NCBI GenBank assembly: GCA_947383695.1 | Contig: OX376642.1 | Location: 620,001 to 684,000 of the forward strand | Length of the DNA stretch: 64,000 nt | Origin: Actinomycetes bacterium | GTDB taxonomy: Bacteria > Actinomycetota > Actinomycetes > Nanopelagicales > Nanopelagicaceae | Direction: 5' to 3' | In this document: piece after piece, positions 1-64,000 of the stretch | How positions within the stretch are numbered: position 1 is the stretch's first letter | Layout of the letters: every line of letters starts with the position of its first letter | Notes under the pieces: generated by a model | What the model was told of the DNA's origin: nothing | The model's input: only the letters and a program-made list of their open reading frames with translations | Databases searched by the model: none | Program-made: the position numbers and the translations under genes

Positions 1-39
1 CCTCAAACAGGGGGAAAGTTCCCAATGCGCGGGGCAGGG

Positions 40-1530
40 CTACCCCTGCTCGGCCAATGTCACAAGTGAGCGCAGGGAGATTCCTGTTCCACCCACTGGT
101 GTGTATCCATGAGGCTTAGCTTCGTTATATGCAGGTCCTGCAATATCTAAGTGAAGCCATGGCAGATCTGGAGATACAAAATCCTTGAGGAATAGTCCTG
201 CAACCAACATTCCACCCATGCGATCGCCGATATTGGCCAAATCAGCAACTGGTGAATCCAATGAGGCTCGAAGCTCTTCAGGCAATGGCATTGGCCAGAA
301 CTGTTCTCCTGTGAGCGCGGTTACCTTCATGAACGCCTCGCTGAATTCAGGATTGTTTGTCATGACAGCACTTGTGCGAGTACCTAACGCAACAACTTGA
401 GCGCCGGTCAAAGTCGCAACATCGACAATTCCATCCAACTTATCCTTTGAGCTCTGCGCCTTCATTAATGCATCTGCAAGAACTAATCGCCCTTCTGCAT
501 CAGGGTTAAGAACTTCAACGGTTTTGCCACCAAAGATTGTGATGATGTCACTTGGACGAGTTGCTGAATCACTTGGCATATTTTCAGCCAATGGTGCCCA
601 AGCATCAATTGCAACATTTAATTTCAATTCAGCGATAGCAATTACCGCCGCACTTACAGCTGCAGCACCGCTCATATCTGATTTCATCGCTTCCATACCA
701 GCTGCAGGCTTGAGAGCTAAACCACCGGTATCAAATGTGATTCCCTTACCGACATATGCATAACGCTTTGCAGCCTTGCCCTTTGGTGTGTAGGAGATAT
801 GAAGCAAACGTGGAGGATTTGCAGAGCCTTGACCTACTCCAATAATTCCACCAAAACCCTGAGACTTAAGTTGTTTCTCATCCCAAATCTGAACCTTCAG
901 GCCAGCTTTCGCGCCACCTGCAGCTTTAACGACAGCAGCCATTTTCTTGGTAAATGAATCAGGGGTTAAGTGACTTGGAGGAGTATTGATTAAATCTCTT
1001 ACAAGGTATGTGTACTTTGCAATAATTGCAGCTCGAGAAAGCGCTGCTTTTGCCTCAGATGAAGATGCAAGCTTTGAGTGGATAGTTATTGTCTTTAAAG
1101 GGGCTTTGAAATCTGCTTTTGTCGAACCGCGGAATTCTGTAAATGAGTAAGCGCCTAATGCAGCACCTTCTGCAACTGCAGCAACCTCGGTAAGAGTCTT
1201 TGCTGGAAGTGAGAATGTGGCAGATGCATTTCCCGCAAGTGCGCGTGATGCAGCACCTGCTGCTCGACGAAGGGATTCATGTGAATACTGTGATGACTTA
1301 CTGCCAAGACCGGTAAAGACAAACAAACGCACATGTGTTCCAGGTACTTTGATGACCTCATCGCTTTTTCCAGTTGCGCCCATATCAATCAGTTGGGCAA
1401 GAACCGTCTTAGTATCGATCGCCATATCGCCGGCTTCAATGGCTAGGCCGCCCTTTGAATTGGTTGAGGAAAGTCCAAGGACTAGAACCTCATCTTTAAC
1501 GACGCCATCTGTAATCTTTAATGTGCTCAT
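40..1530 (-). CDS. pepA: Leucyl aminopeptidase (M17 family)
   Basis: Cytosolic di-zinc/manganese aminopeptidase of about 496 aa that removes N-terminal residues from peptides. The C-terminal catalytic domain is clear: the metal/substrate loop GKGITFDTGG near residues 261-270, the KSDMSG segment soon after, and the M17 signature near 342-349, which reads NPDAEGRL instead of the usual NTDAEGRL. The upstream in-frame ATG at 1584 would overlap gcvT; I choose the ATG at 1530 because a TACGCT hexamer lies 7 nt before it and the protein then begins MSTLKITDG. It is divergent from gcvT with a 38-bp gap, so the two promoters are interleaved. The family is certain; the Thr-to-Pro change in the signature is seen, its effect is unknown. 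Confidence 0.95.
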   Translation of the reverse strand: MSTLKITDGVVKDEVLVLGLSSTNSKGGLAIEAGDMAIDTKTVLAQLIDMGATGKSDEVIKVPGTHVRLFVFTGLGSKSSQYSHESLRRAAGAASRALAGNASATFSLPAKTLTEVAAVAEGAALGAYSFTEFRGSTKADFKAPLKTITIHSKLASSSEAKAALSRAAIIAKYTYLVRDLINTPPSHLTPDSFTKKMAAVVKAAGGAKAGLKVQIWDEKQLKSQGFGGIIGVGQGSANPPRLLHISYTPKGKAAKRYAYVGKGITFDTGGLALKPAAGMEAMKSDMSGAAAVSAAVIAIAELKLNVAIDAWAPLAENMPSDSATRPSDIITIFGGKTVEVLNPDAEGRLVLADALMKAQSSKDKLDGIVDVATLTGAQVVALGTRTSAVMTNNPEFSEAFMKVTALTGEQFWPMPLPEELRASLDSPVADLANIGDRMGGMLVAGLFLKDFVSPDLPWLHLDIAGPAYNEAKPHGYTPVGGTGISLRSLVTLAEQG

Positions 1531-1537
1531 ACCCTGA

Positions 1538-1543
1538 AGCGTA
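1538..1543 (-). promoter_or_regulatory. -10 element for pepA, leaderless
   Basis: TACGCT on the minus strand, 7 nt before the ATG at 1530. The spacing places the transcription start at or next to the A of ATG. No Shine-Dalgarno is visible. Confidence 0.5.
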
Positions 1544-1556
1544 ATAGAACTCTTGG

Positions 1557-1562
1557 TAGGTT
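1557..1562 (+). promoter_or_regulatory. -10 element for gcvT, leaderless
   Basis: TAGGTT followed by 6 nt and the ATG at 1569. It lies 13 bp from the oppositely oriented pepA -10, so the two promoters share DNA. Confidence 0.5.
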
Positions 1563-1568
1563 TGCACA

Positions 1569-2657
1569 ATGAAGACATCGCCATTAAATGACAAACACCT
1601 CGCGCTCAACGCAAAGATGGCCGACTTTGGTGGTTGGTTGATGCCTATTGAGTATCCAGGGGCAGGAGTCCTAGCTGAACACGCCGCTGTTCGTGAGCGT
1701 GTGGGTCTCTTTGATGTCTCTCACCTTGGAAAGGCCTCAGTAAAGGGTGATGGGGCGGTGGAGTTTCTCAATCGTTGCTTCACCAATGATTTGAACAAGA
1801 TCGAAAGCGGTTCAGCTCAATACACCTTGTTGTGCACACCGACTGGTGGAGTTGTTGATGATCTGATCGCGTACCGTAATTCAGATACTGATTTCTTCTT
1901 AGTGCCCAATGCATCCAATACATCAGATGTTGTGAAGGTGCTGCAGGATCAAGCACCATCCGGGATTGAAGTTAAAAACTTACATACAGAGTTTGCGGTA
2001 CTGGCGATTCAGGGCCCCCTTGCACCACAGGTGTTAACCAAGCTCGGAATCATTATCGACATCGACTACATGGCATTTACTCATGTAAATATCTCTGGAG
2101 CCGATGTAATTGTCTGCCGAACTGGCTACACCGGAGAGTTAGGTTTTGAATTACTTCCTAAGGTTGCCGATGCTTCTCGAGTATGGGATGCAATTGTCGA
2201 AGTCATCACTCCTATGGGTGGACTGGTGTGCGGCTTGGGTGCACGCGATACCTTAAGAACTGAAATGGGATATCCATTACATGGGCATGAGTTATCACTT
2301 GAAATAACACCTGTTGAAGCAAGTGCTGGTTGGGCAGTTGGCTGGAAGAAAGATAGTTTCATCGGATCTGAGAAACTCACATCACAAAAAGACAATGGCC
2401 CATCACGCAAGAGCTATGCACTTAAATCCTTAGATCGCGGAATACCTCGTGCCGGAATGGCTGTAAAGAATCTAGCTGGCGATGTTGTCGGAGAAATAAC
2501 AAGTGGAACTTTTTCACCAACCCTCAAGCACGGGATTGGTTTAGCGCTTTTACAATCAGATGTGGCTCTTGGTCAGACCCTTGTCATCGATGTTCGCGGG
2601 CGTGATTCTCAGTGTCAGGTTGTAAAACTTCCCTTTGTTACTTCACATGTTCGTTAA
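1569..2657 (+). CDS. gcvT: Aminomethyltransferase, glycine cleavage system T protein
   Basis: Folate-dependent T protein (362 aa) that moves the methylene group from the aminomethyl-lipoyl H protein to tetrahydrofolate and releases ammonia. The family pattern is complete: FGGWLMPIEY near the N-terminus, DVSHLGK near 49-55, GGVVDDLIAYR near 93-103 containing the catalytic Asp, GYTGELGFEL, and GARDTLRTEMGYPLHGHEL. gcvH and gcvP are not in the window, so the rest of the system must lie elsewhere if present. Its last 20 bp overlap tail-to-tail with the ECF S-component gene. The start is supported by a leaderless promoter. Confidence 0.95.
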   Translation: MKTSPLNDKHLALNAKMADFGGWLMPIEYPGAGVLAEHAAVRERVGLFDVSHLGKASVKGDGAVEFLNRCFTNDLNKIESGSAQYTLLCTPTGGVVDDLIAYRNSDTDFFLVPNASNTSDVVKVLQDQAPSGIEVKNLHTEFAVLAIQGPLAPQVLTKLGIIIDIDYMAFTHVNISGADVIVCRTGYTGELGFELLPKVADASRVWDAIVEVITPMGGLVCGLGARDTLRTEMGYPLHGHELSLEITPVEASAGWAVGWKKDSFIGSEKLTSQKDNGPSRKSYALKSLDRGIPRAGMAVKNLAGDVVGEITSGTFSPTLKHGIGLALLQSDVALGQTLVIDVRGRDSQCQVVKLPFVTSHVR

Positions 2658-3435
2658 AGATAATCGGCTGTAAGAAAGCTGCACGAGTACGGGTTCTACG
2701 CAAAGCTGAAAGAACCGCATTCCCAGCAAATGCAATCAAAATAGAGGTAAAGATTGCACGTGGAATATCCCACGCCATGGATGTGGCAAAGTGAAATGTT
2801 ATAAAGCGAGATACATTCTCTGAGATATCACCATTGGGTAGGTACGACAGTTGTGTACTAGACCCCAAGGCCCAAGGCCAAAATTGAAGATCCATGAGTA
2901 TGCCAAAAGCAGCTGATGCAAAGATGGCATAGAAAATCAACATAATTATTTCTCGACCACCTCGAAGGTTCTTAGGTAAAGATCCTGCGAGTAAACCAAT
3001 CCACGCCGCTGCAAATACTTGATACCCAAGCCAGGGTCCAATTCCGCCGGTCAATAAGGCGGAGACAAACATAGAGATCATTCCTAAAAGAAAACCAAAA
3101 GACACCCCAAAGACTCGTGCGCTCAAGATCAAAATAAACCACATTGGTTCTATCCCGACTGCGCCTGCACCAAGTGGTCTTAACGCTGCAATCAAAGCTG
3201 ACAAAACACCAAGGAGAGCCACAGATTTTGCATCTAACTGTTGGCCGGATATCTGTACAACTACTAAGGCGAAGGAGATTGCAACAGCACACCAAAAGAA
3301 GAGTTGAGTTTGAGGCAAGTTTTCGCCAACATAGAAAAAGGGCCACAGAAATCCAGCGGCGCTGAACGTTGATGCAACCAGCAAAACTCCTGCAGTCTTA
3401 CGAGAGAAAGTAATTACATTTGGGGTGGTGTTCAT
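2638..3435 (-). CDS. ECF transporter S component (substrate-binding membrane subunit), probably cobalamin
   Basis: Hydrophobic protein of 265 aa with about six or more membrane segments and a basic C-terminus (RRTRTR). It is the last gene of a minus-strand operon whose other members are the ECF ATPase and EcfT, and its ATG overlaps the ATPase stop (ATGA). In ECF importers this small membrane protein binds the vitamin and docks on the EcfAT module. Substrate assignment to cobalamin is inference: the operon is headed by a cobalamin riboswitch and also encodes an SCO2322-family secreted protein. A CbrT-like role is most likely; another corrinoid or precursor cannot be excluded from sequence alone. 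Confidence 0.8.
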   Translation of the reverse strand: MNTTPNVITFSRKTAGVLLVASTFSAAGFLWPFFYVGENLPQTQLFFWCAVAISFALVVVQISGQQLDAKSVALLGVLSALIAALRPLGAGAVGIEPMWFILILSARVFGVSFGFLLGMISMFVSALLTGGIGPWLGYQVFAAAWIGLLAGSLPKNLRGGREIIMLIFYAIFASAAFGILMDLQFWPWALGSSTQLSYLPNGDISENVSRFITFHFATSMAWDIPRAIFTSILIAFAGNAVLSALRRTRTRAAFLQPIIFNEHVK

Positions 3436-5036
3436 TGCAATCCTTCAAGGGCTGCTACTACATCTTTAACACTGAGCCATGGTTGAGGCGACATTACCTT
3501 TGCCACTTGTGGTGCAAATGCAGGGGATGAGAGCAGTACATCAAGAGTTGAACCATCTGCAACGATGTCGCCATCTGCAATAAAGATAACGCGGGAAGCC
3601 AGTTCGGCAACTAGTTCAACATCATGTGTTGCCAATATGACCGCCTTGCCAAAGCTGGCTGCAAAGTTGATCAACATCCGTGTTAACTCATTTTTAGCTT
3701 GGTAATCAAGACCGCGAGTTGGTTCATCTAAAATCAAAATCGATGGATTGGATGAAAGAACGAGGCTAAGGGCCAGACCTAGGCGTTGTCCCTCTGATAA
3801 ATCTCGAGGATGAGTTGCTGTAGAAATACCAGGCACCAATTGTTGAAGAACGCCATAAGTTGTTCCCGCCGTTAGCTCATTGTCTCGGTCTGCCTGCTCG
3901 CATTCTATGGCGACTGATTGTCCGTATAGAAGATCGCTTGGTTCTTGAGGGATGAAACCAATACTTTCTCGACGCAGTTTTCCGTGAAGTTCAAACGGGT
4001 TCTTGCCTAATAAGGAAATACTTCCGCCGTTCGGTTGATTGACTCCAGCTAACGCCTTCAACAAAGAGCTCTTTCCGGCACCGTTGCGCCCCATGACTGC
4101 GACAACTTCACCGGCATTAATCTGCGAAGTAATCTGATTAAGCGCAATCTTGCTTGCATAAGAAACGGTCAATTTCTCAAAGGAGATGATGGTCTCCGTA
4201 GTTGGTGTTGGTTCAACCTTGCTGATCGTTTCAATATCCCGATAGTGCGTAGTCATTCGACGCATCTCGCGTACCGTCACACCGATTTCTTTCAGGCCCA
4301 ACGCTCTAGCTAAATGCACAATCGGTGGCGCGATAGGGGATTGCATCAAGATCTCTTCTGGAGTTCCAACATTTGCTACACCTTCGCCATTGATATAAAC
4401 GATTCGATCTGCAAATTGGATGACACGTTCTAATTTGTGTTCAGCGATTACGACGGTTAATCCCAAGTCATGAACTAAGCGGTGCAGAATTGAAAGCACT
4501 TCTTCAGCGGCGATTGGATCAAGCGCACTTGTTGGTTCATCCAGAACTAGCACTTTGGGATGAGTTACCAAAGCCGCACCAATTGCTACTCGTTGCTGCT
4601 CACCTCCACTTAAAGTTGCAATTGATCTATTGCGCAGCGCGGCAAGGCTTAAAAGATCTAGTACCTCTTCAACTCTCTTACGCATCACATCATTAGGAAG
4701 GTTGAGAACCTCCATGCCAAAGGCAAGTTCTTCTTCGACGGTGTCTGCAACAAAGCCATTTGCTGGATTTTGTCCAACGATTCCGATCAAGTGAGCCATT
4801 CCACCAGGTTTGGTCATCTGGGTTGAAAGACCATTAACACTGACATCTCCTGCCAAGATGCCACCTGTGTGGTGGGGGACTAGACCATTAATCAATCTGA
4901 GCAATGAGGATTTGCCTGAACCGGTGGGACCGATGACTAAAACCATTTCACCTTCAGCGATTGTCAGATTCAGATCTTCCAAAACGGTGGTGGTGGAGTT
5001 TGGATAAATCAAAGAGACATGTGAAAACTTAATCAT
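3432..5036 (-). CDS. ECF transporter ATPase, fused tandem ABC domains (EcfA1A2)
   Basis: 534-aa protein with two complete ABC ATPase domains in one chain, where many ECF systems use two separate proteins. Domain 1: Walker A GPTGSGKSS near 36-44, signature LSGGEQQR, Walker B VLVLDEPTSALD. Domain 2: Walker A GRNGAGKSS near 315, signature LSEGQR, Walker B ILILDEPTRGLD. It powers vitamin import together with the EcfT scaffold and the S component. The ATG at 5036 overlaps the EcfT stop (ATGA), which settles the start against the upstream in-frame candidate at 5093. Cytoplasmic face of the membrane. Confidence 0.93.
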   Translation of the reverse strand: MIKFSHVSLIYPNSTTTVLEDLNLTIAEGEMVLVIGPTGSGKSSLLRLINGLVPHHTGGILAGDVSVNGLSTQMTKPGGMAHLIGIVGQNPANGFVADTVEEELAFGMEVLNLPNDVMRKRVEEVLDLLSLAALRNRSIATLSGGEQQRVAIGAALVTHPKVLVLDEPTSALDPIAAEEVLSILHRLVHDLGLTVVIAEHKLERVIQFADRIVYINGEGVANVGTPEEILMQSPIAPPIVHLARALGLKEIGVTVREMRRMTTHYRDIETISKVEPTPTTETIISFEKLTVSYASKIALNQITSQINAGEVVAVMGRNGAGKSSLLKALAGVNQPNGGSISLLGKNPFELHGKLRRESIGFIPQEPSDLLYGQSVAIECEQADRDNELTAGTTYGVLQQLVPGISTATHPRDLSEGQRLGLALSLVLSSNPSILILDEPTRGLDYQAKNELTRMLINFAASFGKAVILATHDVELVAELASRVIFIADGDIVADGSTLDVLLSSPAFAPQVAKVMSPQPWLSVKDVVAALEGLQ

Positions 5037-5779
5037 GAGATCACCACTAGACCCAAAGCCGTGATCACAACAAGAGAATCCTTCAAGCGCCAAGAAATCG
5101 GGCGATATCTGGAGCGTTTTTTGCTCACTCCATACCCGCGACTATCCATCGATGCCGCCAAATCTAAGGATCGAGCCAGTGATTCTTCTAGTAATGGAAT
5201 CGCCACTCGTTTCCATGAAGAAAATCCACGTGTCTTTTGGCCACGCAAACGTTGCGCCATTCGAATACGTTTTACAGAACTTACTAATTGCGGAAGAACA
5301 GATGTTGCAATAACTACTGCGACTGCAAACTCATAAATGTAAATCGGCATAACACGCAGCAAACGATGCGGACTAGTAAGTGAAGCGGCAGCCCCAAAAA
5401 TTACAATGATGGAACAGATAAGTAAGCCTTCAGTAAGTGAAGATGACAATCTCTCCCAAGTCACCGTGCCCCCGATGCGAATTCCGGGCATCCAATCTGG
5501 CAGCGGCACAATTGGCACAGAAAATAGTGGAGTTCCTGGAATGGGAACTCCAATAGCTATTCCAATCACAGTGCGAACCGCCAAAATCCACGCTGAAAGC
5601 TTCAAGGTCCAATCAAAACTCTTAGCCCATGGAGCGTTGTCGCGACAGGTATAAACAACAACCATCACGACACCCACGCAAGAAACAGTGAACCAGGTGC
5701 TATCAAATCGAAGAATGGCAACAGCCAAACCGATAGCCCAAAGCCACCATGTAAATGGGTGTAGTGATGGTTTTGTCAT
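5033..5779 (-). CDS. ECF transporter transmembrane scaffold EcfT (CbiQ-like)
   Basis: 248-aa membrane protein. Several membrane segments are followed by the cytoplasmic coupling region with two Arg-containing motifs, QRLRGQKTRG and MDSRGYG, which match the ARG motifs EcfT uses to couple to the ATPases. The start at 5779 lies 2 bp after the stop of the SCO2322-family gene; the longer frame from 5827 would overlap that gene. Third reading frame of the translationally coupled riboswitch operon. Confidence 0.9.
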   Translation of the reverse strand: MTKPSLHPFTWWLWAIGLAVAILRFDSTWFTVSCVGVVMVVVYTCRDNAPWAKSFDWTLKLSAWILAVRTVIGIAIGVPIPGTPLFSVPIVPLPDWMPGIRIGGTVTWERLSSSLTEGLLICSIIVIFGAAASLTSPHRLLRVMPIYIYEFAVAVVIATSVLPQLVSSVKRIRMAQRLRGQKTRGFSSWKRVAIPLLEESLARSLDLAASMDSRGYGVSKKRSRYRPISWRLKDSLVVITALGLVVIS

Positions 5780-5781
5780 AG

Positions 5782-6306
5782 TTACTTCTTGATATAGCCC
5801 TTTGGAGTTTTCATCTCTACTCCACACTCTTTAGCTGGATAGCCATTGAGACCGCAGATAAAACCTGATCCTTCTGCGCGAACTTTGACAGCTTGGCCTA
5901 AAACTTCAATGCCTAGCGCTGATTTATCGGCGACCACACACTTTTGAATTAGTCGTGGAGTTGATTCACCCTTTGGTCGCAAAACAGATGATCCAAAATC
6001 AACCATTACGCCTATTCGCTTTTTTCCAGCTACAGCCTTTGTCTTTCCACAAATACTTGAAAAAGATGGAGCCACCTTTGGAGCCTTCGCATCAGGAATT
6101 GCATCGCTACTAAAGGTAAATGCCCATCCTTCAACTGATCCATCTTCAACATTAACGGTTGGGCCAGTCATTGCAGCTGTCCACTTGGTTGCACCAGGGG
6201 CGGCTTGAAAGTAACCCCAATAGCGCCAACCAGTATCTGCAGCATGTGCTGATGGAGTTGATAACGCGGCCAAAAGTAGAACCGCAAAAAATACTTTGGA
6301 TTTCAT
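5782..6306 (-). CDS. SCO2322-family secreted protein
   Basis: 174-aa exported protein with a signal peptide of about 22 residues ending AHA. The mature part begins near TGWRYWGYF and has four cysteines (in SICGK, QKCVV, FICGL and KECGV), suggesting two disulfides outside the cell. It resembles the actinobacterial SCO2322 family, which is typically encoded beside an ECF transporter as here. Function is not established; a cobalamin-capture or accessory role is inferred from the operon and its riboswitch. A GAGAGG Shine-Dalgarno lies about 11 nt before the ATG at 6306. Confidence 0.75.
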   Translation of the reverse strand: MKSKVFFAVLLLAALSTPSAHAADTGWRYWGYFQAAPGATKWTAAMTGPTVNVEDGSVEGWAFTFSSDAIPDAKAPKVAPSFSSICGKTKAVAGKKRIGVMVDFGSSVLRPKGESTPRLIQKCVVADKSALGIEVLGQAVKVRAEGSGFICGLNGYPAKECGVEMKTPKGYIKK

Positions 6307-6361
6307 TGCTGTGTAGCCTCTCGAAAATTAAAGAGTCTCACAGGGAGTGAACCAGGACCAG

Positions 6362-6386
6362 AGATGTCGGCAGAGCCGATACATCT
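6362..6386 (-). promoter_or_regulatory. Hairpin in the leader of the ECF operon
   Basis: Inverted repeat AGATGT-CGGC / GCCG-ACATCT with a 3-nt loop and a 2-nt bulge, between the riboswitch and the first gene. There is no U-tract, so it does not look like a classical intrinsic terminator. It may be part of the riboswitch expression platform. Confidence 0.4.
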
Positions 6387-6398
6387 GGCGTTAGGAGC

Positions 6399-6423
6399 AC
6401 ACCCCGCAAACCTCGGCGGGTGT
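6399..6423 (-). promoter_or_regulatory. Hairpin directly downstream of the cobalamin aptamer
   Basis: GC-rich stem formed by GCGGGTGT and ACACCCCGC (one extra base on one side). It lies just 3' of the B12-box region on the minus strand. Likely an element of the expression platform; no U-run follows. Confidence 0.45.
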
Positions 6424-6439
6424 TTGTCTCATCTCGATC

Positions 6440-6580
6440 TAATGGGTAATCCGACTTATCGCACATTGAATTTCTTGATTGGGAATTCTTATGTGAGCGA
6501 TTTACGGTTGCGGGTCAGCGTCGGATTTTCACCGAACTTCCCCCACTAGAGGAGCTATTAAGTTGTAGGCGAACCAAACC
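6440..6580 (-). promoter_or_regulatory. Cobalamin riboswitch aptamer
   Basis: Read on the minus strand this stretch has the conserved cobalamin aptamer core: GGGGGAAGTTCGGTGAAAAT (6541 to 6522), then CCGACGCTGACCCGCAACCG, then a compact stem (TCGCTCACAT with ATGTGCGA), then the variant B12-box AGTCGGATTACCC near 6446-6458. Outer boundaries are approximate. It lies upstream of the SCO2322-EcfT-EcfA-S operon and should repress it when adenosyl- or other cobalamin is abundant. The 325-bp gap between 6306 and 6631 consists mainly of this leader, its downstream hairpins, and the divergent promoter of the aldo/keto reductase. Confidence 0.88.
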
Positions 6581-6594
6581 ACAAGGGGTTGGGG

Positions 6595-6623
6595 TTGGCA
6601 ACTAGGCGCGCTCGTCATAGGCT
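6595..6623 (+). promoter_or_regulatory. Promoter of the aldo/keto reductase, leaderless
   Basis: -35 TTGGCA (6595-6600), 17-bp spacer, -10 TAGGCT (6618-6623), 7 nt, then the ATG at 6631. This is the best -35/-10 pair I see in the window. Confidence 0.6.
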
Positions 6624-6630
6624 TGCAAGT

Positions 6631-7632
6631 ATGGAATACAGACGCCTTGGCAGTACCGGAATGTATGTTTCAGAGATCTCTTACGGAAACTGGATCACAC
6701 ACGGAAATCAGATCGAGTCAGATGCAGCGATCAAATGTGTAAAGGCAGCACTTGATGAAGGCATCACAACCTTTGACACCGCAGATGTCTATGCGGGTAC
6801 AAAAGCTGAAACGGTTTTAGGTAAAGCGCTCAAAGGCGTGAAGCGTGAATCGTATGAGTTGTTTACAAAGGTCTATTTCCCAACTGGTACAGGCAAGAAT
6901 GACCGCGGACTTTCTCGCAAGCACATCATCGAATCCTGTAATGCATCCCTTAAGCGTTTACAGACCGATCACATTGATTTGTACCAAATGCATCGTTTTG
7001 ATTATGAAACACCATTGGAAGAATCACTCAGTGCTTTTGATGACTTAATCCGCGCAGGCAAGGTTCATTACATTGGTTTTTCTGAATGGAACGCTTCTCA
7101 GATTAAGTCTGCGTTATCTATTCAGGATGCTCGCGGCTACAACCGCTTTGTTTCTAGCCAACCTCAGTACTCGGCGTTATGGCGAGTTATTGAAGCAGAG
7201 GTAGTTCCTTTGTCTAAGAAAGAGGGCATTGGGCAGATTGTTTGGTCTCCTATGGCTCAGGGAGTTTTGACCGGAAAGTACCTGCCAGGAAAGAAGGCAC
7301 CTGCTGGATCTCGCGCGACCGATAAAGGTAGCGGCGCGAACATGATCAAGGGCTGGTTGCGCGATGAGGTTCTTGAGGCTGTTCAAAACCTCAAGCCAAT
7401 TGCAGATCAAGTTGGTTTGAGTATGTCTCAATTGGCGATCGCATGGGTTCTACAAAATCCAAATGTTTCATCGGCGATTATGGGAGCGACTAAGCCATCA
7501 CAGGTTAAAGAAAACGTTAAGGCATCTGGAGTAAAGCTAGAAGCAGATGTTATGAAAGCGATTGATCAAGCTCTAGGAAAGCTTCCAGAACGCGATCCTA
7601 AGAAAAATGACAGTCCGAATCCTCGGGCTTAA
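6631..7632 (+). CDS. Aldo/keto reductase (Kv-beta / YghZ-like)
   Basis: 333-aa NADPH-dependent oxidoreductase of the AKR superfamily. The (beta/alpha)8 barrel begins MEYRRLGSTGMYVSE; catalytic residues are recognisable as Asp and Tyr in TFDTADVYAGTKAE, Lys in ELFTKVYF and His in QMHRFD. The C-terminal cofactor segment SSAIMGATKPSQVKEN is typical. The physiological substrate is unknown. The ATG at 6631 is preferred over the in-frame codon at 6589 because the promoter lies between them. The stop codon overlaps that of the convergent DUF3043 gene. Confidence 0.92.
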   Translation: MEYRRLGSTGMYVSEISYGNWITHGNQIESDAAIKCVKAALDEGITTFDTADVYAGTKAETVLGKALKGVKRESYELFTKVYFPTGTGKNDRGLSRKHIIESCNASLKRLQTDHIDLYQMHRFDYETPLEESLSAFDDLIRAGKVHYIGFSEWNASQIKSALSIQDARGYNRFVSSQPQYSALWRVIEAEVVPLSKKEGIGQIVWSPMAQGVLTGKYLPGKKAPAGSRATDKGSGANMIKGWLRDEVLEAVQNLKPIADQVGLSMSQLAIAWVLQNPNVSSAIMGATKPSQVKENVKASGVKLEADVMKAIDQALGKLPERDPKKNDSPNPRA

Positions 7633-8156
7633 TTGATCGGATCGCCAACCTTCACCTGAGGATGTGGCGCACGTAAGCGTCGCATCTGAGTGGAGCGCAA
7701 CCAGGCATACATACCAAGTCCCTTGGTTGATGTTCCCGGAAACTTTGCTTCAACAGCTTTACGTACTTTGCGGCCGACAAATATTCCATCAATAACTGCG
7801 ATCACCATAACGGCGTACATGAGTCCAATCGCTGCGTATTGAACCTGCGTAATTTGAATCAATGTCATGACAAGAACAACGAAGATTATCGGTAGGAAGT
7901 ACTCGCCAACTGAACGTCGAGAGTCAACGAAATTTCTAACGTAGCGTCGAGCAGGACCGCGATCACGTGCGGGAAGCGCTGCATCATCGCCACGTAAGTA
8001 CGCCTCTCTTTGAGCAACTCGATTAGCGCGTGCTTGAACCTTTGACGCTCGCTTTTGATCCTTCGTCACAATTGGAGCCAAGGATGAAACCTTGCGCTTG
8101 GACTCTGCATCTTTTCTCTTTGGGGTTGGACGACCCTTGCCTTCATTGCTAGTCAT
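7629..8156 (-). CDS. DUF3043 membrane protein
   Basis: 175-aa actinobacterial protein of unknown function. A strongly basic, Lys/Arg-rich N-terminal half (residues 1-80) is followed by two membrane segments around 87-130 and a short basic tail. This arrangement matches DUF3043, usually found close to the cytochrome oxidase genes in actinobacteria as here. The start is supported by TATAGT 6 nt upstream. It overlaps the aldo/keto reductase by a few bases at the 3' ends. Confidence 0.82.
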   Translation of the reverse strand: MTSNEGKGRPTPKRKDAESKRKVSSLAPIVTKDQKRASKVQARANRVAQREAYLRGDDAALPARDRGPARRYVRNFVDSRRSVGEYFLPIIFVVLVMTLIQITQVQYAAIGLMYAVMVIAVIDGIFVGRKVRKAVEAKFPGTSTKGLGMYAWLRSTQMRRLRAPHPQVKVGDPIN

Positions 8157-8162
8157 GGGGCA

Positions 8163-8168
8163 ACTATA
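8163..8168 (-). promoter_or_regulatory. -10 element for the DUF3043 gene, leaderless
   Basis: TATAGT on the minus strand, 6 nt before the ATG at 8156. Confidence 0.5.
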
Positions 8169-8216
8169 GAGCCCGACTCTTCATACCCTCGACTCGCAGC
8201 AGCCCCTCGCGGGGAG

Positions 8217-8222
8217 TAGGCT
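8217..8222 (+). promoter_or_regulatory. -10 element for the A-type Fe-S carrier gene
   Basis: TAGGCT about 30 nt before the ATG, leaving a short leader that holds a GGAG Shine-Dalgarno. A CCCC-tcgc-GGGG hairpin (8203-8214) lies just upstream. Confidence 0.4.
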
Positions 8223-8251
8223 TTGCCTGTAGTCAATAAAGGAGAGCAATA

Positions 8252-8599
8252 ATGACAACAGAAGCAACAACCACAACAGGAATCCTTTTAACGGATGTAG
8301 CTGCATCAAAGGTAGCTGCCCTGCTTGCGCAAGAAGGTCGCGATGATCTCAACCTTCGTGTAGCTGTCCAACCTGGTGGTTGCTCAGGTCTTAAGTACCA
8401 GTTGTACTTTGATGATCGCAATATGGATGGCGATATTGTCCGTGAATTTGGTGCGGTCAAGGTCATCACCGACAAGATGTCAGATCCGTACCTATCAGGT
8501 GCGACTATTGATTTTGTAGACACAATTGAGAAGCAGGGTTTCACAATCGACAATCCAAATGCGCAAGGTTCTTGTGCATGTGGCGATTCATTTAACTAA
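8252..8599 (+). CDS. A-type iron-sulfur cluster carrier (HesB/IscA/ErpA family)
   Basis: 115-aa protein that carries Fe-S clusters to client apoproteins. The three conserved cysteines are Cys44 (PGGCSGLKY) and Cys108/Cys110 near the end (GSCACGD). A GGAG Shine-Dalgarno precedes the ATG at 8252. Mycobacterium has a homologue in the same neighbourhood of the cytochrome oxidase genes. A link to maturation of the nearby Rieske protein is plausible but only inferred from position. erpA would be a reasonable name; the subfamily cannot be fixed by eye. Confidence 0.9.
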   Translation: MTTEATTTTGILLTDVAASKVAALLAQEGRDDLNLRVAVQPGGCSGLKYQLYFDDRNMDGDIVREFGAVKVITDKMSDPYLSGATIDFVDTIEKQGFTIDNPNAQGSCACGDSFN

Positions 8600-8618
8600 C
8601 AAGCTGACTCGTAGACAT

Positions 8619-8624
8619 TAGGAT
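8619..8624 (+). promoter_or_regulatory. -10 element for the PfkB kinase, leaderless
   Basis: TAGGAT followed by 6 nt and the ATG at 8631. Confidence 0.5.
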
Positions 8625-8630
8625 CCCTAC

Positions 8631-9605
8631 ATGAAAATCGGTGTAGCGGGTTCGGTAGGTCTTGACCATTTAATGACTTTCTCCGGAAAGTTCACCGACT
8701 CACTCGTCGCAGGTTCATTGGAAAAGGTTTCCTTAAGTTTTCTAGTGGACAGTCTTGATGTGCGCCGCGGTGGATGTGCGGCAAATATTGCATATGGAAT
8801 GGGCGTTCTTGGCCTTAATCCAATTTTGATCGCAGCGGTTGGAAAGGATTGGGCAGATTACGAAGCTTGGTTAAGCCGCCATGGAGTAGACACCTCTCAC
8901 GCATTGGTTTCAACAACTTTGCACACCGCGCACTTTGTTGTAACAACGGATCAAGATCTCAATCAGATCGCATCTTTCTTTCCAGGAGCAATGTCTGAGG
9001 CTCGCAATATTGAGTTAAGTCCAATCATGGAAAAAACCGGTCGGTTAGACATGATGGTGATTTCACCTGATGATCCTGAAGCGATGCTTCGTCACTCCGA
9101 AGTGTGTCGTCAATTAAACATTCCATTTGCAGCAGATCCATCGCAGCAGATGGCACGCATGACGGGTGAAGAGATCAAGTTGTTAATCGATGGCGCTTCA
9201 TACCTGTTCCTCAATGAGTATGAATTAGCGCTAGCTATGCAAAAAACCGGCTGGAGCGATCGCGAGATTCTTGATCGTGTGAAGTATCGCGTTGTCACAC
9301 TTGGTTCTCAGGGGGCAAAGGTTGAAAGTGGGGCAGGGGAGTTTGTTCAAGTCACCTGTCCGAAGGAGAAATCCAAAACCGATCCAACGGGCGTTGGAGA
9401 TTCATTCCGTTCAGGGTTTATTGCAGGGCTTGCATGGGGGCTTTCTCATGAACGGTGTGCCCAATTAGGTGCATTAATCGCTACCTATGTCATCGAAACC
9501 TTGGGAACCCAGGAGTACCGATTTACTGCGGCAGAGTTTGTAGCCCGCTTTGAAGAGGCCTATGGAAAAGATGCTGCAGCGGAGATCGCTTCCCATCTGA
9601 AGTAA
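8631..9605 (+). CDS. PfkB-family carbohydrate/nucleoside kinase, probably adenosine kinase
   Basis: 324-aa ribokinase-fold enzyme. The sugar-binding RRGGCAANIA segment lies near 45-54 and the ATP/catalytic signature DPTGVGDSFRSG at 251-262, with catalytic Asp257. In Mycobacterium the kinase at this position beside ctaC is adenosine kinase (Rv2202c), and the sequence is consistent with that; substrate assignment remains inference by synteny. An adenosine kinase would salvage adenosine to AMP. Confidence 0.82.
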   Translation: MKIGVAGSVGLDHLMTFSGKFTDSLVAGSLEKVSLSFLVDSLDVRRGGCAANIAYGMGVLGLNPILIAAVGKDWADYEAWLSRHGVDTSHALVSTTLHTAHFVVTTDQDLNQIASFFPGAMSEARNIELSPIMEKTGRLDMMVISPDDPEAMLRHSEVCRQLNIPFAADPSQQMARMTGEEIKLLIDGASYLFLNEYELALAMQKTGWSDREILDRVKYRVVTLGSQGAKVESGAGEFVQVTCPKEKSKTDPTGVGDSFRSGFIAGLAWGLSHERCAQLGALIATYVIETLGTQEYRFTAAEFVARFEEAYGKDAAAEIASHLK

Positions 9606-9666
9606 TGTGAGCAGTGCCACCCCTCGCCGAGTTTAGGCTCGTGCCACGCTCAGCGGCTTTTCAAAC

Positions 9667-9672
9667 TATCCT
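9667..9672 (+). promoter_or_regulatory. -10 element for ctaC, leaderless
   Basis: TATCCT, 7 nt before the ATG at 9680. This argues for the shorter ctaC start rather than the in-frame codon at 9614. Confidence 0.5.
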
Positions 9673-9679
9673 TACCCCT

Positions 9680-10441
9680 ATGTCCCGACGCACCCGATTG
9701 ACTCGATTGAGCCGCCTCAAGCCGCTCCTGTTTTTGGCCCCGCTCGCATTGCTCACTGGTTGCTCCAAGGTTTCAGGACTTGGTTTTGAAGAGGGCATCA
9801 CAAGTGTTAACGATCAATCCTTATCTTTGTGGCAAGGTGCATGGATCGCAGCGGGAGTTGTCGGCGTATTTACTTTAATTTTAATTGTATGGCCAGCAAT
9901 TTTCCATCGTGGCAAGAAGGAAGATCCATCTTTCCCAAAGCAAACTCAGTACAACGTACCTGTTGAAATTGCTTACACAGTTATTCCATTTATCATCGTT
10001 GCGGTTTTGTTTTACTACACAGCACAGAAGCAAACAATCATCACTGAAAAAACTACAACGTATGCCCATGAAATTACCGTTGAAGGAATTCAGTGGTCGT
10101 GGCAGTTTGGTTACCCAGAAGCTGGTCCAAAAGCTGTTGTAACAGGCACACCTGAACAAACACCAACATTGGTTGTTCCACTAGGGGAGCGCGTACGCTA
10201 CACATTGACCGCAAATGATGTTGTTCATGGTTTCTGGATCCCAGCCTTCATGATTCAGATGCAGAATCTTCCAGGAGTAACCAACCACCTTGAATTCACC
10301 GCCAATAAGTTGGGTGAGTTCCCGGGTCGTTGCAATATTTTGTGCGGACGTAACCACTCGCAAATGTTGTTTACCGTAAAGGTAGTAACACCTGCAGAGT
10401 ACGACGCATATCTTGAAACAATTAAGGGAGGCCAAGCATGA
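9680..10441 (+). CDS. ctaC: Cytochrome c oxidase subunit II
   Basis: 253-aa aa3-oxidase subunit that receives electrons at the binuclear CuA centre. It starts with a basic N-region and a lipoprotein signal (LLTGC, Cys28), followed by two membrane segments and the periplasmic cupredoxin domain. CuA ligands are visible in [14 protein letters not shown]: Cys218, Cys222, His226, Met229; the other His is in VVHGFW. The usual Glu between the cysteines (CxExC) is Ile here, confirmed at codon level (TGC AAT ATT TTG TGC). First gene of ctaC-ctaD-ctaF; its stop overlaps ctaD by ATGA. Confidence 0.95.
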
Positions 10442-12093
10442 CAACCTATGCAGAGAAGCCAACGATGACCGCAGGTCGTCCGGCGCCTACCCCAAAGGGA
10501 AGATCCTTTGTTAAGTGGATAACTTCTACTGACCACAAGACAATCGGCTACCTCTACCTAATGACATCTTTTGCATGGTTCCTTATCGGAGGAGTCCTTG
10601 CCCTTGCCCTGCGTGCAGAATTAGCACGTCCAGGAATGCAGTTTGTAAGTAATGAGCAGTACAACCAGATTTTCACAATGCACGGAACAATCATGTTGCT
10701 TATGTTTGCAACACCTCTGTTTGTTGGTTTTGCCAATGTGATCATGCCGCTTCAAATCGGTGCTGCAGATGTGGCCTTCCCACGTCTGAACATGCTTTCG
10801 TACTGGCTGTACTTCTTCGGTTCCATCATGGCCTTCGGAGGTTTTCTATCGCCAGGAGGAGCTGCATCATTTGGTTGGACTGTTTACGCTCCACTTTCAA
10901 ATGCTCAGTACTCACCAGGAATTGGTTCAGATCTTTGGTTGATCGGTTTGGCTATCAGTGGTGTTGGAACGATTTTGGGTGGCGTTAACTTCATTACAAC
11001 GATCTTCACAATGCGTGCTCCCGGAATGACCATGTTCCGCATGTCGATCTTTTCTTGGAACGTATTGTTGACCGCGATCTTGGTACTACTTGCTTTCCCA
11101 CCTCTAGCAGCTGCACTACTTGGCTTAGAAGCGGATCGTTTGTATGGAACACATCTCTTTGATCCTGCCAATGGTGGCGTGATGTTGTTCCAGCACTTGT
11201 TCTGGTTCTTCGGGCACCCAGAGGTTTATATCCTGGCCTTGCCGTTCTTCGGAATCGCAACTGAAATTTTGCCGGTATTTAGCCGCAAGCCAATCTTTGG
11301 TTACTTGGGATTGATCGCAGCAACTATTGCAATCTCAGCGCTATCCGTTTCTGTGTGGGCGCACCACATGTTCGCAAGCGGTCAGGTTCTGTTGCCATTC
11401 TTCTCATTCATGACATTTTTGATCGGTGTTCCAACTGGTGTGAAGTTCTTCAACTGGATCGGAACAATGTGGCGCGGCCACGTAACATTTGAAACTCCAA
11501 TGTTGTGGGTTATGGGTTTCTTGATCACCTTCTTGTTCGGTGGATTAACAGGAATCATCCTTGCCTCACCTCCACTTGATTTTGCAGTGTCAGCTAGCTA
11601 CTTCGTCGTTGCTCACTTCCACTACGTACTCTTTGGAACAGTGGTCTTTGCGATGTTTGGTGGTTTCTACTTCTGGTGGCCAAAGATGACCGGCCGCATG
11701 CTCAATGAAACCCTTGGAAAGATCCACTTCTGGACCTTGTTCTTCGGTTTCCACTTAACCTTCTTGATCCAACACTGGTTAGGAATCAAGGGCTTCCCAC
11801 GTCGTTACGCAGATTATCTGCCAACTGATGGCTTCACATTTATGAACACCGTCTCAACGATCGGTTCATTCCTGTTAGCTCTTTCAATGATTCCATTCGC
11901 AATCAATATCTGGATTACACGCAAGGCACCACTTGTTGGTGTCGATGATCCATGGGGTTACGGCTCCTCTTTGGAATGGGCGACATCATGTCCTCCACCT
12001 CGCCACAACTTCCTTTCAATGCCACGTATCTCATCTGAGCGACCAGCATTTGATCTTCACCATCCGCATGTAAAGACTGAAGGGCATAAGTAA
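10438..12093 (+). CDS. ctaD: Cytochrome c oxidase subunit I
   Basis: 551-aa heme-copper oxidase catalytic subunit with about 12 membrane helices, containing low-spin heme a and the heme a3-CuB site where O2 is reduced. Diagnostic motifs: [10 protein letters not shown] (CuB His, cross-linked Tyr and the proton-gate Glu), WAHHMF (two CuB His), [10 protein letters not shown] (heme ligands), and the D-channel segment [11 protein letters not shown]. This makes it an A-type proton-pumping oxidase. Translationally coupled to ctaC through ATGA. Confidence 0.97.
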
Positions 12094-12096
12094 GCG

Positions 12097-12501
12097 ATGA
12101 AAGCATCCTGGAAGTTATTTGGCGGATTAAGTGTTTTCTATGTACTGATGACTGTCATTTACTGGCAGGTCGGTGGTGAACCGGTCGGCGTTGCAGGAAT
12201 GCTTCTGTCAGCTTGTTTGGCTGGAATGGTTGGTTTCTATGTGTGGTTCACACAAAAGCGAATCGGCGTAACACTTCCTGAAGATAATTTGACCGCTGAA
12301 ATTTCAGATGGAGCTGGTGAACTTGGTTTCTATAGCCCTCATTCATGGTGGCCTCTTCCTGTAGCAATGAGTGCATGTGTATTTGCACTTGGACTAGTTA
12401 TTGGTTGGTGGTTATCTCTTATCGGTCTTGGCTCACTTGTGATCTCCATCATCGGAATGGTTACTGAGTACGAGAAGCCAGAGACAGTTTCTGCTCACTA
12501 A
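12097..12501 (+). CDS. ctaF: Cytochrome c oxidase subunit IV, actinobacterial type
   Basis: 134-aa membrane protein with four predicted helices, in pairs around 5-50 and 85-125, separated by an acidic loop (LPEDNLTAEISDG). Position directly after ctaD and overall pattern match the actinobacterial subunit IV, found in the bc1-aa3 supercomplex. Starts 3 bp after the ctaD stop. Confidence 0.88.
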   Translation: MKASWKLFGGLSVFYVLMTVIYWQVGGEPVGVAGMLLSACLAGMVGFYVWFTQKRIGVTLPEDNLTAEISDGAGELGFYSPHSWWPLPVAMSACVFALGLVIGWWLSLIGLGSLVISIIGMVTEYEKPETVSAH

Positions 12502-12974
12502 TGAGTACCGATCGCGCTGAGATTCTGGCAACGGATTTTCCGAATACTGCTGCGGCGCGAATCACTATCAATGCACCTGCTCATATGATCTTTGATCTAG
12601 TGGCAAATCCTGCAGCCCATCAACGCTTTGATGGATCTGGAACCATTCAGCGCTCTATCTCTGGACCTGACCGACTTTTTCTGGGTGCGAAGTTCGGAAT
12701 GGCAATGAAGATCAAAGTTCCATACCGCATCAAAAATACAGTTGTTGCCTTTGAGGAGAATAAAAAGATCACCTGGTGCCATTTGATGAAGTGGACCTGG
12801 TGCTACGAATTACAGGCGATCTCAGATTCCCAAACAGTTGTCACTGAATCATTTGATGCAAGCAATATCCCAGCCTTTGCCAAGTGGTGGTTGAAAACAA
12901 CGGGTGCAATGGCCCATAACCCAAAGTGGATGGCTAAATCATTAGTAGCCCTGAAGGCGATCTGCGAAGCTTGA
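12501..12974 (+). CDS. SRPBCC-family (START-like) protein
   Basis: 157-aa soluble protein with the pattern of the SRPBCC/polyketide-cyclase fold: N-terminal strand with ARITINAPAHMIFDLVANPAAH, a central beta-rich region with tryptophans (ITWCHLMKWTWCYE), and a C-terminal helix. The family binds hydrophobic ligands; the ligand is unknown. It starts in TAATG overlap with ctaF, so it is probably co-transcribed with the oxidase genes, and it is followed by a TTGA overlap into the EamA gene. Confidence 0.72.
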   Translation: MSTDRAEILATDFPNTAAARITINAPAHMIFDLVANPAAHQRFDGSGTIQRSISGPDRLFLGAKFGMAMKIKVPYRIKNTVVAFEENKKITWCHLMKWTWCYELQAISDSQTVVTESFDASNIPAFAKWWLKTTGAMAHNPKWMAKSLVALKAICEA

Positions 12975-13825
12975 AGTTAGCGCGATTTGCTCCAGCGCTC
13001 TTCGTTCTGTTGTGGAGCACAGGTTTTGTCGGAGCTAAGTACGGATTACCATACGCCGATCCATTTGTATTCCTATCGATTCGCGTCTTAATCGCAGCGA
13101 TACTTCTATTTGGTTTTGCATACCTGTTAAAGATGCCTGTACGCATCGGAAAAACCGCAGTTGTCCGTTCCTCACTTATTGGATTCTTCCTGCATGCCTG
13201 TTATCTGGGCGGCGTCTTCTACTCAATCTCTCAAGGATTGCCAGCGGGTGTTGCCGCCGTTGTTACAAGTCTTCAACCGGTTCTAGTCTCAATCTTTGCG
13301 GTCAAAGTGCTGGGGGAGCAGCTGCGAATTTCGCAGCTTGCAGGATTGCTTCTTGGTTTGTGTGGAGTCATTCTTGTTCTCGGTCCATCATTTAACTCTC
13401 ACATTCCAACCGCTGGGATTATTGCAATCGTTGTAGCTCTTATTGGAAGTACAACAGCAACACTTCTTCAAAAGCGGGTGGGTGCTGATATTCCACTTGT
13501 TGCAGGTACTGCTTACCAATATCTCTTTACCGGTTTGGTCTTAGGTGTAATCGCCTTAGCAACGGGCAATACCCACATCACCTGGAGCTCTCGCTTTACC
13601 GCAGCCTTCGTGTGGCTAGTACTAGTTCTATCGGTCGGTGCGATTCTGCTGCTTTTGTGGCTTCTTAATTCAGGCAGTGCAGCATCGGTTTCATCACTGT
13701 TTTATCTAGTTCCTCCAGCAACTGCGATTGAAGCCTTCTTTCTCTTTGGTGAAAAAGTAAACACCCAAGGCTTCCTTGGAATAGGAGTTACCGCCTTGGG
13801 TGTTTGGCTTGTAATTAGAGGTTAG
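12971..13825 (+). CDS. EamA/DMT-family transporter
   Basis: 284-aa inner-membrane protein with ten predicted helices in two EamA repeats. Typical segments are LLWSTGFVGAKYGLPYADP near the start and the second-repeat PPATAIEAFFLFGE region. The family exports or exchanges small metabolites; the substrate cannot be told. The start is a TTG overlapping the preceding stop (TTGA), so translation is probably coupled. The last bases overlap convergent qcrB. Confidence 0.82.
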   Translation: MKLARFAPALFVLLWSTGFVGAKYGLPYADPFVFLSIRVLIAAILLFGFAYLLKMPVRIGKTAVVRSSLIGFFLHACYLGGVFYSISQGLPAGVAAVVTSLQPVLVSIFAVKVLGEQLRISQLAGLLLGLCGVILVLGPSFNSHIPTAGIIAIVVALIGSTTATLLQKRVGADIPLVAGTAYQYLFTGLVLGVIALATGNTHITWSSRFTAAFVWLVLVLSVGAILLLLWLLNSGSAASVSSLFYLVPPATAIEAFFLFGEKVNTQGFLGIGVTALGVWLVIRG

Positions 13826-15402
13826 TGCTCGATCTCCTTGAGATCATCTGCTGAAACCTTAGGAATGGCTTCAGAGTGAGCAACACTCATACGTGAGCGA
13901 ATCTTGTTTCTGATCGCTCCAGCGCGCTTGACGCCACGACCATCAACCTCAGGAAGCTCAAGTGCAGGTGCTTGTTCATGTGAGGTGAGAAGGTAGGCCT
14001 TCTCCGGTGAGATTGGCTCATGTACTTCAACAAACTCTCCATGTGGAAGTCGCAACAAACGACCTGTCTCGCGACCATGTAGAACCAGCTCGCGATCTGC
14101 ACGTTGTAGAGAAAGACAAAGACGCTTTGTTACAACAAAAGCGATCGGAGGAAGGATAAAGATTCCAAAACGAGTTCCCCACATAATTTGATTGATAGAT
14201 AAATCAAAGTGGGTTGCGATCAGATCGTTTCCGCCGTTAATCAGCGCAACAATCATGAAGGTAATTGACATCGCACCAAGGGCTGTGCGGTTTGGTGCGT
14301 TACGTGGACGATCTAGAAGATGGTGTTCACGCTTATCGCCAGTGATCCAACTTTCGATAAATGGATACAGCGCCATTCCGGTGAACAAAATTCCAGGAAC
14401 GATCAAACCAGGAATCAAAATGTTCCAAGAAACTGTGTATCCAAAGTAATGGGACTCAAGTGGTGGTGCCATACGTACTAATCCATCGAGCCATCCCATG
14501 TACCAGTCAGGTTGGGAACCAGCAGAGATCTGTCCTGGTGTGTATGGACCGTATAACCAAATCGGGTTAATGGAAGCAACGGCAGAAAGGAAAGCAATAA
14601 CTCCGAAGACGATGAAGAAGAATCCGCCAGCCTTTGCCATGTAAACAGGCATCAATGGATATCCGACAACATTCTTTTCTGTACGTCCTGGACCTGGGTA
14701 CTGAGTGTGCTTCTGGTACCAGACCAGCATTAAGTGCGCGGTAATCAAAGCAAGGAATGCTCCTGGCAATAACAGAACGTGCACCGTGTAAATACGTGGG
14801 ATAAATGCTTCTCCGGGGAATGCTCCACCAAATGCAAAGTAAGCAAGGTAAGAGCCCACTACTGGAATTGCTTGAATAATCGCTTCAGCGATACGGATAC
14901 CTGTTCCCGACAAAAGATCATCTGGAAGTGAGTAACCAAGGAAACCTTCAACAATTCCAAGAGTTAAGAGACCAACACCAATGATCCAGTTACCTTCGCG
15001 AGGCTTACGGAATGCTCCGGTGAAGAAAACACGCATTAAGTGGGCAACGATCGCTGCCATAAAGATAAGTGCTGCCCAGTGGTGAATCTGACGCATCAAC
15101 AAACCACCACGTACCTCAAATGAGATATGAAGTGTTGATGCATACGCTGCAGACATCTTGATTCCTTCAAGAGGGGCGTATGAACCTTCATAGATAACTT
15201 CGCGTTGAGAAGGATCAAACCAGAATGTTAAAAAAGTTCCTGAAAGCAAAAGAATGATGAATGAGTACAGAGCAACTTCACCAAGTAGGAAAGACCAGTG
15301 ATCAGGGAAGACCTTTTGCAAATTCTTCTTCATCCATGCAGCAGCGCCTGTGCGCTCATCTACATAGTTTGCAACTTGTCCTAAACGAGCTTCAGCTGTC
15401 AT
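13822..15402 (-). CDS. qcrB: Cytochrome bc1 complex cytochrome b subunit
   Basis: 526-aa menaquinol oxidase subunit. The heme-ligating His pairs lie in RQIHHWAALIFMAAIVAHL and in HVLLLPG...LITAHLMLVW; the Q-site loop reads PDWY, the actinobacterial form of PEWY. A soluble C-terminal extension of about 100 residues follows the last helix, as in actinobacteria. Forms the obligate bc1-aa3 supercomplex with QcrA, QcrC and the Cta subunits. Its start overlaps qcrA (ATGA). Confidence 0.96.
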   Translation of the reverse strand: MTAEARLGQVANYVDERTGAAAWMKKNLQKVFPDHWSFLLGEVALYSFIILLLSGTFLTFWFDPSQREVIYEGSYAPLEGIKMSAAYASTLHISFEVRGGLLMRQIHHWAALIFMAAIVAHLMRVFFTGAFRKPREGNWIIGVGLLTLGIVEGFLGYSLPDDLLSGTGIRIAEAIIQAIPVVGSYLAYFAFGGAFPGEAFIPRIYTVHVLLLPGAFLALITAHLMLVWYQKHTQYPGPGRTEKNVVGYPLMPVYMAKAGGFFFIVFGVIAFLSAVASINPIWLYGPYTPGQISAGSQPDWYMGWLDGLVRMAPPLESHYFGYTVSWNILIPGLIVPGILFTGMALYPFIESWITGDKREHHLLDRPRNAPNRTALGAMSITFMIVALINGGNDLIATHFDLSINQIMWGTRFGIFILPPIAFVVTKRLCLSLQRADRELVLHGRETGRLLRLPHGEFVEVHEPISPEKAYLLTSHEQAPALELPEVDGRGVKRAGAIRNKIRSRMSVAHSEAIPKVSADDLKEIEH

Positions 15403-16394
15403 CGTGAGTCACGCTCCCAAAAACTTGGTCCGACCGGTTCGGAGAAAGGATTGCGGGCAACGAGGTAACCCTCGCCATCCACGGTGATATCTAACTGCGG
15501 AAGTGGTCGCGCCGCAGGTCCAAAAATAACCTTGGCGGCTCGAGTCACATCAAATGTTGATTGGTGGCATGGACACAGCAGATGCTTGGTCTGTTGTTCA
15601 TACAATGCGACTGCGCAGCCCATGTGGGAACAAATCTTTGAAAAGGCGATGATTCCTTCATGGGTCATCGCAAGACGATCTGCATCAAGGTTGAACTCAT
15701 CTGGACGCAAGCGAATCAAAAGAACAGCATCCTTAGCGATATCGCTCAAGTGACGGTGCTCTGGATCTTCAATCTCTGGCAAAACCTGTGCAACCGCGCC
15801 AACCTCAAGATCTGAGGCCTTAATGCGGCGATTTCCTGGGTCTGTCACTAAGTGAGTTCCAGCTTTCCAGGTTGTCTTTTCCAATTCATTTCCAGGAAGT
15901 GGACCTAAATCACGAAGCAAAAGAATTGGAGAAAGAGCGGATAAACCAAGTGCGGCTCCAAGTGAGCGCTTAATTAATGAACGTCGCCCTAATCCTGCAG
16001 CACCTGCTCCATCCTTAACCGCTTGAACAAACTCTTTGCGATCAGAATCTGGAGAACGAAACTCATGACGATGCGCAATTACTTCTTGATCCGGCATCAA
16101 AGTCTTTGCCCAATGAATCGCACCCATTCCGATGAAGAACAGTGAGATCGCCATTCCAAGACCTAATCCAAGTTGATGCGCATTTTGCTCACCCATTACT
16201 GGGATAAAGATAAATACATCATCTGGAATAAAACTGTAAGAAAAAATGAGTAATAACGTTCCCAATGCAGAGATACCAAAGAGAATCGCTACTTGACGTT
16301 CTGCACGCTTTGCTGCAACTGGATCATGATCTGCTTTACGGTGAACGTGTGCAGGAAGTCCTGGATCCTTTATAGCTTCGATTTCATTAGACAT
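15399..16394 (-). CDS. qcrA: Rieske iron-sulfur subunit of the bc1 complex
   Basis: 331-aa subunit with three N-terminal membrane helices (the actinobacterial form) followed by the Rieske domain. The 2Fe-2S ligands are in CSHMGCA and CPCHQS near residues 255-280. It passes electrons from menaquinol to QcrC. Overlaps qcrB by ATGA and lies 4 bp from qcrC. Confidence 0.96.
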   Translation of the reverse strand: MSNEIEAIKDPGLPAHVHRKADHDPVAAKRAERQVAILFGISALGTLLLIFSYSFIPDDVFIFIPVMGEQNAHQLGLGLGMAISLFFIGMGAIHWAKTLMPDQEVIAHRHEFRSPDSDRKEFVQAVKDGAGAAGLGRRSLIKRSLGAALGLSALSPILLLRDLGPLPGNELEKTTWKAGTHLVTDPGNRRIKASDLEVGAVAQVLPEIEDPEHRHLSDIAKDAVLLIRLRPDEFNLDADRLAMTHEGIIAFSKICSHMGCAVALYEQQTKHLLCPCHQSTFDVTRAAKVIFGPAARPLPQLDITVDGEGYLVARNPFSEPVGPSFWERDSR

Positions 16395-16398
16395 TTAT

Positions 16399-17190
16399 TT
16401 ATCTCGCCTTCATCGCTAGCCATACAGCAACACCAATAAGAACTCCTAGACCAAGAGTCCAAGCAAGCAAACCTTCTGTCACGGGACCAACGCGTCCAAG
16501 TGATGCACCACCTAGATTTGGTTCAGCCTCTGCAGCCTTAATCCACTTGATGATGGACATCTTCTCTTCAGGAGTAATTGTCTTGTCGCTAAACACTGGC
16601 ATTGATTGTGGACCAGTGACCATCGCTTCGTAAATATGCTTTGGTTCAACACCCATCAACGTTGGTGCGTACTTTCCTTGTGTAAGCGCTCCACCTTGGC
16701 CAGCAAAGTTGTGGCACATCGCGCAGTTGTTGCGGAAAAGTTCTCCACCCTCAGCGGTGCTTCCATCACGTTCGTAATTGAGTTGTTCCTCAGTAGGAAT
16801 TTCAGGTCCCGGTGCAAGAGATGCAACATAGGCAGCCAATGCCGCTGTTTCTTCAGGTGTATACAGAGGTTCCTTACGCATCGCCTGAGTACTCATATCA
16901 GCCATTGGCATACGGCCCGTTCCAACTTGGAAATCAACTGAAGCGGCTCCAACACCAACTAGTGAAGGTGCAATTGCGCCACCTTCAGAGTTAAGACCGT
17001 GGCATGAAGAGCAACCCTTCAAAAAGATCTGACGACCTTCTTCGATGAGCGCTGAGCGATCAGCGGTTGTTGTTTGAGCTGTTGTCGTTGCACTGGCAAC
17101 ACTGAAAGTGGTTCCAATCGCAAGCAAGGCAAAGATCAACAATGCAGGACCTGCCGCCTTGTGGCGACGGTAGCGGGATAGACGCTTCAC
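16399..17190 (-). CDS. qcrC: Diheme cytochrome c subunit of the bc1 complex
   Basis: 263-aa c-type cytochrome with an N-terminal membrane/signal segment near 14-34, two heme-binding motifs CSSCH (60-64) and CAMCH (156-160), and a C-terminal membrane anchor near 240-258. In actinobacteria this protein hands electrons directly to CuA of CtaC, replacing a soluble cytochrome c; none is seen here either. Lies between ctaE and qcrA in the operon. Confidence 0.96.
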   Translation of the reverse strand: MKRLSRYRRHKAAGPALLIFALLAIGTTFSVASATTTAQTTTADRSALIEEGRQIFLKGCSSCHGLNSEGGAIAPSLVGVGAASVDFQVGTGRMPMADMSTQAMRKEPLYTPEETAALAAYVASLAPGPEIPTEEQLNYERDGSTAEGGELFRNNCAMCHNFAGQGGALTQGKYAPTLMGVEPKHIYEAMVTGPQSMPVFSDKTITPEEKMSIIKWIKAAEAEPNLGGASLGRVGPVTEGLLAWTLGLGVLIGVAVWLAMKAR

Positions 17191-17202
17191 TTATATTCCT
17201 TA

Positions 17203-17826
17203 CTACTTAATCAGGTAAATCGCGGCAAATAGCGCGATCCAAACAACGTCGACGAAGTGCCAGTAATACGAAACCACAATTGCTGTTGTTGCTTGCTGAT
17301 GTGTAAATCGACGAGCCTTAGCTACGCGAACCATCACGATCAAAAAGGCGATAAGACCACCGGTTACGTGCAAACCGTGGAAACCAGTTGCTATATAAAA
17401 AACAGAACCGTATGCATTTGTAGATAGTGCAAGACCCTCTGAAACCAACATCGCATACTCGTACACCTGACCTGCGATAAAGAATGAGCCCATCAAAAAT
17501 GTAAGAGCAAACCACTCGCGCATGCCCCACTTGTTAATCTGGAACAACTTTCCGGTGCGATGATTTTGAAAACGCTCAGCAGCAAAAACACCGAACTGGC
17601 AGGTAACTGATGAAAGAACCAAGACAGTTGTGTTGACCGCTGCAAATGGAATGTTAAGCATCTCTGTTGACTCGGACCAGATCGTTGGACCTTGTACTGC
17701 GCGGGTCGTGAAGTACATCGCAAAGAGTGCGGCGAAAAACATGAGCTCGCTAGAGAGCCACACGATTGTTCCGACAGCTACTGCATTGGGACGAGAGATT
17801 TTGTGGTGTGCTACGGCGCTTGACAT
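17203..17826 (-). CDS. ctaE: Cytochrome c oxidase subunit III
   Basis: 207-aa membrane protein with five helices. Recognisable subunit III segments are [29 protein letters not shown] and the C-terminal [14 protein letters not shown]. First gene of the minus-strand ctaE-qcrC-qcrA-qcrB operon. The upstream region holds a possible -10 (AATAAT, 7 nt from the ATG). Confidence 0.95.
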
Positions 17827-17901
17827 AGGGGCGATTATTCCCGAAAACAGGCTCCGCGTCTGCCTGGGCAGCGCTCAACCGCCCCTCTTTTTGCCCCCGA
17901 A

Positions 17902-17921
17902 GAGGTGAAACGGATCACCTC
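17902..17921. repeat. 20-bp perfect dyad, candidate operator
   Basis: GAGGTGA-aacgga-TCACCTC, 7-bp arms with a 6-bp spacer, in the divergent region between ctaE (minus) and the receiver gene (plus). No U-tract or gene end is nearby, so a protein-binding site is more likely than a terminator. The cognate regulator is unknown. Confidence 0.5.
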
Positions 17922-17974
17922 AAAAATGCAGTTTCTGAGAACCCTCGGAGTAACGAGAACCGCTTACATTTCAA

Positions 17975-17980
17975 TAGAAT
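17975..17980 (+). promoter_or_regulatory. -10 element for the receiver protein, leaderless
   Basis: TAGAAT, 6 nt before the ATG at 17987. It argues against the in-frame GTG at 17981. Confidence 0.5.
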
Positions 17981-17986
17981 GTGACC

Positions 17987-18409
17987 ATGGCCGAGACCAA
18001 AAAACAGATCATCATCTACTCAGATGACTCCTCAGTTCGCTCCTCAATTGTGTCCGCACTGGGAGTTCGAGCAGCTAAGGATCTTCCAGAACATGAGCTT
18101 CATGAGTTCGCAACAGGTTCGGCTCTTCGTGCATATGTAGATTCCAAAAATCTAGCAGGTGGTTTTCGCGCCGATCTTTTCATCCTCGATGGAGAAGCGG
18201 CTCAAGAGGGTGGCTTGGGTATCGCCCGCCAGCTCAAGGATGAGGTTTTTAACTGCCCACCGATCCTTGTCATCACAGGTCGCAAAGAGGACAAGTGGCT
18301 AGCAGCCTGGTCCTTGGCTGAGGCTTCAGTTGTGCACCCCATCGATCCATTTACCTTGGCTAAGACCGCGGCAGATTTACTGCGCGGGAGTTCTGTAGTT
18401 TCTGCTTAA
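17987..18409 (+). CDS. Stand-alone response-regulator receiver-like protein, atypical
   Basis: 140-aa protein consisting only of a CheY-like receiver domain. Acidic residues Asp13/Asp14 (YSDDSS), the phospho-acceptor position Asp68 (FILDGEA) and Thr97 (VITGRK) are present, but the invariant Lys that follows the fifth strand is replaced by His117 (VVHPIDPF). No output domain and no histidine kinase nearby. Phosphorylation-dependent switching may be altered; function is unknown. It is divergent from ctaE and 8 bp upstream of trpD, so it is probably co-transcribed with trpD. Confidence 0.8.
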   Translation: MAETKKQIIIYSDDSSVRSSIVSALGVRAAKDLPEHELHEFATGSALRAYVDSKNLAGGFRADLFILDGEAAQEGGLGIARQLKDEVFNCPPILVITGRKEDKWLAAWSLAEASVVHPIDPFTLAKTAADLLRGSSVVSA

Positions 18410-18417
18410 CTTTTCTC

Positions 18418-19461
18418 ATGAGCCAATTGCTGTGGGATGAGAACATAGCGATTATCAATGCAGGTCTGGATTTAGAGGTTGAACGGGTCCAATGGTGCAT
18501 GGATCAAATACTCACAGGGCAAGCAACAAGTGACACCATCAAAAACTTTTTAATCGCTCTGAAAAACAAAGGTGAAAGCCCCGAAGAGGTTGGTGCTCTA
18601 GTTGCGCAGATGTATCAACACTGCGCCCCCATCAGTATCACCGAAAGAGCAGTCGACACTGTTGGAACTGGTGGAGATGGCGCCCACACAATCAATATTT
18701 CAACAACATCGGCGATCATCGCTGCCGCTGCGGGTGCCAAGGTAATTAAACATGGCAACCGTGCCGCATCCTCTAAATCTGGATCAGCTGATCTTCTGGA
18801 AAATCTAGGGATCAATATCAATCTCGATGGTTCGCAGGTTGAAGAGAGCTTTGCAACATTGGGAATTGGTTTTTGTTTTGCTCCGATCTTTCATCCCGCT
18901 ATGAAGTTTGCTGCTGCGGCTCGTAAGGAGCTAGGTACGCCGACGGTGTTCAATATTTTGGGACCCCTTGCAAACCCGGCTCGACCAAAGGCAGCGGCTA
19001 TTGGCGTTGCTAATGAGCGAATGCATTTAGTGATGGCGCAGGTTTTGGGTGACCGCGGAGTCGATGGATTTGTTTTTCGCGGAGATGATGGACTTGATGA
19101 AATTACCTTGGCAACGACGACCTCTGTATTGACCATCGGAACAGAGGAAATCACAAGTGGATTATTGGACCCTGAAGAGTTTGGAATTTCCAAAGCGCCT
19201 ATTAGTGCGCTAGTTGGGGGAGATGGTGCTGAAAATGCTCGCATCACCAGGGGGATATTCAATGGAGAAAAGGGTGCCCATCGTGATGCCTGCATCCTCA
19301 ACGCCGCAGCAGCAATCGCGGCCTTCGAGGGAAAGAGCGATGAGAGTTTGCATCAACGAATTTCAGATGGTGTGAAAGCGGCCAATAACGCGATTGATTC
19401 CGGTGCTGCCAATGAACTTGTCATTAAGTGGGCTGAACTTACTCAGCGATTGGGCGCTTAG
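18418..19461 (+). CDS. trpD: Anthranilate phosphoribosyltransferase
   Basis: 347-aa enzyme joining anthranilate to PRPP, the second step of tryptophan synthesis. The PRPP-binding GTGGDGAHTINIST motif and KHGNRAASSKSGSADLLE are intact. Other trp genes are not in the window; trpD is also isolated next to the qcr/cta genes in Mycobacterium. The 3' end overlaps the convergent exonuclease gene by 23 bp. Confidence 0.96.
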   Translation: MSQLLWDENIAIINAGLDLEVERVQWCMDQILTGQATSDTIKNFLIALKNKGESPEEVGALVAQMYQHCAPISITERAVDTVGTGGDGAHTINISTTSAIIAAAAGAKVIKHGNRAASSKSGSADLLENLGININLDGSQVEESFATLGIGFCFAPIFHPAMKFAAAARKELGTPTVFNILGPLANPARPKAAAIGVANERMHLVMAQVLGDRGVDGFVFRGDDGLDEITLATTTSVLTIGTEEITSGLLDPEEFGISKAPISALVGGDGAENARITRGIFNGEKGAHRDACILNAAAAIAAFEGKSDESLHQRISDGVKAANNAIDSGAANELVIKWAELTQRLGA

Positions 19462-20071
19462 CTCTTCGCTTTTTCAATGGAAAGCTGCGCATCTCTTCAA
19501 AGTTGTAAATGTTAAATCCGGCAAGACGTTCGATTAAACCGTGAAGCACATCAACGGTTGCCAACGCATCATCAAGAGCTCTGTGATTAGGTGATGTTGT
19601 TGCTCCGAAAAATTGCGCCAAGGTTGAAAGTTTGCAGTTGATTACCTCATCTCGCTCGAGCACCGCTCTAGCAAGTCGAGCGGTATCTACAGTTACATAC
19701 TCTGGCCAGGGCATTTCGTGGGCAATCGAGGCTGCCTTGAGGAAACTCAGATCAAAGGGTGAGTTATGTGCAACGACAACTGTTTCATCCGAGCTGCCAA
19801 GAAACTCAAAAAGCGAGGGAAGGATTTCATCGATGAAAGGTGCAGAGATAAGCATCTGATCAGTAATGCCTGTTAGCTCGGTGATGAAATACGGCAATGC
19901 ATGTCCAGGGTCCACAAAACTCTGGAATGTTCCTAGTACTTCGCCGCCCTTAACTTTTACGACGCCAATCTCAGTTATTCCAGCCCCTAATCGAGGGGAA
20001 CCACCTGAGGTTTCAAGATCAAGAACGGCAAAGGTAGTTTCAGAGAGTTTTCTATCTGCAACCTTGGACAT
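19439..20071 (-). CDS. DnaQ-like 3'-5' exonuclease (DEDDh family)
   Basis: 210-aa nuclease with Exo I FAVLDLETSGG (Asp, Glu), Exo II HNSPFDLSFL (Asp), and Exo III HRALDDALAT (His, Asp). It may act as the proofreading epsilon subunit or as a repair/RNA exonuclease. The gene at this position in Mycobacterium (Rv2191) carries an additional UvrC-like nuclease domain that is absent here. Start supported by TACGAT 7 nt upstream. Confidence 0.88.
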   Translation of the reverse strand: MSKVADRKLSETTFAVLDLETSGGSPRLGAGITEIGVVKVKGGEVLGTFQSFVDPGHALPYFITELTGITDQMLISAPFIDEILPSLFEFLGSSDETVVVAHNSPFDLSFLKAASIAHEMPWPEYVTVDTARLARAVLERDEVINCKLSTLAQFFGATTSPNHRALDDALATVDVLHGLIERLAGFNIYNFEEMRSFPLKKRRAKRPIAE

Positions 20072-20078
20072 GCAATGA

Positions 20079-20084
20079 ATCGTA
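20079..20084 (-). promoter_or_regulatory. -10 element for the DnaQ-like exonuclease, leaderless
   Basis: TACGAT on the minus strand, 7 nt before the ATG at 20071. Confidence 0.5.
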
Positions 20085-20112
20085 GGTCATTGCTCTGACA
20101 ATGCTTCAGTCG

Positions 20113-20118
20113 TAGGCT
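20113..20118 (+). promoter_or_regulatory. -10 element for the alpha/beta hydrolase, leaderless
   Basis: TAGGCT, 7 nt before the ATG at 20126. Confidence 0.5.
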
Positions 20119-20125
20119 GTCTGCT

Positions 20126-20896
20126 ATGGCGGTAGAAGGAGCACCAGCAGGTTGGATGCAAGATTGGGCTGCACTAGGCACCGGTAAAAATGCTCATGTC
20201 GGAGTGTTGCTTGTTCATGGTTTTACTGGATCGCCAGCTTCGATGCGTCCATGGGGCGAGTTTTTACACTCAAAGGGATACACCGTGCGCGTGCCATTGC
20301 TTCCGGGACATGGAACACATCCAGAAAACCTCAATAAAGTTAAATGGCAAGAATGGCCAGCAAAGGTTGAGTTTGAGTTAAGTGAACTGCGAAAGAGCTG
20401 TGATGTAATTTTTCTCGTCGGACTTTCCATGGGCGGTGGAACGGTTTTGAATGTTGCCGCATCGCATAATGAAGCATTAAATGGATTGATCTTGGTGAAT
20501 CCAATGATTCACGTTAAAGGTGTACCTGTAGAGCTAGCATTTTTCCTATCCCGACTTCAAAAAATGCGCACAAGTGTCGGAGATGACATCAAGCGTCCAG
20601 GAGTAACTGAATGGGGCTATGACGCCTTACCTACTCGAGGCGTGTATCAATTATTGAAGATGTTGCGAATCACCAGACGAAATCTGCCCAAGATTACGAT
20701 TCCAGTCCAGCTCTTTCACTCTGTAGAAGATCACACCTTGCCGGTTACTAACACCGAAATCATTTTGTCCGAGATTGGTTCAATCAATAAGAGCAGAATC
20801 GAGTTAGTCAACAGTTACCATGTTGCAACAATGGATTACGACCAAGAGCTGATTTTCCAGAACTCTCTGACCTTTATTGAGGCGCAAACGAAGTAG
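20126..20896 (+). CDS. Alpha/beta hydrolase (carboxylesterase / monoacylglycerol lipase-like)
   Basis: 256-aa serine hydrolase. The oxyanion region is VLLVHGFTGSP near 31-41, the nucleophile elbow is GLSMGG, the acid is probably Asp in VEDHTLP, and the His is in NSYHVATMD close to the C-terminus. The pattern resembles carboxylesterases acting on short acyl esters; the substrate is unknown. Ends 2 bp from the convergent LysE gene. Confidence 0.87.
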   Translation: MAVEGAPAGWMQDWAALGTGKNAHVGVLLVHGFTGSPASMRPWGEFLHSKGYTVRVPLLPGHGTHPENLNKVKWQEWPAKVEFELSELRKSCDVIFLVGLSMGGGTVLNVAASHNEALNGLILVNPMIHVKGVPVELAFFLSRLQKMRTSVGDDIKRPGVTEWGYDALPTRGVYQLLKMLRITRRNLPKITIPVQLFHSVEDHTLPVTNTEIILSEIGSINKSRIELVNSYHVATMDYDQELIFQNSLTFIEAQTK

Positions 20897-20898
20897 TT

Positions 20899-21525
20899 TT
20901 AGGAAAGCGCAAGGGTAATAGCTATACCCAAGATACCCACTGCAGAAACCGCTGTTAGTGCCCTGCGCACCGATGGTCTTTGAATATAAGTAGCAGACTT
21001 CTTTACAGTCCAGATCAATGCAATATTCCAAGTAATCGAGATCAGCGCCCACGCCGTACCTAGAGCGATGATGCCAAATCCCAATGAGGTTTCCTGTGGA
21101 ATGAATGCCGGGATAAAAGCAACGGCGTAAACAGCGGCCTTTGCGTTGGTTAAATTGGTGACTAATCCCAACCTAAATGAACCCCACCCCGAAAACTTAG
21201 TTGTGCTCTCTAGGTCAAATTTTCCGAACTCTTTTCGCAGCGAAAGAAATGTTTGCAGTGAAATGAAGGTAAGAAACACAACGCCGGACCACTTCAAAAT
21301 CAAATATGCGGTTTCAGAACGGGTGAAGATTGCAGATAATCCAATCGCGCTTGAAATACTCCACACCATGATCCCAAGACAGTTGCCCAGCGATGAGAGA
21401 AATGCCGCTGATGGACCGCCCATAATCGATTGCCGTAAAACCATTGCAACACCTTGACCAGGAACCATGACAAGTAAAACCGTGGTGAAGATAAAGGAAG
21501 GTAAGTTGCTCAGCAATTGTGACAC
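20899..21525 (-). CDS. LysE/RhtB-family amino-acid exporter
   Basis: 208-aa membrane protein with about six helices. N-terminal VPGQGVAMVLRQSIMGG resembles the conserved start of LysE transporters, and LVTNLTNAKAAVYAVAFIPAF is the typical middle segment. The GTG start at 21525 is supported by TACCTT 7 nt upstream. The amino acid exported cannot be told. Confidence 0.85.
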   Translation of the reverse strand: MSQLLSNLPSFIFTTVLLVMVPGQGVAMVLRQSIMGGPSAAFLSSLGNCLGIMVWSISSAIGLSAIFTRSETAYLILKWSGVVFLTFISLQTFLSLRKEFGKFDLESTTKFSGWGSFRLGLVTNLTNAKAAVYAVAFIPAFIPQETSLGFGIIALGTAWALISITWNIALIWTVKKSATYIQRPSVRRALTAVSAVGILGIAITLALS

Positions 21526-21532
21526 AAGTGCA

Positions 21533-21538
21533 AAGGTA
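21533..21538 (-). promoter_or_regulatory. -10 element for the LysE gene, leaderless on GTG
   Basis: TACCTT on the minus strand, 7 nt before GTG 21525, in the 13-bp gap to the upstream gene. Confidence 0.45.
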
Positions 21539-22963
21539 CTAGATCGCTGATTTTAAGAAGTTCAAGGCTTGTACCGCGTTCCAACCATCTGGATGAAGAG
21601 CTCTTAACGCACGTGGACCATCAAGATCAGAGCCAAATGTAAGAAGTGAAATTTCGGTGCGACCATCGGGTCGAACTTGGCCTAATCCAATATCTGCCAT
21701 CAAGGCGTTGCATAAACACTTTGAACCCTGAGCTTGATCTACTTCACCATTTTTAAATTCATAATTGTCTAAAGGTTCAGCTGGGCAGCGATATCCAATG
21801 CCGCCCTTTTCGCGTTGGAACATGGTTCGCAAATACCCAAGATCGCAGATTCTTGTGCGCTCCTTGTACAAATTATCATTTGAAAGGGTTTGATTATTCT
21901 GAATAACCTTGAACGGAAAACCTGTTGGAGATGCGCTTGCATCAGTCATTACTCGCATCGTGGGATCGGCAAGTGAGACCAAAATTGAGGATCTGTTCTC
22001 GTTGGTAAAGCCTGACTCATTTGCTAAAGCAAAGAGTGAACCAACTTGTACCCCTTGAGCTCCGTAAGAGATCGCCTCTTTGACCTTTTCAGGAGTTGCG
22101 TAACCACCGGCCAACCAAAATGGAGAGCCTGATGCATGGATTTTTTCTAGATTAGGAATGTCAAGCTCGTTGTAAACAGCTTCGCCCTCATCATTCACAT
22201 GATTCTTAGCTCTAGGGGGAGCGTTGTGTCCTCCCGCAACGTGGTACTCAATGACATAACCATCAGGCTTGGTTTCCTCATCTTTATTGAGATATGCAAC
22301 CAATGCGTGTGAGGTAACGATTGCCAAAAAGAGTGGACGTTTAATTGGAAAGTTATCTAAACCAAGGGTGCGTGGGTCAAAATGTAGGTAGTGCTTGTCC
22401 TTTGTATCAGCGACATCTACCTTCATCGCAACCTTGTTACCTTGTGAAATTTCATTGAGCAAGTGAGGAACCTGAGCAGGAATTCCAGCACCAATTAATA
22501 TGTAATCGACATCAGCCAACATTGCACCGTAAAGCTGTGCAGGAATTGCTAACTGGATCTTCTCCAGAATATTCATTCCGATTAAGCCGTTGTGACCTTC
22601 TTTTGCCAGCCATACCTCAACAAAACTAGCAACCGCCAAAAGTTTGTTCGAGAAAAGATTTCCCTTGATGCTTAACTTTGGTACATCTAAATATGGCTTA
22701 CCATCTTCGCGCCCGCCTTCAATAAAGAAGCGATCCATAATCTCTTTGATTGTCTCTTGATGGGGATAAGCGGCCATTGCTCTGCGAATATCGCCGGTTA
22801 AATCACCATCTTGCAATCGGCGCGCTACAACTGAATCAATTGCAGTTCCTGAAATTACGCCAAGCTCTCCAGCAATAGAAACCTCTTTAGCCAACTGCCA
22901 TGATGAAACTGCAATGCCCATGCCACCCTGAATGATTGTGGGATAACTAGAGGTTGAGCGCAT
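21539..22963 (-). CDS. Nitronate monooxygenase-family FMN flavoprotein
   Basis: 474-aa TIM-barrel enzyme of the nitronate monooxygenase / 2-nitropropane dioxygenase type. It begins with the flavin-binding PTIIQGGMGIAVSSWQLA and has the AGGHNAPP catalytic-His segment and a phosphate-binding GAQGVQVGSLFA. A C-terminal extension of about 130 residues carries several cysteines (YRCPAEP, KCLCNAL), which makes it longer than the typical 320-350-aa enzyme and could bind a metal. Function may be detoxification of nitroalkanes or another oxidation. Start supported by TACAGT 6 nt upstream. Confidence 0.8.
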   Translation of the reverse strand: MRSTSSYPTIIQGGMGIAVSSWQLAKEVSIAGELGVISGTAIDSVVARRLQDGDLTGDIRRAMAAYPHQETIKEIMDRFFIEGGREDGKPYLDVPKLSIKGNLFSNKLLAVASFVEVWLAKEGHNGLIGMNILEKIQLAIPAQLYGAMLADVDYILIGAGIPAQVPHLLNEISQGNKVAMKVDVADTKDKHYLHFDPRTLGLDNFPIKRPLFLAIVTSHALVAYLNKDEETKPDGYVIEYHVAGGHNAPPRAKNHVNDEGEAVYNELDIPNLEKIHASGSPFWLAGGYATPEKVKEAISYGAQGVQVGSLFALANESGFTNENRSSILVSLADPTMRVMTDASASPTGFPFKVIQNNQTLSNDNLYKERTRICDLGYLRTMFQREKGGIGYRCPAEPLDNYEFKNGEVDQAQGSKCLCNALMADIGLGQVRPDGRTEISLLTFGSDLDGPRALRALHPDGWNAVQALNFLKSAI

Positions 22964-22969
22964 GTATGA

Positions 22970-22975
22970 ACTGTA
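22970..22975 (-). promoter_or_regulatory. -10 element for the nitronate monooxygenase gene, leaderless
   Basis: TACAGT on the minus strand, 6 nt before the ATG at 22963. Confidence 0.5.
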
Positions 22976-23056
22976 TGGAAGGCAAGACCGAACTCGCGAG
23001 TAGACTTGTGGTTACTGAGGGGTTAGATCGCTCAATGTGATGGATATCTATCGAAG

Positions 23057-23128
23057 TGGACGATACTGGGATCGAACCAGTGACCCCCACAATGTCAATG
23101 TGGTGCTCTACCGCTGAGCCAATCGTCC
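23057..23128 (-). tRNA. tRNA-Val (GAC)
   Basis: Cloverleaf on the minus strand: acceptor GGACGAT/ATCGTCC, D-arm GCTCAGCGGTAGAGC, anticodon arm CCACA-TTGACAT-TGTGG with anticodon GAC, T-arm containing GGTTCGATCCC, discriminator A. CCA is not encoded. Confidence 0.95.
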
Positions 23129-23155
23129 TAGGTGTGAGAACTATACAACAGTCAT

Positions 23156-23500
23156 TTAGCGGGAATAATCATCCTCAATACGCTCAATATCATCTTCGCC
23201 AAAGTAAGAACCAGTTTGAACCTCAATAAACACCAGCTCTTGGGATCCTTGATTTCCGATTCGATGCAGATCGCCGATAGCAACATCAACGGTTTCTCCA
23301 GCAACTCTTTGGAAGCTTTCTCCATTTAATGTAACTGTTGCGGTTCCTGAAACGATGAACCAATGCTCAGCTCTCTTTTGATGACGCTGATATGAAAGTC
23401 GTGACCCTGGATTTACATAAATGCATTTAACTTTATGCAGATTGGATTCCTGCAAAACTTCATAACGGCCCCACGGTCTTACTGAGTCGTTATCGATCAT
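23156..23500 (-). CDS. Cupin, mannose-6-phosphate isomerase type II-like
   Basis: 114-aa single cupin domain. It resembles the C-terminal cupin of bifunctional GDP-mannose pyrophosphorylase/phosphomannose isomerase: WGRYEVL, LSYQRHQKRAEHW (metal-binding His40, Glu45/His46), VSGTATVTLNG, and GDLHRIGN. Stand-alone copies may isomerise mannose-6-phosphate, feeding the mannose used by PimA, or serve as a generic sugar-binding cupin. A GGA Shine-Dalgarno lies 7 nt before 23500; the ATG at 23503 is an equally possible start. Confidence 0.78.
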   Translation of the reverse strand: MIDNDSVRPWGRYEVLQESNLHKVKCIYVNPGSRLSYQRHQKRAEHWFIVSGTATVTLNGESFQRVAGETVDVAIGDLHRIGNQGSQELVFIEVQTGSYFGEDDIERIEDDYSR

Positions 23501-23566
23501 CATCTTTTCCTTTTGTTTCCGAACTGCTGATGCTGTCCAAATGTGACAACACTCTTTCATTAATAG

Positions 23567-23640
23567 TGGAGGTCGGGACGGGATTTGAACCCGTGTAGAG
23601 GGATTTGCAGTCCCTTGCCTCGCCTCTCGGCCACCCGACC
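23567..23640 (-). tRNA. tRNA-Cys (GCA)
   Basis: Minus-strand cloverleaf: acceptor GGTCGGG/CCCGACC, anticodon arm AGGGA-CTGCAAA-TCCCT with anticodon GCA, T-arm ACGGGTTCAAATCCCGT, discriminator U73 as expected for Cys. TCCA follows the acceptor stem, so CCA is encoded. Confidence 0.95.
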
Positions 23641-23703
23641 ATACAAATATCGCCGCTAGATTTTCATCTTCGAAGAGAGTTCAATCTAAACGGCGAGTAT
23701 CAG

Positions 23704-23776
23704 AGCGGACGACCGGGTTCGAACCGGCGACCTGAACCTTGGCAAGGTTCCGCGCTACCAACTGCGCTACGTCCGC
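23704..23776 (-). tRNA. tRNA-Gly (GCC)
   Basis: Minus-strand cloverleaf: acceptor GCGGACG/CGTCCGC, D-arm GCGCAGTTGGTAGCGC, anticodon arm GAACC-TTGCCAA-GGTTC with anticodon GCC, T-arm CCGGTTCGAACCCGG, discriminator U. CCA is not encoded. Confidence 0.95.
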
Positions 23777-23832
23777 GAGGAGGGCAAATCTATCGCAGGA
23801 GAGCCGTAAGCGCCAAAGTGAAGGGGATTGGT

Positions 23833-23838
23833 TAGCGT
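23833..23838 (+). promoter_or_regulatory. -10 element for pabB, leaderless on GTG
   Basis: TAGCGT, 6 nt before the GTG at 23845. Confidence 0.45.
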
Positions 23839-23844
23839 TACCTC

Positions 23845-24837
23845 GTGGAATATACCAAGGATGGACCCATATTTTGGATGGGGGGACGATTAGCAACTGA
23901 GCTAATCGAGGTATCTGATGATCCTTCCTGCCTTGATGATGGGGATTTCTGGGCGGTATCGACAACTTTTGAGGGCGCATTCACAGCAGCAAAGTTTGCG
24001 ACAGTAGTAGACGCAAGTTTTCCAACCGCTACATGGAATCCGATTTCTACGCCGTGGACAAGTTCTCCCGATCAATCTGGATACATCTCATACGTAGACA
24101 CGATTCGCGAATTAATCGCACAAGGATGGGTGTATCAAGTAAATGCCTGTCGCCAGATTTGTGCAGAAGATTCCAACCCAAATTTACGTGGACTCTTTTC
24201 ACGTATCTTGGAAAGCAATCCTGCGCCATGGGCAAGTTATCTCGAGATCCCTGGGATCAACATTGCATCTGCATCCCCAGAGTTATTTCTCAAGCGCACA
24301 GGCGGTCGCGTGAAGACATCTCCAATAAAGGGAACGCAAAGTCTTGGCTCAAGTGATTTTGGTGTGAAGGACAAATCGGAGAACATCATGATCGTTGATC
24401 TGATGCGCAATGATCTCGGGATGATTTGCAAGAGTGGATCTGTTGAAGTAACACAACTTCTGTATAGCCAAGATCACCCAGGCTTACAGCATCTAGTGTC
24501 CGATGTTGAAGGAGATCTAATTGATGCAATTAGTTGGAGCGATATTTTCCGAGCGGTTTCACCTCCTGGATCTGTAAGCGGAGCACCTAAATCATCAGCG
24601 TTGTCCACCATCTCTGAGAATGAAAGTCCCCGCGGCCCGTATTGCGGAGCACTGGGCTGGGTTCAGGGAGATCGAGCTGAACTATCAGTTGCTATTCGAA
24701 TATTTTGGAAAAATGAAAAAATCTACTTCGGAACAGGTGCAGGAATCACCTTTAGCAGCGATTCTCAGCAGGAATGGGAAGAGACTGAACTAAAGGCCTC
24801 GCGGTTGGTAAAGATTGCTGCGGGACACTACAAATGA
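23845..24837 (+). CDS. pabB: Aminodeoxychorismate synthase component I, short form
   Basis: 330-aa chorismate-binding enzyme that makes 4-amino-4-deoxychorismate for folate synthesis. The catalytic half is intact: YVDTIRELIAQGWVYQVNAC, SASPELFLKR, SPIKGTQ, ENIMIVDLMRNDLG, and the C-terminal FGTGAGIT. The usual N-terminal beta-rich region is reduced to about 80 residues (family proteins are commonly 450 aa or more). Its glutaminase partner PabA is not adjacent. Start codon GTG 23845 is supported by the leaderless promoter; pabC follows with an ATGA overlap. Confidence 0.88.
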   Translation: MEYTKDGPIFWMGGRLATELIEVSDDPSCLDDGDFWAVSTTFEGAFTAAKFATVVDASFPTATWNPISTPWTSSPDQSGYISYVDTIRELIAQGWVYQVNACRQICAEDSNPNLRGLFSRILESNPAPWASYLEIPGINIASASPELFLKRTGGRVKTSPIKGTQSLGSSDFGVKDKSENIMIVDLMRNDLGMICKSGSVEVTQLLYSQDHPGLQHLVSDVEGDLIDAISWSDIFRAVSPPGSVSGAPKSSALSTISENESPRGPYCGALGWVQGDRAELSVAIRIFWKNEKIYFGTGAGITFSSDSQQEWEETELKASRLVKIAAGHYK

Positions 24838-25592
24838 AGGTAATTCAAAACGGTTCATTAGTAGATCTAGTCGACAGCCGATGCAACGACAAAGGTTGGA
24901 TGGATGGTGCCGGTGTATTTGAAACTATCAGAACGGTAAACAATGCACCGTGGGCTCTTTCACGACATATGCGTCGAGCTGTAAGCAGCGCTAAACAATT
25001 AGGTTTTTCAATAGCAAACGAAGAGGTTCTCCGAAGCGCTGTTGCGCTTTTGTGTGAAACTGAAAAAGCGCCAATGGGAATGCTGCGTTTGTCATTTGGA
25101 GATGATGGCAACTGGACAGCGGTTCATTTACCGTACCAGCGCAATAATCAACCAGCCTCTCTGATGACCTTTCCAAAACCAATTTCCGTTGTCGGTCAGC
25201 CTGTAAAGAGTTTTCCATATGCGCATCGATTGGATATTTTGAGCTTTGCCAAGGATGCAGGGTTTGATGAAGCGATCATCGTGAATGAACTGGGCAAGGT
25301 GTGCGAGGGATCGGTTACAAATCTGCTGGTAAATCTCGATAGTAAGTGGATAACTCCACCAATTAGCGATGGTGTTCTACCCGGAATTATGCGAGCCCTC
25401 GTGATCGAGTATTGCGGCGTATCTGTAAAAAGTATTGATGTAGCAGATCTGCAGCGGGTTCAATCAGCTTTTCTCTTGAGCAGCCTGCGCATCGCACAAC
25501 CCGTGGCTTCTATCGATGGAAGATTATTGGAGCCATCAGCTGAATTTGGCGCAGAAATTGAAGCGATGGCGCTGAAGACTTCGGTAGGCTAG
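24834..25592 (+). CDS. pabC: Aminodeoxychorismate lyase (class IV PLP enzyme)
   Basis: 252-aa fold-type IV PLP enzyme that releases pyruvate from aminodeoxychorismate to give p-aminobenzoate. The PLP lysine is most likely Lys125 ([11 protein letters not shown]), followed by [24 protein letters not shown], the conserved Glu/Ser-Asn segment. Translationally coupled to pabB; a class IV aminotransferase of another specificity is the alternative, but the pairing with pabB favours the lyase. Confidence 0.86.
25585..25590 (+). promoter_or_regulatory. -10 element for thrS, leaderless
   Basis: TAGGCT, 6 nt before the ATG at 25597. The arrangement leaves no room for a T-box leader. Confidence 0.5.
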
Positions 25593-25596
25593 CGGC

Positions 25597-27585
25597 ATGG
25601 CTCAGATCTCGATCACAGTTGATGGCGTTGCCCAACAGGTAGAAGCAGATCAGCGCCCGACCCATTTATTTGCCGAAAACAAAGAGGTTGTCGTTTGTCG
25701 CGTTAATGGGGCTTTGAAAGATTTATGGACCGAGCTTGCCGAAGGCGATGTTATTGAATCAGTACTCATCTCTTCTCCAGATGGTTTAGCGGTATTGCGC
25801 CACTCAACCGCACATGTCATGGCCCAAGCTGTTCAAGAGGTTTATGCCAATACACGCCTTGGAATTGGTCCGCCGATCAAAGATGGCTTTTACTACGATT
25901 TCGATCCACAAAACACATTTAATCCTGATGACTTAGTCAAGATTGAAAGTGCGATGAGAAAGATCATCAAAGAAGGTCAACGGTTTCGTCGTCGTGTAAC
26001 AACCGAAGCTGAAGCGCTAAAAGAGTTGGCGCATGAACCGTATAAGTGTGAATTGATTGGTATCAAGGGTCCGGCAGGCGAAGAGGCTTCCGTTGAAGTA
26101 GGCGGTTCAGAGCTAACTATCTATGACAATTTGGGACGAGATGGAAATCCGGTATGGAGCGATCTATGCCGCGGTCCACATTTACCGTCGACCAAGTTAA
26201 TTCCCGCCTTCAAATTAATGCGTACCGCTGCTGCGTACTGGCGTGGTTCTGAAAAGAACCCGATGCTCCAAAGAATTTATGGAACTGCATGGCCCTCTCA
26301 AGATCAACTCAACGCCTACCTTGAACTCCTTGCTGAAGCGGAAAAGCGTGATCATCGTCGTTTAGGTACAGAGTTAGATCTCTTCTCATTTCCCGAAGAG
26401 ATCGGCTCTGGTTTAGCGGTTTTTCATCCGAAGGGCGGAATTGTTCGTCGTGCGATGGAGGATTACTCACGTATTCGACATGAAGAAGAGAACTACGAAT
26501 TTGTTTATTCGCCGCACTTAACCAAGGCCGCACTCTTTGAAACCTCCGGTCACTTGCAGTGGTACGCCGATGGCATGTACCCGCCAATGATTTTGGATGA
26601 GGAGCTCAATGCTGATGGAACTGTAAAGAAAGCAGGCCAGCAGTACTACATGAAGCCGATGAACTGCCCATTCCACAACTTGATTTACAAATCCCGTGGA
26701 CGTTCATATCGCGAACTACCTCTTAGACTCTTTGAGTTTGGAACGGTTTATCGTTACGAGAAATCAGGCGTTCTTCACGGAATCACACGAGCTCGTGGCT
26801 TTACACAGGATGATGCACATATTTATTGCACCAAAGAGCAGATGGTGGGGGAGCTAGATTCATTGCTCACCTTCGTTCTTAATTTGTTGCGCGATTATGG
26901 ATTAAATGATTTCTACCTTGAACTTTCTACTAAGAACGAGGAGAAGTTTGTTGGTGATGATGCTGATTGGGCTGAAGCAACAGAAGCGTTAAGAAAAGCT
27001 GCTACTGCACAAAATCTCGAACTTGTTTTGGATGAAGGTGGCGCGGCATTTTATGGACCGAAGATTTCTGTGCAGGCAAAGGATGCGATTGGTCGAACAT
27101 GGCAGATGTCAACGATTCAAGTAGATTTCCAACTTCCGCAACGCTTTGAACTTGAATACTCTGCAACAGATGGAACCCGTCAACGACCTGTCATGATTCA
27201 CAGAGCATTGTTCGGATCTATTGAACGATTCTTCGGGGTATTGACTGAGCATTACAGTGGAGCATTCCCTCCCTGGTTAGCTCCAGTGCAAGCAATTGGT
27301 ATTCCAGTTGCCGATACTTTTGCTGATTATTTGGGTGAGGTCATGATTGCGATGCGCAAGGCTGGAATTCGTGCCGAGCTAGATGCGTCAGATGATCGCA
27401 TGCAGAAGAAGGTGCGAAATGCACAGATGCAGAAGATCCCATTCATGGTCATCGCAGGTGAGGAAGATCAAAAGGCTGGAGCGGTTTCCTTCCGTTATCG
27501 CAACGGTGAACAGAAAAATGGAATTCCAATTGCAGATGCGATCGCTGAGATTAAAAAGGTTGTCGCCGAACGTACTCAGGTTTAA
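25597..27585 (+). CDS. thrS: Threonyl-tRNA synthetase
   Basis: 662-aa class II synthetase of full length. Order: N-terminal TGS domain (1-65), editing domain with [11 protein letters not shown] and DLCRGPH, catalytic core with [24 protein letters not shown] (motif 2) and [13 protein letters not shown] (motif 3), and the anticodon-binding domain (about 560-662). The gene is followed after 3 bp by the HIT gene, as in Mycobacterium. Confidence 0.97.
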
Positions 27586-27588
27586 TCC

Positions 27589-28116
27589 GTGAGCCACGAA
27601 ATCAATGGTGCAGGGATGCCCGATGGATGGCAACGCTTATGGGCACCACATCGTCTTGAGTATCTACGTGGTGAAAACAGACCATTAGAAGGCAATGATG
27701 TCTCTTGCCCGTTCTGCGAGATCCCTGCGATGGATGATCAAGAGGGTTTGATTGTTCATCGAGGAACAGCGGCTTATGTAGTGATGAACCTGTACCCATA
27801 CAACCCGGGACATCTCCTGGTGTGCGCCTTTAGACATGTTGCTGATTTAACTGATCTAACTGATGAAGAACGGAATGAAATTTCTGCACTCACCTCACAT
27901 GCGATGAAAACGATTCGCAAGGTTTCATCACCTGAAGGTTTTAACTTGGGGATGAATCAAGGAGCAATATCAGGTGCTGGAGTAGCTGCACACATTCACC
28001 AACATGTTGTTCCTCGTTGGAGTGGAGATGCAAACTTTATGCCGATCATTGGAAAGACAAAGGTGTTACCGCAACTGCTTCATTTGACTCGAGATGAGAT
28101 CGCAGCAGCTTGGTAG
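27589..28116 (+). CDS. HIT-family nucleotide hydrolase/phosphorylase
   Basis: 175-aa histidine-triad protein. A CPFC pair (Cys40/Cys43) near the N-terminus is followed by the nucleotide pocket VVMNLYPYNPGHLLV and the active-site triad HIHQHVVPRW. The homologue between thrS and pgsA in Mycobacterium (Rv2613c) is an Ap4A phosphorylase; the same activity is inferred. Start is GTG 27589, 3 bp after thrS. Its stop abuts the stop of the convergent EF-G-like gene. Confidence 0.88.
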   Translation: MSHEINGAGMPDGWQRLWAPHRLEYLRGENRPLEGNDVSCPFCEIPAMDDQEGLIVHRGTAAYVVMNLYPYNPGHLLVCAFRHVADLTDLTDEERNEISALTSHAMKTIRKVSSPEGFNLGMNQGAISGAGVAAHIHQHVVPRWSGDANFMPIIGKTKVLPQLLHLTRDEIAAAW

Positions 28117-28698
28117 TTAATTAAGTTCTTCTATGTACCGCTTCACGATATCTACACCGATTCCTTTTTCAATCCACAGTGGAATCGCTGGAAAAAGCAA
28201 TCCGGCAGGAAAAGCTTGCTCCCCAGAGCTTTGAAGCAACTCCAAGTACTCATCTCTAAACTCTTGAACCAGAGTTTGATGCTCGGGATCACTCATTCGG
28301 GTTGTCGGTGGCGTAGTTGAATAATCGATGATGGATAAATCCGCTAAGGAAATAAGTGCAACAGGTAGACCGTGTTCATCATGCAAAACCAAAAATGGGG
28401 TAGCCATCGGAGAGAAAACTCGATTTGCGATCATCACTGCATCATCAAAATCAGCTTCTTGTTTTTCCAAATGTGTGACCACAACCAGACGTGGAATTTG
28501 AAACTCATCGAGTTCGGTCCATAAATCAATAGTCTCTTGATCCACACCAGCAGATGGATTTATGGCAAATATCGCCAAATCACTATCGCTGTGAACTTCT
28601 TGGGTAAAGACACCGTTAAAGGTTTTCGCCACTAGTTCAGGCTCAGCGCTGGCATGGCCGTAGACATGAATCATGCCCTTGGTGATTTGTGTTTGCAC
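28117..28698 (-). CDS. Degenerate EF-G-like GTPase-domain protein
   Basis: 193-aa protein that reads as a shrunken EF-G G domain. LAIFAINPSAGVDQETIDLW, then IPRLVVVTHLEKQEADFDD corresponds to the region around G4, and LLFPAIPLWIEKGIGVDIV to the end of the G domain. The P-loop is absent (its place reads YGHASAEPELVA), the DTPGH G3 motif is missing, and NKxD is THLE, so GTP binding is unlikely. Domains II-V of EF-G are absent. GTG start 28698 is fixed by TAGGCT 6 nt upstream. Function unknown; it interrupts the usual HIT-pgsA adjacency on the opposite strand. Confidence 0.7.
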   Translation of the reverse strand: MQTQITKGMIHVYGHASAEPELVAKTFNGVFTQEVHSDSDLAIFAINPSAGVDQETIDLWTELDEFQIPRLVVVTHLEKQEADFDDAVMIANRVFSPMATPFLVLHDEHGLPVALISLADLSIIDYSTTPPTTRMSDPEHQTLVQEFRDEYLELLQSSGEQAFPAGLLFPAIPLWIEKGIGVDIVKRYIEELN

Positions 28699-28704
28699 TG
28701 GGTC

Positions 28705-28710
28705 AGCCTA
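28705..28710 (-). promoter_or_regulatory. -10 element for the EF-G-like gene, leaderless on GTG
   Basis: TAGGCT on the minus strand, 6 nt before GTG 28698. It shares 2 bp with the plus-strand -10 of pgsA. Confidence 0.5.
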
Positions 28711-28714
28711 CGAT
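28709..28714 (+). promoter_or_regulatory. -10 element for pgsA, probably leaderless
   Basis: TACGAT, 8 nt before the ATG at 28723. It overlaps the opposite-strand TAGGCT by the two bases at 28709-28710. Confidence 0.45.
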
Positions 28715-28722
28715 GGTCCTTG

Positions 28723-29316
28723 ATGTTAAGCGCACGTTTGAAGCCAGCGGTCACTCGGGTAATTACCCCCGTGGCAGCTTTTGCACTGCGTCGAGGGATC
28801 ACACCGAACGCGGTTACTTGGGTTGGGGCGATAGGCGTTGTCATCTGCGCGCTGTACTTCTATCCACGTGGAGATTTTTTCATCGGAACCTTAGCGATCT
28901 GCATCTTGGCCTTAAGTGATCTCTTTGACGGAACTATGGCGAGATTATCGAGCGCAGGTTCTAGCAAGTGGGGTGGCTTTTTAGATTCGACTATTGATCG
29001 GATCACCGACTCATCGATCTTGCTGGGTGTTTCAATTTATTTAATAAATCGAGATGATCTATTGGCGTATGTAGTTTTGGCGACACTAGTGACAGGGTTA
29101 TTAGTTCCATACATTCGCGCTAAAGCAGAAAGCTTTGGAATCCCTTGTTCTGGAGGAATCGCAGAACGAACTGAACGTCTCATTATCTCCCTAGCCGCAA
29201 TTGGTTTTGATGGTTTGGGCATTCCATATGTTTTGGCAGCTGGAATGTGGGTTCTCGCGATATTAGGTTCATTCACCGTTATTCAAAGAATGTTAATTGT
29301 AAAGCGAGCGATCTAG
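28723..29316 (+). CDS. pgsA: CDP-alcohol phosphatidyltransferase, probably phosphatidylinositol phosphate synthase
   Basis: 197-aa membrane enzyme. The CDP-alcohol phosphotransferase motif is present: SDLFDGTMAR, then GGFLDSTID, with all conserved Asp residues. Its place before the PatA-like acyltransferase and PimA corresponds to Mycobacterium PgsA1, which condenses CDP-diacylglycerol with inositol-phosphate; this is inferred by synteny. The start at 28723 (MLSARLKPAV) is preferred to 28654, which would run through the divergent gene's promoter. Its stop lies 1 bp before the acyltransferase start. Confidence 0.87.
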   Translation: MLSARLKPAVTRVITPVAAFALRRGITPNAVTWVGAIGVVICALYFYPRGDFFIGTLAICILALSDLFDGTMARLSSAGSSKWGGFLDSTIDRITDSSILLGVSIYLINRDDLLAYVVLATLVTGLLVPYIRAKAESFGIPCSGGIAERTERLIISLAAIGFDGLGIPYVLAAGMWVLAILGSFTVIQRMLIVKRAI

Positions 29317-29317
29317 A

Positions 29318-30202
29318 GTGAAAGAGAATATCTCGGCCTATGTGTACTTTGCTGGCTGGCGAATAGTTAGATGGCTACCAGAGAAAACCGCTTACAACTT
29401 GGCCTATCGCATCGCTGATTTCTTAGCAAAGCGAAATGGAAAAAGCGTTCAGCGATTGCGTTCCAATCTTGAACGTACTCAACCATCGATTACTAAACTC
29501 AATTTAGATTTGCTTGTCATCGAGGCAATGCGGTCGTATATGCGTTATTGGGTTGACACATTTAGATTTCCTGATTGGTCTTCCGATCGTGTATCCGAGA
29601 CGGTATCGGTTACTAATGAGCACCTATTACTTGATGCGGTTGCAGCAAAGACCGGCGTCATAGTTGCCCTTCCTCATGCGGGTAACTGGGATCACGCAGG
29701 TGCATACTTTTGCGCAAAAGGAATTCCGTTAGTCACCGTTGCAGAACGATTAAAGCCAGAGAAACTATTTTTAAAGTTTCTTGCTTACCGACAGTCAATG
29801 GGCATGGAGGTCCTGCCGCTCGATGGTCGCGTTCTAGGCACATTGGCACAACGATTGAGGCAAGGCGCACTAGTTGCACTTGTTGCAGACCGAGATCTAT
29901 CTCGTTCGGGAATAGATGTTGAGTTCTTCAATGGCACCGCTCGAATGCCAGCAGGACCTGCACTTTTGGCGCTTAAAACGCAAGCACCACTTATTACAGC
30001 TTTTGTTTCCTATACTGAAAATGGCATTCACATCGATTTCAAGAACGTTGTATTACCTAGCGCAGGGGAAGAAAGCGCAAAGGTACGAGAGATTGTTCAG
30101 ATGACCGCAAAACACTTTGAGGATGGAATATCCCAAACTCCTCAAGATTGGCACATGTTGCAAAGAATCTGGGTTGATGGCGACTTCAAGGAGCGCGGGT
30201 AA
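29318..30202 (+). CDS. Phosphatidylinositol mannoside acyltransferase (PatA-like, HtrB/LpxL family)
   Basis: 294-aa membrane-associated acyltransferase. The catalytic HX4D motif is PHAGNWD (His120, Asp125), and VALVADRDLSRSG is the typical second block. In Mycobacterium the equivalent gene between pgsA1 and pimA (Rv2611c, PatA) acylates the mannose of PIM1; the same role is inferred here. GTG start 1 bp after pgsA; its stop overlaps pimA. Confidence 0.87.
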   Translation: MKENISAYVYFAGWRIVRWLPEKTAYNLAYRIADFLAKRNGKSVQRLRSNLERTQPSITKLNLDLLVIEAMRSYMRYWVDTFRFPDWSSDRVSETVSVTNEHLLLDAVAAKTGVIVALPHAGNWDHAGAYFCAKGIPLVTVAERLKPEKLFLKFLAYRQSMGMEVLPLDGRVLGTLAQRLRQGALVALVADRDLSRSGIDVEFFNGTARMPAGPALLALKTQAPLITAFVSYTENGIHIDFKNVVLPSAGEESAKVREIVQMTAKHFEDGISQTPQDWHMLQRIWVDGDFKERG

Positions 30203-31383
30203 TGCTTACTCGTTCTTTAAAGATTGGAATTGTCTGTCCCTACAGTTGGGATACACCTGGAGGAGTACAAAACCATATTCGCGACCTTGCGGAGTTTTTA
30301 ATAGCTGCAGGTCACGAGGTTTCAGTCCTTGCTCCTGCCATTGATGAATCTAAGTTACCTGACTATGTAGTTAACGCTGGCAAACCTATTTCAATTCCGT
30401 ACAACGGCGCAGTTGCACGTGTTCTCTTCGGACCGGTGGCATTTGCACGAGTACGTCAGTGGATATCACAAGGAGATTTTGATCTTCTTCATCTTCATGA
30501 ACCAGCCATTCCTTCGATATCACTCTTGGCATGTTGGGCCGCTGATGGACCAATGGTTGGAACCTTTCACGCCGCTGCAAAACGTCAGAAAATCATCTTC
30601 GCAATTGGGCCAATTCTTGAACCCGCGATCGAGAAATTGTCAGCTCGAATAGCTGTTTCAGAAGCTGCGCGGTTGACTCTCACTGATCATTTAGATACCG
30701 ACGCCATAATTATTCCTAATGGAATTTATGCAGATCGCTATGCGCACGGACATTCTCAAGAAAAATGGACCGGAAACACCATTGGATTTATTGGACGATT
30801 TGAAGAGCCGAGAAAAGGTCTAAGTATTCTGGTTGATGCATTACCGATAATCTCTCGCTTTGCACCAGATGTAAAGGTTTTTGTTGCAGGTCCTGGAGAG
30901 CCTGATGAAGTAATTAAGAGTATTGATCCTCAATTACGACCACGCTTTGAATTCTTAGGAAAAATCAGCGAAGAGGAAAAAGCAAATTTTATGTCCTCGA
31001 TTGCGCTTTATGTTGCACCCAACACAGGTGGTGAATCTTTCGGAATAATTCTTGCAGAAGCTTTAGCAGGTGGAGCCTGTGTGGTGGCCAGTGATATTCC
31101 GGCCTTTGATGATTTGTTGGGTCATGGCGAATTTGGTGCTCTCTTCGAGTCTGAAAGTCCGACTGAATTAGCAAAAGTAGTGATCGATCTATTGCGGGAT
31201 GCTGAAAAGAGAAAGCAACTTTCTCTTCGCGGGAAAATGCATGCCCAAGCATTTGATTGGAAAGTTGTCGCTCAACAGATTTATTCAGTGTACGAGATGT
31301 CGATTGTCGGAAGCGAAAAGGTTCGATTAGCTTCAGATACTCGCCCTTGGAACCGTTTCCTCAACAAGGAGGAAAAATCATGA
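30202..31383 (+). CDS. pimA: Phosphatidyl-myo-inositol mannosyltransferase (GT4)
   Basis: 393-aa GT-B glycosyltransferase that adds the first mannose to phosphatidylinositol. N-terminal CPYSWDTPGGVQNHI is the PimA signature; the nucleotide-sugar site has GRFEEPRKGL and ESFGIILAEAL. Membrane-associated on the cytoplasmic side. With pgsA and the acyltransferase it shows that this organism makes inositol-mannoside lipids. Confidence 0.93.
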   Translation: MLTRSLKIGIVCPYSWDTPGGVQNHIRDLAEFLIAAGHEVSVLAPAIDESKLPDYVVNAGKPISIPYNGAVARVLFGPVAFARVRQWISQGDFDLLHLHEPAIPSISLLACWAADGPMVGTFHAAAKRQKIIFAIGPILEPAIEKLSARIAVSEAARLTLTDHLDTDAIIIPNGIYADRYAHGHSQEKWTGNTIGFIGRFEEPRKGLSILVDALPIISRFAPDVKVFVAGPGEPDEVIKSIDPQLRPRFEFLGKISEEEKANFMSSIALYVAPNTGGESFGIILAEALAGGACVVASDIPAFDDLLGHGEFGALFESESPTELAKVVIDLLRDAEKRKQLSLRGKMHAQAFDWKVVAQQIYSVYEMSIVGSEKVRLASDTRPWNRFLNKEEKS

Positions 31384-31883
31384 CACGTTGGTTAGTAGCG
31401 ATTGTGTTGGTTTTGATAATCGGTTGGTACCTGTCATTTACTGCAACTCGACTCGATCGCCTGCATCACCGGGTCGAAACAAGTTGGGCAAACTTAGATG
31501 TATTGCTACAGAAGAGAGCAGCGGTAGCTTTAGAGATTGCACACAGCGATATCGCAGACCCAGCAAGTTCAGTACTTCTTACCGCCGCGGCATATCAAGC
31601 CCGCGATGCAGATATTCAAAACCGTTCCCAGGCTGAAAGTGGTTTATCGGGAGCCCTTGGTTTATTGCTCGAAGACTCTGAACATCTCGAAACTGCGGCC
31701 GATAGCGCTCTGTTAACCGAACTCTCAGGTCTTACCGACAAGGTGCGAGTTGCTATCGCGATTCATACCGATGCGGTTGCACGCACTCAAATGGTGAGAC
31801 GTAAGTTCATAGTTCGACTTTTCCGTTTAGCCGGTACCGCTCCGCTGCCGATCACATACGAGTTTGAAGCTGATGTTCTTTAA
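31380..31883 (+). CDS. LemA-like membrane protein of the pimA operon
   Basis: 167-aa protein with one N-terminal membrane helix (about residues 3-22) and an extracytoplasmic helical domain (RLHHRVETSWANLDVLLQKR, LemA-like). Actinobacteria carry a related protein after pimA (Rv2609c in Mycobacterium), which also has a Nudix domain; that domain is lacking here. Function unknown. Start at 31380 is supported by AAGGAGG and an ATGA overlap with pimA; the longer in-frame start at 31257 lies inside pimA. Confidence 0.72.
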   Translation: MTRWLVAIVLVLIIGWYLSFTATRLDRLHHRVETSWANLDVLLQKRAAVALEIAHSDIADPASSVLLTAAAYQARDADIQNRSQAESGLSGALGLLLEDSEHLETAADSALLTELSGLTDKVRVAIAIHTDAVARTQMVRRKFIVRLFRLAGTAPLPITYEFEADVL

Positions 31884-32868
31884 AAGGGTTCTTTTCCTAG
31901 GCGTTGCTTCCACCTTGTTGTTAACTAGTTGTGCAGCGATCACAAAGATACTTCCTGAAAGAAAATCTGTGAGCGTTTTAAGTGGCCGCGAAGGTGTTGA
32001 CGGTCAAATATTGGTGGTAAAAATCGATGATACAAATATGGCCCATCCTCAAATTGGGTTAGAGGATGCTGATGTTGTGTACATCGAACAAGTCGAAGGT
32101 GGGTTAACTCGACTTGCTGCGGTGTTTGCGTCAAAAATTCCCGTCCGAGTCGGCCCAGTTCGAAGTGCAAGAATTTCAGATATCGATATTTTGAGTCAGT
32201 ATGGACGTGTTGCATTTGCCTACAGTGGCGCTCAACGAAAACTTCTTCCTGTTATCGCCGCAGCAAACCTTCAAGATCTTGGCGCGCAACATGAAAGCTC
32301 TAAGATTTTTACAACTGATCCGAACAGAGTCGCACCGTATGCGATGGTGCTAAGAGCTGATTTGCTCATGCAAAAGATCGTTGATGAAAGTCTTCAGGTT
32401 GATTCGGCAAAGAGCGTTGGCTTTGTTTTCGGCGATAATCCCAAAGGCGGCATCCCTACACAAAAAGTAGTTATTAACTGGCCGGCCGCGACATATTCAG
32501 CAGAGTGGTCTGAGAAAGAATCCCGTTGGTTGCTTTCGCATAATGGAAAATTGAATGTGGCCGATAGTGGCGTTGTATTAGGAGCCACAACGCTTGTTAT
32601 ACAAATGGTAAAAATCTCTCCATCAGAATACGGAGATAAGTTTGGGGGAGTCACTCCGTTATCTGAAACTATCGGTACAGGTAAGGCGTATGTTCTTCGC
32701 AACGGTGAACTCTTCACAACCACCTGGAGTAGAGCTTTTGCAGATTCAGGTACAACTTTTACCTTGCCAGATGGCTCCTCAATGAACTTTGCGCCAGGCC
32801 ACCTTTGGGTCGCTCTGACCGACCGTGAGCCTGAATTCACGTCGCGCATAGTCGATAAGACGAAGTAG
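31873..32868 (+). CDS. DUF3048 lipoprotein (YerB-like)
   Basis: 331-aa exported protein with a lipobox ending LLLTSC (Cys20). Conserved DUF3048 segments are VKIDDTNMAHPQIGLEDAD, VYIEQVEGGLTRLAAVF and VGPVRSARISDIDIL. Family function is unknown; it is attached to the outer face of the membrane. The ATG at 31873 overlaps the preceding gene; a TTG at 31864 is an alternative start. Confidence 0.83.
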   Translation: MFFKRVLFLGVASTLLLTSCAAITKILPERKSVSVLSGREGVDGQILVVKIDDTNMAHPQIGLEDADVVYIEQVEGGLTRLAAVFASKIPVRVGPVRSARISDIDILSQYGRVAFAYSGAQRKLLPVIAAANLQDLGAQHESSKIFTTDPNRVAPYAMVLRADLLMQKIVDESLQVDSAKSVGFVFGDNPKGGIPTQKVVINWPAATYSAEWSEKESRWLLSHNGKLNVADSGVVLGATTLVIQMVKISPSEYGDKFGGVTPLSETIGTGKAYVLRNGELFTTTWSRAFADSGTTFTLPDGSSMNFAPGHLWVALTDREPEFTSRIVDKTK

Positions 32869-32871
32869 GAT
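32866..32871 (+). promoter_or_regulatory. -10 element upstream of pdxS
   Basis: TAGGAT overlapping the DUF3048 stop codon, about 38 nt before the pdxS ATG. The leader contains a GCGGAG Shine-Dalgarno. Confidence 0.4.
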
Positions 32872-32908
32872 TGGGCTCTATCTTTCGATTGAAGCGGAGT
32901 AATAAATC

Positions 32909-33796
32909 ATGGCTGAAGTAACTGGCACCGGTCGCGTTAAGCGCGGAATGGCGGAGATGCTCAAGGGTGGCGTCATCATGGATGTCGTCAACGCTGAACA
33001 AGCCAAGATTGCCGAAGATGCTGGAGCGGTAGCTGTTATGGCGCTTGAGCGCGTACCTGCTGATATTCGTGCGCAAGGTGGCGTCGCTCGCATGTCTGAT
33101 CCTGACATGATCCAAAAGATTCAAGCTGCGGTTTCAATTCCAGTTATGGCGAAAGCGCGTATCGGTCACTTTGTCGAGGCCCGCGTTTTGGAATCACTCG
33201 GTGTTGATTACATCGACGAGTCTGAGGTTTTGACACCTGCAGATTATGAAAACCATATCGATAAGTTTGATTTCACAGTTCCATTTGTTTGTGGCGCAAC
33301 CAATCTTGGAGAAGCACTTCGTCGCATCAATGAAGGTGCAGCAATGATTCGCTCAAAGGGCGAAGCAGGAACCGGTGATGTTTCAAATGCGATGCAACAC
33401 ATGCGCAAAATTGGTGGAGAAATTCGTCGTCTATCTTCACTACGTGAAGATGAGCTGTACGTAGCCGCTAAGGAGCTTCAAGCTCCATATGATTTAGTTA
33501 AAGAGGTTGCACAAACCGGCAAACTTCCAGTTGTGTTGTTTACAGCAGGAGGAATTGCAACACCTGCAGATGCAGCCCTCATGATGAGCATGGGCGCCGA
33601 TGGCGTGTTCATTGGTTCGGGAATCTTTAAATCTGGAAACCCAGCACAACGCGCAGCGGCTTGCGTGAAGGCAACTACATTTTGGGATGATCCAAAGGTT
33701 ATTGCGGATGCATCTCGTGGATTGGGTGAAGCGATGGTTGGTATTAACGTTGCCGATCTTCCAGCTCCACACCGTCTTGCAGATCGCGGTTGGTAA
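32909..33796 (+). CDS. pdxS: Pyridoxal 5'-phosphate synthase subunit PdxS
   Basis: 295-aa TIM-barrel synthase that builds PLP from ribose 5-phosphate, glyceraldehyde 3-phosphate and ammonia from PdxT. Active-site segments include [47 protein letters not shown] and [12 protein letters not shown]-independent pathway. Forms a pair with pdxT 11 bp downstream. Confidence 0.97.
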
Positions 33797-33807
33797 TCTC
33801 CCTTTAA

Positions 33808-34404
33808 ATGAAGGTTGGCGTCTTAGCTCTGCAAGGTGATGTTCGCGAACACATTAGCGCCTTAATTGCTTGTGGTGTTGAGGCAGTACCTGTTCGTAGA
33901 GAATCAGAGATTCAATCTATAGATGCGTTGGTTCTGCCAGGTGGAGAATCAACAACAATTGCTCAATTATCGGAAGTCTTTGGAATATATGATGTATTGA
34001 AGCAACGAATCGCATCCGGTATGCCGGTTTATGGATCATGCGCCGGAATGATTTTGTTAGCTACTGAAATCCTCGATGCCAAGGTTGGTCAAAAGAGTTT
34101 CGGTGGCTTGGATATTTCAGTTCGACGAAATGCTTTTGGACGTCAAGTCGATTCCTTTGAATCAGATATTGAATTTGCTGATGGTTCACAAGAGTTAATT
34201 CGAGCGGTCTTTATCCGCGCACCGTGGGTTGAAAAGGTGGGCGATGCGGTTCAGGTCTTAGCCTCAATCGACTCCCATCCAGTGGCGGTCCGTTCACACA
34301 CTGCGCTTGCAACATCTTTTCATCCAGAATTAACGGGGGATCACCGCATTCATCGTTACTTTATTGAGCATGTGGCACGTCCTGCGCTTGAGAAGGTAAA
34401 GTAA
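33808..34404 (+). CDS. pdxT: Pyridoxal 5'-phosphate synthase glutaminase subunit PdxT
   Basis: 198-aa class I glutaminase supplying ammonia to Pdx[13 protein letters not shown] at the N-terminus, [12 protein letters not shown], nucleophile Cys78 in YGSCAGM, and the His-Glu pair in SFHPEL. Complete and of normal length. Confidence 0.97.
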
Positions 34405-34412
34405 TCCTCAAT

Positions 34413-34436
34413 TCAGGTGAACATTAATCAGGTGAG
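34413..34436 (+). repeat. Short direct repeat upstream of yebC
   Basis: TCAGGTGA occurs at 34413-34420 and again at 34429-34436, 16 bp apart, just before the yebC start. A further GGTGA follows and serves as part of the Shine-Dalgarno region. Significance unknown. Confidence 0.35.
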
Positions 34437-34444
34437 GTGAAACC

Positions 34445-35197
34445 ATGTCAGGCCATTCCAAGTGGGCTACGACTAAGCATAAGAAGGCGATTATCGATAG
34501 TCGTCGCGCAAAGGTATTTGCAAAGCAGATTCGCGCAATTGAAGTTGCAGCGCGAAATGGTGGCGCTGATATGGATGGCAACCCAACACTTTTTGATGCG
34601 GTAGCAAAAGCAAAGAAATCCTCAATGCCATCTGACAACATCGAACGTGCAATTAAACGTGGTGCTGGTTTAGAAGCTGGTGCAAAGGATTGGATCACAA
34701 TCATGTACGAGGGCTACGGTCCCAATGGTGTTGCGATCATGATCGAGTGTTTATCGGATAACCGAAATCGATCAGCATCAGAAGTAAAGGTGGCGGTAAC
34801 TCGCAATGGTGGATCTATGGCAGATCTTGGATCTGTGTCATATCTGTTTAATCGAAAAGGTGTAGTCATTGTTAAAAAGGATGGCGCATTGACTGAGGAT
34901 TCAATTTTGGAAGCGGTCCTTGAAGCCGGTGCCGAAGAGGTTAATGATCTCGGCGAGGCTTTCGAGATTGTGAGTGAGCCAGTTGATCTAGTTCCGGTAC
35001 GAACCGCCCTACAGACCGCCGGAATTGATTATGAATCAGCTGACTCATCCTTCCTTCCATCAATGAGTATTCCGTTGGATGCCGATGGAGCCAAGAAGGT
35101 ATTTGAGTTGATCGATGCGATTGAAGAGCTAGATGATGTTCAAAATGTTTACAGTAACTTTGATGTTTCTGATGAAGTTATGGCGAGCCTCGAGTAG
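34445..35197 (+). CDS. yebC: YebC/PmpR-family protein
   Basis: 250-aa protein of the TACO1/YebC family, starting with the diagnostic [21 protein letters not shown]. Family members are reported as transcription regulators and as translation factors easing synthesis of proline-rich stretches. AGGTGA Shine-Dalgarno before the ATG. Located before ruvC as in most bacteria. Confidence 0.95.
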
Positions 35198-35215
35198 ACC
35201 ATAGTTCAATCACCT

Positions 35216-35221
35216 TAGGCT
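35216..35221 (+). promoter_or_regulatory. -10 element for ruvC-ruvA-ruvB
   Basis: TAGGCT about 36 nt before the ruvC ATG, leaving a leader with GAGGAG as Shine-Dalgarno. Confidence 0.45.
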
Positions 35222-35257
35222 TTAACGTTGTCACATGGAGAAAGCACGAGGAGCGCA

Positions 35258-35797
35258 ATGAGAGTTTTGGGTGTTGACCCAGGTCTGACTCGTTGCGGTG
35301 TCGGCATCGTTGAAGGCGCAGTGGGATCTCCAATCACCCTGGTTGAAGTTGGTGTCATTCTTACCCCGACTGATTCACCACTTGAGCAGCGATTATTGGA
35401 TCTTGATCAACAGTTATCGCAGTGGATCAATGTGTGGAAACCAGATGTCATCGCGGTAGAACGAGTTTTTTCACAACACAATGTTCGAACAGTTATGGGA
35501 ACAGGACAAGCTGCAGGTATTGCTTTGTTGTTAGCAGCTAAAGCCGGCATCCCAGTAATGATGCACACGCCATCTGAGGTGAAAGCATCTGTAACTGGAA
35601 GCGGTCGCGCCAATAAAGCACAAGTTGCACAGATGGTTCAAAAGATTTTGAATCTTGACAGCATTCCTAAACCAGTAGATGCAACCGATGCCTTAGCGCT
35701 AGCGATTTGTCATATTTGGCGAGGTGCAGGGACAACCCGACTTGCACAAGCTGCCGCTGCAGAACAATCCCGTATTAAGAAACTGAGATCTCGATGA
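35258..35797 (+). CDS. ruvC: Holliday junction resolvase RuvC
   Basis: 179-aa RNase H-fold endonuclease that cuts four-way junctions. Acidic active-site residues are in [10 protein letters not shown] (Asp7), IAVERVF (Glu) and [12 protein letters not shown] (two Asp). The ATG at 35258 with GAGGAG is preferred to the TTG at 35228. Overlaps ruvA by ATGA. Confidence 0.96.
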
Positions 35798-36408
35798 TCT
35801 CTTTACTCAGCGGAAATGTTCGATCAATTCAAAGTGATCGATTGGTGGTCGAAGTTGGGGGCTTTGGCCTAACTGTGTTGGTTACACCTTCAACAACAAC
35901 TCAAGTAAATCTTGGTTCGCAGATTCAGTTATTTACATCATTGGTAGTTCGAGAAGATTCCTTGACTCTCTTTGGCTTTGTGAACGAAGAGTCCCGATCA
36001 TTGTTTGAACTTGTACAAACGGTTTCGGGCATTGGACCAAAGGTTGCTCTTTCAATTCTTGGCGCATTAACCCCTGAAGATCTAGGCAGAGCGATCGCGC
36101 AGGAAGATATTGCAGCGATAGAAAAGGTACCTGGCATTGGTCGTAAAGGCGCCCAACGTTTAATCCTTGAACTCAAAGGAAAGTTGAGCGATCTTTCTCA
36201 CGCTCAGTTGTACAAGGGACATCAACCCGCCTGGAGAGAGCAGTTATCAAGTGCTTTAGTCTCACTTGGTTTTTCACCGAAAGAGTCAGATGGTGCGATC
36301 TCAAATGTTGTTGCAACACTTCAGTCAGATGGAGTCGACGCTTCTACCCTCGAATTAAGCGAGCTACTGAAACTGTCACTTGCTAGCGGAAAGAGTTCTC
36401 GTGGCTGA
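35794..36408 (+). CDS. ruvA: Holliday junction branch migration protein RuvA
   Basis: 204-aa junction-binding subunit. N-terminal OB domain (about 1-63), two helix-hairpin-helix motifs ([14 protein letters not shown] and [13 protein letters not shown]), and a C-terminal RuvB-binding domain. Overlaps ruvC and ruvB. Confidence 0.96.
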
Positions 36409-37441
36409 TGACCGTTTAGTTACTCCGCAGATCAAGAATGAGGAGTCCGCTCTAGAACACGCCTTGCGTCCTCAATCTTTATCTGATTTTGTAGGTCAAC
36501 ATCGAGTACGCGAACAAATTGATGTACTACTAACTGCGGCGCGACATCGCAATGCTCCCGCCGATCACATCTTGCTATCTGGTCCGCCGGGATTAGGAAA
36601 GACAACCCTTGCATTAATTCTTGCTGGCGAGATGAATGCACCTATTCGCATCACTAGTGGTCCTGCAATAACGCATGCAGGAGATTTGGCGGCAATTCTT
36701 TCATCCTTGGTCGAAGGTGAGATTTTATTTTTGGATGAGATTCACCGATTGCCACGCCCTGCCGAAGAGTTGCTGTACTTGGCGATGGAGGATTTTCGGG
36801 TTGATGTCATTGTTGGAAAGGGTCCGGGAGCTACTGCAATTCCGTTACAACTTCCACATTTCACATTAGTTGGTGCAACAACCCGCGCCGGACTATTACC
36901 AAGTCCTTTGCGAGATCGTTTTGGTTTTACAGCACATCTAGATTTCTATAATGAAGAAGATATCGCTCATGTAATCACTCGAAGTGCAGAGCTTCTAAAG
37001 ATTTCAATTGATAAGGATGCGGTTGTAGAAGTCGCAGGCCGTTCTCGAGGAACACCGCGAATCGCAAATCGATTACTACGACGTGTTCGAGATTTCGCAC
37101 AGGTTCAAGGTCGTTCAACGATTTCTCTATCGGATGCACAAGCTGCACTAGAGATGTATGAGGTAGATGAACTAGGTCTAGATCGCCTTGATCGAGCTGT
37201 CCTTGTTGCCCTGATTGAGCGTTTCAACGGGGGACCGGTAGGCCTTTCTACTTTGGCAATCGCAGTGGGCGAGGAGGTCGAAACCGTTGAATCGGTAGCT
37301 GAGCCATTCCTCGTAAGAAATGGCTTCATGGCTCGTACGCCTCGTGGTCGAGTGGCAACTGCGCAGGGATGGCGCCATATAGGACGAACACCACCCGCTG
37401 AAATTGCCTCGCTTTTCGACTTACCCGCATCTGACGCCTAG
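36401..37441 (+). CDS. ruvB: Holliday junction branch migration ATPase RuvB
   Basis: 346-aa AAA+ motor. Walker [11 protein letters not shown], Walker [10 protein letters not shown], sensor GATTRAG, Arg-finger region LRDRFG, and a C-terminal winged helix (about 270-346). GTG at 36401, inside the ruvA tail and preceded by GGAAAGAG, is the better start than TTG 36380. The next gene, secD, begins 11 bp later, with no yajC between. Confidence 0.96.
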
Positions 37442-37444
37442 ACT
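37439..37444 (+). promoter_or_regulatory. -10 element for secD-secF, possibly leaderless
   Basis: TAGACT overlapping the ruvB stop codon, 8 nt before the secD ATG. Confidence 0.35.
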
Positions 37445-37452
37445 CTGCGCCT

Positions 37453-38964
37453 ATGTCTACAACTAATAAGCCAATTAAGACGAGTTCCCGCCCAGCACGC
37501 ACATTGGCGATTCTCGCCCTTGTTCTCGTGGCTATGGCAAGCCTTGTCTTCATCCAAGGAGCTACCTCAGTTCGCTTAGGTCTTGATCTTCGCGGCGGTA
37601 CCTCTGTCACATTGCAACCACGAATTGCACCAGGAGATGAAGGAAAGGTTACGAGCGAAGCGATCGATCAGGCGGTTTCAATCATCCGTCAACGTGTTAA
37701 CTCACTCGGCGTTGCAGAATCAGAAGTAGCTGCACAAGGAAGTGGAACAAACCGTCAGATCGTTATCTCTGTTCCAGGAGATACTGGACGTCGCGTTGTG
37801 GAATTAGTTGGACAGACAGCTGAACTTCGATTCCGTCAGGTGCTTGCATCTGCTTCCGGAATTCCAGCAGCAGCCGATGCAGCAGCTACACCTGCAGCAG
37901 GAGTAAGTGCCGAGATCAATGCAAAGTTTGCAGCACTTGATTGCACAAAGGCAGAAAATCTTCAGGGAACAGGTGCGGATGCACCAACAGATACCTTGGT
38001 CGCATGTGATCGCGCTGGTGGAACTAAGTACATCCTTGCTCCCGCAGAAGTTCTCGGTCGTCAGATTTCAAAGGCATCTGCAGGTTTGGATACTCAAGCA
38101 GGTAGCAACTGGTTTGTAAGCCTTACCTTTAATAATGAAGGAACAACAGCTTTTGGTGCGCTAACCGCCCGTGTGACATCTCTTCCAGAACCTACAAATC
38201 AAGTTGCGATTGTTCTCGATGGTTTAGTTGTTTCGGCACCACGTATTACGGAAGCGATTCCATCAGGAAATGCACAGATCACCGGAAGCTTCACACAATT
38301 AGAGGCTCAAGATCTTGCAAATGTTTTGAAGTACGGAGCACTTCCTCTCGCATTTGATCGCGGAGAAGTGCAGCAGGTTTCACCAACTCTTGGTGCCGAT
38401 CAACTGAATGCGGGCTTGCTCGCAGGAGCCCTAGGTCTTCTCTTGGTTGTTATCTTCACCCTGCTGTACTACCGAGCATTAGGTTTTGTAACAGTTGGAT
38501 CATTGGCTATCGCCGGTGGCATGCTCTACCTGCTGTTCTTGCTACTTGGAGAGTGGATTGGTTTCACTTTAACCCTTGCTGGAATTGCGGGTGCGATCGT
38601 TGCGATCGGTGTAACCGCCGACTCATTCATTGTTTACTTTGAGCGTGTTCGAGATGAGATGCGTGAAGGTCGAACCCTTCGAACCGCTGCTGAAACTGGC
38701 TGGGTTCGTGCGCGTCGTACGATCTTGGTAGCTGACTTTGTATCTTTGATTGCAGCGGTTTTGTTGTACGTCTTCTCAGTAGGTGGAGTTCGCGGTTTCG
38801 CCTTCACACTTGGATTGACGACACTTATCGACTTAATCATTATCTTCTGGTTCACAAAGCCAGCGCTGGTCCTTGTTTCACGAAGTAAGTTCTTTAACTC
38901 AGGACATGCTCTCTCAGGTTTCTCTTCAAAGAGCCTGGGTATGTCCGTTGCGAAGGAGGCATAA
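37453..38964 (+). CDS. secD: Protein translocase subunit SecD
   Basis: 503-aa RND-type accessory subunit of the Sec translocon, using the proton gradient to finish protein export. One N-terminal helix, a large extracytoplasmic domain (about 45-320, starting GLDLRGGTSVTLQP), then five helices with GVTADSFIVYFERVRDE. An Ala/Thr-rich linker sits near 135-155. Pairs with secF 1 bp downstream. Confidence 0.95.
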   Translation: MSTTNKPIKTSSRPARTLAILALVLVAMASLVFIQGATSVRLGLDLRGGTSVTLQPRIAPGDEGKVTSEAIDQAVSIIRQRVNSLGVAESEVAAQGSGTNRQIVISVPGDTGRRVVELVGQTAELRFRQVLASASGIPAAADAAATPAAGVSAEINAKFAALDCTKAENLQGTGADAPTDTLVACDRAGGTKYILAPAEVLGRQISKASAGLDTQAGSNWFVSLTFNNEGTTAFGALTARVTSLPEPTNQVAIVLDGLVVSAPRITEAIPSGNAQITGSFTQLEAQDLANVLKYGALPLAFDRGEVQQVSPTLGADQLNAGLLAGALGLLLVVIFTLLYYRALGFVTVGSLAIAGGMLYLLFLLLGEWIGFTLTLAGIAGAIVAIGVTADSFIVYFERVRDEMREGRTLRTAAETGWVRARRTILVADFVSLIAAVLLYVFSVGGVRGFAFTLGLTTLIDLIIIFWFTKPALVLVSRSKFFNSGHALSGFSSKSLGMSVAKEA

Positions 38965-38965
38965 C

Positions 38966-40015
38966 ATGTCGAAGCTATCTGGACTAGGCGGCCGTTTATA
39001 TCGTGGAGAGACATCTGTTAACTTCATTGGACGTCGTCGTCGCTGGTACACAGTTTCAGCGGTTTTCGTTTTGCTTTCTATCGGCGCACTTGCTGTTCAA
39101 GGATTACATCTAGGAATTGAGTTCAAGGGTGGTTCATCTTTCACCGTAACAACGCAAAACCCTTCAGTAGCTGATGCTCGCGCAGCCGTTGATGAGGCTG
39201 GCGTTACAGGCGAAGCGATCATTCAGGTGCTGGGTGATAACAAGGTACGTGTCCAAACAGGCGCGCTTGAGACCGCTCAGAACAACGCGGTGCAAGATGC
39301 ATTGGCAGCAAAGTTTTCTGTAGCTGTTGGATCAATCGATACTCAAATCATTGGACCATCATGGGGTAAGGAAATTACCCGTAAGGCCTTGTATGGTCTT
39401 TTCGGATTCCTTCTCGTCGTAATGATCTATCTTGCAATGGCGCTTGAGCCAAAGATGGCCCTTGCTGCGATCGTTGCTGTTATTCACGATGTTTTCATCA
39501 CCGTGGGAATCTACGCATTGGTCGGCTTTGATGTTACGCCAGCGACCATTATTGGATTCTTAACCATTTTGGGCTACTCGCTCTATGACACGGTGGTGGT
39601 CTTCGACAAGGTTCGTGAAAATACAAAATCAATCACATCCTCTTCAACAAAGACTTACTCACAAGCGGTTAACCTTGCTGTGAATCAGACAATCGTTCGC
39701 TCAACAAATACATCAATCGTTGCATTGCTACCAGTTGCTTCAATTCTCTTTGTTGGAGCTGGATTGCTAGGTGCTGGAACCCTTAAGGATCTCTCACTCG
39801 CATTGTTCATCGGTTTGATTGTTGGAACGTACTCATCGATCTTTATCGCACCTCCTGTGCTTGCACAGCTTCGCGAAAAAGAGCCTGCAATGATGGCGCT
39901 AGCCAAGCGAGTTAATGCTCGCGGGGGAGCTTCATCTGAGGCAACATCTGCACCAGTAGCTGCGGTCAATGGTCGTGGGCCACGCAATCAACCAAAGCGC
40001 AAAGGTCGTAAGTAA
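38966..40015 (+). CDS. secF: Protein translocase subunit SecF
   Basis: 349-aa partner of SecD. N-terminal helix, extracytoplasmic P1-like domain starting GIEFKGGSSFTV, then helices with GYSLYDTVVVFDKVRENT, the SecF signature. The C-terminus is basic and low-complexity (RNQPKRKGRK). The ATG at 38966 has GAAGGAGG upstream within the secD tail; the longer in-frame start at 38873 lies inside secD. The apt gene that usually follows secF in actinobacteria is absent; rel comes directly next. Confidence 0.95.
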   Translation: MSKLSGLGGRLYRGETSVNFIGRRRRWYTVSAVFVLLSIGALAVQGLHLGIEFKGGSSFTVTTQNPSVADARAAVDEAGVTGEAIIQVLGDNKVRVQTGALETAQNNAVQDALAAKFSVAVGSIDTQIIGPSWGKEITRKALYGLFGFLLVVMIYLAMALEPKMALAAIVAVIHDVFITVGIYALVGFDVTPATIIGFLTILGYSLYDTVVVFDKVRENTKSITSSSTKTYSQAVNLAVNQTIVRSTNTSIVALLPVASILFVGAGLLGAGTLKDLSLALFIGLIVGTYSSIFIAPPVLAQLREKEPAMMALAKRVNARGGASSEATSAPVAAVNGRGPRNQPKRKGRK

Positions 40016-40023
40016 GGTCTTTT

Positions 40024-42186
40024 GTGGATACTTTGATAGCACCAGTAATTAGTGCTCTCAAAGAAAACCATGCCTCGGTCAATGGTGAAGAGGTTTCTCG
40101 TGCCTTTGAAGTTGCACGAGTTGCTCATGATGGTCAGCTTCGCAAATCTGGTGAAGCGTACATAACCCATCCCGTTGCAGTAGCAGAAATTCTTGCTCAT
40201 CTTGGTCTCAATCCTGCAACTATCATCGCTGCACTTTTGCATGACACAGTTGAAGATACTCAATACTCATTAACGCAGTTGCGTCTTGATTTTGGTGATG
40301 AGATTGCAGATCTAGTTGATGGTGTCACTAAGCTCGACAAATTGACCTATGGACCGACGGCAGAAGCTGAAACAGTCCGCAAGATGGTCATTGCTATGTC
40401 ACGCGATATTCGCGTCTTGGTTATTAAGTTAGCCGATCGTCTGCATAACGCACGTACCTGGAAATTTGTTTCGCCAGAGAGTGCGGCACGTAAAGCCCGT
40501 GAAACACTTGATATCTACGCACCTTTGGCCCATCGACTTGGCATGAACGCCCTTAAGTGGGAGCTAGAGGATCTTTCATTTGAGGTCCTGGAACCTAAAA
40601 AGTTTGAAGAAATCTCTCGTTTAGTTGCAGAACGTTCACCATCTCGCGACAAATTAACTGAAGAAGTCATTGGGCTAGTTAAAGAGGATTTAGCGCGTGA
40701 TCAGATTGATTCAACTGTAACCGGTCGCAAAAAGCATTTCTTCTCTGTCTATCAAAAGATGGTTGTTCGTGGGCGAGAGTTCAATGACATCTACGATTTA
40801 GTAGGCATCAGAGTTTTAGTTAACGATGTAAGAGACTGCTACGCCGTGCTGGGATCTATTCACGCTCGCTGGAGTCCGGTGCCGGGACGTTTTAAAGATT
40901 ACATCGCAATGCCAAAGTTCAATCTGTATCAATCTCTGCACACCACCGTAATCGGACCTACTGGTAAAGCGATTGAGATTCAAATCCGAACTTATGACAT
41001 GCATGCTCGCGCAGAATTTGGTATCGCCGCTCATTGGAAGTACAAGCAAGGGCCTGAAAACAACGAATCCTCACCAGAGATGTTGTGGCTTCGCCAATTG
41101 CACGAGTGGCAAAAGGAGACTGAAGATCCATCAGAGTTCCTGGAAGCGTTGCGTTTTGATTTAGGTTCTCCTGAAGTTTTTGTCTTCACGCCGAAAGGAA
41201 GCGTTGTTGCTCTGCCTGGTGGCTCAACACCGGTTGACTTTGCCTTCTCTGTTCACACAGATGTTGGTTTGCGTTGTGCTGGAGCAAAGGTCAATGGACG
41301 GTTAGTTCCACTTGAATCTCGACTCAATAACGGTGATGTTGTCGAGATCGTCACCAACAAGAGCGAATCTGCAGGCCCAAGTCGGGATTGGCTTAACTTT
41401 GTTAAGAGCCCACGTGCACGTTCGAAGATTAAGGCGTGGTTTAGCAAGGAACGTCGTGAAGAAGCTATTGATGCAGGGCGTGAATCGATTGCTCGTCAGA
41501 TGCGTAAAGCTGGTTTGCCGCTGCAAAAAATCTTTGCGGGTCAGTCTCTTCTCGAGTTAGCCCATGATCTTCGTTATTCAGATATCGAAGGATTGTATTC
41601 AGCGGTGGGGGATGGCCATGTCTCGGCTGCATCCATCATCGACAAGTTGGTTGCTTCACTTGGTGCAGAAGATTCACATCCTGAACCTACGATGGATGTT
41701 TTACCCAACCGAGCTCCCACAACGCGACGTTCAAGTAATGCTGTTGATGTCGAGGGCACAGATGATGTACTGGTGAAGCTTGCTCGTTGTTGCACGCCTG
41801 TTCCAGGAGATTCCATTATGGGTTTCATTACAAAGGGCAGTGGCGTATCAATTCACCGTTCAGATTGCACCAATGCATCAGATCTTCAAAAGCATCAAGC
41901 AGATCGTGTGGTTAATGTGAAGTGGCGTACCGGTGCAGCCTCGATCTTCCTGGTGAACATTCAAGTTGAAGCGCTGGATCGCGCATCGCTATTGGCCGAT
42001 GTAACTCGTACCTTGTCAGAACAACATGTAAATATTCTTAGCGCTGCGGTAAGCACATCAAAGGATCGCACCGCATTTTCACGATTTACCTTTGAGATGG
42101 CAGATGCCACACATCTTGACGCGGTTTTAGCAGCGGTAAGAAGTATTGAAGGTGTTTACGATGTTTACAGAACCACGAACAACTAA
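40024..42186 (+). CDS. rel: Bifunctional (p)ppGpp synthetase/hydrolase (Rel)
   Basis: 720-aa RSH protein controlling the stringent response. Domains in order: HD hydrolase (about 30-190; AALLHDTVEDT, VIKLADRLHNART intact, so hydrolase likely active), synthetase (about 235-350; FKDYIAMPKFNLYQSLHT, EIQIRTYDMH), TGS (about 390-450; VFVFTPKGSVVALPGG), helical region with the conserved RCCTPVPGD, and C-terminal ACT (about 640-720). GTG start at 40024 with AAGGT 5 nt upstream. The 3' end lies in a hairpin shared with the convergent DUF349 gene. Confidence 0.95.
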   Translation: MDTLIAPVISALKENHASVNGEEVSRAFEVARVAHDGQLRKSGEAYITHPVAVAEILAHLGLNPATIIAALLHDTVEDTQYSLTQLRLDFGDEIADLVDGVTKLDKLTYGPTAEAETVRKMVIAMSRDIRVLVIKLADRLHNARTWKFVSPESAARKARETLDIYAPLAHRLGMNALKWELEDLSFEVLEPKKFEEISRLVAERSPSRDKLTEEVIGLVKEDLARDQIDSTVTGRKKHFFSVYQKMVVRGREFNDIYDLVGIRVLVNDVRDCYAVLGSIHARWSPVPGRFKDYIAMPKFNLYQSLHTTVIGPTGKAIEIQIRTYDMHARAEFGIAAHWKYKQGPENNESSPEMLWLRQLHEWQKETEDPSEFLEALRFDLGSPEVFVFTPKGSVVALPGGSTPVDFAFSVHTDVGLRCAGAKVNGRLVPLESRLNNGDVVEIVTNKSESAGPSRDWLNFVKSPRARSKIKAWFSKERREEAIDAGRESIARQMRKAGLPLQKIFAGQSLLELAHDLRYSDIEGLYSAVGDGHVSAASIIDKLVASLGAEDSHPEPTMDVLPNRAPTTRRSSNAVDVEGTDDVLVKLARCCTPVPGDSIMGFITKGSGVSIHRSDCTNASDLQKHQADRVVNVKWRTGAASIFLVNIQVEALDRASLLADVTRTLSEQHVNILSAAVSTSKDRTAFSRFTFEMADATHLDAVLAAVRSIEGVYDVYRTTNN

Positions 42187-42203
42187 TACATAAGTATTAG
42201 TTG
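42180..42203. terminator. Bidirectional hairpin containing both convergent stop codons
   Basis: CAACTAATAC-ataa-GTATTAGTTG, perfect 10-bp arms with a 4-nt loop. The rel stop TAA (42184-42186) lies in one arm and the DUF349 stop (42197-42199, minus strand) in the other. The stem is AT-rich and no long U-tract follows, so strength is uncertain. Confidence 0.55.
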
Positions 42204-43495
42204 AACTCTGCAAGACCCTTTTCCGCCTCAGCTAGCCACACCTTACGTGCCACAGCAGACTCAGATGCCTCAGCTGCCTTCTTGGTGTTACCGCTAGCAG
42301 CAAACTTTGCAGCTGCCTTTTCATAATTAGCAATTGACTCAGTTAATTGAGCAACAACCTCTTGAGCACGCTTCTTAGCTGCTGGATCGGTCTTGCGCCA
42401 AATTTCTGCTTCAGCCTCTTTGATCGCTGACTCAACTGCGGCAACTCGTGCATCCAATGATGCGCGCTTATCGCGGTGGGTCATTCCGATTTTTTCCCAT
42501 GAACGAAGGTGCTCATTAAGCGCCTTGCGCGCCTCTTTCACATCTGAGATTGGCAGAAGTGCTTCAATCAATGGCAGCAACTCTTCACGCTTAGCAAGGT
42601 TTGCAGCCATAGTGACATCGCGCTTTTCGAGATCTGCATTCTTAGCGGTAAAGAATTGATCCTGCGCAGCTTTAAAACGCGCCCACAACTTGGCATCATC
42701 ATTTTTCTTTCCACGACCAGCAGCTTTCCACTGATCCATGAGAACTTTGTAGCGCTTAGCTGTTGGAACCCACTCAGTAGATGTCGCTAACTTTTCAGCT
42801 TCTTCGACAATCTTCTTCTTCGCATCTGCAACTACTGATTGTGTTGCTTCAAGGGATGCAAAGTGTGTACGACGGCGCTTATCAAACTTGTTACGAGATG
42901 AAGAGAAACGCTTCCAGAGATCAGCATCTGCCTTCTTCTCTAGTCGAGGAGCTGCCTTCCACTCATCAAGCAGAACCTTGAGGCGATCTCCAGTTGCTTT
43001 CCAGCTTTCTGACAAAGCAAGGCTTTCAGCTTCAGCAACAATCTTTTCCTTTTCAACTAAAATCTGTTCACGACGTGCAGCCTTTGCTGCTGTTTCAGCG
43101 GCCTTCTTAGCCTCATACGCCTCACGATGACCTTCGATGAGCGGTTCGATCTGTTCAACAGATGCAGCTAATGCATCGAGATCGCCAACACCGTTGAGCT
43201 CCTTAACCTGATCGCGAAGCTTCTTGACTGCAGCATATGCATCAGATGGAACCATTGCGCCGCTCTTAATACGTGCCGCAAGCAATGCGACCTCAGCTGC
43301 TAGTACCTCAAATTTGCGAACGAAGTACGCGAGCGCTTCTTCTGCACTCTTACCTGGATATGAACCGACCGCTTTTTCTCCATGAGAAGTGCGAACATAA
43401 ACTGTTCCATCTTCTGCAACTCGACCAAAGGCTGAAGGATCTCCGATTAACGCACTTGCAGCGCTAGCCTGGTGTGGGAAATTCATATCTGTCAT
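42197..43495 (-). CDS. DUF349 repeat protein
   Basis: 432-aa, highly charged, almost wholly helical protein with a short N-terminal domain (residues 1-60, PSAFGRVAEDGTVYVRT) and about three DUF349 repeats. The repeats show the recurring pattern W-K-x-A-x-R/K...LWxRF (for example EWKAAPRLEKKADADLWKRF and QWKAAGRGKKNDDAKLWARF). Actinobacteria carry such a protein beside rel; function is unknown, with a nucleic-acid or ribosome link often suggested. AAGGA lies upstream of the ATG at 43495. Confidence 0.88.
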   Translation of the reverse strand: MTDMNFPHQASAASALIGDPSAFGRVAEDGTVYVRTSHGEKAVGSYPGKSAEEALAYFVRKFEVLAAEVALLAARIKSGAMVPSDAYAAVKKLRDQVKELNGVGDLDALAASVEQIEPLIEGHREAYEAKKAAETAAKAARREQILVEKEKIVAEAESLALSESWKATGDRLKVLLDEWKAAPRLEKKADADLWKRFSSSRNKFDKRRRTHFASLEATQSVVADAKKKIVEEAEKLATSTEWVPTAKRYKVLMDQWKAAGRGKKNDDAKLWARFKAAQDQFFTAKNADLEKRDVTMAANLAKREELLPLIEALLPISDVKEARKALNEHLRSWEKIGMTHRDKRASLDARVAAVESAIKEAEAEIWRKTDPAAKKRAQEVVAQLTESIANYEKAAAKFAASGNTKKAAEASESAVARKVWLAEAEKGLAEFN

Positions 43496-43555
43496 GAGAG
43501 TGATCCTTTCAGCGCGTTACCTTTATGTAAGGCTCGCTATGTGGTGGGTGCGATG

Positions 43556-43581
43556 CTTAGAAGATTTGAGCCCTCTAAGCG
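43556..43581. repeat. Inverted repeat in the DUF349/MBL divergent region
   Basis: GCTTAGA and TCTAAGC, perfect 7-bp arms separated by 12 bp, within the 155-bp gap between the two divergent genes. Candidate operator; could also form a weak hairpin. The rest of this gap shows only possible -10 boxes such as TACCCT near 43612 and AATAAT at 43647-43652. Confidence 0.4.
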
Positions 43582-43650
43582 TGGGTCGAGTGTGGATTGG
43601 TATGGCAAAAGGTACCCTGTCCCATGGTGTGAGCGTCAATCGCGCCAATA

Positions 43651-44340
43651 ATGAGCGTGAATGAGGGGGTGAAGAGTTTGCTAATCGACTCTTTTGCCGC
43701 CCCAATGTTCGCTACCAACTGTTGGGTCCTGGCACCTAGCGCCGGGAGCGAGTGCGTCGTTATCGATCCGGGCATGCCAGATGTGAGTTCGCAGTTAGAT
43801 GAAATCCTCCAACGCCATAAGTTAAAACCTGTTGCGATCATCGCAACCCACGGACATTTAGATCACACCTTTTCTATCCAACCTATCGCCGATGGTTATT
43901 CGATTCCGGCCTACATTCATAGCGAGGATCGGGCATTTCTGGCTGCCCCTGAAAAACTTCATGGCGAAGAGTTTGTCGCAACTCTTTCAGGGATGAACTT
44001 TGTTGAACCAGCGCAGGTTCGAGAGCTGCGCAATGGAGATCTCATCGATTTAGTGGGTCTTTCCTTTAAGGCTATTCACGCACCAGGCCACACGCGAGGA
44101 TCATTAATGTTTGAGGTCTCTGATGAGGTATTGATCAGCGGGGATGTGCTCTTTGCTGGTTCGATTGGTCGTACAGATCTACCAACAGGATCGGCTACAG
44201 ATATGGAGGAGACATTGCGTAAGAAAGTTGTGCCCTTGTCTGACCATCTTCAGGTTTTGCCAGGCCATGGCCCTGAAACATCAATGGCCCATGAAAAGAA
44301 GAACAATCCGTACCTGAAGAGTTTGGTAGGTCGATACTGA
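43651..44340 (+). CDS. MBL-fold metallo-hydrolase (glyoxalase II-like)
   Basis: 229-aa metallo-beta-lactamase-fold enzyme. Metal ligands: THGHLDHTF, the His in APGHTRGS, the Asp in [10 protein letters not shown], and the His in LPGHGPET. The same gene precedes hisS in Mycobacterium and Streptomyces and is usually annotated hydroxyacylglutathione hydrolase-like; the substrate is uncertain because actinobacteria lack glutathione. The true start may be TTG 43678, which has GAGGGGG at good spacing and gives a family-like MLIDSF N-terminus. Overlaps hisS (TGATG). Confidence 0.85.
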
Positions 44341-45596
44341 TGTCACAGCAGAAAATTGCCGCACCTAAGGGAGTAAGTGAGTACACGCCGCCACGTTCTA
44401 GCGCCTTTGACCATGTTCGCAACTGTTTGATTGCACCAGCAAGTAAAGCTGGTTACCAGTTAATCGAACTTCCAGTTTTTGAGGACACCGAACTTTTCAA
44501 ACGTGGTGTTGGTGAATCCACCGATGTTGTTTCAAAAGAGATGTATACCTTTGAAGATCGCGGTGGAAGATCTATCACCTTGCGTCCTGAAGGAACAGCG
44601 GGAGTAATGCGTTCTGTGATTGAGCATGGATTAGATCGTGGACAACTTCCAGTAAAGGTCTGGTACTCCGGACAATTTTTCCGAGCAGAGCGTCCGCAAG
44701 CTGGTCGATACCGTCAGTTCTATCAAGTCGGCATCGAAGCGATCGGTTTAGATGATCCAGCAATTGATGCAGAGGTAATTGCCATTGCAGATGCGGGGTT
44801 TAAGGCGCTGGGGTTAAAACAGTATCGACTGGAGCTCACCTCATTAGGAGATGCTCAATCACGAACTGCGCACAAAGTTGATCTTTTGAAGTTTATTGCA
44901 ACCTTGCAATTGGATGAGGCGACTGCTGCACGTGCTGCAATTAATCCATTGCGCCTATTTGATGATAAACGTGATGAGATGAAAAAGGCGATGGCCGATG
45001 CGCCCTTACTAGTTAATTACTTAAGCGATTCATCCCGCGAACATTTTGAAACAGTAACCAAGTACTTGGATGCACTTGGTATTTCATATCAACTCAACCC
45101 ACGCATGGTTCGCGGGTTGGATTACTACACAGGTACAACCTTTGAATTTGTTCATGATTTGCTTGGTGCTCAATCTGGAATTGGTGGCGGCGGTCGCTAC
45201 GACGGATTAATGGAGCAACTGGGTGGGCAATCCCTGTCAGGAATAGGTTTTGGTTTAGGTGTCGACAGAGCTTTGTTAGCAGCTGAAGCTGAAGGTGTTA
45301 TTGGTCAGGAAGCATTCGTATCTGATCTTTTCATTATTCCTTTAGGCGAGGGCGCAAAGCTTCAGGCGTTAACACTCGCACATGATCTTCGTTGCAAAGG
45401 AGTTCGGGTCGAGATCGCTTTTGGTGATCGCGCTCTCAAGGGGGCCATGAAGGGTGCGGACAAGAGCGGTGCGACATATGTCATCGTCCTAGGAGAATCT
45501 GAGATTTCAAGCGGAACAGTTGAGTTAAAAGAGATGAAATCCGGCGCCTCAACCTCCGTTAAGATTGACTCATTGTTCGAAGCTCTCAATAAATAG
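44340..45596 (+). CDS. hisS: Histidyl-tRNA synthetase
   Basis: 418-aa class II synthetase. Motif 2 around [22 protein letters not shown], the histidine-binding loops [12 protein letters not shown] and GGGGRYDGL, motif 3 [11 protein letters not shown], and a C-terminal anticodon-binding domain (about 325-418). Starts in overlap with the MBL gene stop. Confidence 0.96.
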
Positions 45597-45610
45597 AATT
45601 AGGAATCACA

Positions 45611-47365
45611 ATGTTGCGTTCACATGAAGCTGGATCCCTGCGTAAAACACACGCAGGTGAAACCGTCACCCTCGCTGGCTGGGTTTCACGCCGCCGAGAC
45701 CATGGCGGAGTTGCCTTCATTGATCTTCGTGATGCATCAGGTTCTGTGCAGGTAGTAATTCGCGACGAGAAGGTTGCTGGCTCGCTTCGTGCCGAGTGGT
45801 GTTTGCTGATTACAGGTGAGGTTGTCGCACGCCCTGCAGGAAATGAAAATACAAATCTTGCAACGGGTGAGATTGAAGTTATGGGGGACACCGTCGTTGT
45901 TCTCTCAGAGGCTGCGCCACTTCCATTCCCAGTAGATAGCGGTGATGACACCGATATCAATGAAGAGGTTCGTTTGCGCTACCGCTACCTAGATTTACGT
46001 CGCGAAAAGCCGGCTCATAATCTTCGACTACGTTCCAAGGTGACATCAACTATCCGACGTGTAATGGAAGATGAAAACTTCCTGGAGATTGAAACACCGT
46101 ACTTAACTCGATCTACTCCAGAAGGTGCGCGTGACTTTTTAGTTCCAGTAAGACTCCAACCTGGTTCTTGGTATGCGCTACCTCAATCACCGCAGCTTTT
46201 TAAGCAACTACTTATGGTTGCCGGAATGGAAAAGTATTACCAAATAGCTCGCTGTTTCCGCGATGAGGATTTCCGAGCGGATCGTCAACCAGAGTTCACT
46301 CAGTTGGATATCGAAATGTCATTTATCGACCAAGAAGATATTTTGGCTGTGGCGGAAAAGATTGTTGCTCGAGTCTGGAAGGAAGCGGTTAATTATGAAA
46401 TTCCTCTTCCTTTGAAGCGTATGACTTATGCAGATGCGATGACCAATTACGGTTCTGATAAACCAGATCTTCGTTTCGGAAATCAATTAGTTGATCTGAC
46501 ATCTTTCTTTTCTGAGACTCCCTTTCGTGTTTTCCAAGCACCATATGTTGGTGGCGTTGTTATGCCTGGGGGAGCATCATCTGCTCGCCGCGAGTTAGAT
46601 GCATGGCAGGACTGGGCAAAGGCACGAGGTGCAAAGGGACTTGCATACATTTTGGTCAATGAGGATGGAACCCTCGGTGGACCGGTTTCAAAGAACATCT
46701 CTGAAAAAGAGACTGCAGGGATTGTTGCTGCTGCTGGCGCAAAGCCAGGGGATGCGATCTTCTTTGCAGCAGGAGAGAGAACAGCTTCCCTTAATCTTTT
46801 AGGAGCGGTTCGACTTGAGATTGGTAAGCGTTGCAATTTAATTGCTGATGGTAAGTGGGAGTTTTTGTGGGTTGTAGATGCTCCTATGTTTGAACCGACT
46901 GATGATGGTGGTTGGACTGCGGTTCACCATCCATTCACCGGACCAAAACCAGAGTTTGCCTCAACCTTTAAGTCTGATCCTGCATCTGCATTGGCCTATG
47001 CCTATGACATCGTGCTGAATGGAACAGAGTTAGGTGGCGGCTCGATACGTATCCATGACCGCACTATTCAAAAGGATGTTTTCTCTGTCATCGGTTTGAG
47101 TGATGAAGAAGCATCTAGCAAATTTGGCTTCTTACTTGAAGCATTTAACTACGGTCCACCTCCACATGGCGGAATCGCATTAGGTCTTGATCGCGTCTGC
47201 GCATTGTTAACTGGCTCAGATTCAATTCGCGAAGTTATCGCCTTCCCAAAGACTGCAAGTGGTGGAGATCCATTGACGGGTGCTCCAACTCCAATTACCC
47301 CCGCTCAACGAAAAGAGAGCGGAATTGATTGGGTTCCACAGCCTAAAAACCCGCAAGAGAGTTAA
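45611..47365 (+). CDS. aspS: Aspartyl-tRNA synthetase
   Basis: 584-aa bacterial-type AspRS. N-terminal OB anticodon-binding domain ([19 protein letters not shown]), class II core with [11 protein letters not shown] and [20 protein letters not shown], the bacterial insertion domain (about 290-410), and [14 protein letters not shown] at the end. Whether it is discriminating for tRNA-Asp cannot be read from this. An AGGA Shine-Dalgarno precedes ATG 45611. Confidence 0.96.
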
Positions 47366-47374
47366 AGGGTCGGG

Positions 47375-47380
47375 TAGGCT
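47375..47380 (+). promoter_or_regulatory. -10 element for the DUF948-like gene, leaderless
   Basis: TAGGCT, 6 nt before the ATG at 47387. Confidence 0.5.
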
Positions 47381-47386
47381 AACAAC

Positions 47387-47749
47387 ATGGGTCCAGGTGG
47401 AATTGCAACAATAATCGCAGCCTCTTCGTTGGCTGTCATCGCTATCTCTCTTGCATATGTCGTTGTTCGAGTTGGTCGCCTTGTCGACGAGGCTAAGGCT
47501 TCCCTTAAGGTTCTCACCGATGAGACTGCACCGTTAATCGATGAGGTACATACAACTGTCACCTTGGTAAATGGACCGCTGCACAGCATTAACCGTGTCA
47601 GTAAGAATATTGAAGAGATGTCAGAAAAGGTCAGTGAAGCAACGCAAGGCTTTATGAATAAGAATGGTTCCGCGGTCAAGGTAGCTGGTGCACTTCTTTC
47701 AGCTGCACAAATGAGCAAGGGTCGCTCTAAGAAGAAGAAGGCTGAGTGA
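47387..47749 (+). CDS. DUF948-like membrane protein
   Basis: 120-aa protein with one N-terminal membrane helix (about residues 3-25), then a helical, coiled-coil-like stretch (SLKVLTDETAPLIDEVHTTV) and a basic C-terminus (GRSKKKKAE). This resembles the small DUF948 protein that precedes alaS in many actinobacteria. Function unknown. Located 9 bp upstream of alaS, so it probably provides the promoter for alaS. Confidence 0.72.
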   Translation: MGPGGIATIIAASSLAVIAISLAYVVVRVGRLVDEAKASLKVLTDETAPLIDEVHTTVTLVNGPLHSINRVSKNIEEMSEKVSEATQGFMNKNGSAVKVAGALLSAAQMSKGRSKKKKAE

Positions 47750-47758
47750 TCCTCACTA

Positions 47759-50431
47759 GTGGAATCCGCCGAGATCCGTTCGCGCTGGCTGCGCTTCTTT
47801 GAATCTGACAATCGTCAAGGGTTAACCCATACCGTTGTTCCATCAGCATCCTTAATTGCTGATGATCCAAATCTGCTCTTAGTTAACGCAGGTATGGTTC
47901 CATTCAAGCCTTACTTTCTTGGCGAGGTTACCCCTCCCTATAAGCGTGCAACCTCTGTTCAAAAGTGTGTTCGCACATTAGATATTGACGAGGTTGGAAA
48001 AACCACACGTCACGCATCCTTTTTCCAGATGTGCGGAAACTTCTCCTTTGGTGATTACTTTAAAGAGGGTGCTATCGCACTTGCTTGGGAGTTATTAACT
48101 CGCCCAATTGCAGATGGTGGATATGGTTTTCCAGAAGAAAAATTGTGGGTAACTGTTTACCTTGATGATGATGAAGCTGCAGATATTTGGCACAAGCAAA
48201 TCGGAGTTCCTAAGGAAAGAATCCAACGTCGAGATATGGCGGATAATTTCTGGTCCATGGGCGTTCCAGGACCATGCGGTCCATGCTCTGAGATTTATTA
48301 CGATCGTGGCCCTGCCTATGGTGTTGAGGGTGGACCGATCGCAGATGAAAACCGTTACCTCGAAGTATGGAACCTTGTTTTCATGCAAAATGAAAGAGGT
48401 GCAGGTGGCGGTAAGGATGGATATCCAATCCTTGGCGAGCTTCCGGCCAAGAGTATTGATACCGGTTTAGGTTTAGAGCGCACGGCAGCTTTACTTCAGG
48501 GCGTTGAAAATATTTATGAAATCGATACAACGATTCAAATTCTCAATCGTGCTTCTGAGCTCACGGGTGTGAAGTATGGGGCTTCCGAAAAATCAGATGT
48601 CTCACTTCGCGTTATCGCAGATCACGCACGAACATCAGCGATGTTGATCGGCGATGGAGTTACTCCCGGAAATGAAGGTCGTGGCTACGTTCTTCGCAGA
48701 ATGATGCGTCGCACCATTCGAAATATGCGACTTTTAGGATCAATGGATCCGATTATGTCTGAACTAACTGTTGCAGCAATTGGTGCAATGGGTCCTCAAT
48801 ATCCTGAACTAGTTTCTGATAAGAATCGCATTTTGTCTGTTAGCGTTTCAGAGGAAGAAAGTTTCTTGCAAACGCTCAAGAGTGGAACTCAGATCTTTGA
48901 TCTGGCTTCAACATCATTGAAGAAGAGTAAGAGCTCTGTGCTTCCAGGTGAAGAAGTTTTCAAACTTCACGATACATATGGTTTTCCTTTTGATTTAACC
49001 TTAGAGATGGCGCGCGAAGAGGGTCTGAGTGTTGACGAGGATGGTTTCCGTCGCCTCATGAAGGAGCAGAAAGATCGCGCCAAGGCTGACGCAAAGGCGA
49101 AAAAGTCTGGTCACACCGATGTTTCCGTATATCGCTCAATCGCCGATAAGAGCGGTAAAACTGAGTTTGTTGGGTACACACATCTCAATGCTGAATCCTC
49201 ATTGACAGGCATTTTGGTAGATGGACTTTCAGTTGCATCTGCATCAGAAGGCGATGATGTTGAGATTATTCTCAACCGAACACCTTTTTACGCTGAAGGT
49301 GGTGGCCAGTTAGCAGATGGTGGTCGCATCACATTGAGCAATGGTTCTGTAGTTGAGATTGATGATGTTCAATCACCAGTTCCTGGTGTCTCTGTTCACC
49401 GGGGAAGAGTTTTGAATGGAAGCGTTGAGGTTGGATCAGATGCTCTAGCGGAAATCGATTCCGAAAGACGCTCAGCTATCTCTCGCGCACACACCGCAAC
49501 TCACATGGTTCACAAAGCTTTCAGAGAAATTCTTGGCGAAACTGCAACGCAAGCTGGTTCAGAGAACTCTCCAGGTCGATTCCGTTTTGATTTCCCATCA
49601 ACAGGTGCCGTTTCAGCCTCAATACTCAATGATGTTGAATCACGAGTAAACACCTTGCTCCTAGACAATCTAGAGGTAACAGCAGAGAGCATGTCGCAAG
49701 CGAAGGCTAAAGAGCTAGGCGCAATGGCATTGTTTGGTGAGAAGTATGGAGATGTTGTTCGCGTTGTAAGTGTTGGAGATTGGGCCCGCGAGTTATGCGG
49801 AGGAACCCACGTTTCACGTTCTGGGCAACTTGGAATTGTGAAGTTGCTAGGGGAGTCATCAATCGGTGCGGGTGTTCGCCGCGTTGAAGCACTTGTTGGA
49901 GTAGATGCTTATCAATTTTTGGCCCGTGAACATATTTTGTTGAACTCATTAACCGAGTTAATTAAGGGTGCACGTACCGAGGAACTTCCTGAGCGTATCT
50001 CTGACCTGCTTAACAAAATGAAAGAGATCGAAAAGGAGCTTGCAACTGTTAGATCAGCACAAGCGCTTTCGCAGGTTGGAGATCTGGCCAAAACCGCCAC
50101 AGTTGTTAATGGACATTCATTTATCGGTTCAGTGATGGCCGATGGGGTCTCAGGTGATGATCTTCGAAAGATTGCGATTGATTTACGTGGACAAAACAAC
50201 AACAGTGTTGTGGCTCTCGTAAGTAGCAATGATGGAAAACCTGTTTTGGTAGTTGCGGTCAGTGATGAGGCTCGCGCTGCTGGAGTAAAAGCAGGAGCGC
50301 TAGTAAAGGTTGGCTCTACAGTTCTTGGTGGTGGCGGTGGCGGTAAGGATGATTTCGCACAAGGTGGCGGAACAAATCCTGCTAAGTCATTAGAAGCGAT
50401 CGCAGCTATCTCTCAATCTCTTCTTGGGTAA
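47759..50431 (+). CDS. alaS: Alanyl-tRNA synthetase
   Basis: 890-aa synthetase of full length. Catalytic domain with GMVPFKPYF and [15 protein letters not shown]; tRNA-recognition region; editing domain with the zinc-binding [14 protein letters not shown] and [12 protein letters not shown]-Ala domain with [18 protein letters not shown] start at 47759; no strong Shine-Dalgarno is seen in the 9-bp gap. Followed directly by ruvX. Confidence 0.96.
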
Positions 50432-50860
50432 ATGATGCAACGCGGACGTCGAATCGCATTTGATTATGGGGGTGTCCGAATAGGAGTAGCGGTAAGTGAT
50501 CCTGACTCCATCCTGTGTTCACCCTTAACTACATTAAAAGCTACTGACAAAACAGTTTTTACTCAGATCGCAGAAATTCTGGGTGAGATCGAACCGATAC
50601 AGATATTTGTTGGAAACCCAGCGCTATTAAGTGGCAAAGATGGGAGTGCATCTGAAAAAGCGGTCACCTTCGCGCAGCAGCTACGTGAGATTTCAACAGT
50701 TGAGGTCATCATGGTTGATGAACGAATGTCTACAGTGAGCGCAGCTAGAAATCTTCGAGATTCAGGCAAAAATGCCAAAGATGCAAAAAATAGTATTGAT
50801 ATGGCGGCAGCTGTTGCGATTCTCGAATTTGCGATTGAGCTTCAAAAGAGATCCCAATGA
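50432..50860 (+). CDS. ruvX: Putative Holliday junction resolvase YqgF / pre-16S rRNA nuclease
   Basis: 142-aa RNase H-like protein. Acidic residues in IAFDYGGVRIGVAVSD and the IFVGNPALLSGKDGSAS and VDERMSTVSA segments match YqgF. In bacteria it processes the 5' end of 16S rRNA and is possibly active on junctions. Begins directly after the alaS stop, either at 50432 or the next ATG at 50435; overlaps mltG by ATGA. Confidence 0.92.
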   Translation: MMQRGRRIAFDYGGVRIGVAVSDPDSILCSPLTTLKATDKTVFTQIAEILGEIEPIQIFVGNPALLSGKDGSASEKAVTFAQQLREISTVEVIMVDERMSTVSAARNLRDSGKNAKDAKNSIDMAAAVAILEFAIELQKRSQ

Positions 50861-51876
50861 ATAAGCCAGCAAAGCTTTTTATAGCTGGCCTTTCTGTCTT
50901 TTTGATCACCCTACTTCTTTCCTTAATCCGACCAGGAACATCAACGGCTCCAGATTTTCAAAGCATTACTTCTGTTCAGGGGCTAGAAGAAGTAACCATA
51001 GAGATTCCCGCAGGTGCTTCTGGTTCTGATATTGGGCTAATCCTTTTCAACAATGGCGTTATCAAATCTTCGCAAGCTTATTTTCGCGTTGCAGTAGGTG
51101 ATCTCCGTTCAGAAAAGGTTGCACCGGGTGCCCATCGCCTCACGCTAAAAATTTCAGCGCAACAAGCACTTGATCAACTTCTGGATCCTGCCCGTATTCC
51201 AAATTTGATAAAAATTAATGAGGGTATGTGGAAGAGTGAGATTCAAAGCGCACTCAAGAGTTATGGGTTCACAAACGCTCAAATCAAGGATGCATTCTCT
51301 AAGGTTCTACTTCCCAAAGGTTTTTCTGATAGCGAGGGACTGCTCTTTCCAGCGCAATACTCTTTTGCCGAAGGTACTCCAGCGCTACAGGCGATTCAGG
51401 AGATTGTGGATCGTTTTTCACGAGAGCCACAGGCGAAAGAACTTTTAAAGGGAGGTAAGAAATACTCTCCTCTTAAGTTGTTAATAATCGCCTCAATTGT
51501 TCAAGCAGAGGGTGATACAAAGGATTTTCCAAAGGTCGCGCGTGTTATCTACAACCGATTAGCTATTGATATGCCGCTTCAGATGGACTCAACGGTTCAT
51601 TTCATTAAGAAGGTTCGAGGTGAGATCTTTTTAAGTCGCAACTCGACCTTACTTAGCTCGCCCTACAACACTTATCGACGGTATGGACTTCCACCAGGTC
51701 CAATAGGAAGCCCAGGAAGTGCGGCAATCGCTGCGGCGTTAAATCCAGCACCCGGCGACTGGTTGTATTTCATTACAGTTGCGCCAGGGGATACCCGTTT
51801 CACTTCGAGTATCGACGAGTTCAATACGTGGAAAGTTTTGTACACCAAGAACCGTAAGGCGGGGGCATTTAATTGA
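50857..51876 (+). CDS. mltG: Endolytic murein transglycosylase
   Basis: 339-aa membrane-anchored peptidoglycan lyase that releases growing glycan strands. N-terminal helix (about 7-25), a LysM-like segment (about 45-110), and the YceG catalytic domain with LLIIASIVQAEGDT (conserved Glu), VIYNRLAIDMPLQMDSTVHF and YNTYRRYGLPPGPIGSPG. ATGA overlap with ruvX and TTGA overlap with aroE. Confidence 0.92.
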   Translation: MNKPAKLFIAGLSVFLITLLLSLIRPGTSTAPDFQSITSVQGLEEVTIEIPAGASGSDIGLILFNNGVIKSSQAYFRVAVGDLRSEKVAPGAHRLTLKISAQQALDQLLDPARIPNLIKINEGMWKSEIQSALKSYGFTNAQIKDAFSKVLLPKGFSDSEGLLFPAQYSFAEGTPALQAIQEIVDRFSREPQAKELLKGGKKYSPLKLLIIASIVQAEGDTKDFPKVARVIYNRLAIDMPLQMDSTVHFIKKVRGEIFLSRNSTLLSSPYNTYRRYGLPPGPIGSPGSAAIAAALNPAPGDWLYFITVAPGDTRFTSSIDEFNTWKVLYTKNRKAGAFN

Positions 51877-52670
51877 TACATGCAGCTGTTTTAGGTTCGC
51901 CCATTGGCCATTCATTAAGTCCATTGTTGCACAACGTTGCGTACAAGCATCTTGGAGTTCAAGGGCAATACGAGGCAATCGAGGTCAAGTCAGGGCAACT
52001 ATCTGAGTTTTTATCGACTACTCGAAAAGATGTTTTTTCATTGACGATGCCGCTCAAAGAAGAGGCACTTGGCGTTGCACATGATGTTAGCCAGATTGCA
52101 AAGAAAATATCTGGAGGAAATACCCTTGTTCGCTCCGGTACCGGATGGAATCTGACAAGTACAGATGTTGAAGGTTTCAAGTACGCACTATTGGGTCATG
52201 GAATAAGTAAGGTTGAAAACTGTTTGATAATTGGAGCAGGTGCAACTGCTCGGGCAGCGGTGGCGGCATTATCTGATCTCGCTGAAAACATCTCAGTTCT
52301 GAACAGAAACCCAGAACGTGTAGCTCAGATGAACACAGCGGCTGGTAGAGAGGTTACATATCTTCCGTGGGAAATAAATTCGCACATCAACACCGCAGAT
52401 TTGGTGATCAATACGACTCCAGCACATGTCGCGGATCAATTTCAGTCAGTGGTTAAATCACCTCAGGGTGTGCTGTTTGAAGTTTTGTACCATCCCTGGC
52501 CAACTGTTCTTGCACAAAGCTGGACGAATTCTGGCGCGAAGGTTATTGATGGCTTGGATCTACTGATACATCAAGCAATCTCTCAAGTCGAAATATTTGC
52601 GCAACTTTCAATTAATCGCTCCGAGATGTACGACCTCATGCGCACAGCGGCTCTAGATCACCTTGGTTAA
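51873..52670 (+). CDS. aroE: Shikimate dehydrogenase
   Basis: 265-aa NADPH-dependent reductase of dehydroshikimate. Substrate-binding VLGSPIGHSLSPLLHN, catalytic Lys in TMPLKEEAL, and cofactor loop LIIGAGATARAAV. TTG start, overlapping the mltG stop. Separated from the other aro genes by the peptidase gene. A short inverted repeat follows the stop. Confidence 0.93.
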   Translation: MIHAAVLGSPIGHSLSPLLHNVAYKHLGVQGQYEAIEVKSGQLSEFLSTTRKDVFSLTMPLKEEALGVAHDVSQIAKKISGGNTLVRSGTGWNLTSTDVEGFKYALLGHGISKVENCLIIGAGATARAAVAALSDLAENISVLNRNPERVAQMNTAAGREVTYLPWEINSHINTADLVINTTPAHVADQFQSVVKSPQGVLFEVLYHPWPTVLAQSWTNSGAKVIDGLDLLIHQAISQVEIFAQLSINRSEMYDLMRTAALDHLG

Positions 52671-52675
52671 TCCAC

Positions 52676-52693
52676 ACCCATTAATTGATGGGT
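52676..52693. repeat. Inverted repeat between aroE and the peptidase gene
   Basis: ACCCAT-taattg-ATGGGT, 6-bp arms with a 6-nt loop, just after the aroE stop. No U-tract; weak terminator or operator. Confidence 0.3.
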
Positions 52694-52704
52694 TGAAACT
52701 CACC

Positions 52705-52710
52705 TAATCT
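52705..52710 (+). promoter_or_regulatory. -10 element for the prepilin-type peptidase, leaderless on GTG
   Basis: TAATCT, 6 nt before the GTG at 52717. Confidence 0.45.
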
Positions 52711-52716
52711 AATGGC

Positions 52717-53118
52717 GTGCTCTTCATTCTTGCGCTGGCAGCAATTCCTATTTCACTGGCCGATAGCAAGAGTTTCAAAATCCCCAATGTTTATCTGTGG
52801 CTACTCTTTCTGGGTTTAGCACCCTTCATTGCAGTAAATGGCCTTGGCTCGATTTCGCGGTTAGTGAGCTCTTTTCTCATTGTTCTCGCCCTTCACCTAT
52901 GTGGAATGGGCATGGGCGATGTAAAACTCCTGTGTCTAATAGTTCTCGCATTCAACTCAGATCGACTATTTTCCTCTCTCATATTTTTTTCATATCTACT
53001 TGGCGTCGCAACTATCCATGTCTTGATCCTTACCCTGAAGAGTCAGATGATGGTGAGGAAATTGCCTTTGGCTTCTAGTATTTTTGTGGGCTTGGCGCTT
53101 TATTTGGCGACGAGATAG
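52717..53118 (+). CDS. Type IV leader peptidase-like membrane protein (A24 family), minimal
   Basis: 133-aa membrane protein with about five helices. The two catalytic aspartates of A24 peptidases are present: Asp16 ([12 protein letters not shown]) and Asp68 in the GxGD motif ([10 protein letters not shown]). The N-terminal methyltransferase domain of PilD-type enzymes is absent. No pilin or secretion genes are in the window, so the substrate is unknown. Located between aroE and aroC, as in Mycobacterium (Rv2551c). Confidence 0.82.
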
Positions 53119-53143
53119 CGCGGGTATCTGTCACAATAAGCAC

Positions 53144-54325
53144 ATGCGTTGGTTAACAGCTGGTGAGTCACATGGTCAGGCACTGAGTGCGATCGTTGAA
53201 GGTATTCCTGCCTCAGTCAAGGTGACTACCGCTGATATTGATTACCATCTTGAACGTCGCCGTCTAGGCGTAGGTCGTGGAGCACGACAAAACTTTGAAG
53301 CTGACAAGGTAACCATTTTGGGTGGTGTTCGTCTCGGGTTAACTCAAGGCGGTCCAATCGCGATTCAAGTGGGTAACTCAGAATGGCCTAAATGGGAAAA
53401 GGTAATGTCTGCCGATCCCGTTCCTGAAGATGAGATTAAGGATCTTGGACGAAACGCACCTTTAACCCGTCCTCGTCCAGGACATGCAGATCTTGTAGGT
53501 ATGCAGAAATATGATTTTGATGATGCTCGTCCAATTCTTGAAAGAGCAAGTGCTCGCGAAACCGCCGCACGTGTTGCATTGGGTGCGGTTGCACGTAACT
53601 TTCTTGAGCAAAGCGTAGGCATAACTATTTTGAGTCATGTTCTTTCGATTGGCTCCGTTCGCGTTCCTGAAGACACAGCTCTTCCAGCAGCAGGGGATAT
53701 GAAGCAGATAGATGCCGATCCTGTTCGTTGCGCCGATTCTGCGACTAGCCAATCGATGATCGCTGAAATTGAAAAGGCACATCGCGATGGAGACACCCTC
53801 GGTGGTGTTGTCGAGGTACTTGCATTTAATATGCCGCCTGGACTGGGCTCACATGTTCATTGGGATCGACGTTTGGATTCAAAGTTAGCCGGTGCGGTTA
53901 TGGGAATTCAGGCGATTAAGGGTGTTGAAATCGGAGATGGTTTCCAAACAGCAACCCGCAGAGGCTCTGTCGCACATGATGAGATTGAAAGGAACTCTTC
54001 GGGAAAGATTGTTCGTCGTACAGATAGAGCTGGTGGTACTGAAGGCGGAATGTCTAATGGCGAGATCTTGCGCGTAAGAGCTGCTATGAAGCCGATCTCT
54101 ACCGTTCCTAAAGCGCTAGACACCATTGATGTATCAACGGGAGAAGCGGCAAAAGCGATTAATCAGCGATCAGATGTTTGCGCGGTACCTGCTGCAGGTG
54201 TGGTCGCAGAAGCAATGGTTGCACTTGTTTTAGCTGAAGCTGTGCTTGAAAAGTTTGGTGGCGACTCTGTGACAGAAACACGTCGCAACTTTGAGTCTTA
54301 CATTGCCTCTTTGAACTTCAAGTAA
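53144..54325 (+). CDS. aroC: Chorismate synthase
   Basis: 393-aa FMN-dependent enzyme, last step of the shikimate pathway. [20 protein letters not shown] at the N-terminus, [42 protein letters not shown], and [14 protein letters not shown] are all family signatures. The ATG at 53144 is the natural start; the longer in-frame candidate at 53084 lies in the peptidase gene. CACAAT 6 nt upstream may be a leaderless -10. Confidence 0.97.
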
Positions 54326-54335
54326 GAGTTCCTTC

Positions 54336-54839
54336 ATGAAAAGAGTAGTGCTGATAGGCGCACCGGGATCTGGCAAAAGCACAGTTGGTGCAGCGCTAGC
54401 TAAGGTGATGGCGCTAGATTTTATTGACACCGATCAACTCATTGAAGAGCGTGAAGGTAAGGCGATCACCGATATCTTTGTTGTCGATGGTGAGCCTCAC
54501 TTTCGAGCAATTGAATTAGAAACCCTAAAACACGTATTAACACTGAAGGATGTTGTTATAAGCCTTGGAGGCGGTGCGCCGATCTCCGACCAAGCCCAAC
54601 AACTGATCAACTCATCGGAATCGACAGTTATTTTCTTAGATGTATCACTTGCAACAGCGGCTCCTCGGGTTGGCTTTAATCGTGATCGCCCCTTACTTTT
54701 GGGAAATCCTCGCGCACAATGGCAGGCGCTTAGCGATAAACGTCGTCCTATATATGAGGCTTTAGCTGATGTGAGCATTAAGGTTGATGACATGAGTGTT
54801 GAAGCGATCATCTCTGAGATCGAAAAGAGCCTTGCATGA
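54336..54839 (+). CDS. aroK: Shikimate kinase
   Basis: 167-aa P-loop kinase phosphorylating shikimate. Walker A GAPGSGKSTVG, shikimate-binding DTDQLIE and the GGGAP loop, and lid NRDRPLL. Located 10 bp after aroC; overlaps aroB (ATGA). Confidence 0.96.
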   Translation: MKRVVLIGAPGSGKSTVGAALAKVMALDFIDTDQLIEEREGKAITDIFVVDGEPHFRAIELETLKHVLTLKDVVISLGGGAPISDQAQQLINSSESTVIFLDVSLATAAPRVGFNRDRPLLLGNPRAQWQALSDKRRPIYEALADVSIKVDDMSVEAIISEIEKSLA

Positions 54840-55891
54840 ACACCGTAAAAGTTTCGGCAGAGCATGATTACGAAGTTCTAATCGGATGCGATTGGAGTTC
54901 AGTTCTCGTTGAAAAGATTCACAAACGTACACGTGTTGCCGTTATTGTCTCTATGCAGTATTCACCGGATCTATCTGCTCTGAAGAGCCTTGATTGCGAT
55001 CTTCATCTCTTTGAAGTTCCCGATGGAGAAGATGGGAAAAGTTCAGGTGTATTGCTCAATCTCTGGAACTGGCTAGGAGCTGCAGGCTTTACCCGCTCAG
55101 ATTTAATTGTAGGAATCGGTGGGGGAGCAATCACCGATTTAGCTGGCTTTGCTGCGGCTACTTGGCTGCGAGGCGTTGATTGGATCGCTGTTCCAACATC
55201 GTTGGCGGGCATGGTTGATGCATCTGTCGGTGGAAAAACCGGGATCAATTCAGAGTACGGAAAGAACCTCATAGGCGCATTCCACTCACCATTATCGGTA
55301 ATTATTGATCCTTCATTTTTAGAGACTCTTTCACAACGTGACATTTCAGCTGGAATGGCCGAGGTCATAAAGTGTGGATTTATTGCAGATCCTGAAATTC
55401 TAAAAGTTGCGGCTCAGTGCGATGCAACATCACTTGTATCCAATAAAGCTGCGCTGCTTGATCTGATTACTCGCGCCGTTACCGTAAAGGCAACTGTGGT
55501 CTCGGCTGATTTCAAGGAGAGTTTTGCACGTGAAGCGCTCAATTACGGACATACGCTTGGACATGCAATTGAAAAGTACTCCAAGTATCAGATGCGCCAT
55601 GGTGAGGCTGTTGCTATCGGTATGGTTTTCATCGCAGAGCTAGCTGCAGCCAGATCTTTGATTGATGCACAGACTGTACAAATGCATCGAGATCTCTTGA
55701 CTCGATATGAACTTCCAACATCTTTTGAAAGATCAGCCTGGCAAAAACTGGCACCACTCTTGTCGCTCGATAAAAAAGCCCGAGGAAACACAATTCGTTT
55801 CGTAGCCTTAGATGGCATTGGCTCAACTCTACGATTAGATGACCTAACCTCCGACGAGCTAGATGCTGCCTATGAGAGAATTTCCTCATGA
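54836..55891 (+). CDS. aroB: 3-dehydroquinate synthase
   Basis: 351-aa NAD- and metal-dependent cyclase making 3-dehydroquinate from DAHP. NAD-binding GIGGGAITDLAGFAAA, VPTSLAGMVDASVGGKTGIN, and metal ligands in AEVIKCGF and NYGHTLGHAIEK. Overlaps aroK and aroQ by ATGA. Confidence 0.97.
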   Translation: MNTVKVSAEHDYEVLIGCDWSSVLVEKIHKRTRVAVIVSMQYSPDLSALKSLDCDLHLFEVPDGEDGKSSGVLLNLWNWLGAAGFTRSDLIVGIGGGAITDLAGFAAATWLRGVDWIAVPTSLAGMVDASVGGKTGINSEYGKNLIGAFHSPLSVIIDPSFLETLSQRDISAGMAEVIKCGFIADPEILKVAAQCDATSLVSNKAALLDLITRAVTVKATVVSADFKESFAREALNYGHTLGHAIEKYSKYQMRHGEAVAIGMVFIAELAAARSLIDAQTVQMHRDLLTRYELPTSFERSAWQKLAPLLSLDKKARGNTIRFVALDGIGSTLRLDDLTSDELDAAYERISS

Positions 55892-56322
55892 AGTTAATGG
55901 TTATCAATGGACCCAATCTCTCTCGATTGGATATCCGTGATTCTTCAATCTATGGCGACTTAAATTACGCCGAACTGAAATCGATGATCGATATCGCAGC
56001 GACGAAGCATGGCTTTGAAGCAGATGTTCGACAAAGCGATGATGAAGCAACGATCATCGGTTGGCTACATGAAGCAGCTGATAACACACTTCCAGTGATC
56101 ATAAATCCGGCAGCCTTTACACATTATTCCTATGCGATTCGCGATGCTGCTGAATTAGTGAAATCACCATTAATCGAAGTTCATTTATCTAACCCTTTAA
56201 GCCGCGAAGAGTTCCGCCATACCTCTGTGATTTCAGGTGTGGCTAATGGAACTATCGGTGGATTCGGGCCAAATTCCTATGTTTTAGCCATCATTGCTAT
56301 GGCAAACCTTCTTTCAAAGTAA
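55888..56322 (+). CDS. aroQ: 3-dehydroquinate dehydratase, type II
   Basis: 144-aa type II dehydroquinase. N-terminal INGPNLSRLDIRD and SIYG (catalytic Tyr), INPAAFTHYSYAIRDA and EVHLSN with a downstream FRHTSVIS match the family, with some divergence from the usual GPNLNLLGxR. Completes the aroC-aroK-aroB-aroQ operon. Confidence 0.94.
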   Translation: MKLMVINGPNLSRLDIRDSSIYGDLNYAELKSMIDIAATKHGFEADVRQSDDEATIIGWLHEAADNTLPVIINPAAFTHYSYAIRDAAELVKSPLIEVHLSNPLSREEFRHTSVISGVANGTIGGFGPNSYVLAIIAMANLLSK

Positions 56323-56330
56323 CAAACCAC

Positions 56331-56372
56331 ACCCGTCGAGCGGGTATCCTTAGACCTTCGTAAATATAAGGA
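56331..56372 (+). repeat. Two small inverted repeats between aroQ and efp
   Basis: First, ACCCG-tcgag-CGGGT (56331-56345); second, TCCTTA (56347-56352) with TAAGGA (56367-56372). Either could end the aro operon or form the efp leader. TATCCT at 56345-56350 is a possible efp -10. Confidence 0.35.
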
Positions 56373-56399
56373 CTATCGACAAGAGCGGGTGGATTAGCT

Positions 56400-56960
56400 G
56401 TGGCAACAACAAATGATCTAAAAAATGGAATGACTCTGGATATTGAAGGCCAGTTGTGGACGGTTGTTGAGTTCCAACATGTTAAGCCTGGCAAGGGTCC
56501 AGCATTTGTGCGCACTAAGTTGAAATCTGTTCTCAGCGGCAAAGTCGTCGACCGTACTTACAACGCGGGTGTAAAAGTAGATGTCGCTATTCTTGAAAAG
56601 CGAGAGATGCAGTACCTCTACAAAGAGGGTGATGATTTTGTTTTCATGGATACCAAGACTTACGATCAAATGACTATCAGCGCAGCCACTGTTGGCGATG
56701 CCGCAAATTACATGTTGGAAAACACTGAAGCGATTGTTGCTGTTAATGAAGGCAACCCTTTGTACATTGAATTAGCTGCGTCAGTTCCACTAAAGATTAC
56801 TTACACAGAGCCTGGAATTCAGGGCGATCGTTCATCTGGCGGAACCAAGCCAGCAACCGTTGAAACAGGTATTGAAATCCAAGTTCCACTTTTCATCAAG
56901 CAGGATGAGGTTGTACTAGTAGATACTCGCGACGGGTCTTACCAGGGTCGCGCTAACTAG
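56400..56960 (+). CDS. efp: Elongation factor P
   Basis: 186-aa three-domain translation factor that relieves ribosome stalling at proline runs. KOW-like domain (1-60) with [13 protein letters not shown], where the Lys at the loop tip is the usual modification site; OB domains follow with [13 protein letters not shown] and the C-terminal [16 protein letters not shown] signature. GTG start at 56400. nusB overlaps its stop. Confidence 0.96.
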
Positions 56961-57382
56961 TGTCAGCACGCAGCAAGGCGCGAAAACAAGCGCTAGATCT
57001 TTTGTACGAGACTGATATTCGTGGAACCAACCTTGTTGAAACTTTGGTCTCCCGTGATATTCCAGCAGAAGGTCCAGATGCACGACCGATTCGCGATTAC
57101 ACCAAAGAGCTGGTTAACGGGGTTTCTGATAACCGCCGAAAGATAGATGAGCTAATTACGACCTATGCGCAAGGTTGGGATATGGATCGCTTACCTGCTG
57201 TTGATCGCAATATTCTGCGCTTAGGAATCTACGAGATTTTGTGGTCAACAGATGTCCCGATGAGCGTTGCTATCGATGAAGCGCTGATCCTTGCAAAAGA
57301 GTTATCGAGTGATGATTCATCAAAGTACATTCACGGTGTTTTAGGCCGTATCGCAAGCATCAAAGACACTATTTCAATTTAG
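56960..57382 (+). CDS. nusB: Transcription antitermination factor NusB
   Basis: 140-aa all-helical RNA-binding protein of the boxA antitermination complex for rRNA operons. ARKQALDLLYETDIRG at the N-terminus and DRNILRLGIYEILWSTDVPMSVAIDEALILAKE in the C-terminal half. GTG start overlapping the efp stop. Its 3' end overlaps the convergent bldD-like gene by 14 bp. Confidence 0.95.
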   Translation: MSARSKARKQALDLLYETDIRGTNLVETLVSRDIPAEGPDARPIRDYTKELVNGVSDNRRKIDELITTYAQGWDMDRLPAVDRNILRLGIYEILWSTDVPMSVAIDEALILAKELSSDDSSKYIHGVLGRIASIKDTISI

Positions 57383-57848
57383 TAAGGTTTGCATTACTCA
57401 ACGCGTATCTTTCTAGCGCTTGGGAAAGTTCTGTTGAAGAAAAGTGTGCGAAGGTTTGAAGGTTGGCCAGATCTTCCTGTCTCAGTGAAATTACCTCTCC
57501 ATTCCAATCTCGTCGTTGTTCGACTATGCGCTTGAGAATAATCAAGAATTGTTTTCCAATAGGATCCTCGGAAATAGTGAGTTTGCGCAGATCAATTACA
57601 ACCCTTCCTGCCTCTAACCCTTGTTGTGTGGGTGTGAAAAACTCCCCGGCGGGGATGGCGTAGATCTCGGCGATTTCGAGAATCTTTTTCGCGCTGATTG
57701 ATCGATCTCCCCGTTCATAGGAGCCAAGGGCGATCGCCGAAATCCTGCCCTTACTGCGTGTTGAAACCTGTTGAAGGGTTAATCCTTGAGATTCACGTAT
57801 CTGGCGAATCCTGTGTGCGAGGGTTTCTAGCTCTATTTGAATGTTCAT
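57369..57848 (-). CDS. bldD: BldD-like c-di-GMP-responsive transcription regulator
   Basis: 159-aa regulator. N-terminal HTH of the XRE type (about 10-70; IRQIRESQGLTLQQVSTRSKG, then SYERGDRSIS, closely matching Streptomyces BldD) and a C-terminal domain with the c-di-GMP signature RxD-X8-RxxD: Arg112, Asp114, Arg123, Asp126 (in RRDWNGEVISLRQEDL). Located between nusB and pyrR exactly as bldD is in Streptomyces. Start 57848 is supported by TATGGT 6 nt upstream; the longer in-frame start at 57905 lies beyond this promoter. Target genes are unknown. Confidence 0.87.
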   Translation of the reverse strand: MNIQIELETLAHRIRQIRESQGLTLQQVSTRSKGRISAIALGSYERGDRSISAKKILEIAEIYAIPAGEFFTPTQQGLEAGRVVIDLRKLTISEDPIGKQFLIILKRIVEQRRDWNGEVISLRQEDLANLQTFAHFSSTELSQALERYALSNANLTKLK

Positions 57849-57854
57849 ACCCCG

Positions 57855-57860
57855 ACCATA
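57855..57860 (-). promoter_or_regulatory. -10 element for the bldD-like gene, leaderless
   Basis: TATGGT on the minus strand, 6 nt before the ATG at 57848. Confidence 0.5.
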
Positions 57861-57913
57861 AATGCGAAGGCACACCGGGTTTTTGATATCCACAGGCGTA
57901 GCCATTCAGTGCT

Positions 57914-57919
57914 AGTATC
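57914..57919 (+). promoter_or_regulatory. -10 element for the pyr operon
   Basis: TAGTAT, giving a predicted leader of about 45 nt before pyrR that includes the PyrR-binding hairpin. Confidence 0.45.
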
Positions 57920-57940
57920 GCGCCTGCATCCTTTAACGAC

Positions 57941-57958
57941 CCATCCTGAGAGGTGGGA
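57941..57958 (+). promoter_or_regulatory. PyrR-binding RNA hairpin, translational repression type
   Basis: CCCATCCTGAGAGGTGGG forms a stem-loop with a bulged base. Its ATCCTGAGAGGT (57944-57955) fits the PyrR-binding consensus RUCCNGNGAGGY. The AAAGGAG Shine-Dalgarno of pyrR (57959-57964) begins immediately 3' of the stem, so PyrR-UMP binding would block ribosome entry, as described for Mycobacterium smegmatis pyr. No terminator is seen, which argues against attenuation. Confidence 0.78.
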
Positions 57959-57970
57959 AAGGAGATTTAC

Positions 57971-58504
57971 ATGAGCGTAGCCCTGTCTGCACCCGACATT
58001 AAACGTGCCTTAACCCGCATTTCCCACGAGATCCTTGAGAAAAATCAAGGCGCCTCTTCCATTGTTCTTTTGGGAATACCAACCCGTGGCGCACACCTTG
58101 CGCAGCGCATCGCTTCAATCATCTCTGAAATTGATGGGGTTGAAATCTCCAGCGGAACTTTGGATATCACCTTATTCCGTGATGATTTGAGGTTACGAGC
58201 CCCTAAAGCGATTATGCCAACGACGATTCCACCCAGTGGAGTTGAAAATCGTGATGTGATCCTGGTGGATGATGTTTTGTTTTCGGGTCGAACAATTCGA
58301 TCTGCGCTAGATGCTTTAGGCGAGATCGGTCGCCCTCGAACGGTGCAGCTTGCGGCACTTGTTGATCGTGGACATCGAGAACTTCCCATAAAGGCTGATT
58401 TTGTTGGGAAAAACCTTCCAACCTCTAAATCTCAATCGGTGCGCGTTCTATTAAGCGAGATCGATGGTCGAGATGAAGTTAGCATCGAAGGGGAGGCAAA
58501 CTAA
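57971..58504 (+). CDS. pyrR: Bifunctional pyr operon regulator / uracil phosphoribosyltransferase
   Basis: 177-aa PRTase-fold RNA-binding regulator. The PRPP motif is [13 protein letters not shown]. It senses UMP/UTP and binds the leader hairpin just upstream. The ATG at 57971 has AAGGAG 6-7 nt upstream; the in-frame GTG at 57953 lies inside the hairpin and is rejected. Overlaps pyrB by one base (TAATG). Confidence 0.95.
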
Positions 58505-59451
58505 TGCGTCACCTTTTGTCAATCGCAGATCTTTCTAAGATTGAAGCGATCTCTATTCTTGATACCGCTAATGAACTCGCAAGAGTAAGTGATGGTGCAG
58601 TAAAGAAACTGCCAACGCTACGAGGACGAACAATTGTTAATCTCTTTGCTGAGGATTCAACTCGCACACGTATCTCTTTTGAAGCCGCTGCAAAGCGATT
58701 ATCAGCAGATGTAATCAATTTTTCTGCCAAAGGTTCAAGTGTGAGCAAGGGTGAATCACTCAAAGACACAGCCATGACACTTCAGGCTATGGGTGCAGAT
58801 GCTGTAGTTATTAGACACTCAGCATCAGGTGCGGCTCAGCGACTAGCAGACTCTCAATGGATGTCCGGCAGTGTTGTAAACGCCGGAGATGGTACTCATG
58901 AACATCCAAGTCAGGCGCTGTTGGATGCCTTCACTATCCGCAAACATTTAGGTTTAGGAAAAAGTGATCTTGAAGGTTTAAGAGTTGCAATCGTTGGCGA
59001 TGTTTTGCACTCACGTGTTGCACGTTCAAATGTCTTGCTGCTTGCCAAACTAGGAGCAAAGGTAACTTTAGTCGCACCACCAACACTGTTGCCGGTAGGG
59101 GTTGAAAGTTGGCCCGCTTCTGTTTCCTATGATTTTCATTCGATAATTCCTTTTGTGGATGTTGTGATGATGCTCAGAGTTCAACAAGAACGTATGACTG
59201 AGATGTACTTTCCAAATGCTCGCGAATACTCCAGATACTTCGGACTTAACTCCGATCGGATGAAGTCGATGAAACCAGGAGCAATCGTGATGCACCCAGG
59301 GCCAATGAATCGCGGACTAGAAATCTCGGCAGAAGTGGCTGATAGCTCTCGATCTGTGATTACAGAACAGGTCACTAACGGCGTCAGCGTGCGTATGGCG
59401 ATCTTGTATGTGCTGTTAACCGGTGGATCCCTAGAAGCTGGAGGTAATTAA
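58504..59451 (+). CDS. pyrB: Aspartate carbamoyltransferase catalytic subunit
   Basis: 315-aa ATCase chain forming carbamoyl-aspartate. Carbamoyl-phosphate site [11 protein letters not shown], then [26 protein letters not shown] and HPGPMNRG. No regulatory subunit (pyrI) is present, typical of actinobacteria. Second gene of the pyr operon. Confidence 0.96.
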
Positions 59452-60759
59452 GTGAGCACTGTTGATCTAGTTATTAAGGGTGCGCAGTTACCAGATGGGA
59501 AAACTGCAGATATTTGTATTCAAGGCGAATCAATTATTGATGTTACCGCGTCATATAAAGGCGAATCAGTAACAACCATTGATGCAAAGGGCTGCGTAGT
59601 TTTACCAGGGTTGGTGGATTTACATACCCATCTTCGCGAACCAGGCAGAGAAGATGCCGAAACGGTTTTATCTGGAAGTAAAGCGGGAACAAAGGGTGGC
59701 TTCACCGCACTTTCTGCAATGGCAAATACATCTCCAGTTGCAGATACCGCCGGCGTAGTAGAACAGGTGTACCGCTTAGGACAAGAGGCTGGCTTAGTAG
59801 ATGTTTTTCCTATTGGTGCGGTTACGCAAGGCCTTAAAGGGGAAACACTTTCTGAAATTGGAGCGATGGCAGATTCAGTAGCCCGAGTTCGAGTTTTCAG
59901 TGATGATGGAAATTGTGTTTCAGATCCACTCGTCATGCGAAGAGCCCTTGAATACATAAAGAAGTTCGGGGGAGTAATCGCACAGCATGCGCAGGATCCC
60001 CGAATGACAGTTGGTTCTCAGATGAATGAGGGCGAAGTATCTGCCCGTCTTGGTTTGAAGGGATGGCCAGCAGTTGCCGAAGAAGCAATTATTGCTAGAG
60101 ATGTTTTGCTCGCAGACCATGTTCAATCTCGACTACACATCTGCCATCTAACTACCGCTGGTGGCGTAGAGATTATTCGTTGGGCAAAGGCTCGAGGTAT
60201 TAATGTGACTGCAGAGGTAACTCCGCACCACCTTCTATTGACCGATGATTTAGCATCTTCTTACGACCCAATATTTAAGGTCAATCCTCCATTGCGAACT
60301 GAATCAGATGTGCATGCCTTACGTGAAGCGTTGGCCGATGGAACCATCGATATCGTGGCAACTGATCACGCACCACATCCACTAGAAGCTAAAGAGTGCG
60401 AATGGCAAGAGGCTGCATTTGGAATGCTAGGACTTGAAACAGCGCTCTCTATTGTTCAAATGACGATGGTTAATTCAGGATTAATGAGCTGGCAGCAGGT
60501 TGCAGAGCGCATGTCCCATAAGCCCGCATCTATTGGTGGATATGAGCATCAGGGGCAAAGGATTGAAAAGGGAAGTTTTGCAAACTTAGTTGTGATCAAT
60601 CCAACGAAATTATGGAGAGTAGATCGCGATTTAGTTCTATCAAACTCATCTAATACTCCATACCATGGCCACGAACTACCTGGAGTAGTTGAGCACACAG
60701 TATTCAAAGGCAAGCAAACATTGATAAATGGCCAGATCTCACAGGGTGGAGGTAAGTAA
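59452..60759 (+). CDS. pyrC: Dihydroorotase
   Basis: 435-aa type I amidohydrolase closing the dihydroorotate ring. Metal ligands HTHLREPG, ATDHAPHPLEAKE, and HICHLTTAGG. GTG start directly after the pyrB stop with GGAGG upstream. Its stop overlaps carA (TAATG); the small membrane protein gene often found between pyrC and carA in actinobacteria is absent. Confidence 0.95.
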   Translation: MSTVDLVIKGAQLPDGKTADICIQGESIIDVTASYKGESVTTIDAKGCVVLPGLVDLHTHLREPGREDAETVLSGSKAGTKGGFTALSAMANTSPVADTAGVVEQVYRLGQEAGLVDVFPIGAVTQGLKGETLSEIGAMADSVARVRVFSDDGNCVSDPLVMRRALEYIKKFGGVIAQHAQDPRMTVGSQMNEGEVSARLGLKGWPAVAEEAIIARDVLLADHVQSRLHICHLTTAGGVEIIRWAKARGINVTAEVTPHHLLLTDDLASSYDPIFKVNPPLRTESDVHALREALADGTIDIVATDHAPHPLEAKECEWQEAAFGMLGLETALSIVQMTMVNSGLMSWQQVAERMSHKPASIGGYEHQGQRIEKGSFANLVVINPTKLWRVDRDLVLSNSSNTPYHGHELPGVVEHTVFKGKQTLINGQISQGGGK

Positions 60760-61874
60760 TGGCATCTGCTTATCTCGTTCTAGATGATGGGAGAATCTTT
60801 GAAGGTTCTTCATGGGCTGCCACTGGAAAAACCTTCGGTGAAGCTGTGTTCCAAACTGGAATGACTGGGTATCAAGAGACACTTACCGATCCTTCGTATC
60901 ACAAACAAGTTGTCGTTATGACCGCTCCACACATTGGAAATACCGGCGTCAATGATTTTGATAATGAGTCCTCAAAAATATGGGTAGCTGGCTTTGTTGT
61001 ACGTAACCCTTCATCTCTTACATCTAACTGGCGAGCACAAAATGATCTTGAGGCAGAGTTAATTGCGCAAGGTGTTGTTGGAATCCAAGGGGTAGATACT
61101 CGCGCGATCACTCGACATCTTCGCGATCGTGGTGCAATGCGAGTGGGAATTTTCTCAGGGCTTGAGCTAACTCGTGAAGAAATGGTTGTCGAAGTTCGAA
61201 AAGCAGAAGCGATGTCTGGTGCATTTTTGGTCAAAGATGTATCGACACCTGCTACCTATGTTGTCCCAGCAATCGGTCAGAAGAAGTTCACCATCGCAGC
61301 GCTAGATCTGGGTATCAAGGCTGCAACTCCTCGTTCTCTTGCTGAGCGTGGGGTAGAGGTTCATGTGATGCCATACAACTCGACCGTTGAACAAATCATG
61401 TCTATTCATCCCGATGGCGTTTTTCTTTCAAATGGTCCTGGCGATCCATCGACGATGACAGATGTCATTGAAGTTGTTCGAGAACTGCTGTTGGCAGAGG
61501 TTCCAATTTTTGGCATCTGTTTTGGGCATCAGATTTTGGGACGGGCATTAGGGTTTGAAACCTACAAGCTGCAATTTGGACATCGCGGTATCAATCAACC
61601 GGTGATGGATAAGAACACCGGCAAGGTTGAAATCACCGCTCACAATCATGGCTTTGCGGTAAAGGCTCCGACCGATACAGAGTTTTCAACGGTTTATGGA
61701 CGTGGCGAAGTAACTCACACCTGCCTTAATGATGGTGTTGTAGAGGGCTTAGCGTTGTTAGATAAGCCAGCCTTTTCTGTTCAGTACCACCCAGAGGCTG
61801 CCGCAGGACCACATGATGCTTCCTATCTCTTTGATCGCTTCGTAGATTTGATGTCAAAGAAGGTTGGTGCCTAA
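60759..61874 (+). CDS. carA: Carbamoyl-phosphate synthase small subunit
   Basis: 371-aa glutaminase subunit. N-terminal domain with [15 protein letters not shown]; class I glutaminase with LSNGPGDP, nucleophile Cys in FGICFGHQ, and YHPEAAAGP. Provides ammonia to CarB for both pyrimidine and arginine synthesis. Overlaps carB (TAATG). Confidence 0.96.
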
Positions 61875-64000
61875 TGCCTTTAGATACATCGATTAAGAGT
61901 GTTTTAGTTATTGGCAGCGGACCGATCGTAATTGGCCAGGCTTGCGAGTTTGATTATTCAGGAACTCAAGCATGCCGCGTGTTACGAGCTGAAGGCATCC
62001 GAGTTATTTTAGTTAACTCAAACCCTGCAACCATCATGACCGATCCCGAGTTTGCTGATGCAACCTATATTGAACCGATTACTCCCGAAATTATTGAACG
62101 CATCATCGCCCACGAAAAACCAGATGCGGTTTTAGCAACACTCGGTGGTCAAACAGCGCTTAATGCAGCAATCGGGCTATACCAAAGAGGCACCCTTGCT
62201 AAGTATGGTGTTCGACTTATCGGTGCTGATGTTGATGCTATTAACCGCGGCGAAAACCGCGAACTCTTTCGTGCAATCGTTGAAAAGGTTGGCGGAGAGT
62301 CAGCAAAGTCTCGCATTTGTCACACCATGGAAGAGATTCTTGAAGCTGTTGTTGAATTGAATTATCCAGTAGTGGTTCGTCCATCTTTTACTATGGGTGG
62401 CCTAGGTTCAGGAATCGCCTTTGACGAAGCTGAACTGCGACAGATTGCAGGAGCTGGATTGCGCCACAGTCCAACCTCAGAGGTTCTTCTTGAAGAATCA
62501 ATTATTGGATGGAAAGAGTATGAGCTCGAGGTAATGCGAGACAACAAGGACAATGTTGTGATCGTATGTTCGATTGAAAACCTAGACCCAATGGGTGTGC
62601 ACACAGGTGATTCGATCACCGTAGCACCAGCGATGACTTTGACTGATGTTGAGTATCAAAAGCTGCGCGATCTATCGATGGACATTATTCGCGAAGTAGG
62701 AGTTGATACAGGTGGTTGCAACATTCAATTTGCGGTAAATCCAAACAATGGCCGAATTATCGTGATCGAAATGAACCCTCGAGTTTCACGCTCTAGTGCT
62801 CTGGCCTCAAAAGCAACTGGTTTTCCTATCGCGAAAATCGCGACCAAGTTGGCGATTGGCTACACCCTGGATGAGATCCAGAATGACATCACGCAAGTAA
62901 CTCCAGCATCTTTTGAACCAACCTTGGATTATGTTGTTGTAAAACTGCCACGTTTTGCATTTGAGAAGTTTGCTGATGCTGATCCACGATTAACGACAAC
63001 GATGAAGAGCGTTGGAGAAGCAATGGCTATTGGCCGTTCATTCACCGAGGCGCTTATGAAGGCTTTAAGATCACTTGAACGCAGGGAAGCGATCTTTACC
63101 TGGCCGGTCGTCTCTGAAACGGAGCGTGCTGCGTTAATGCAAAGCATGCGCGTACCAACTGAGTATCGATTACAACAGGTTCAGAAAGCTATGTGGGCGG
63201 GAGCTTCAATCGATGAAGTCTTTAATGCGACCAAGATTGATCCTTGGTACCTACGTCAGATTGAACTCATCAATCAACAAGCGGCGATCATCGCTCTTCC
63301 AGGTGAGCTGACCGCAGAGCTACTTCGCACCGCAAAAACTCAAGGCTTTTCAGATAGTCAGATCGCTGTCTTGAGGGGTGTTTCTGAGGATGAAATTCGC
63401 AAGGCCCGTCATCACCTTGGAATTCGACCTGTTTATAAGACCGTTGATACCTGTGCGGCTGAGTTCGAAGCCTTCACTCCATACCATTATTCAAGTTATG
63501 AAGAAGAGACAGAGGTCCGTCCACGTACGACACCCGCGGTGATCATTCTGGGAAGCGGTCCTAACCGTATTGGTCAAGGAATTGAGTTTGATTATTCTTG
63601 CGTGCATGCCTCATTCACATTACGTGAAGCAGGTTATGAAACGATCATGATCAACTGCAACCCAGAAACAGTGTCGACAGATTACGACACAAGTAATCGT
63701 CTCTACTTTGAACCATTAACCCTTGAAGATGTTCTTGAAGTTGTTCATGCTGAAATTCAGGCAGGTCCAGTACTTGGTGTTATTACCCAACTTGGAGGAC
63801 AAACTCCTTTGGGGTTGGCTGCTGGTTTGAAGGCAAACGGCGTCAACATTTTGGGAACTTCACCTGAAGCCATTAACTTGGCTGAGGAACGTGGTGCCTT
63901 TGGAAATATCTTGGCGGAACAAGGTTTGCTAGCACCACAATTTGGAATGGCCTCCTCGCAACTGGAAGCGACAAATATCGCACATGAAATTGGTTACCCA
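61874..64000 (+). CDS. carB: Carbamoyl-phosphate synthase large subunit, 5' part
   Basis: First 709 codons of the large ATP-dependent subunit (full length is near 1,100 aa); the gene leaves the window in frame with no stop. The first half contains [42 protein letters not shown] and [18 protein letters not shown]; the second repeat begins with [21 protein letters not shown] and [12 protein letters not shown]. Last visible member of pyrR-pyrB-pyrC-carA-carB. Confidence 0.96.

Follow-up and report, generated by a model that had tools for sequence, protein, structure and literature searches.

An EF-G2 remnant at the HIT-pgsA locus of Nanopelagicales, a candidate nucleotide-independent ligand of the ribosomal stalk

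Introduction

To our knowledge, EF-G2 (EFG II) itself has no settled function, and its role in actinobacteria is the question on which the protein described here bears.

The EF-G2 of M. smegmatis is without ribosome-dependent GTPase activity (PMC9067457, PMC3832671). The negatively charged G-prime region, which contacts the C-terminal domain of bL12, is conserved in EFG II (PMC3150367). In M. tuberculosis EF-G1, E221, E225 and E228 are named as the contact with bL12 (PMC8446442), and uL12m touches the G-prime of both mitochondrial EF-G1 and EF-G2 (PMC8203779).

The gene under study lies in a stretch of 64 kb, referred to below as the window, of a 1.43-Mb single-contig genome whose closest named relatives include Candidatus Planktophila. 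Its product has 193 aa, roughly a quarter of the ~700 aa of EF-G2. No description of such an EF-G2 remnant was found in the open papers searched.

Results

The short reading frame is related to EF-G2 in sequence and predicted fold

The gene occupies positions 28117 to 28698 of the window on the minus strand and starts with GTG. Residues 39-155 of the protein matched positions 102-218 of the EF-G2 model NF009377 of NCBIfam (E 1.9e-19), with a score of 69.6 bits, which is below the curated cut-off of 890 of this full-length model. The best match in a sequence search of the PDB was 9k0z (E 2e-11; 6e-16 with a profile), M. smegmatis EF-G2 bound to the 70S ribosome according to the structure-library description. 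In the Pfam scan the GTP_EFTU match was sub-threshold. A Pfam match to Polbeta (E 0.06) was under its cut-off and was taken as chance, and no match to the FusB profile was produced by the Pfam or NCBIfam scans. A separate EF-G is encoded elsewhere in the genome, by a 701-aa frame at contig position 1,209,558.

AlphaFold2, given an input alignment of 56 genus-level sequences, predicted an EF-G-type fold for the 193-aa protein (mean pLDDT 93.1, pTM 0.89). A Foldseek search with this model returned EF-G, M. smegmatis EF-G2 and RF3. The best E value was 1.5e-11, to EF-G, and the TMq values within the top ten, led by EF-G and M. smegmatis EF-G2 on the 70S ribosome, were 0.65-0.82. The predicted fold is thus that of a translational GTPase G domain with a G-prime subdomain. 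The first-pass annotation had proposed homology to the EF-G G domain without DTPG, with THLE at the G4 position and without domains II-V, and alignment and profiles confirmed this. It had also named a different fold as the outcome that would count against the proposal, and the model and Foldseek spoke for the translational-GTPase fold.

The G-prime core is retained and the GTP-binding motifs are lost

Alignment with full-length EF-G2 assigned residues 10-27, IHVYGHASAEPELVAKTF (28618..28671, minus strand), to the beta1/P-loop/alpha1 segment, whose counterpart in EF-G2 reads NVVLVGHSGAGKTTLVEALL. The G1 motif GxxxxGK[ST] is gone, GHASAEPE standing in place of the GHSGAGKT of EF-G2, and GK[ST] is absent from all short homologues in the family of the window protein. 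An earlier reading that there is no P-loop is therefore right for the motif; the segment itself is degenerate rather than missing. What is deleted in the same alignment is the part from switch I to switch II, and with it switch I and the DxPG of G3.

The following part, beta4-alpha3-beta5 of the G domain (28462..28581, minus strand), ends in THLE at G4 according to the alignments, where EF-G2 has TKLD. The NKxD motif is therefore not present, and this position varies across the family. The last strand with the G5 region and the C-terminal helix, LFPAIPLWIEKGIGVDIVKRYIEELN, make up residues 168-193 (28120..28197, minus strand; alignment and AlphaFold2). Domains II-V are absent, as the match to the EF-G2 profile stops near position 216-218.

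Between these parts lies the G-prime core, residues 83-160 (28219..28452, minus strand), delimited by conserved columns and the AlphaFold2 model. It consists of the DFDD helix, the TPFLVLHDEHGLPVALISL strands, DYS and helix A; that is, the DFDD helix, four strands and helix A of G-prime were kept. The EF-G2 helices between helix A and the G5 strand are deleted. Helix A (residues 138-158; 28225..28287, minus strand) is acidic, with E139, E146, D149, E150 and E153, as judged from the model and the alignments.

Column conservation was computed over 28 sequences that cover most genera of the family. G-prime was the most conserved part, with 2.8-2.95 bits per column at residues 83-118 (the DFDD helix and the first strands), against 1.86 bits for the former P-loop segment and 1.14 bits for the linker. 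Residues F84, L103, V104, H106, G110 and Y126 of G-prime were invariant, and W60, D83, E146, F147, E150 and P173 were also among the invariant or near-invariant residues. The net charge was -12 to -24.

With the P-loop, the switches and G4 all lost, GTP binding of the EF-G type is not expected from the motifs. Translocation would be impossible because domains II-V are absent.

The gene is EF-G2 reduced in place

The gene is flanked by a HIT-domain protein (27589..28116, plus strand) and by the divergent pgsA for a CDP-alcohol phosphatidyltransferase (28723..29316, plus strand), both identified by Pfam and locus comparison. The ORF list had placed the start of pgsA at 28654. Distant pgsA homologues begin to align at residue 22-24 of that ORF, and ATG 28723 agrees with the homologues and with the leaderless promoter described below. 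From the sequence, the start is probably ATG 28723 and the listed one too early. The two divergent genes are therefore 24 bp apart and do not overlap.

The arrangement thrS-HIT-[gene]-pgsA-acyltransferase, with pgsA divergent, was found throughout the order. The ancestral locus was thrS-HIT-[EF-G2]-pgsA-acyltransferase-pimA, and in many other actinobacterial families the slot between HIT and pgsA, conserved neighbours of the ancestral EF-G2, is filled by full-length EF-G2. HIT and pgsA had been taken for genes that are normally neighbours. This did not hold, since EF-G2 sits between them in many actinobacteria, and an insertion between the two was rejected on the ground that EF-G2 is ancestral in the slot.

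Within the same family, a genus (g23, L086) has full-length EF-G2 in the slot, a 749-aa frame with P-loop, DTPGY and TKLD intact. An intermediate of 323-329 aa without P-loop is present in genus g21 (L098 and L099), and in the other genera of the family the product of the slot gene has about 190-220 aa. EF-G2 in the slot elsewhere and the g21 intermediate indicated that the gene in the window was reduced from EF-G2 in place. The earlier suggestion of a descendant of EF-G2 is thus borne out by synteny, profile, structure and intermediates.

L098 and L099 carry a C-terminal extension of ~90 aa in which a likeness to EF-G domain V was noticed by eye. A domain V remnant at this C terminus was not supported: the scores with the domain-V profile (3.7 and 1.9 bits) did not exceed those of shuffled sequences (up to 6.2), and Pfam gave no EFG_C hit in L098 and L099.

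A predicted promoter is shared with pgsA

In leaderless actinobacterial promoters, TANNNT stands close before the start codon. In the intergenic region, TAGGCT (28705-28710) lies 6 nt before the GTG of the gene, and TACGAT on the plus strand (28709-28714) lies 8 nt before the pgsA ATG. The two putative -10 boxes overlap and have TA in common.

The 11-mer that spans them, CATCGTAGGCT (28705..28715, given on the minus strand), occurred once in the window against 0.01 expected. It was identical in 63 of the 74 aligned loci of the order, and in 59 of the 63 it stood 5-8 nt before a start codon. The element was not found near the start in L086, g21, g26 (L095) or other families; a match in L213 was chance-like. 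Synonymous change was reduced at the first codons of both divergent genes, to 0.14 and 0.12 against about 0.33 and 0.37. From this invariance across loci, CATCGTAGGCT looks like a divergent leaderless promoter for the EF-G2 remnant and pgsA. A promoter of its own had been predicted for the gene, and the invariant leaderless -10 element supports this, as one that is shared with pgsA.

The gene is near-universal in the order and under purifying selection

In a search of the order, 277 of 296 genomes gave a match at E <= 0.001. By hand count a homologue was present in 264 of the 296, including one full-length EF-G2 and the four g21 intermediates; this number leaves out genomes that matched ordinary EF-G only (E around 1e-4 to 1e-7). 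Among the good genomes the hand count was about 105 of 108. Three good but fragmented genomes (G101, G244 and G282) gave no match.

The matches listed in this search had no internal stops, with the exception of a fragment in G008. In this 41%-complete assembly the gene (L023) is split into two frames, which may reflect sequencing error or decay. Genome G305 contains two copies of the short gene, L103 (G305:C9) and L060 (G305:C15). The second of these closely resembles the copy of g25, which may be due to contamination or transfer.

For close pairs, dN/dS by the Nei-Gojobori method was 0.04-0.16 and mostly <0.1. The values resemble those of pgsA and the acyltransferase and are slightly above those of HIT. 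Synonymous sites were near saturation between relatives. The low dN/dS indicated that the gene is maintained as a protein. Descent from EF-G2 and strong purifying selection across the order are, in our judgment, close to certain. The retained function proposed in the first-pass annotation is in agreement with this selection and the near-universal presence in the order. Frameshifted copies in close relatives had been named there as the sign of a pseudogene; relatives were intact, with one frameshifted copy, in the 41%-complete assembly.

EF-G2 was also shortened in a second order

Shortened EF-G2 at the same locus was also found in families f31, f36 and f29 of a second order, in open frames of about 200-490 aa, next to sister genera with full-length EF-G2. 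The shortened copies (L184-L192, L201, L205 and L207-L213) have different ends, several with part of domain II. Most truncated proteins kept about positions 95-215 to 95-275 of the EF-G2 profile. L201 (377 aa) and L205 (476 aa) have the P-loop and are without domains III-V, so that truncation preceded the loss of the P-loop there.

The number of truncations was counted on a locus tree of thrS, HIT, pgsA, the acyltransferase and pimA, with taxa outside the family as outgroup. An irreversible count required 11 truncations, and 8 when nodes with <95% support were collapsed, all events included. In a gene tree of only 122 columns, several truncated copies of f31, f36 and f29 grouped together and L086 grouped with the full-length EF-G2s; this G-prime tree is too short to settle the number of truncations. 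The grouping is what would be expected if the truncations were not independent, that is, if a truncated copy had spread by transfer or recombination, or if paralogues had been differentially lost. However, the truncated copies are on long branches, and long-branch attraction is the likely reason for their grouping. The domain extents also vary by lineage (frames of 201-491 aa, some with part of domain II or the P-loop), and synteny at the EF-G2 locus is unbroken. We consider such non-independence improbable, and it concerns the recurrence only.

Discussion

The window protein is real, conserved, descended from EF-G2 and under selection; its mechanism is what we infer. The results suggest that the remnant is useful to the cell without GTP, and the factor-binding stalk of the ribosome is the probable site of action. 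By way of its conserved G-prime core the protein would dock on bL12 or, alternatively, on the GTPase-associated centre. It would there modulate the access of EF-G and other translational GTPases; in slow-growing cells it might, for instance, serve as a brake or an occupancy factor. Such a modulation of factor access is the effect that we favour. The first-pass annotation had suggested a ribosome- or factor-binding decoy, a candidate role that the conservation of G-prime favours. The ancestral EF-G2 would already have done this job at the stalk without GTP hydrolysis. We propose that a GTP-independent ancestral job would explain the repeated loss of domains III-V and then of the P-loop. A ligand that binds the stalk independently of nucleotide also fits the absence of ribosome-dependent GTPase activity from M. 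smegmatis EF-G2.

In our own alignment, the three bL12-contacting glutamates of M. tuberculosis EF-G1 correspond to E153, S157 and E160 in the 193-aa protein. Acidic residues stand at these three positions in 68, 43 and 75% of the 28 family sequences, the middle one being Ser in the protein itself. The mapped glutamates are partly kept, and the support for a bL12 contact is therefore partial. The deletion of the second part of G-prime, the helices after helix A, in the family counts against the stalk model, and conservation in G-prime may reflect the needs of folding alone. For the mechanism of the window protein, the stalk is a tentative choice, which we hold at somewhat less than an even chance. 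The explanation as a whole, a reduced EF-G2 that acts as a nucleotide-independent stalk ligand, comes nearer to an even chance without reaching it.

Other readings of the gene were weighed against the same evidence. The losses of the P-loop, the switches and domains II-V would also be expected of a leftover frame that survived by chance after the role of EF-G2 was lost and is slowly decaying, and the frameshifted L023 and the three genomes without a match would agree with it. This is largely refuted by the dN/dS of 0.04-0.16, as in pgsA and HIT with synonymous sites near saturation, and the intact frames, the mean pLDDT of 93 and the conserved start and promoter also speak against it; we regard it as extremely improbable. 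The invariant promoter element, the depressed synonymous change at both 5-prime ends and the order-wide linkage to pgsA could instead point away from the ribosome, to a protein-protein adaptor that ties phospholipid and PIM synthesis (pgsA, acyltransferase, pimA) to the growth or translation state. However, the linkage is ancestral, as full-length EF-G2 was already there beside a divergent pgsA, and compact genomes often have shared promoters. Conservation moreover falls on residues of EF-G2 G-prime and not on a new surface, and an adaptor off the ribosome appears unlikely.

The partner could also be another translation factor (EF-G or another translational GTPase) or a factor-maturation protein. 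An EF-G2 fragment could retain surfaces that face other factors, and the role would then be FusB-like or chaperone-like without FusB homology. The lack of a FusB profile match in Pfam and NCBIfam, and the known part of the G-prime subdomain in stalk contact, make this less probable still than the adaptor.

The simplest account would give actinobacterial EF-G2 a role on the ribosome that is independent of GTP, and the family of the window protein would have kept only the part needed for it. In its widest form, stand-alone nucleotide-free stalk ligands would have arisen repeatedly from EF-G2 by shedding of domains, and actinobacterial EF-G2 itself would be conserved for binding the stalk independently of GTP rather than for translocation or recycling. 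We consider this wider claim doubtful.

Evolution has seemingly run a deletion series on EF-G2, in which these abundant, streamlined freshwater bacteria and several other lineages keep mainly the G-prime half, under protection by selection. This points to a minimal functional piece of EF-G2, and the question of EF-G2, GTPase-silent in mycobacteria, becomes testable with a protein of roughly 190 aa. The locus also offers a clear example of a pseudo-GTPase derived from a translation GTPase, with the full-length and intermediate forms still present at the same place.

Comparison with known systems

The likeness to FusB-type EF-G-binding proteins is one of concept only: a small protein with an effect on the EF-G and ribosome cycle. 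The Pfam and NCBIfam scans gave no sequence similarity to them, and in the Foldseek match to 9ghc, which contains FusB, the matching chain was EF-G.

RF3 (prfC) has a G domain with a G-prime insertion alike, seen in the Foldseek matches to 2h5e and 3vqt. The match is weaker, and the window protein is without the release-factor domains and the catalytic motifs. EF-G (EFG I) gave Foldseek TMq values up to 0.82 and has the acidic helix A of G-prime in common with the window protein. Identity in the structural alignments was mostly 12-17%, and from its sequence the window protein, unlike EF-G, would be neither a GTPase nor a translocase.

The closest system is EF-G2 (NF009377; 9k0z of M. smegmatis and 1wdt of T. 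thermophilus), which has the same locus and the same G/G-prime fold. The window protein differs from it in having 193 aa and not about 700, in the loss of the P-loop, switch I, switch II, NKxD and domains II-V, and in its shortened G-prime. What it retains are the strands and helix of EF-G2 type, LPLHADDG..DYS..DPEH...
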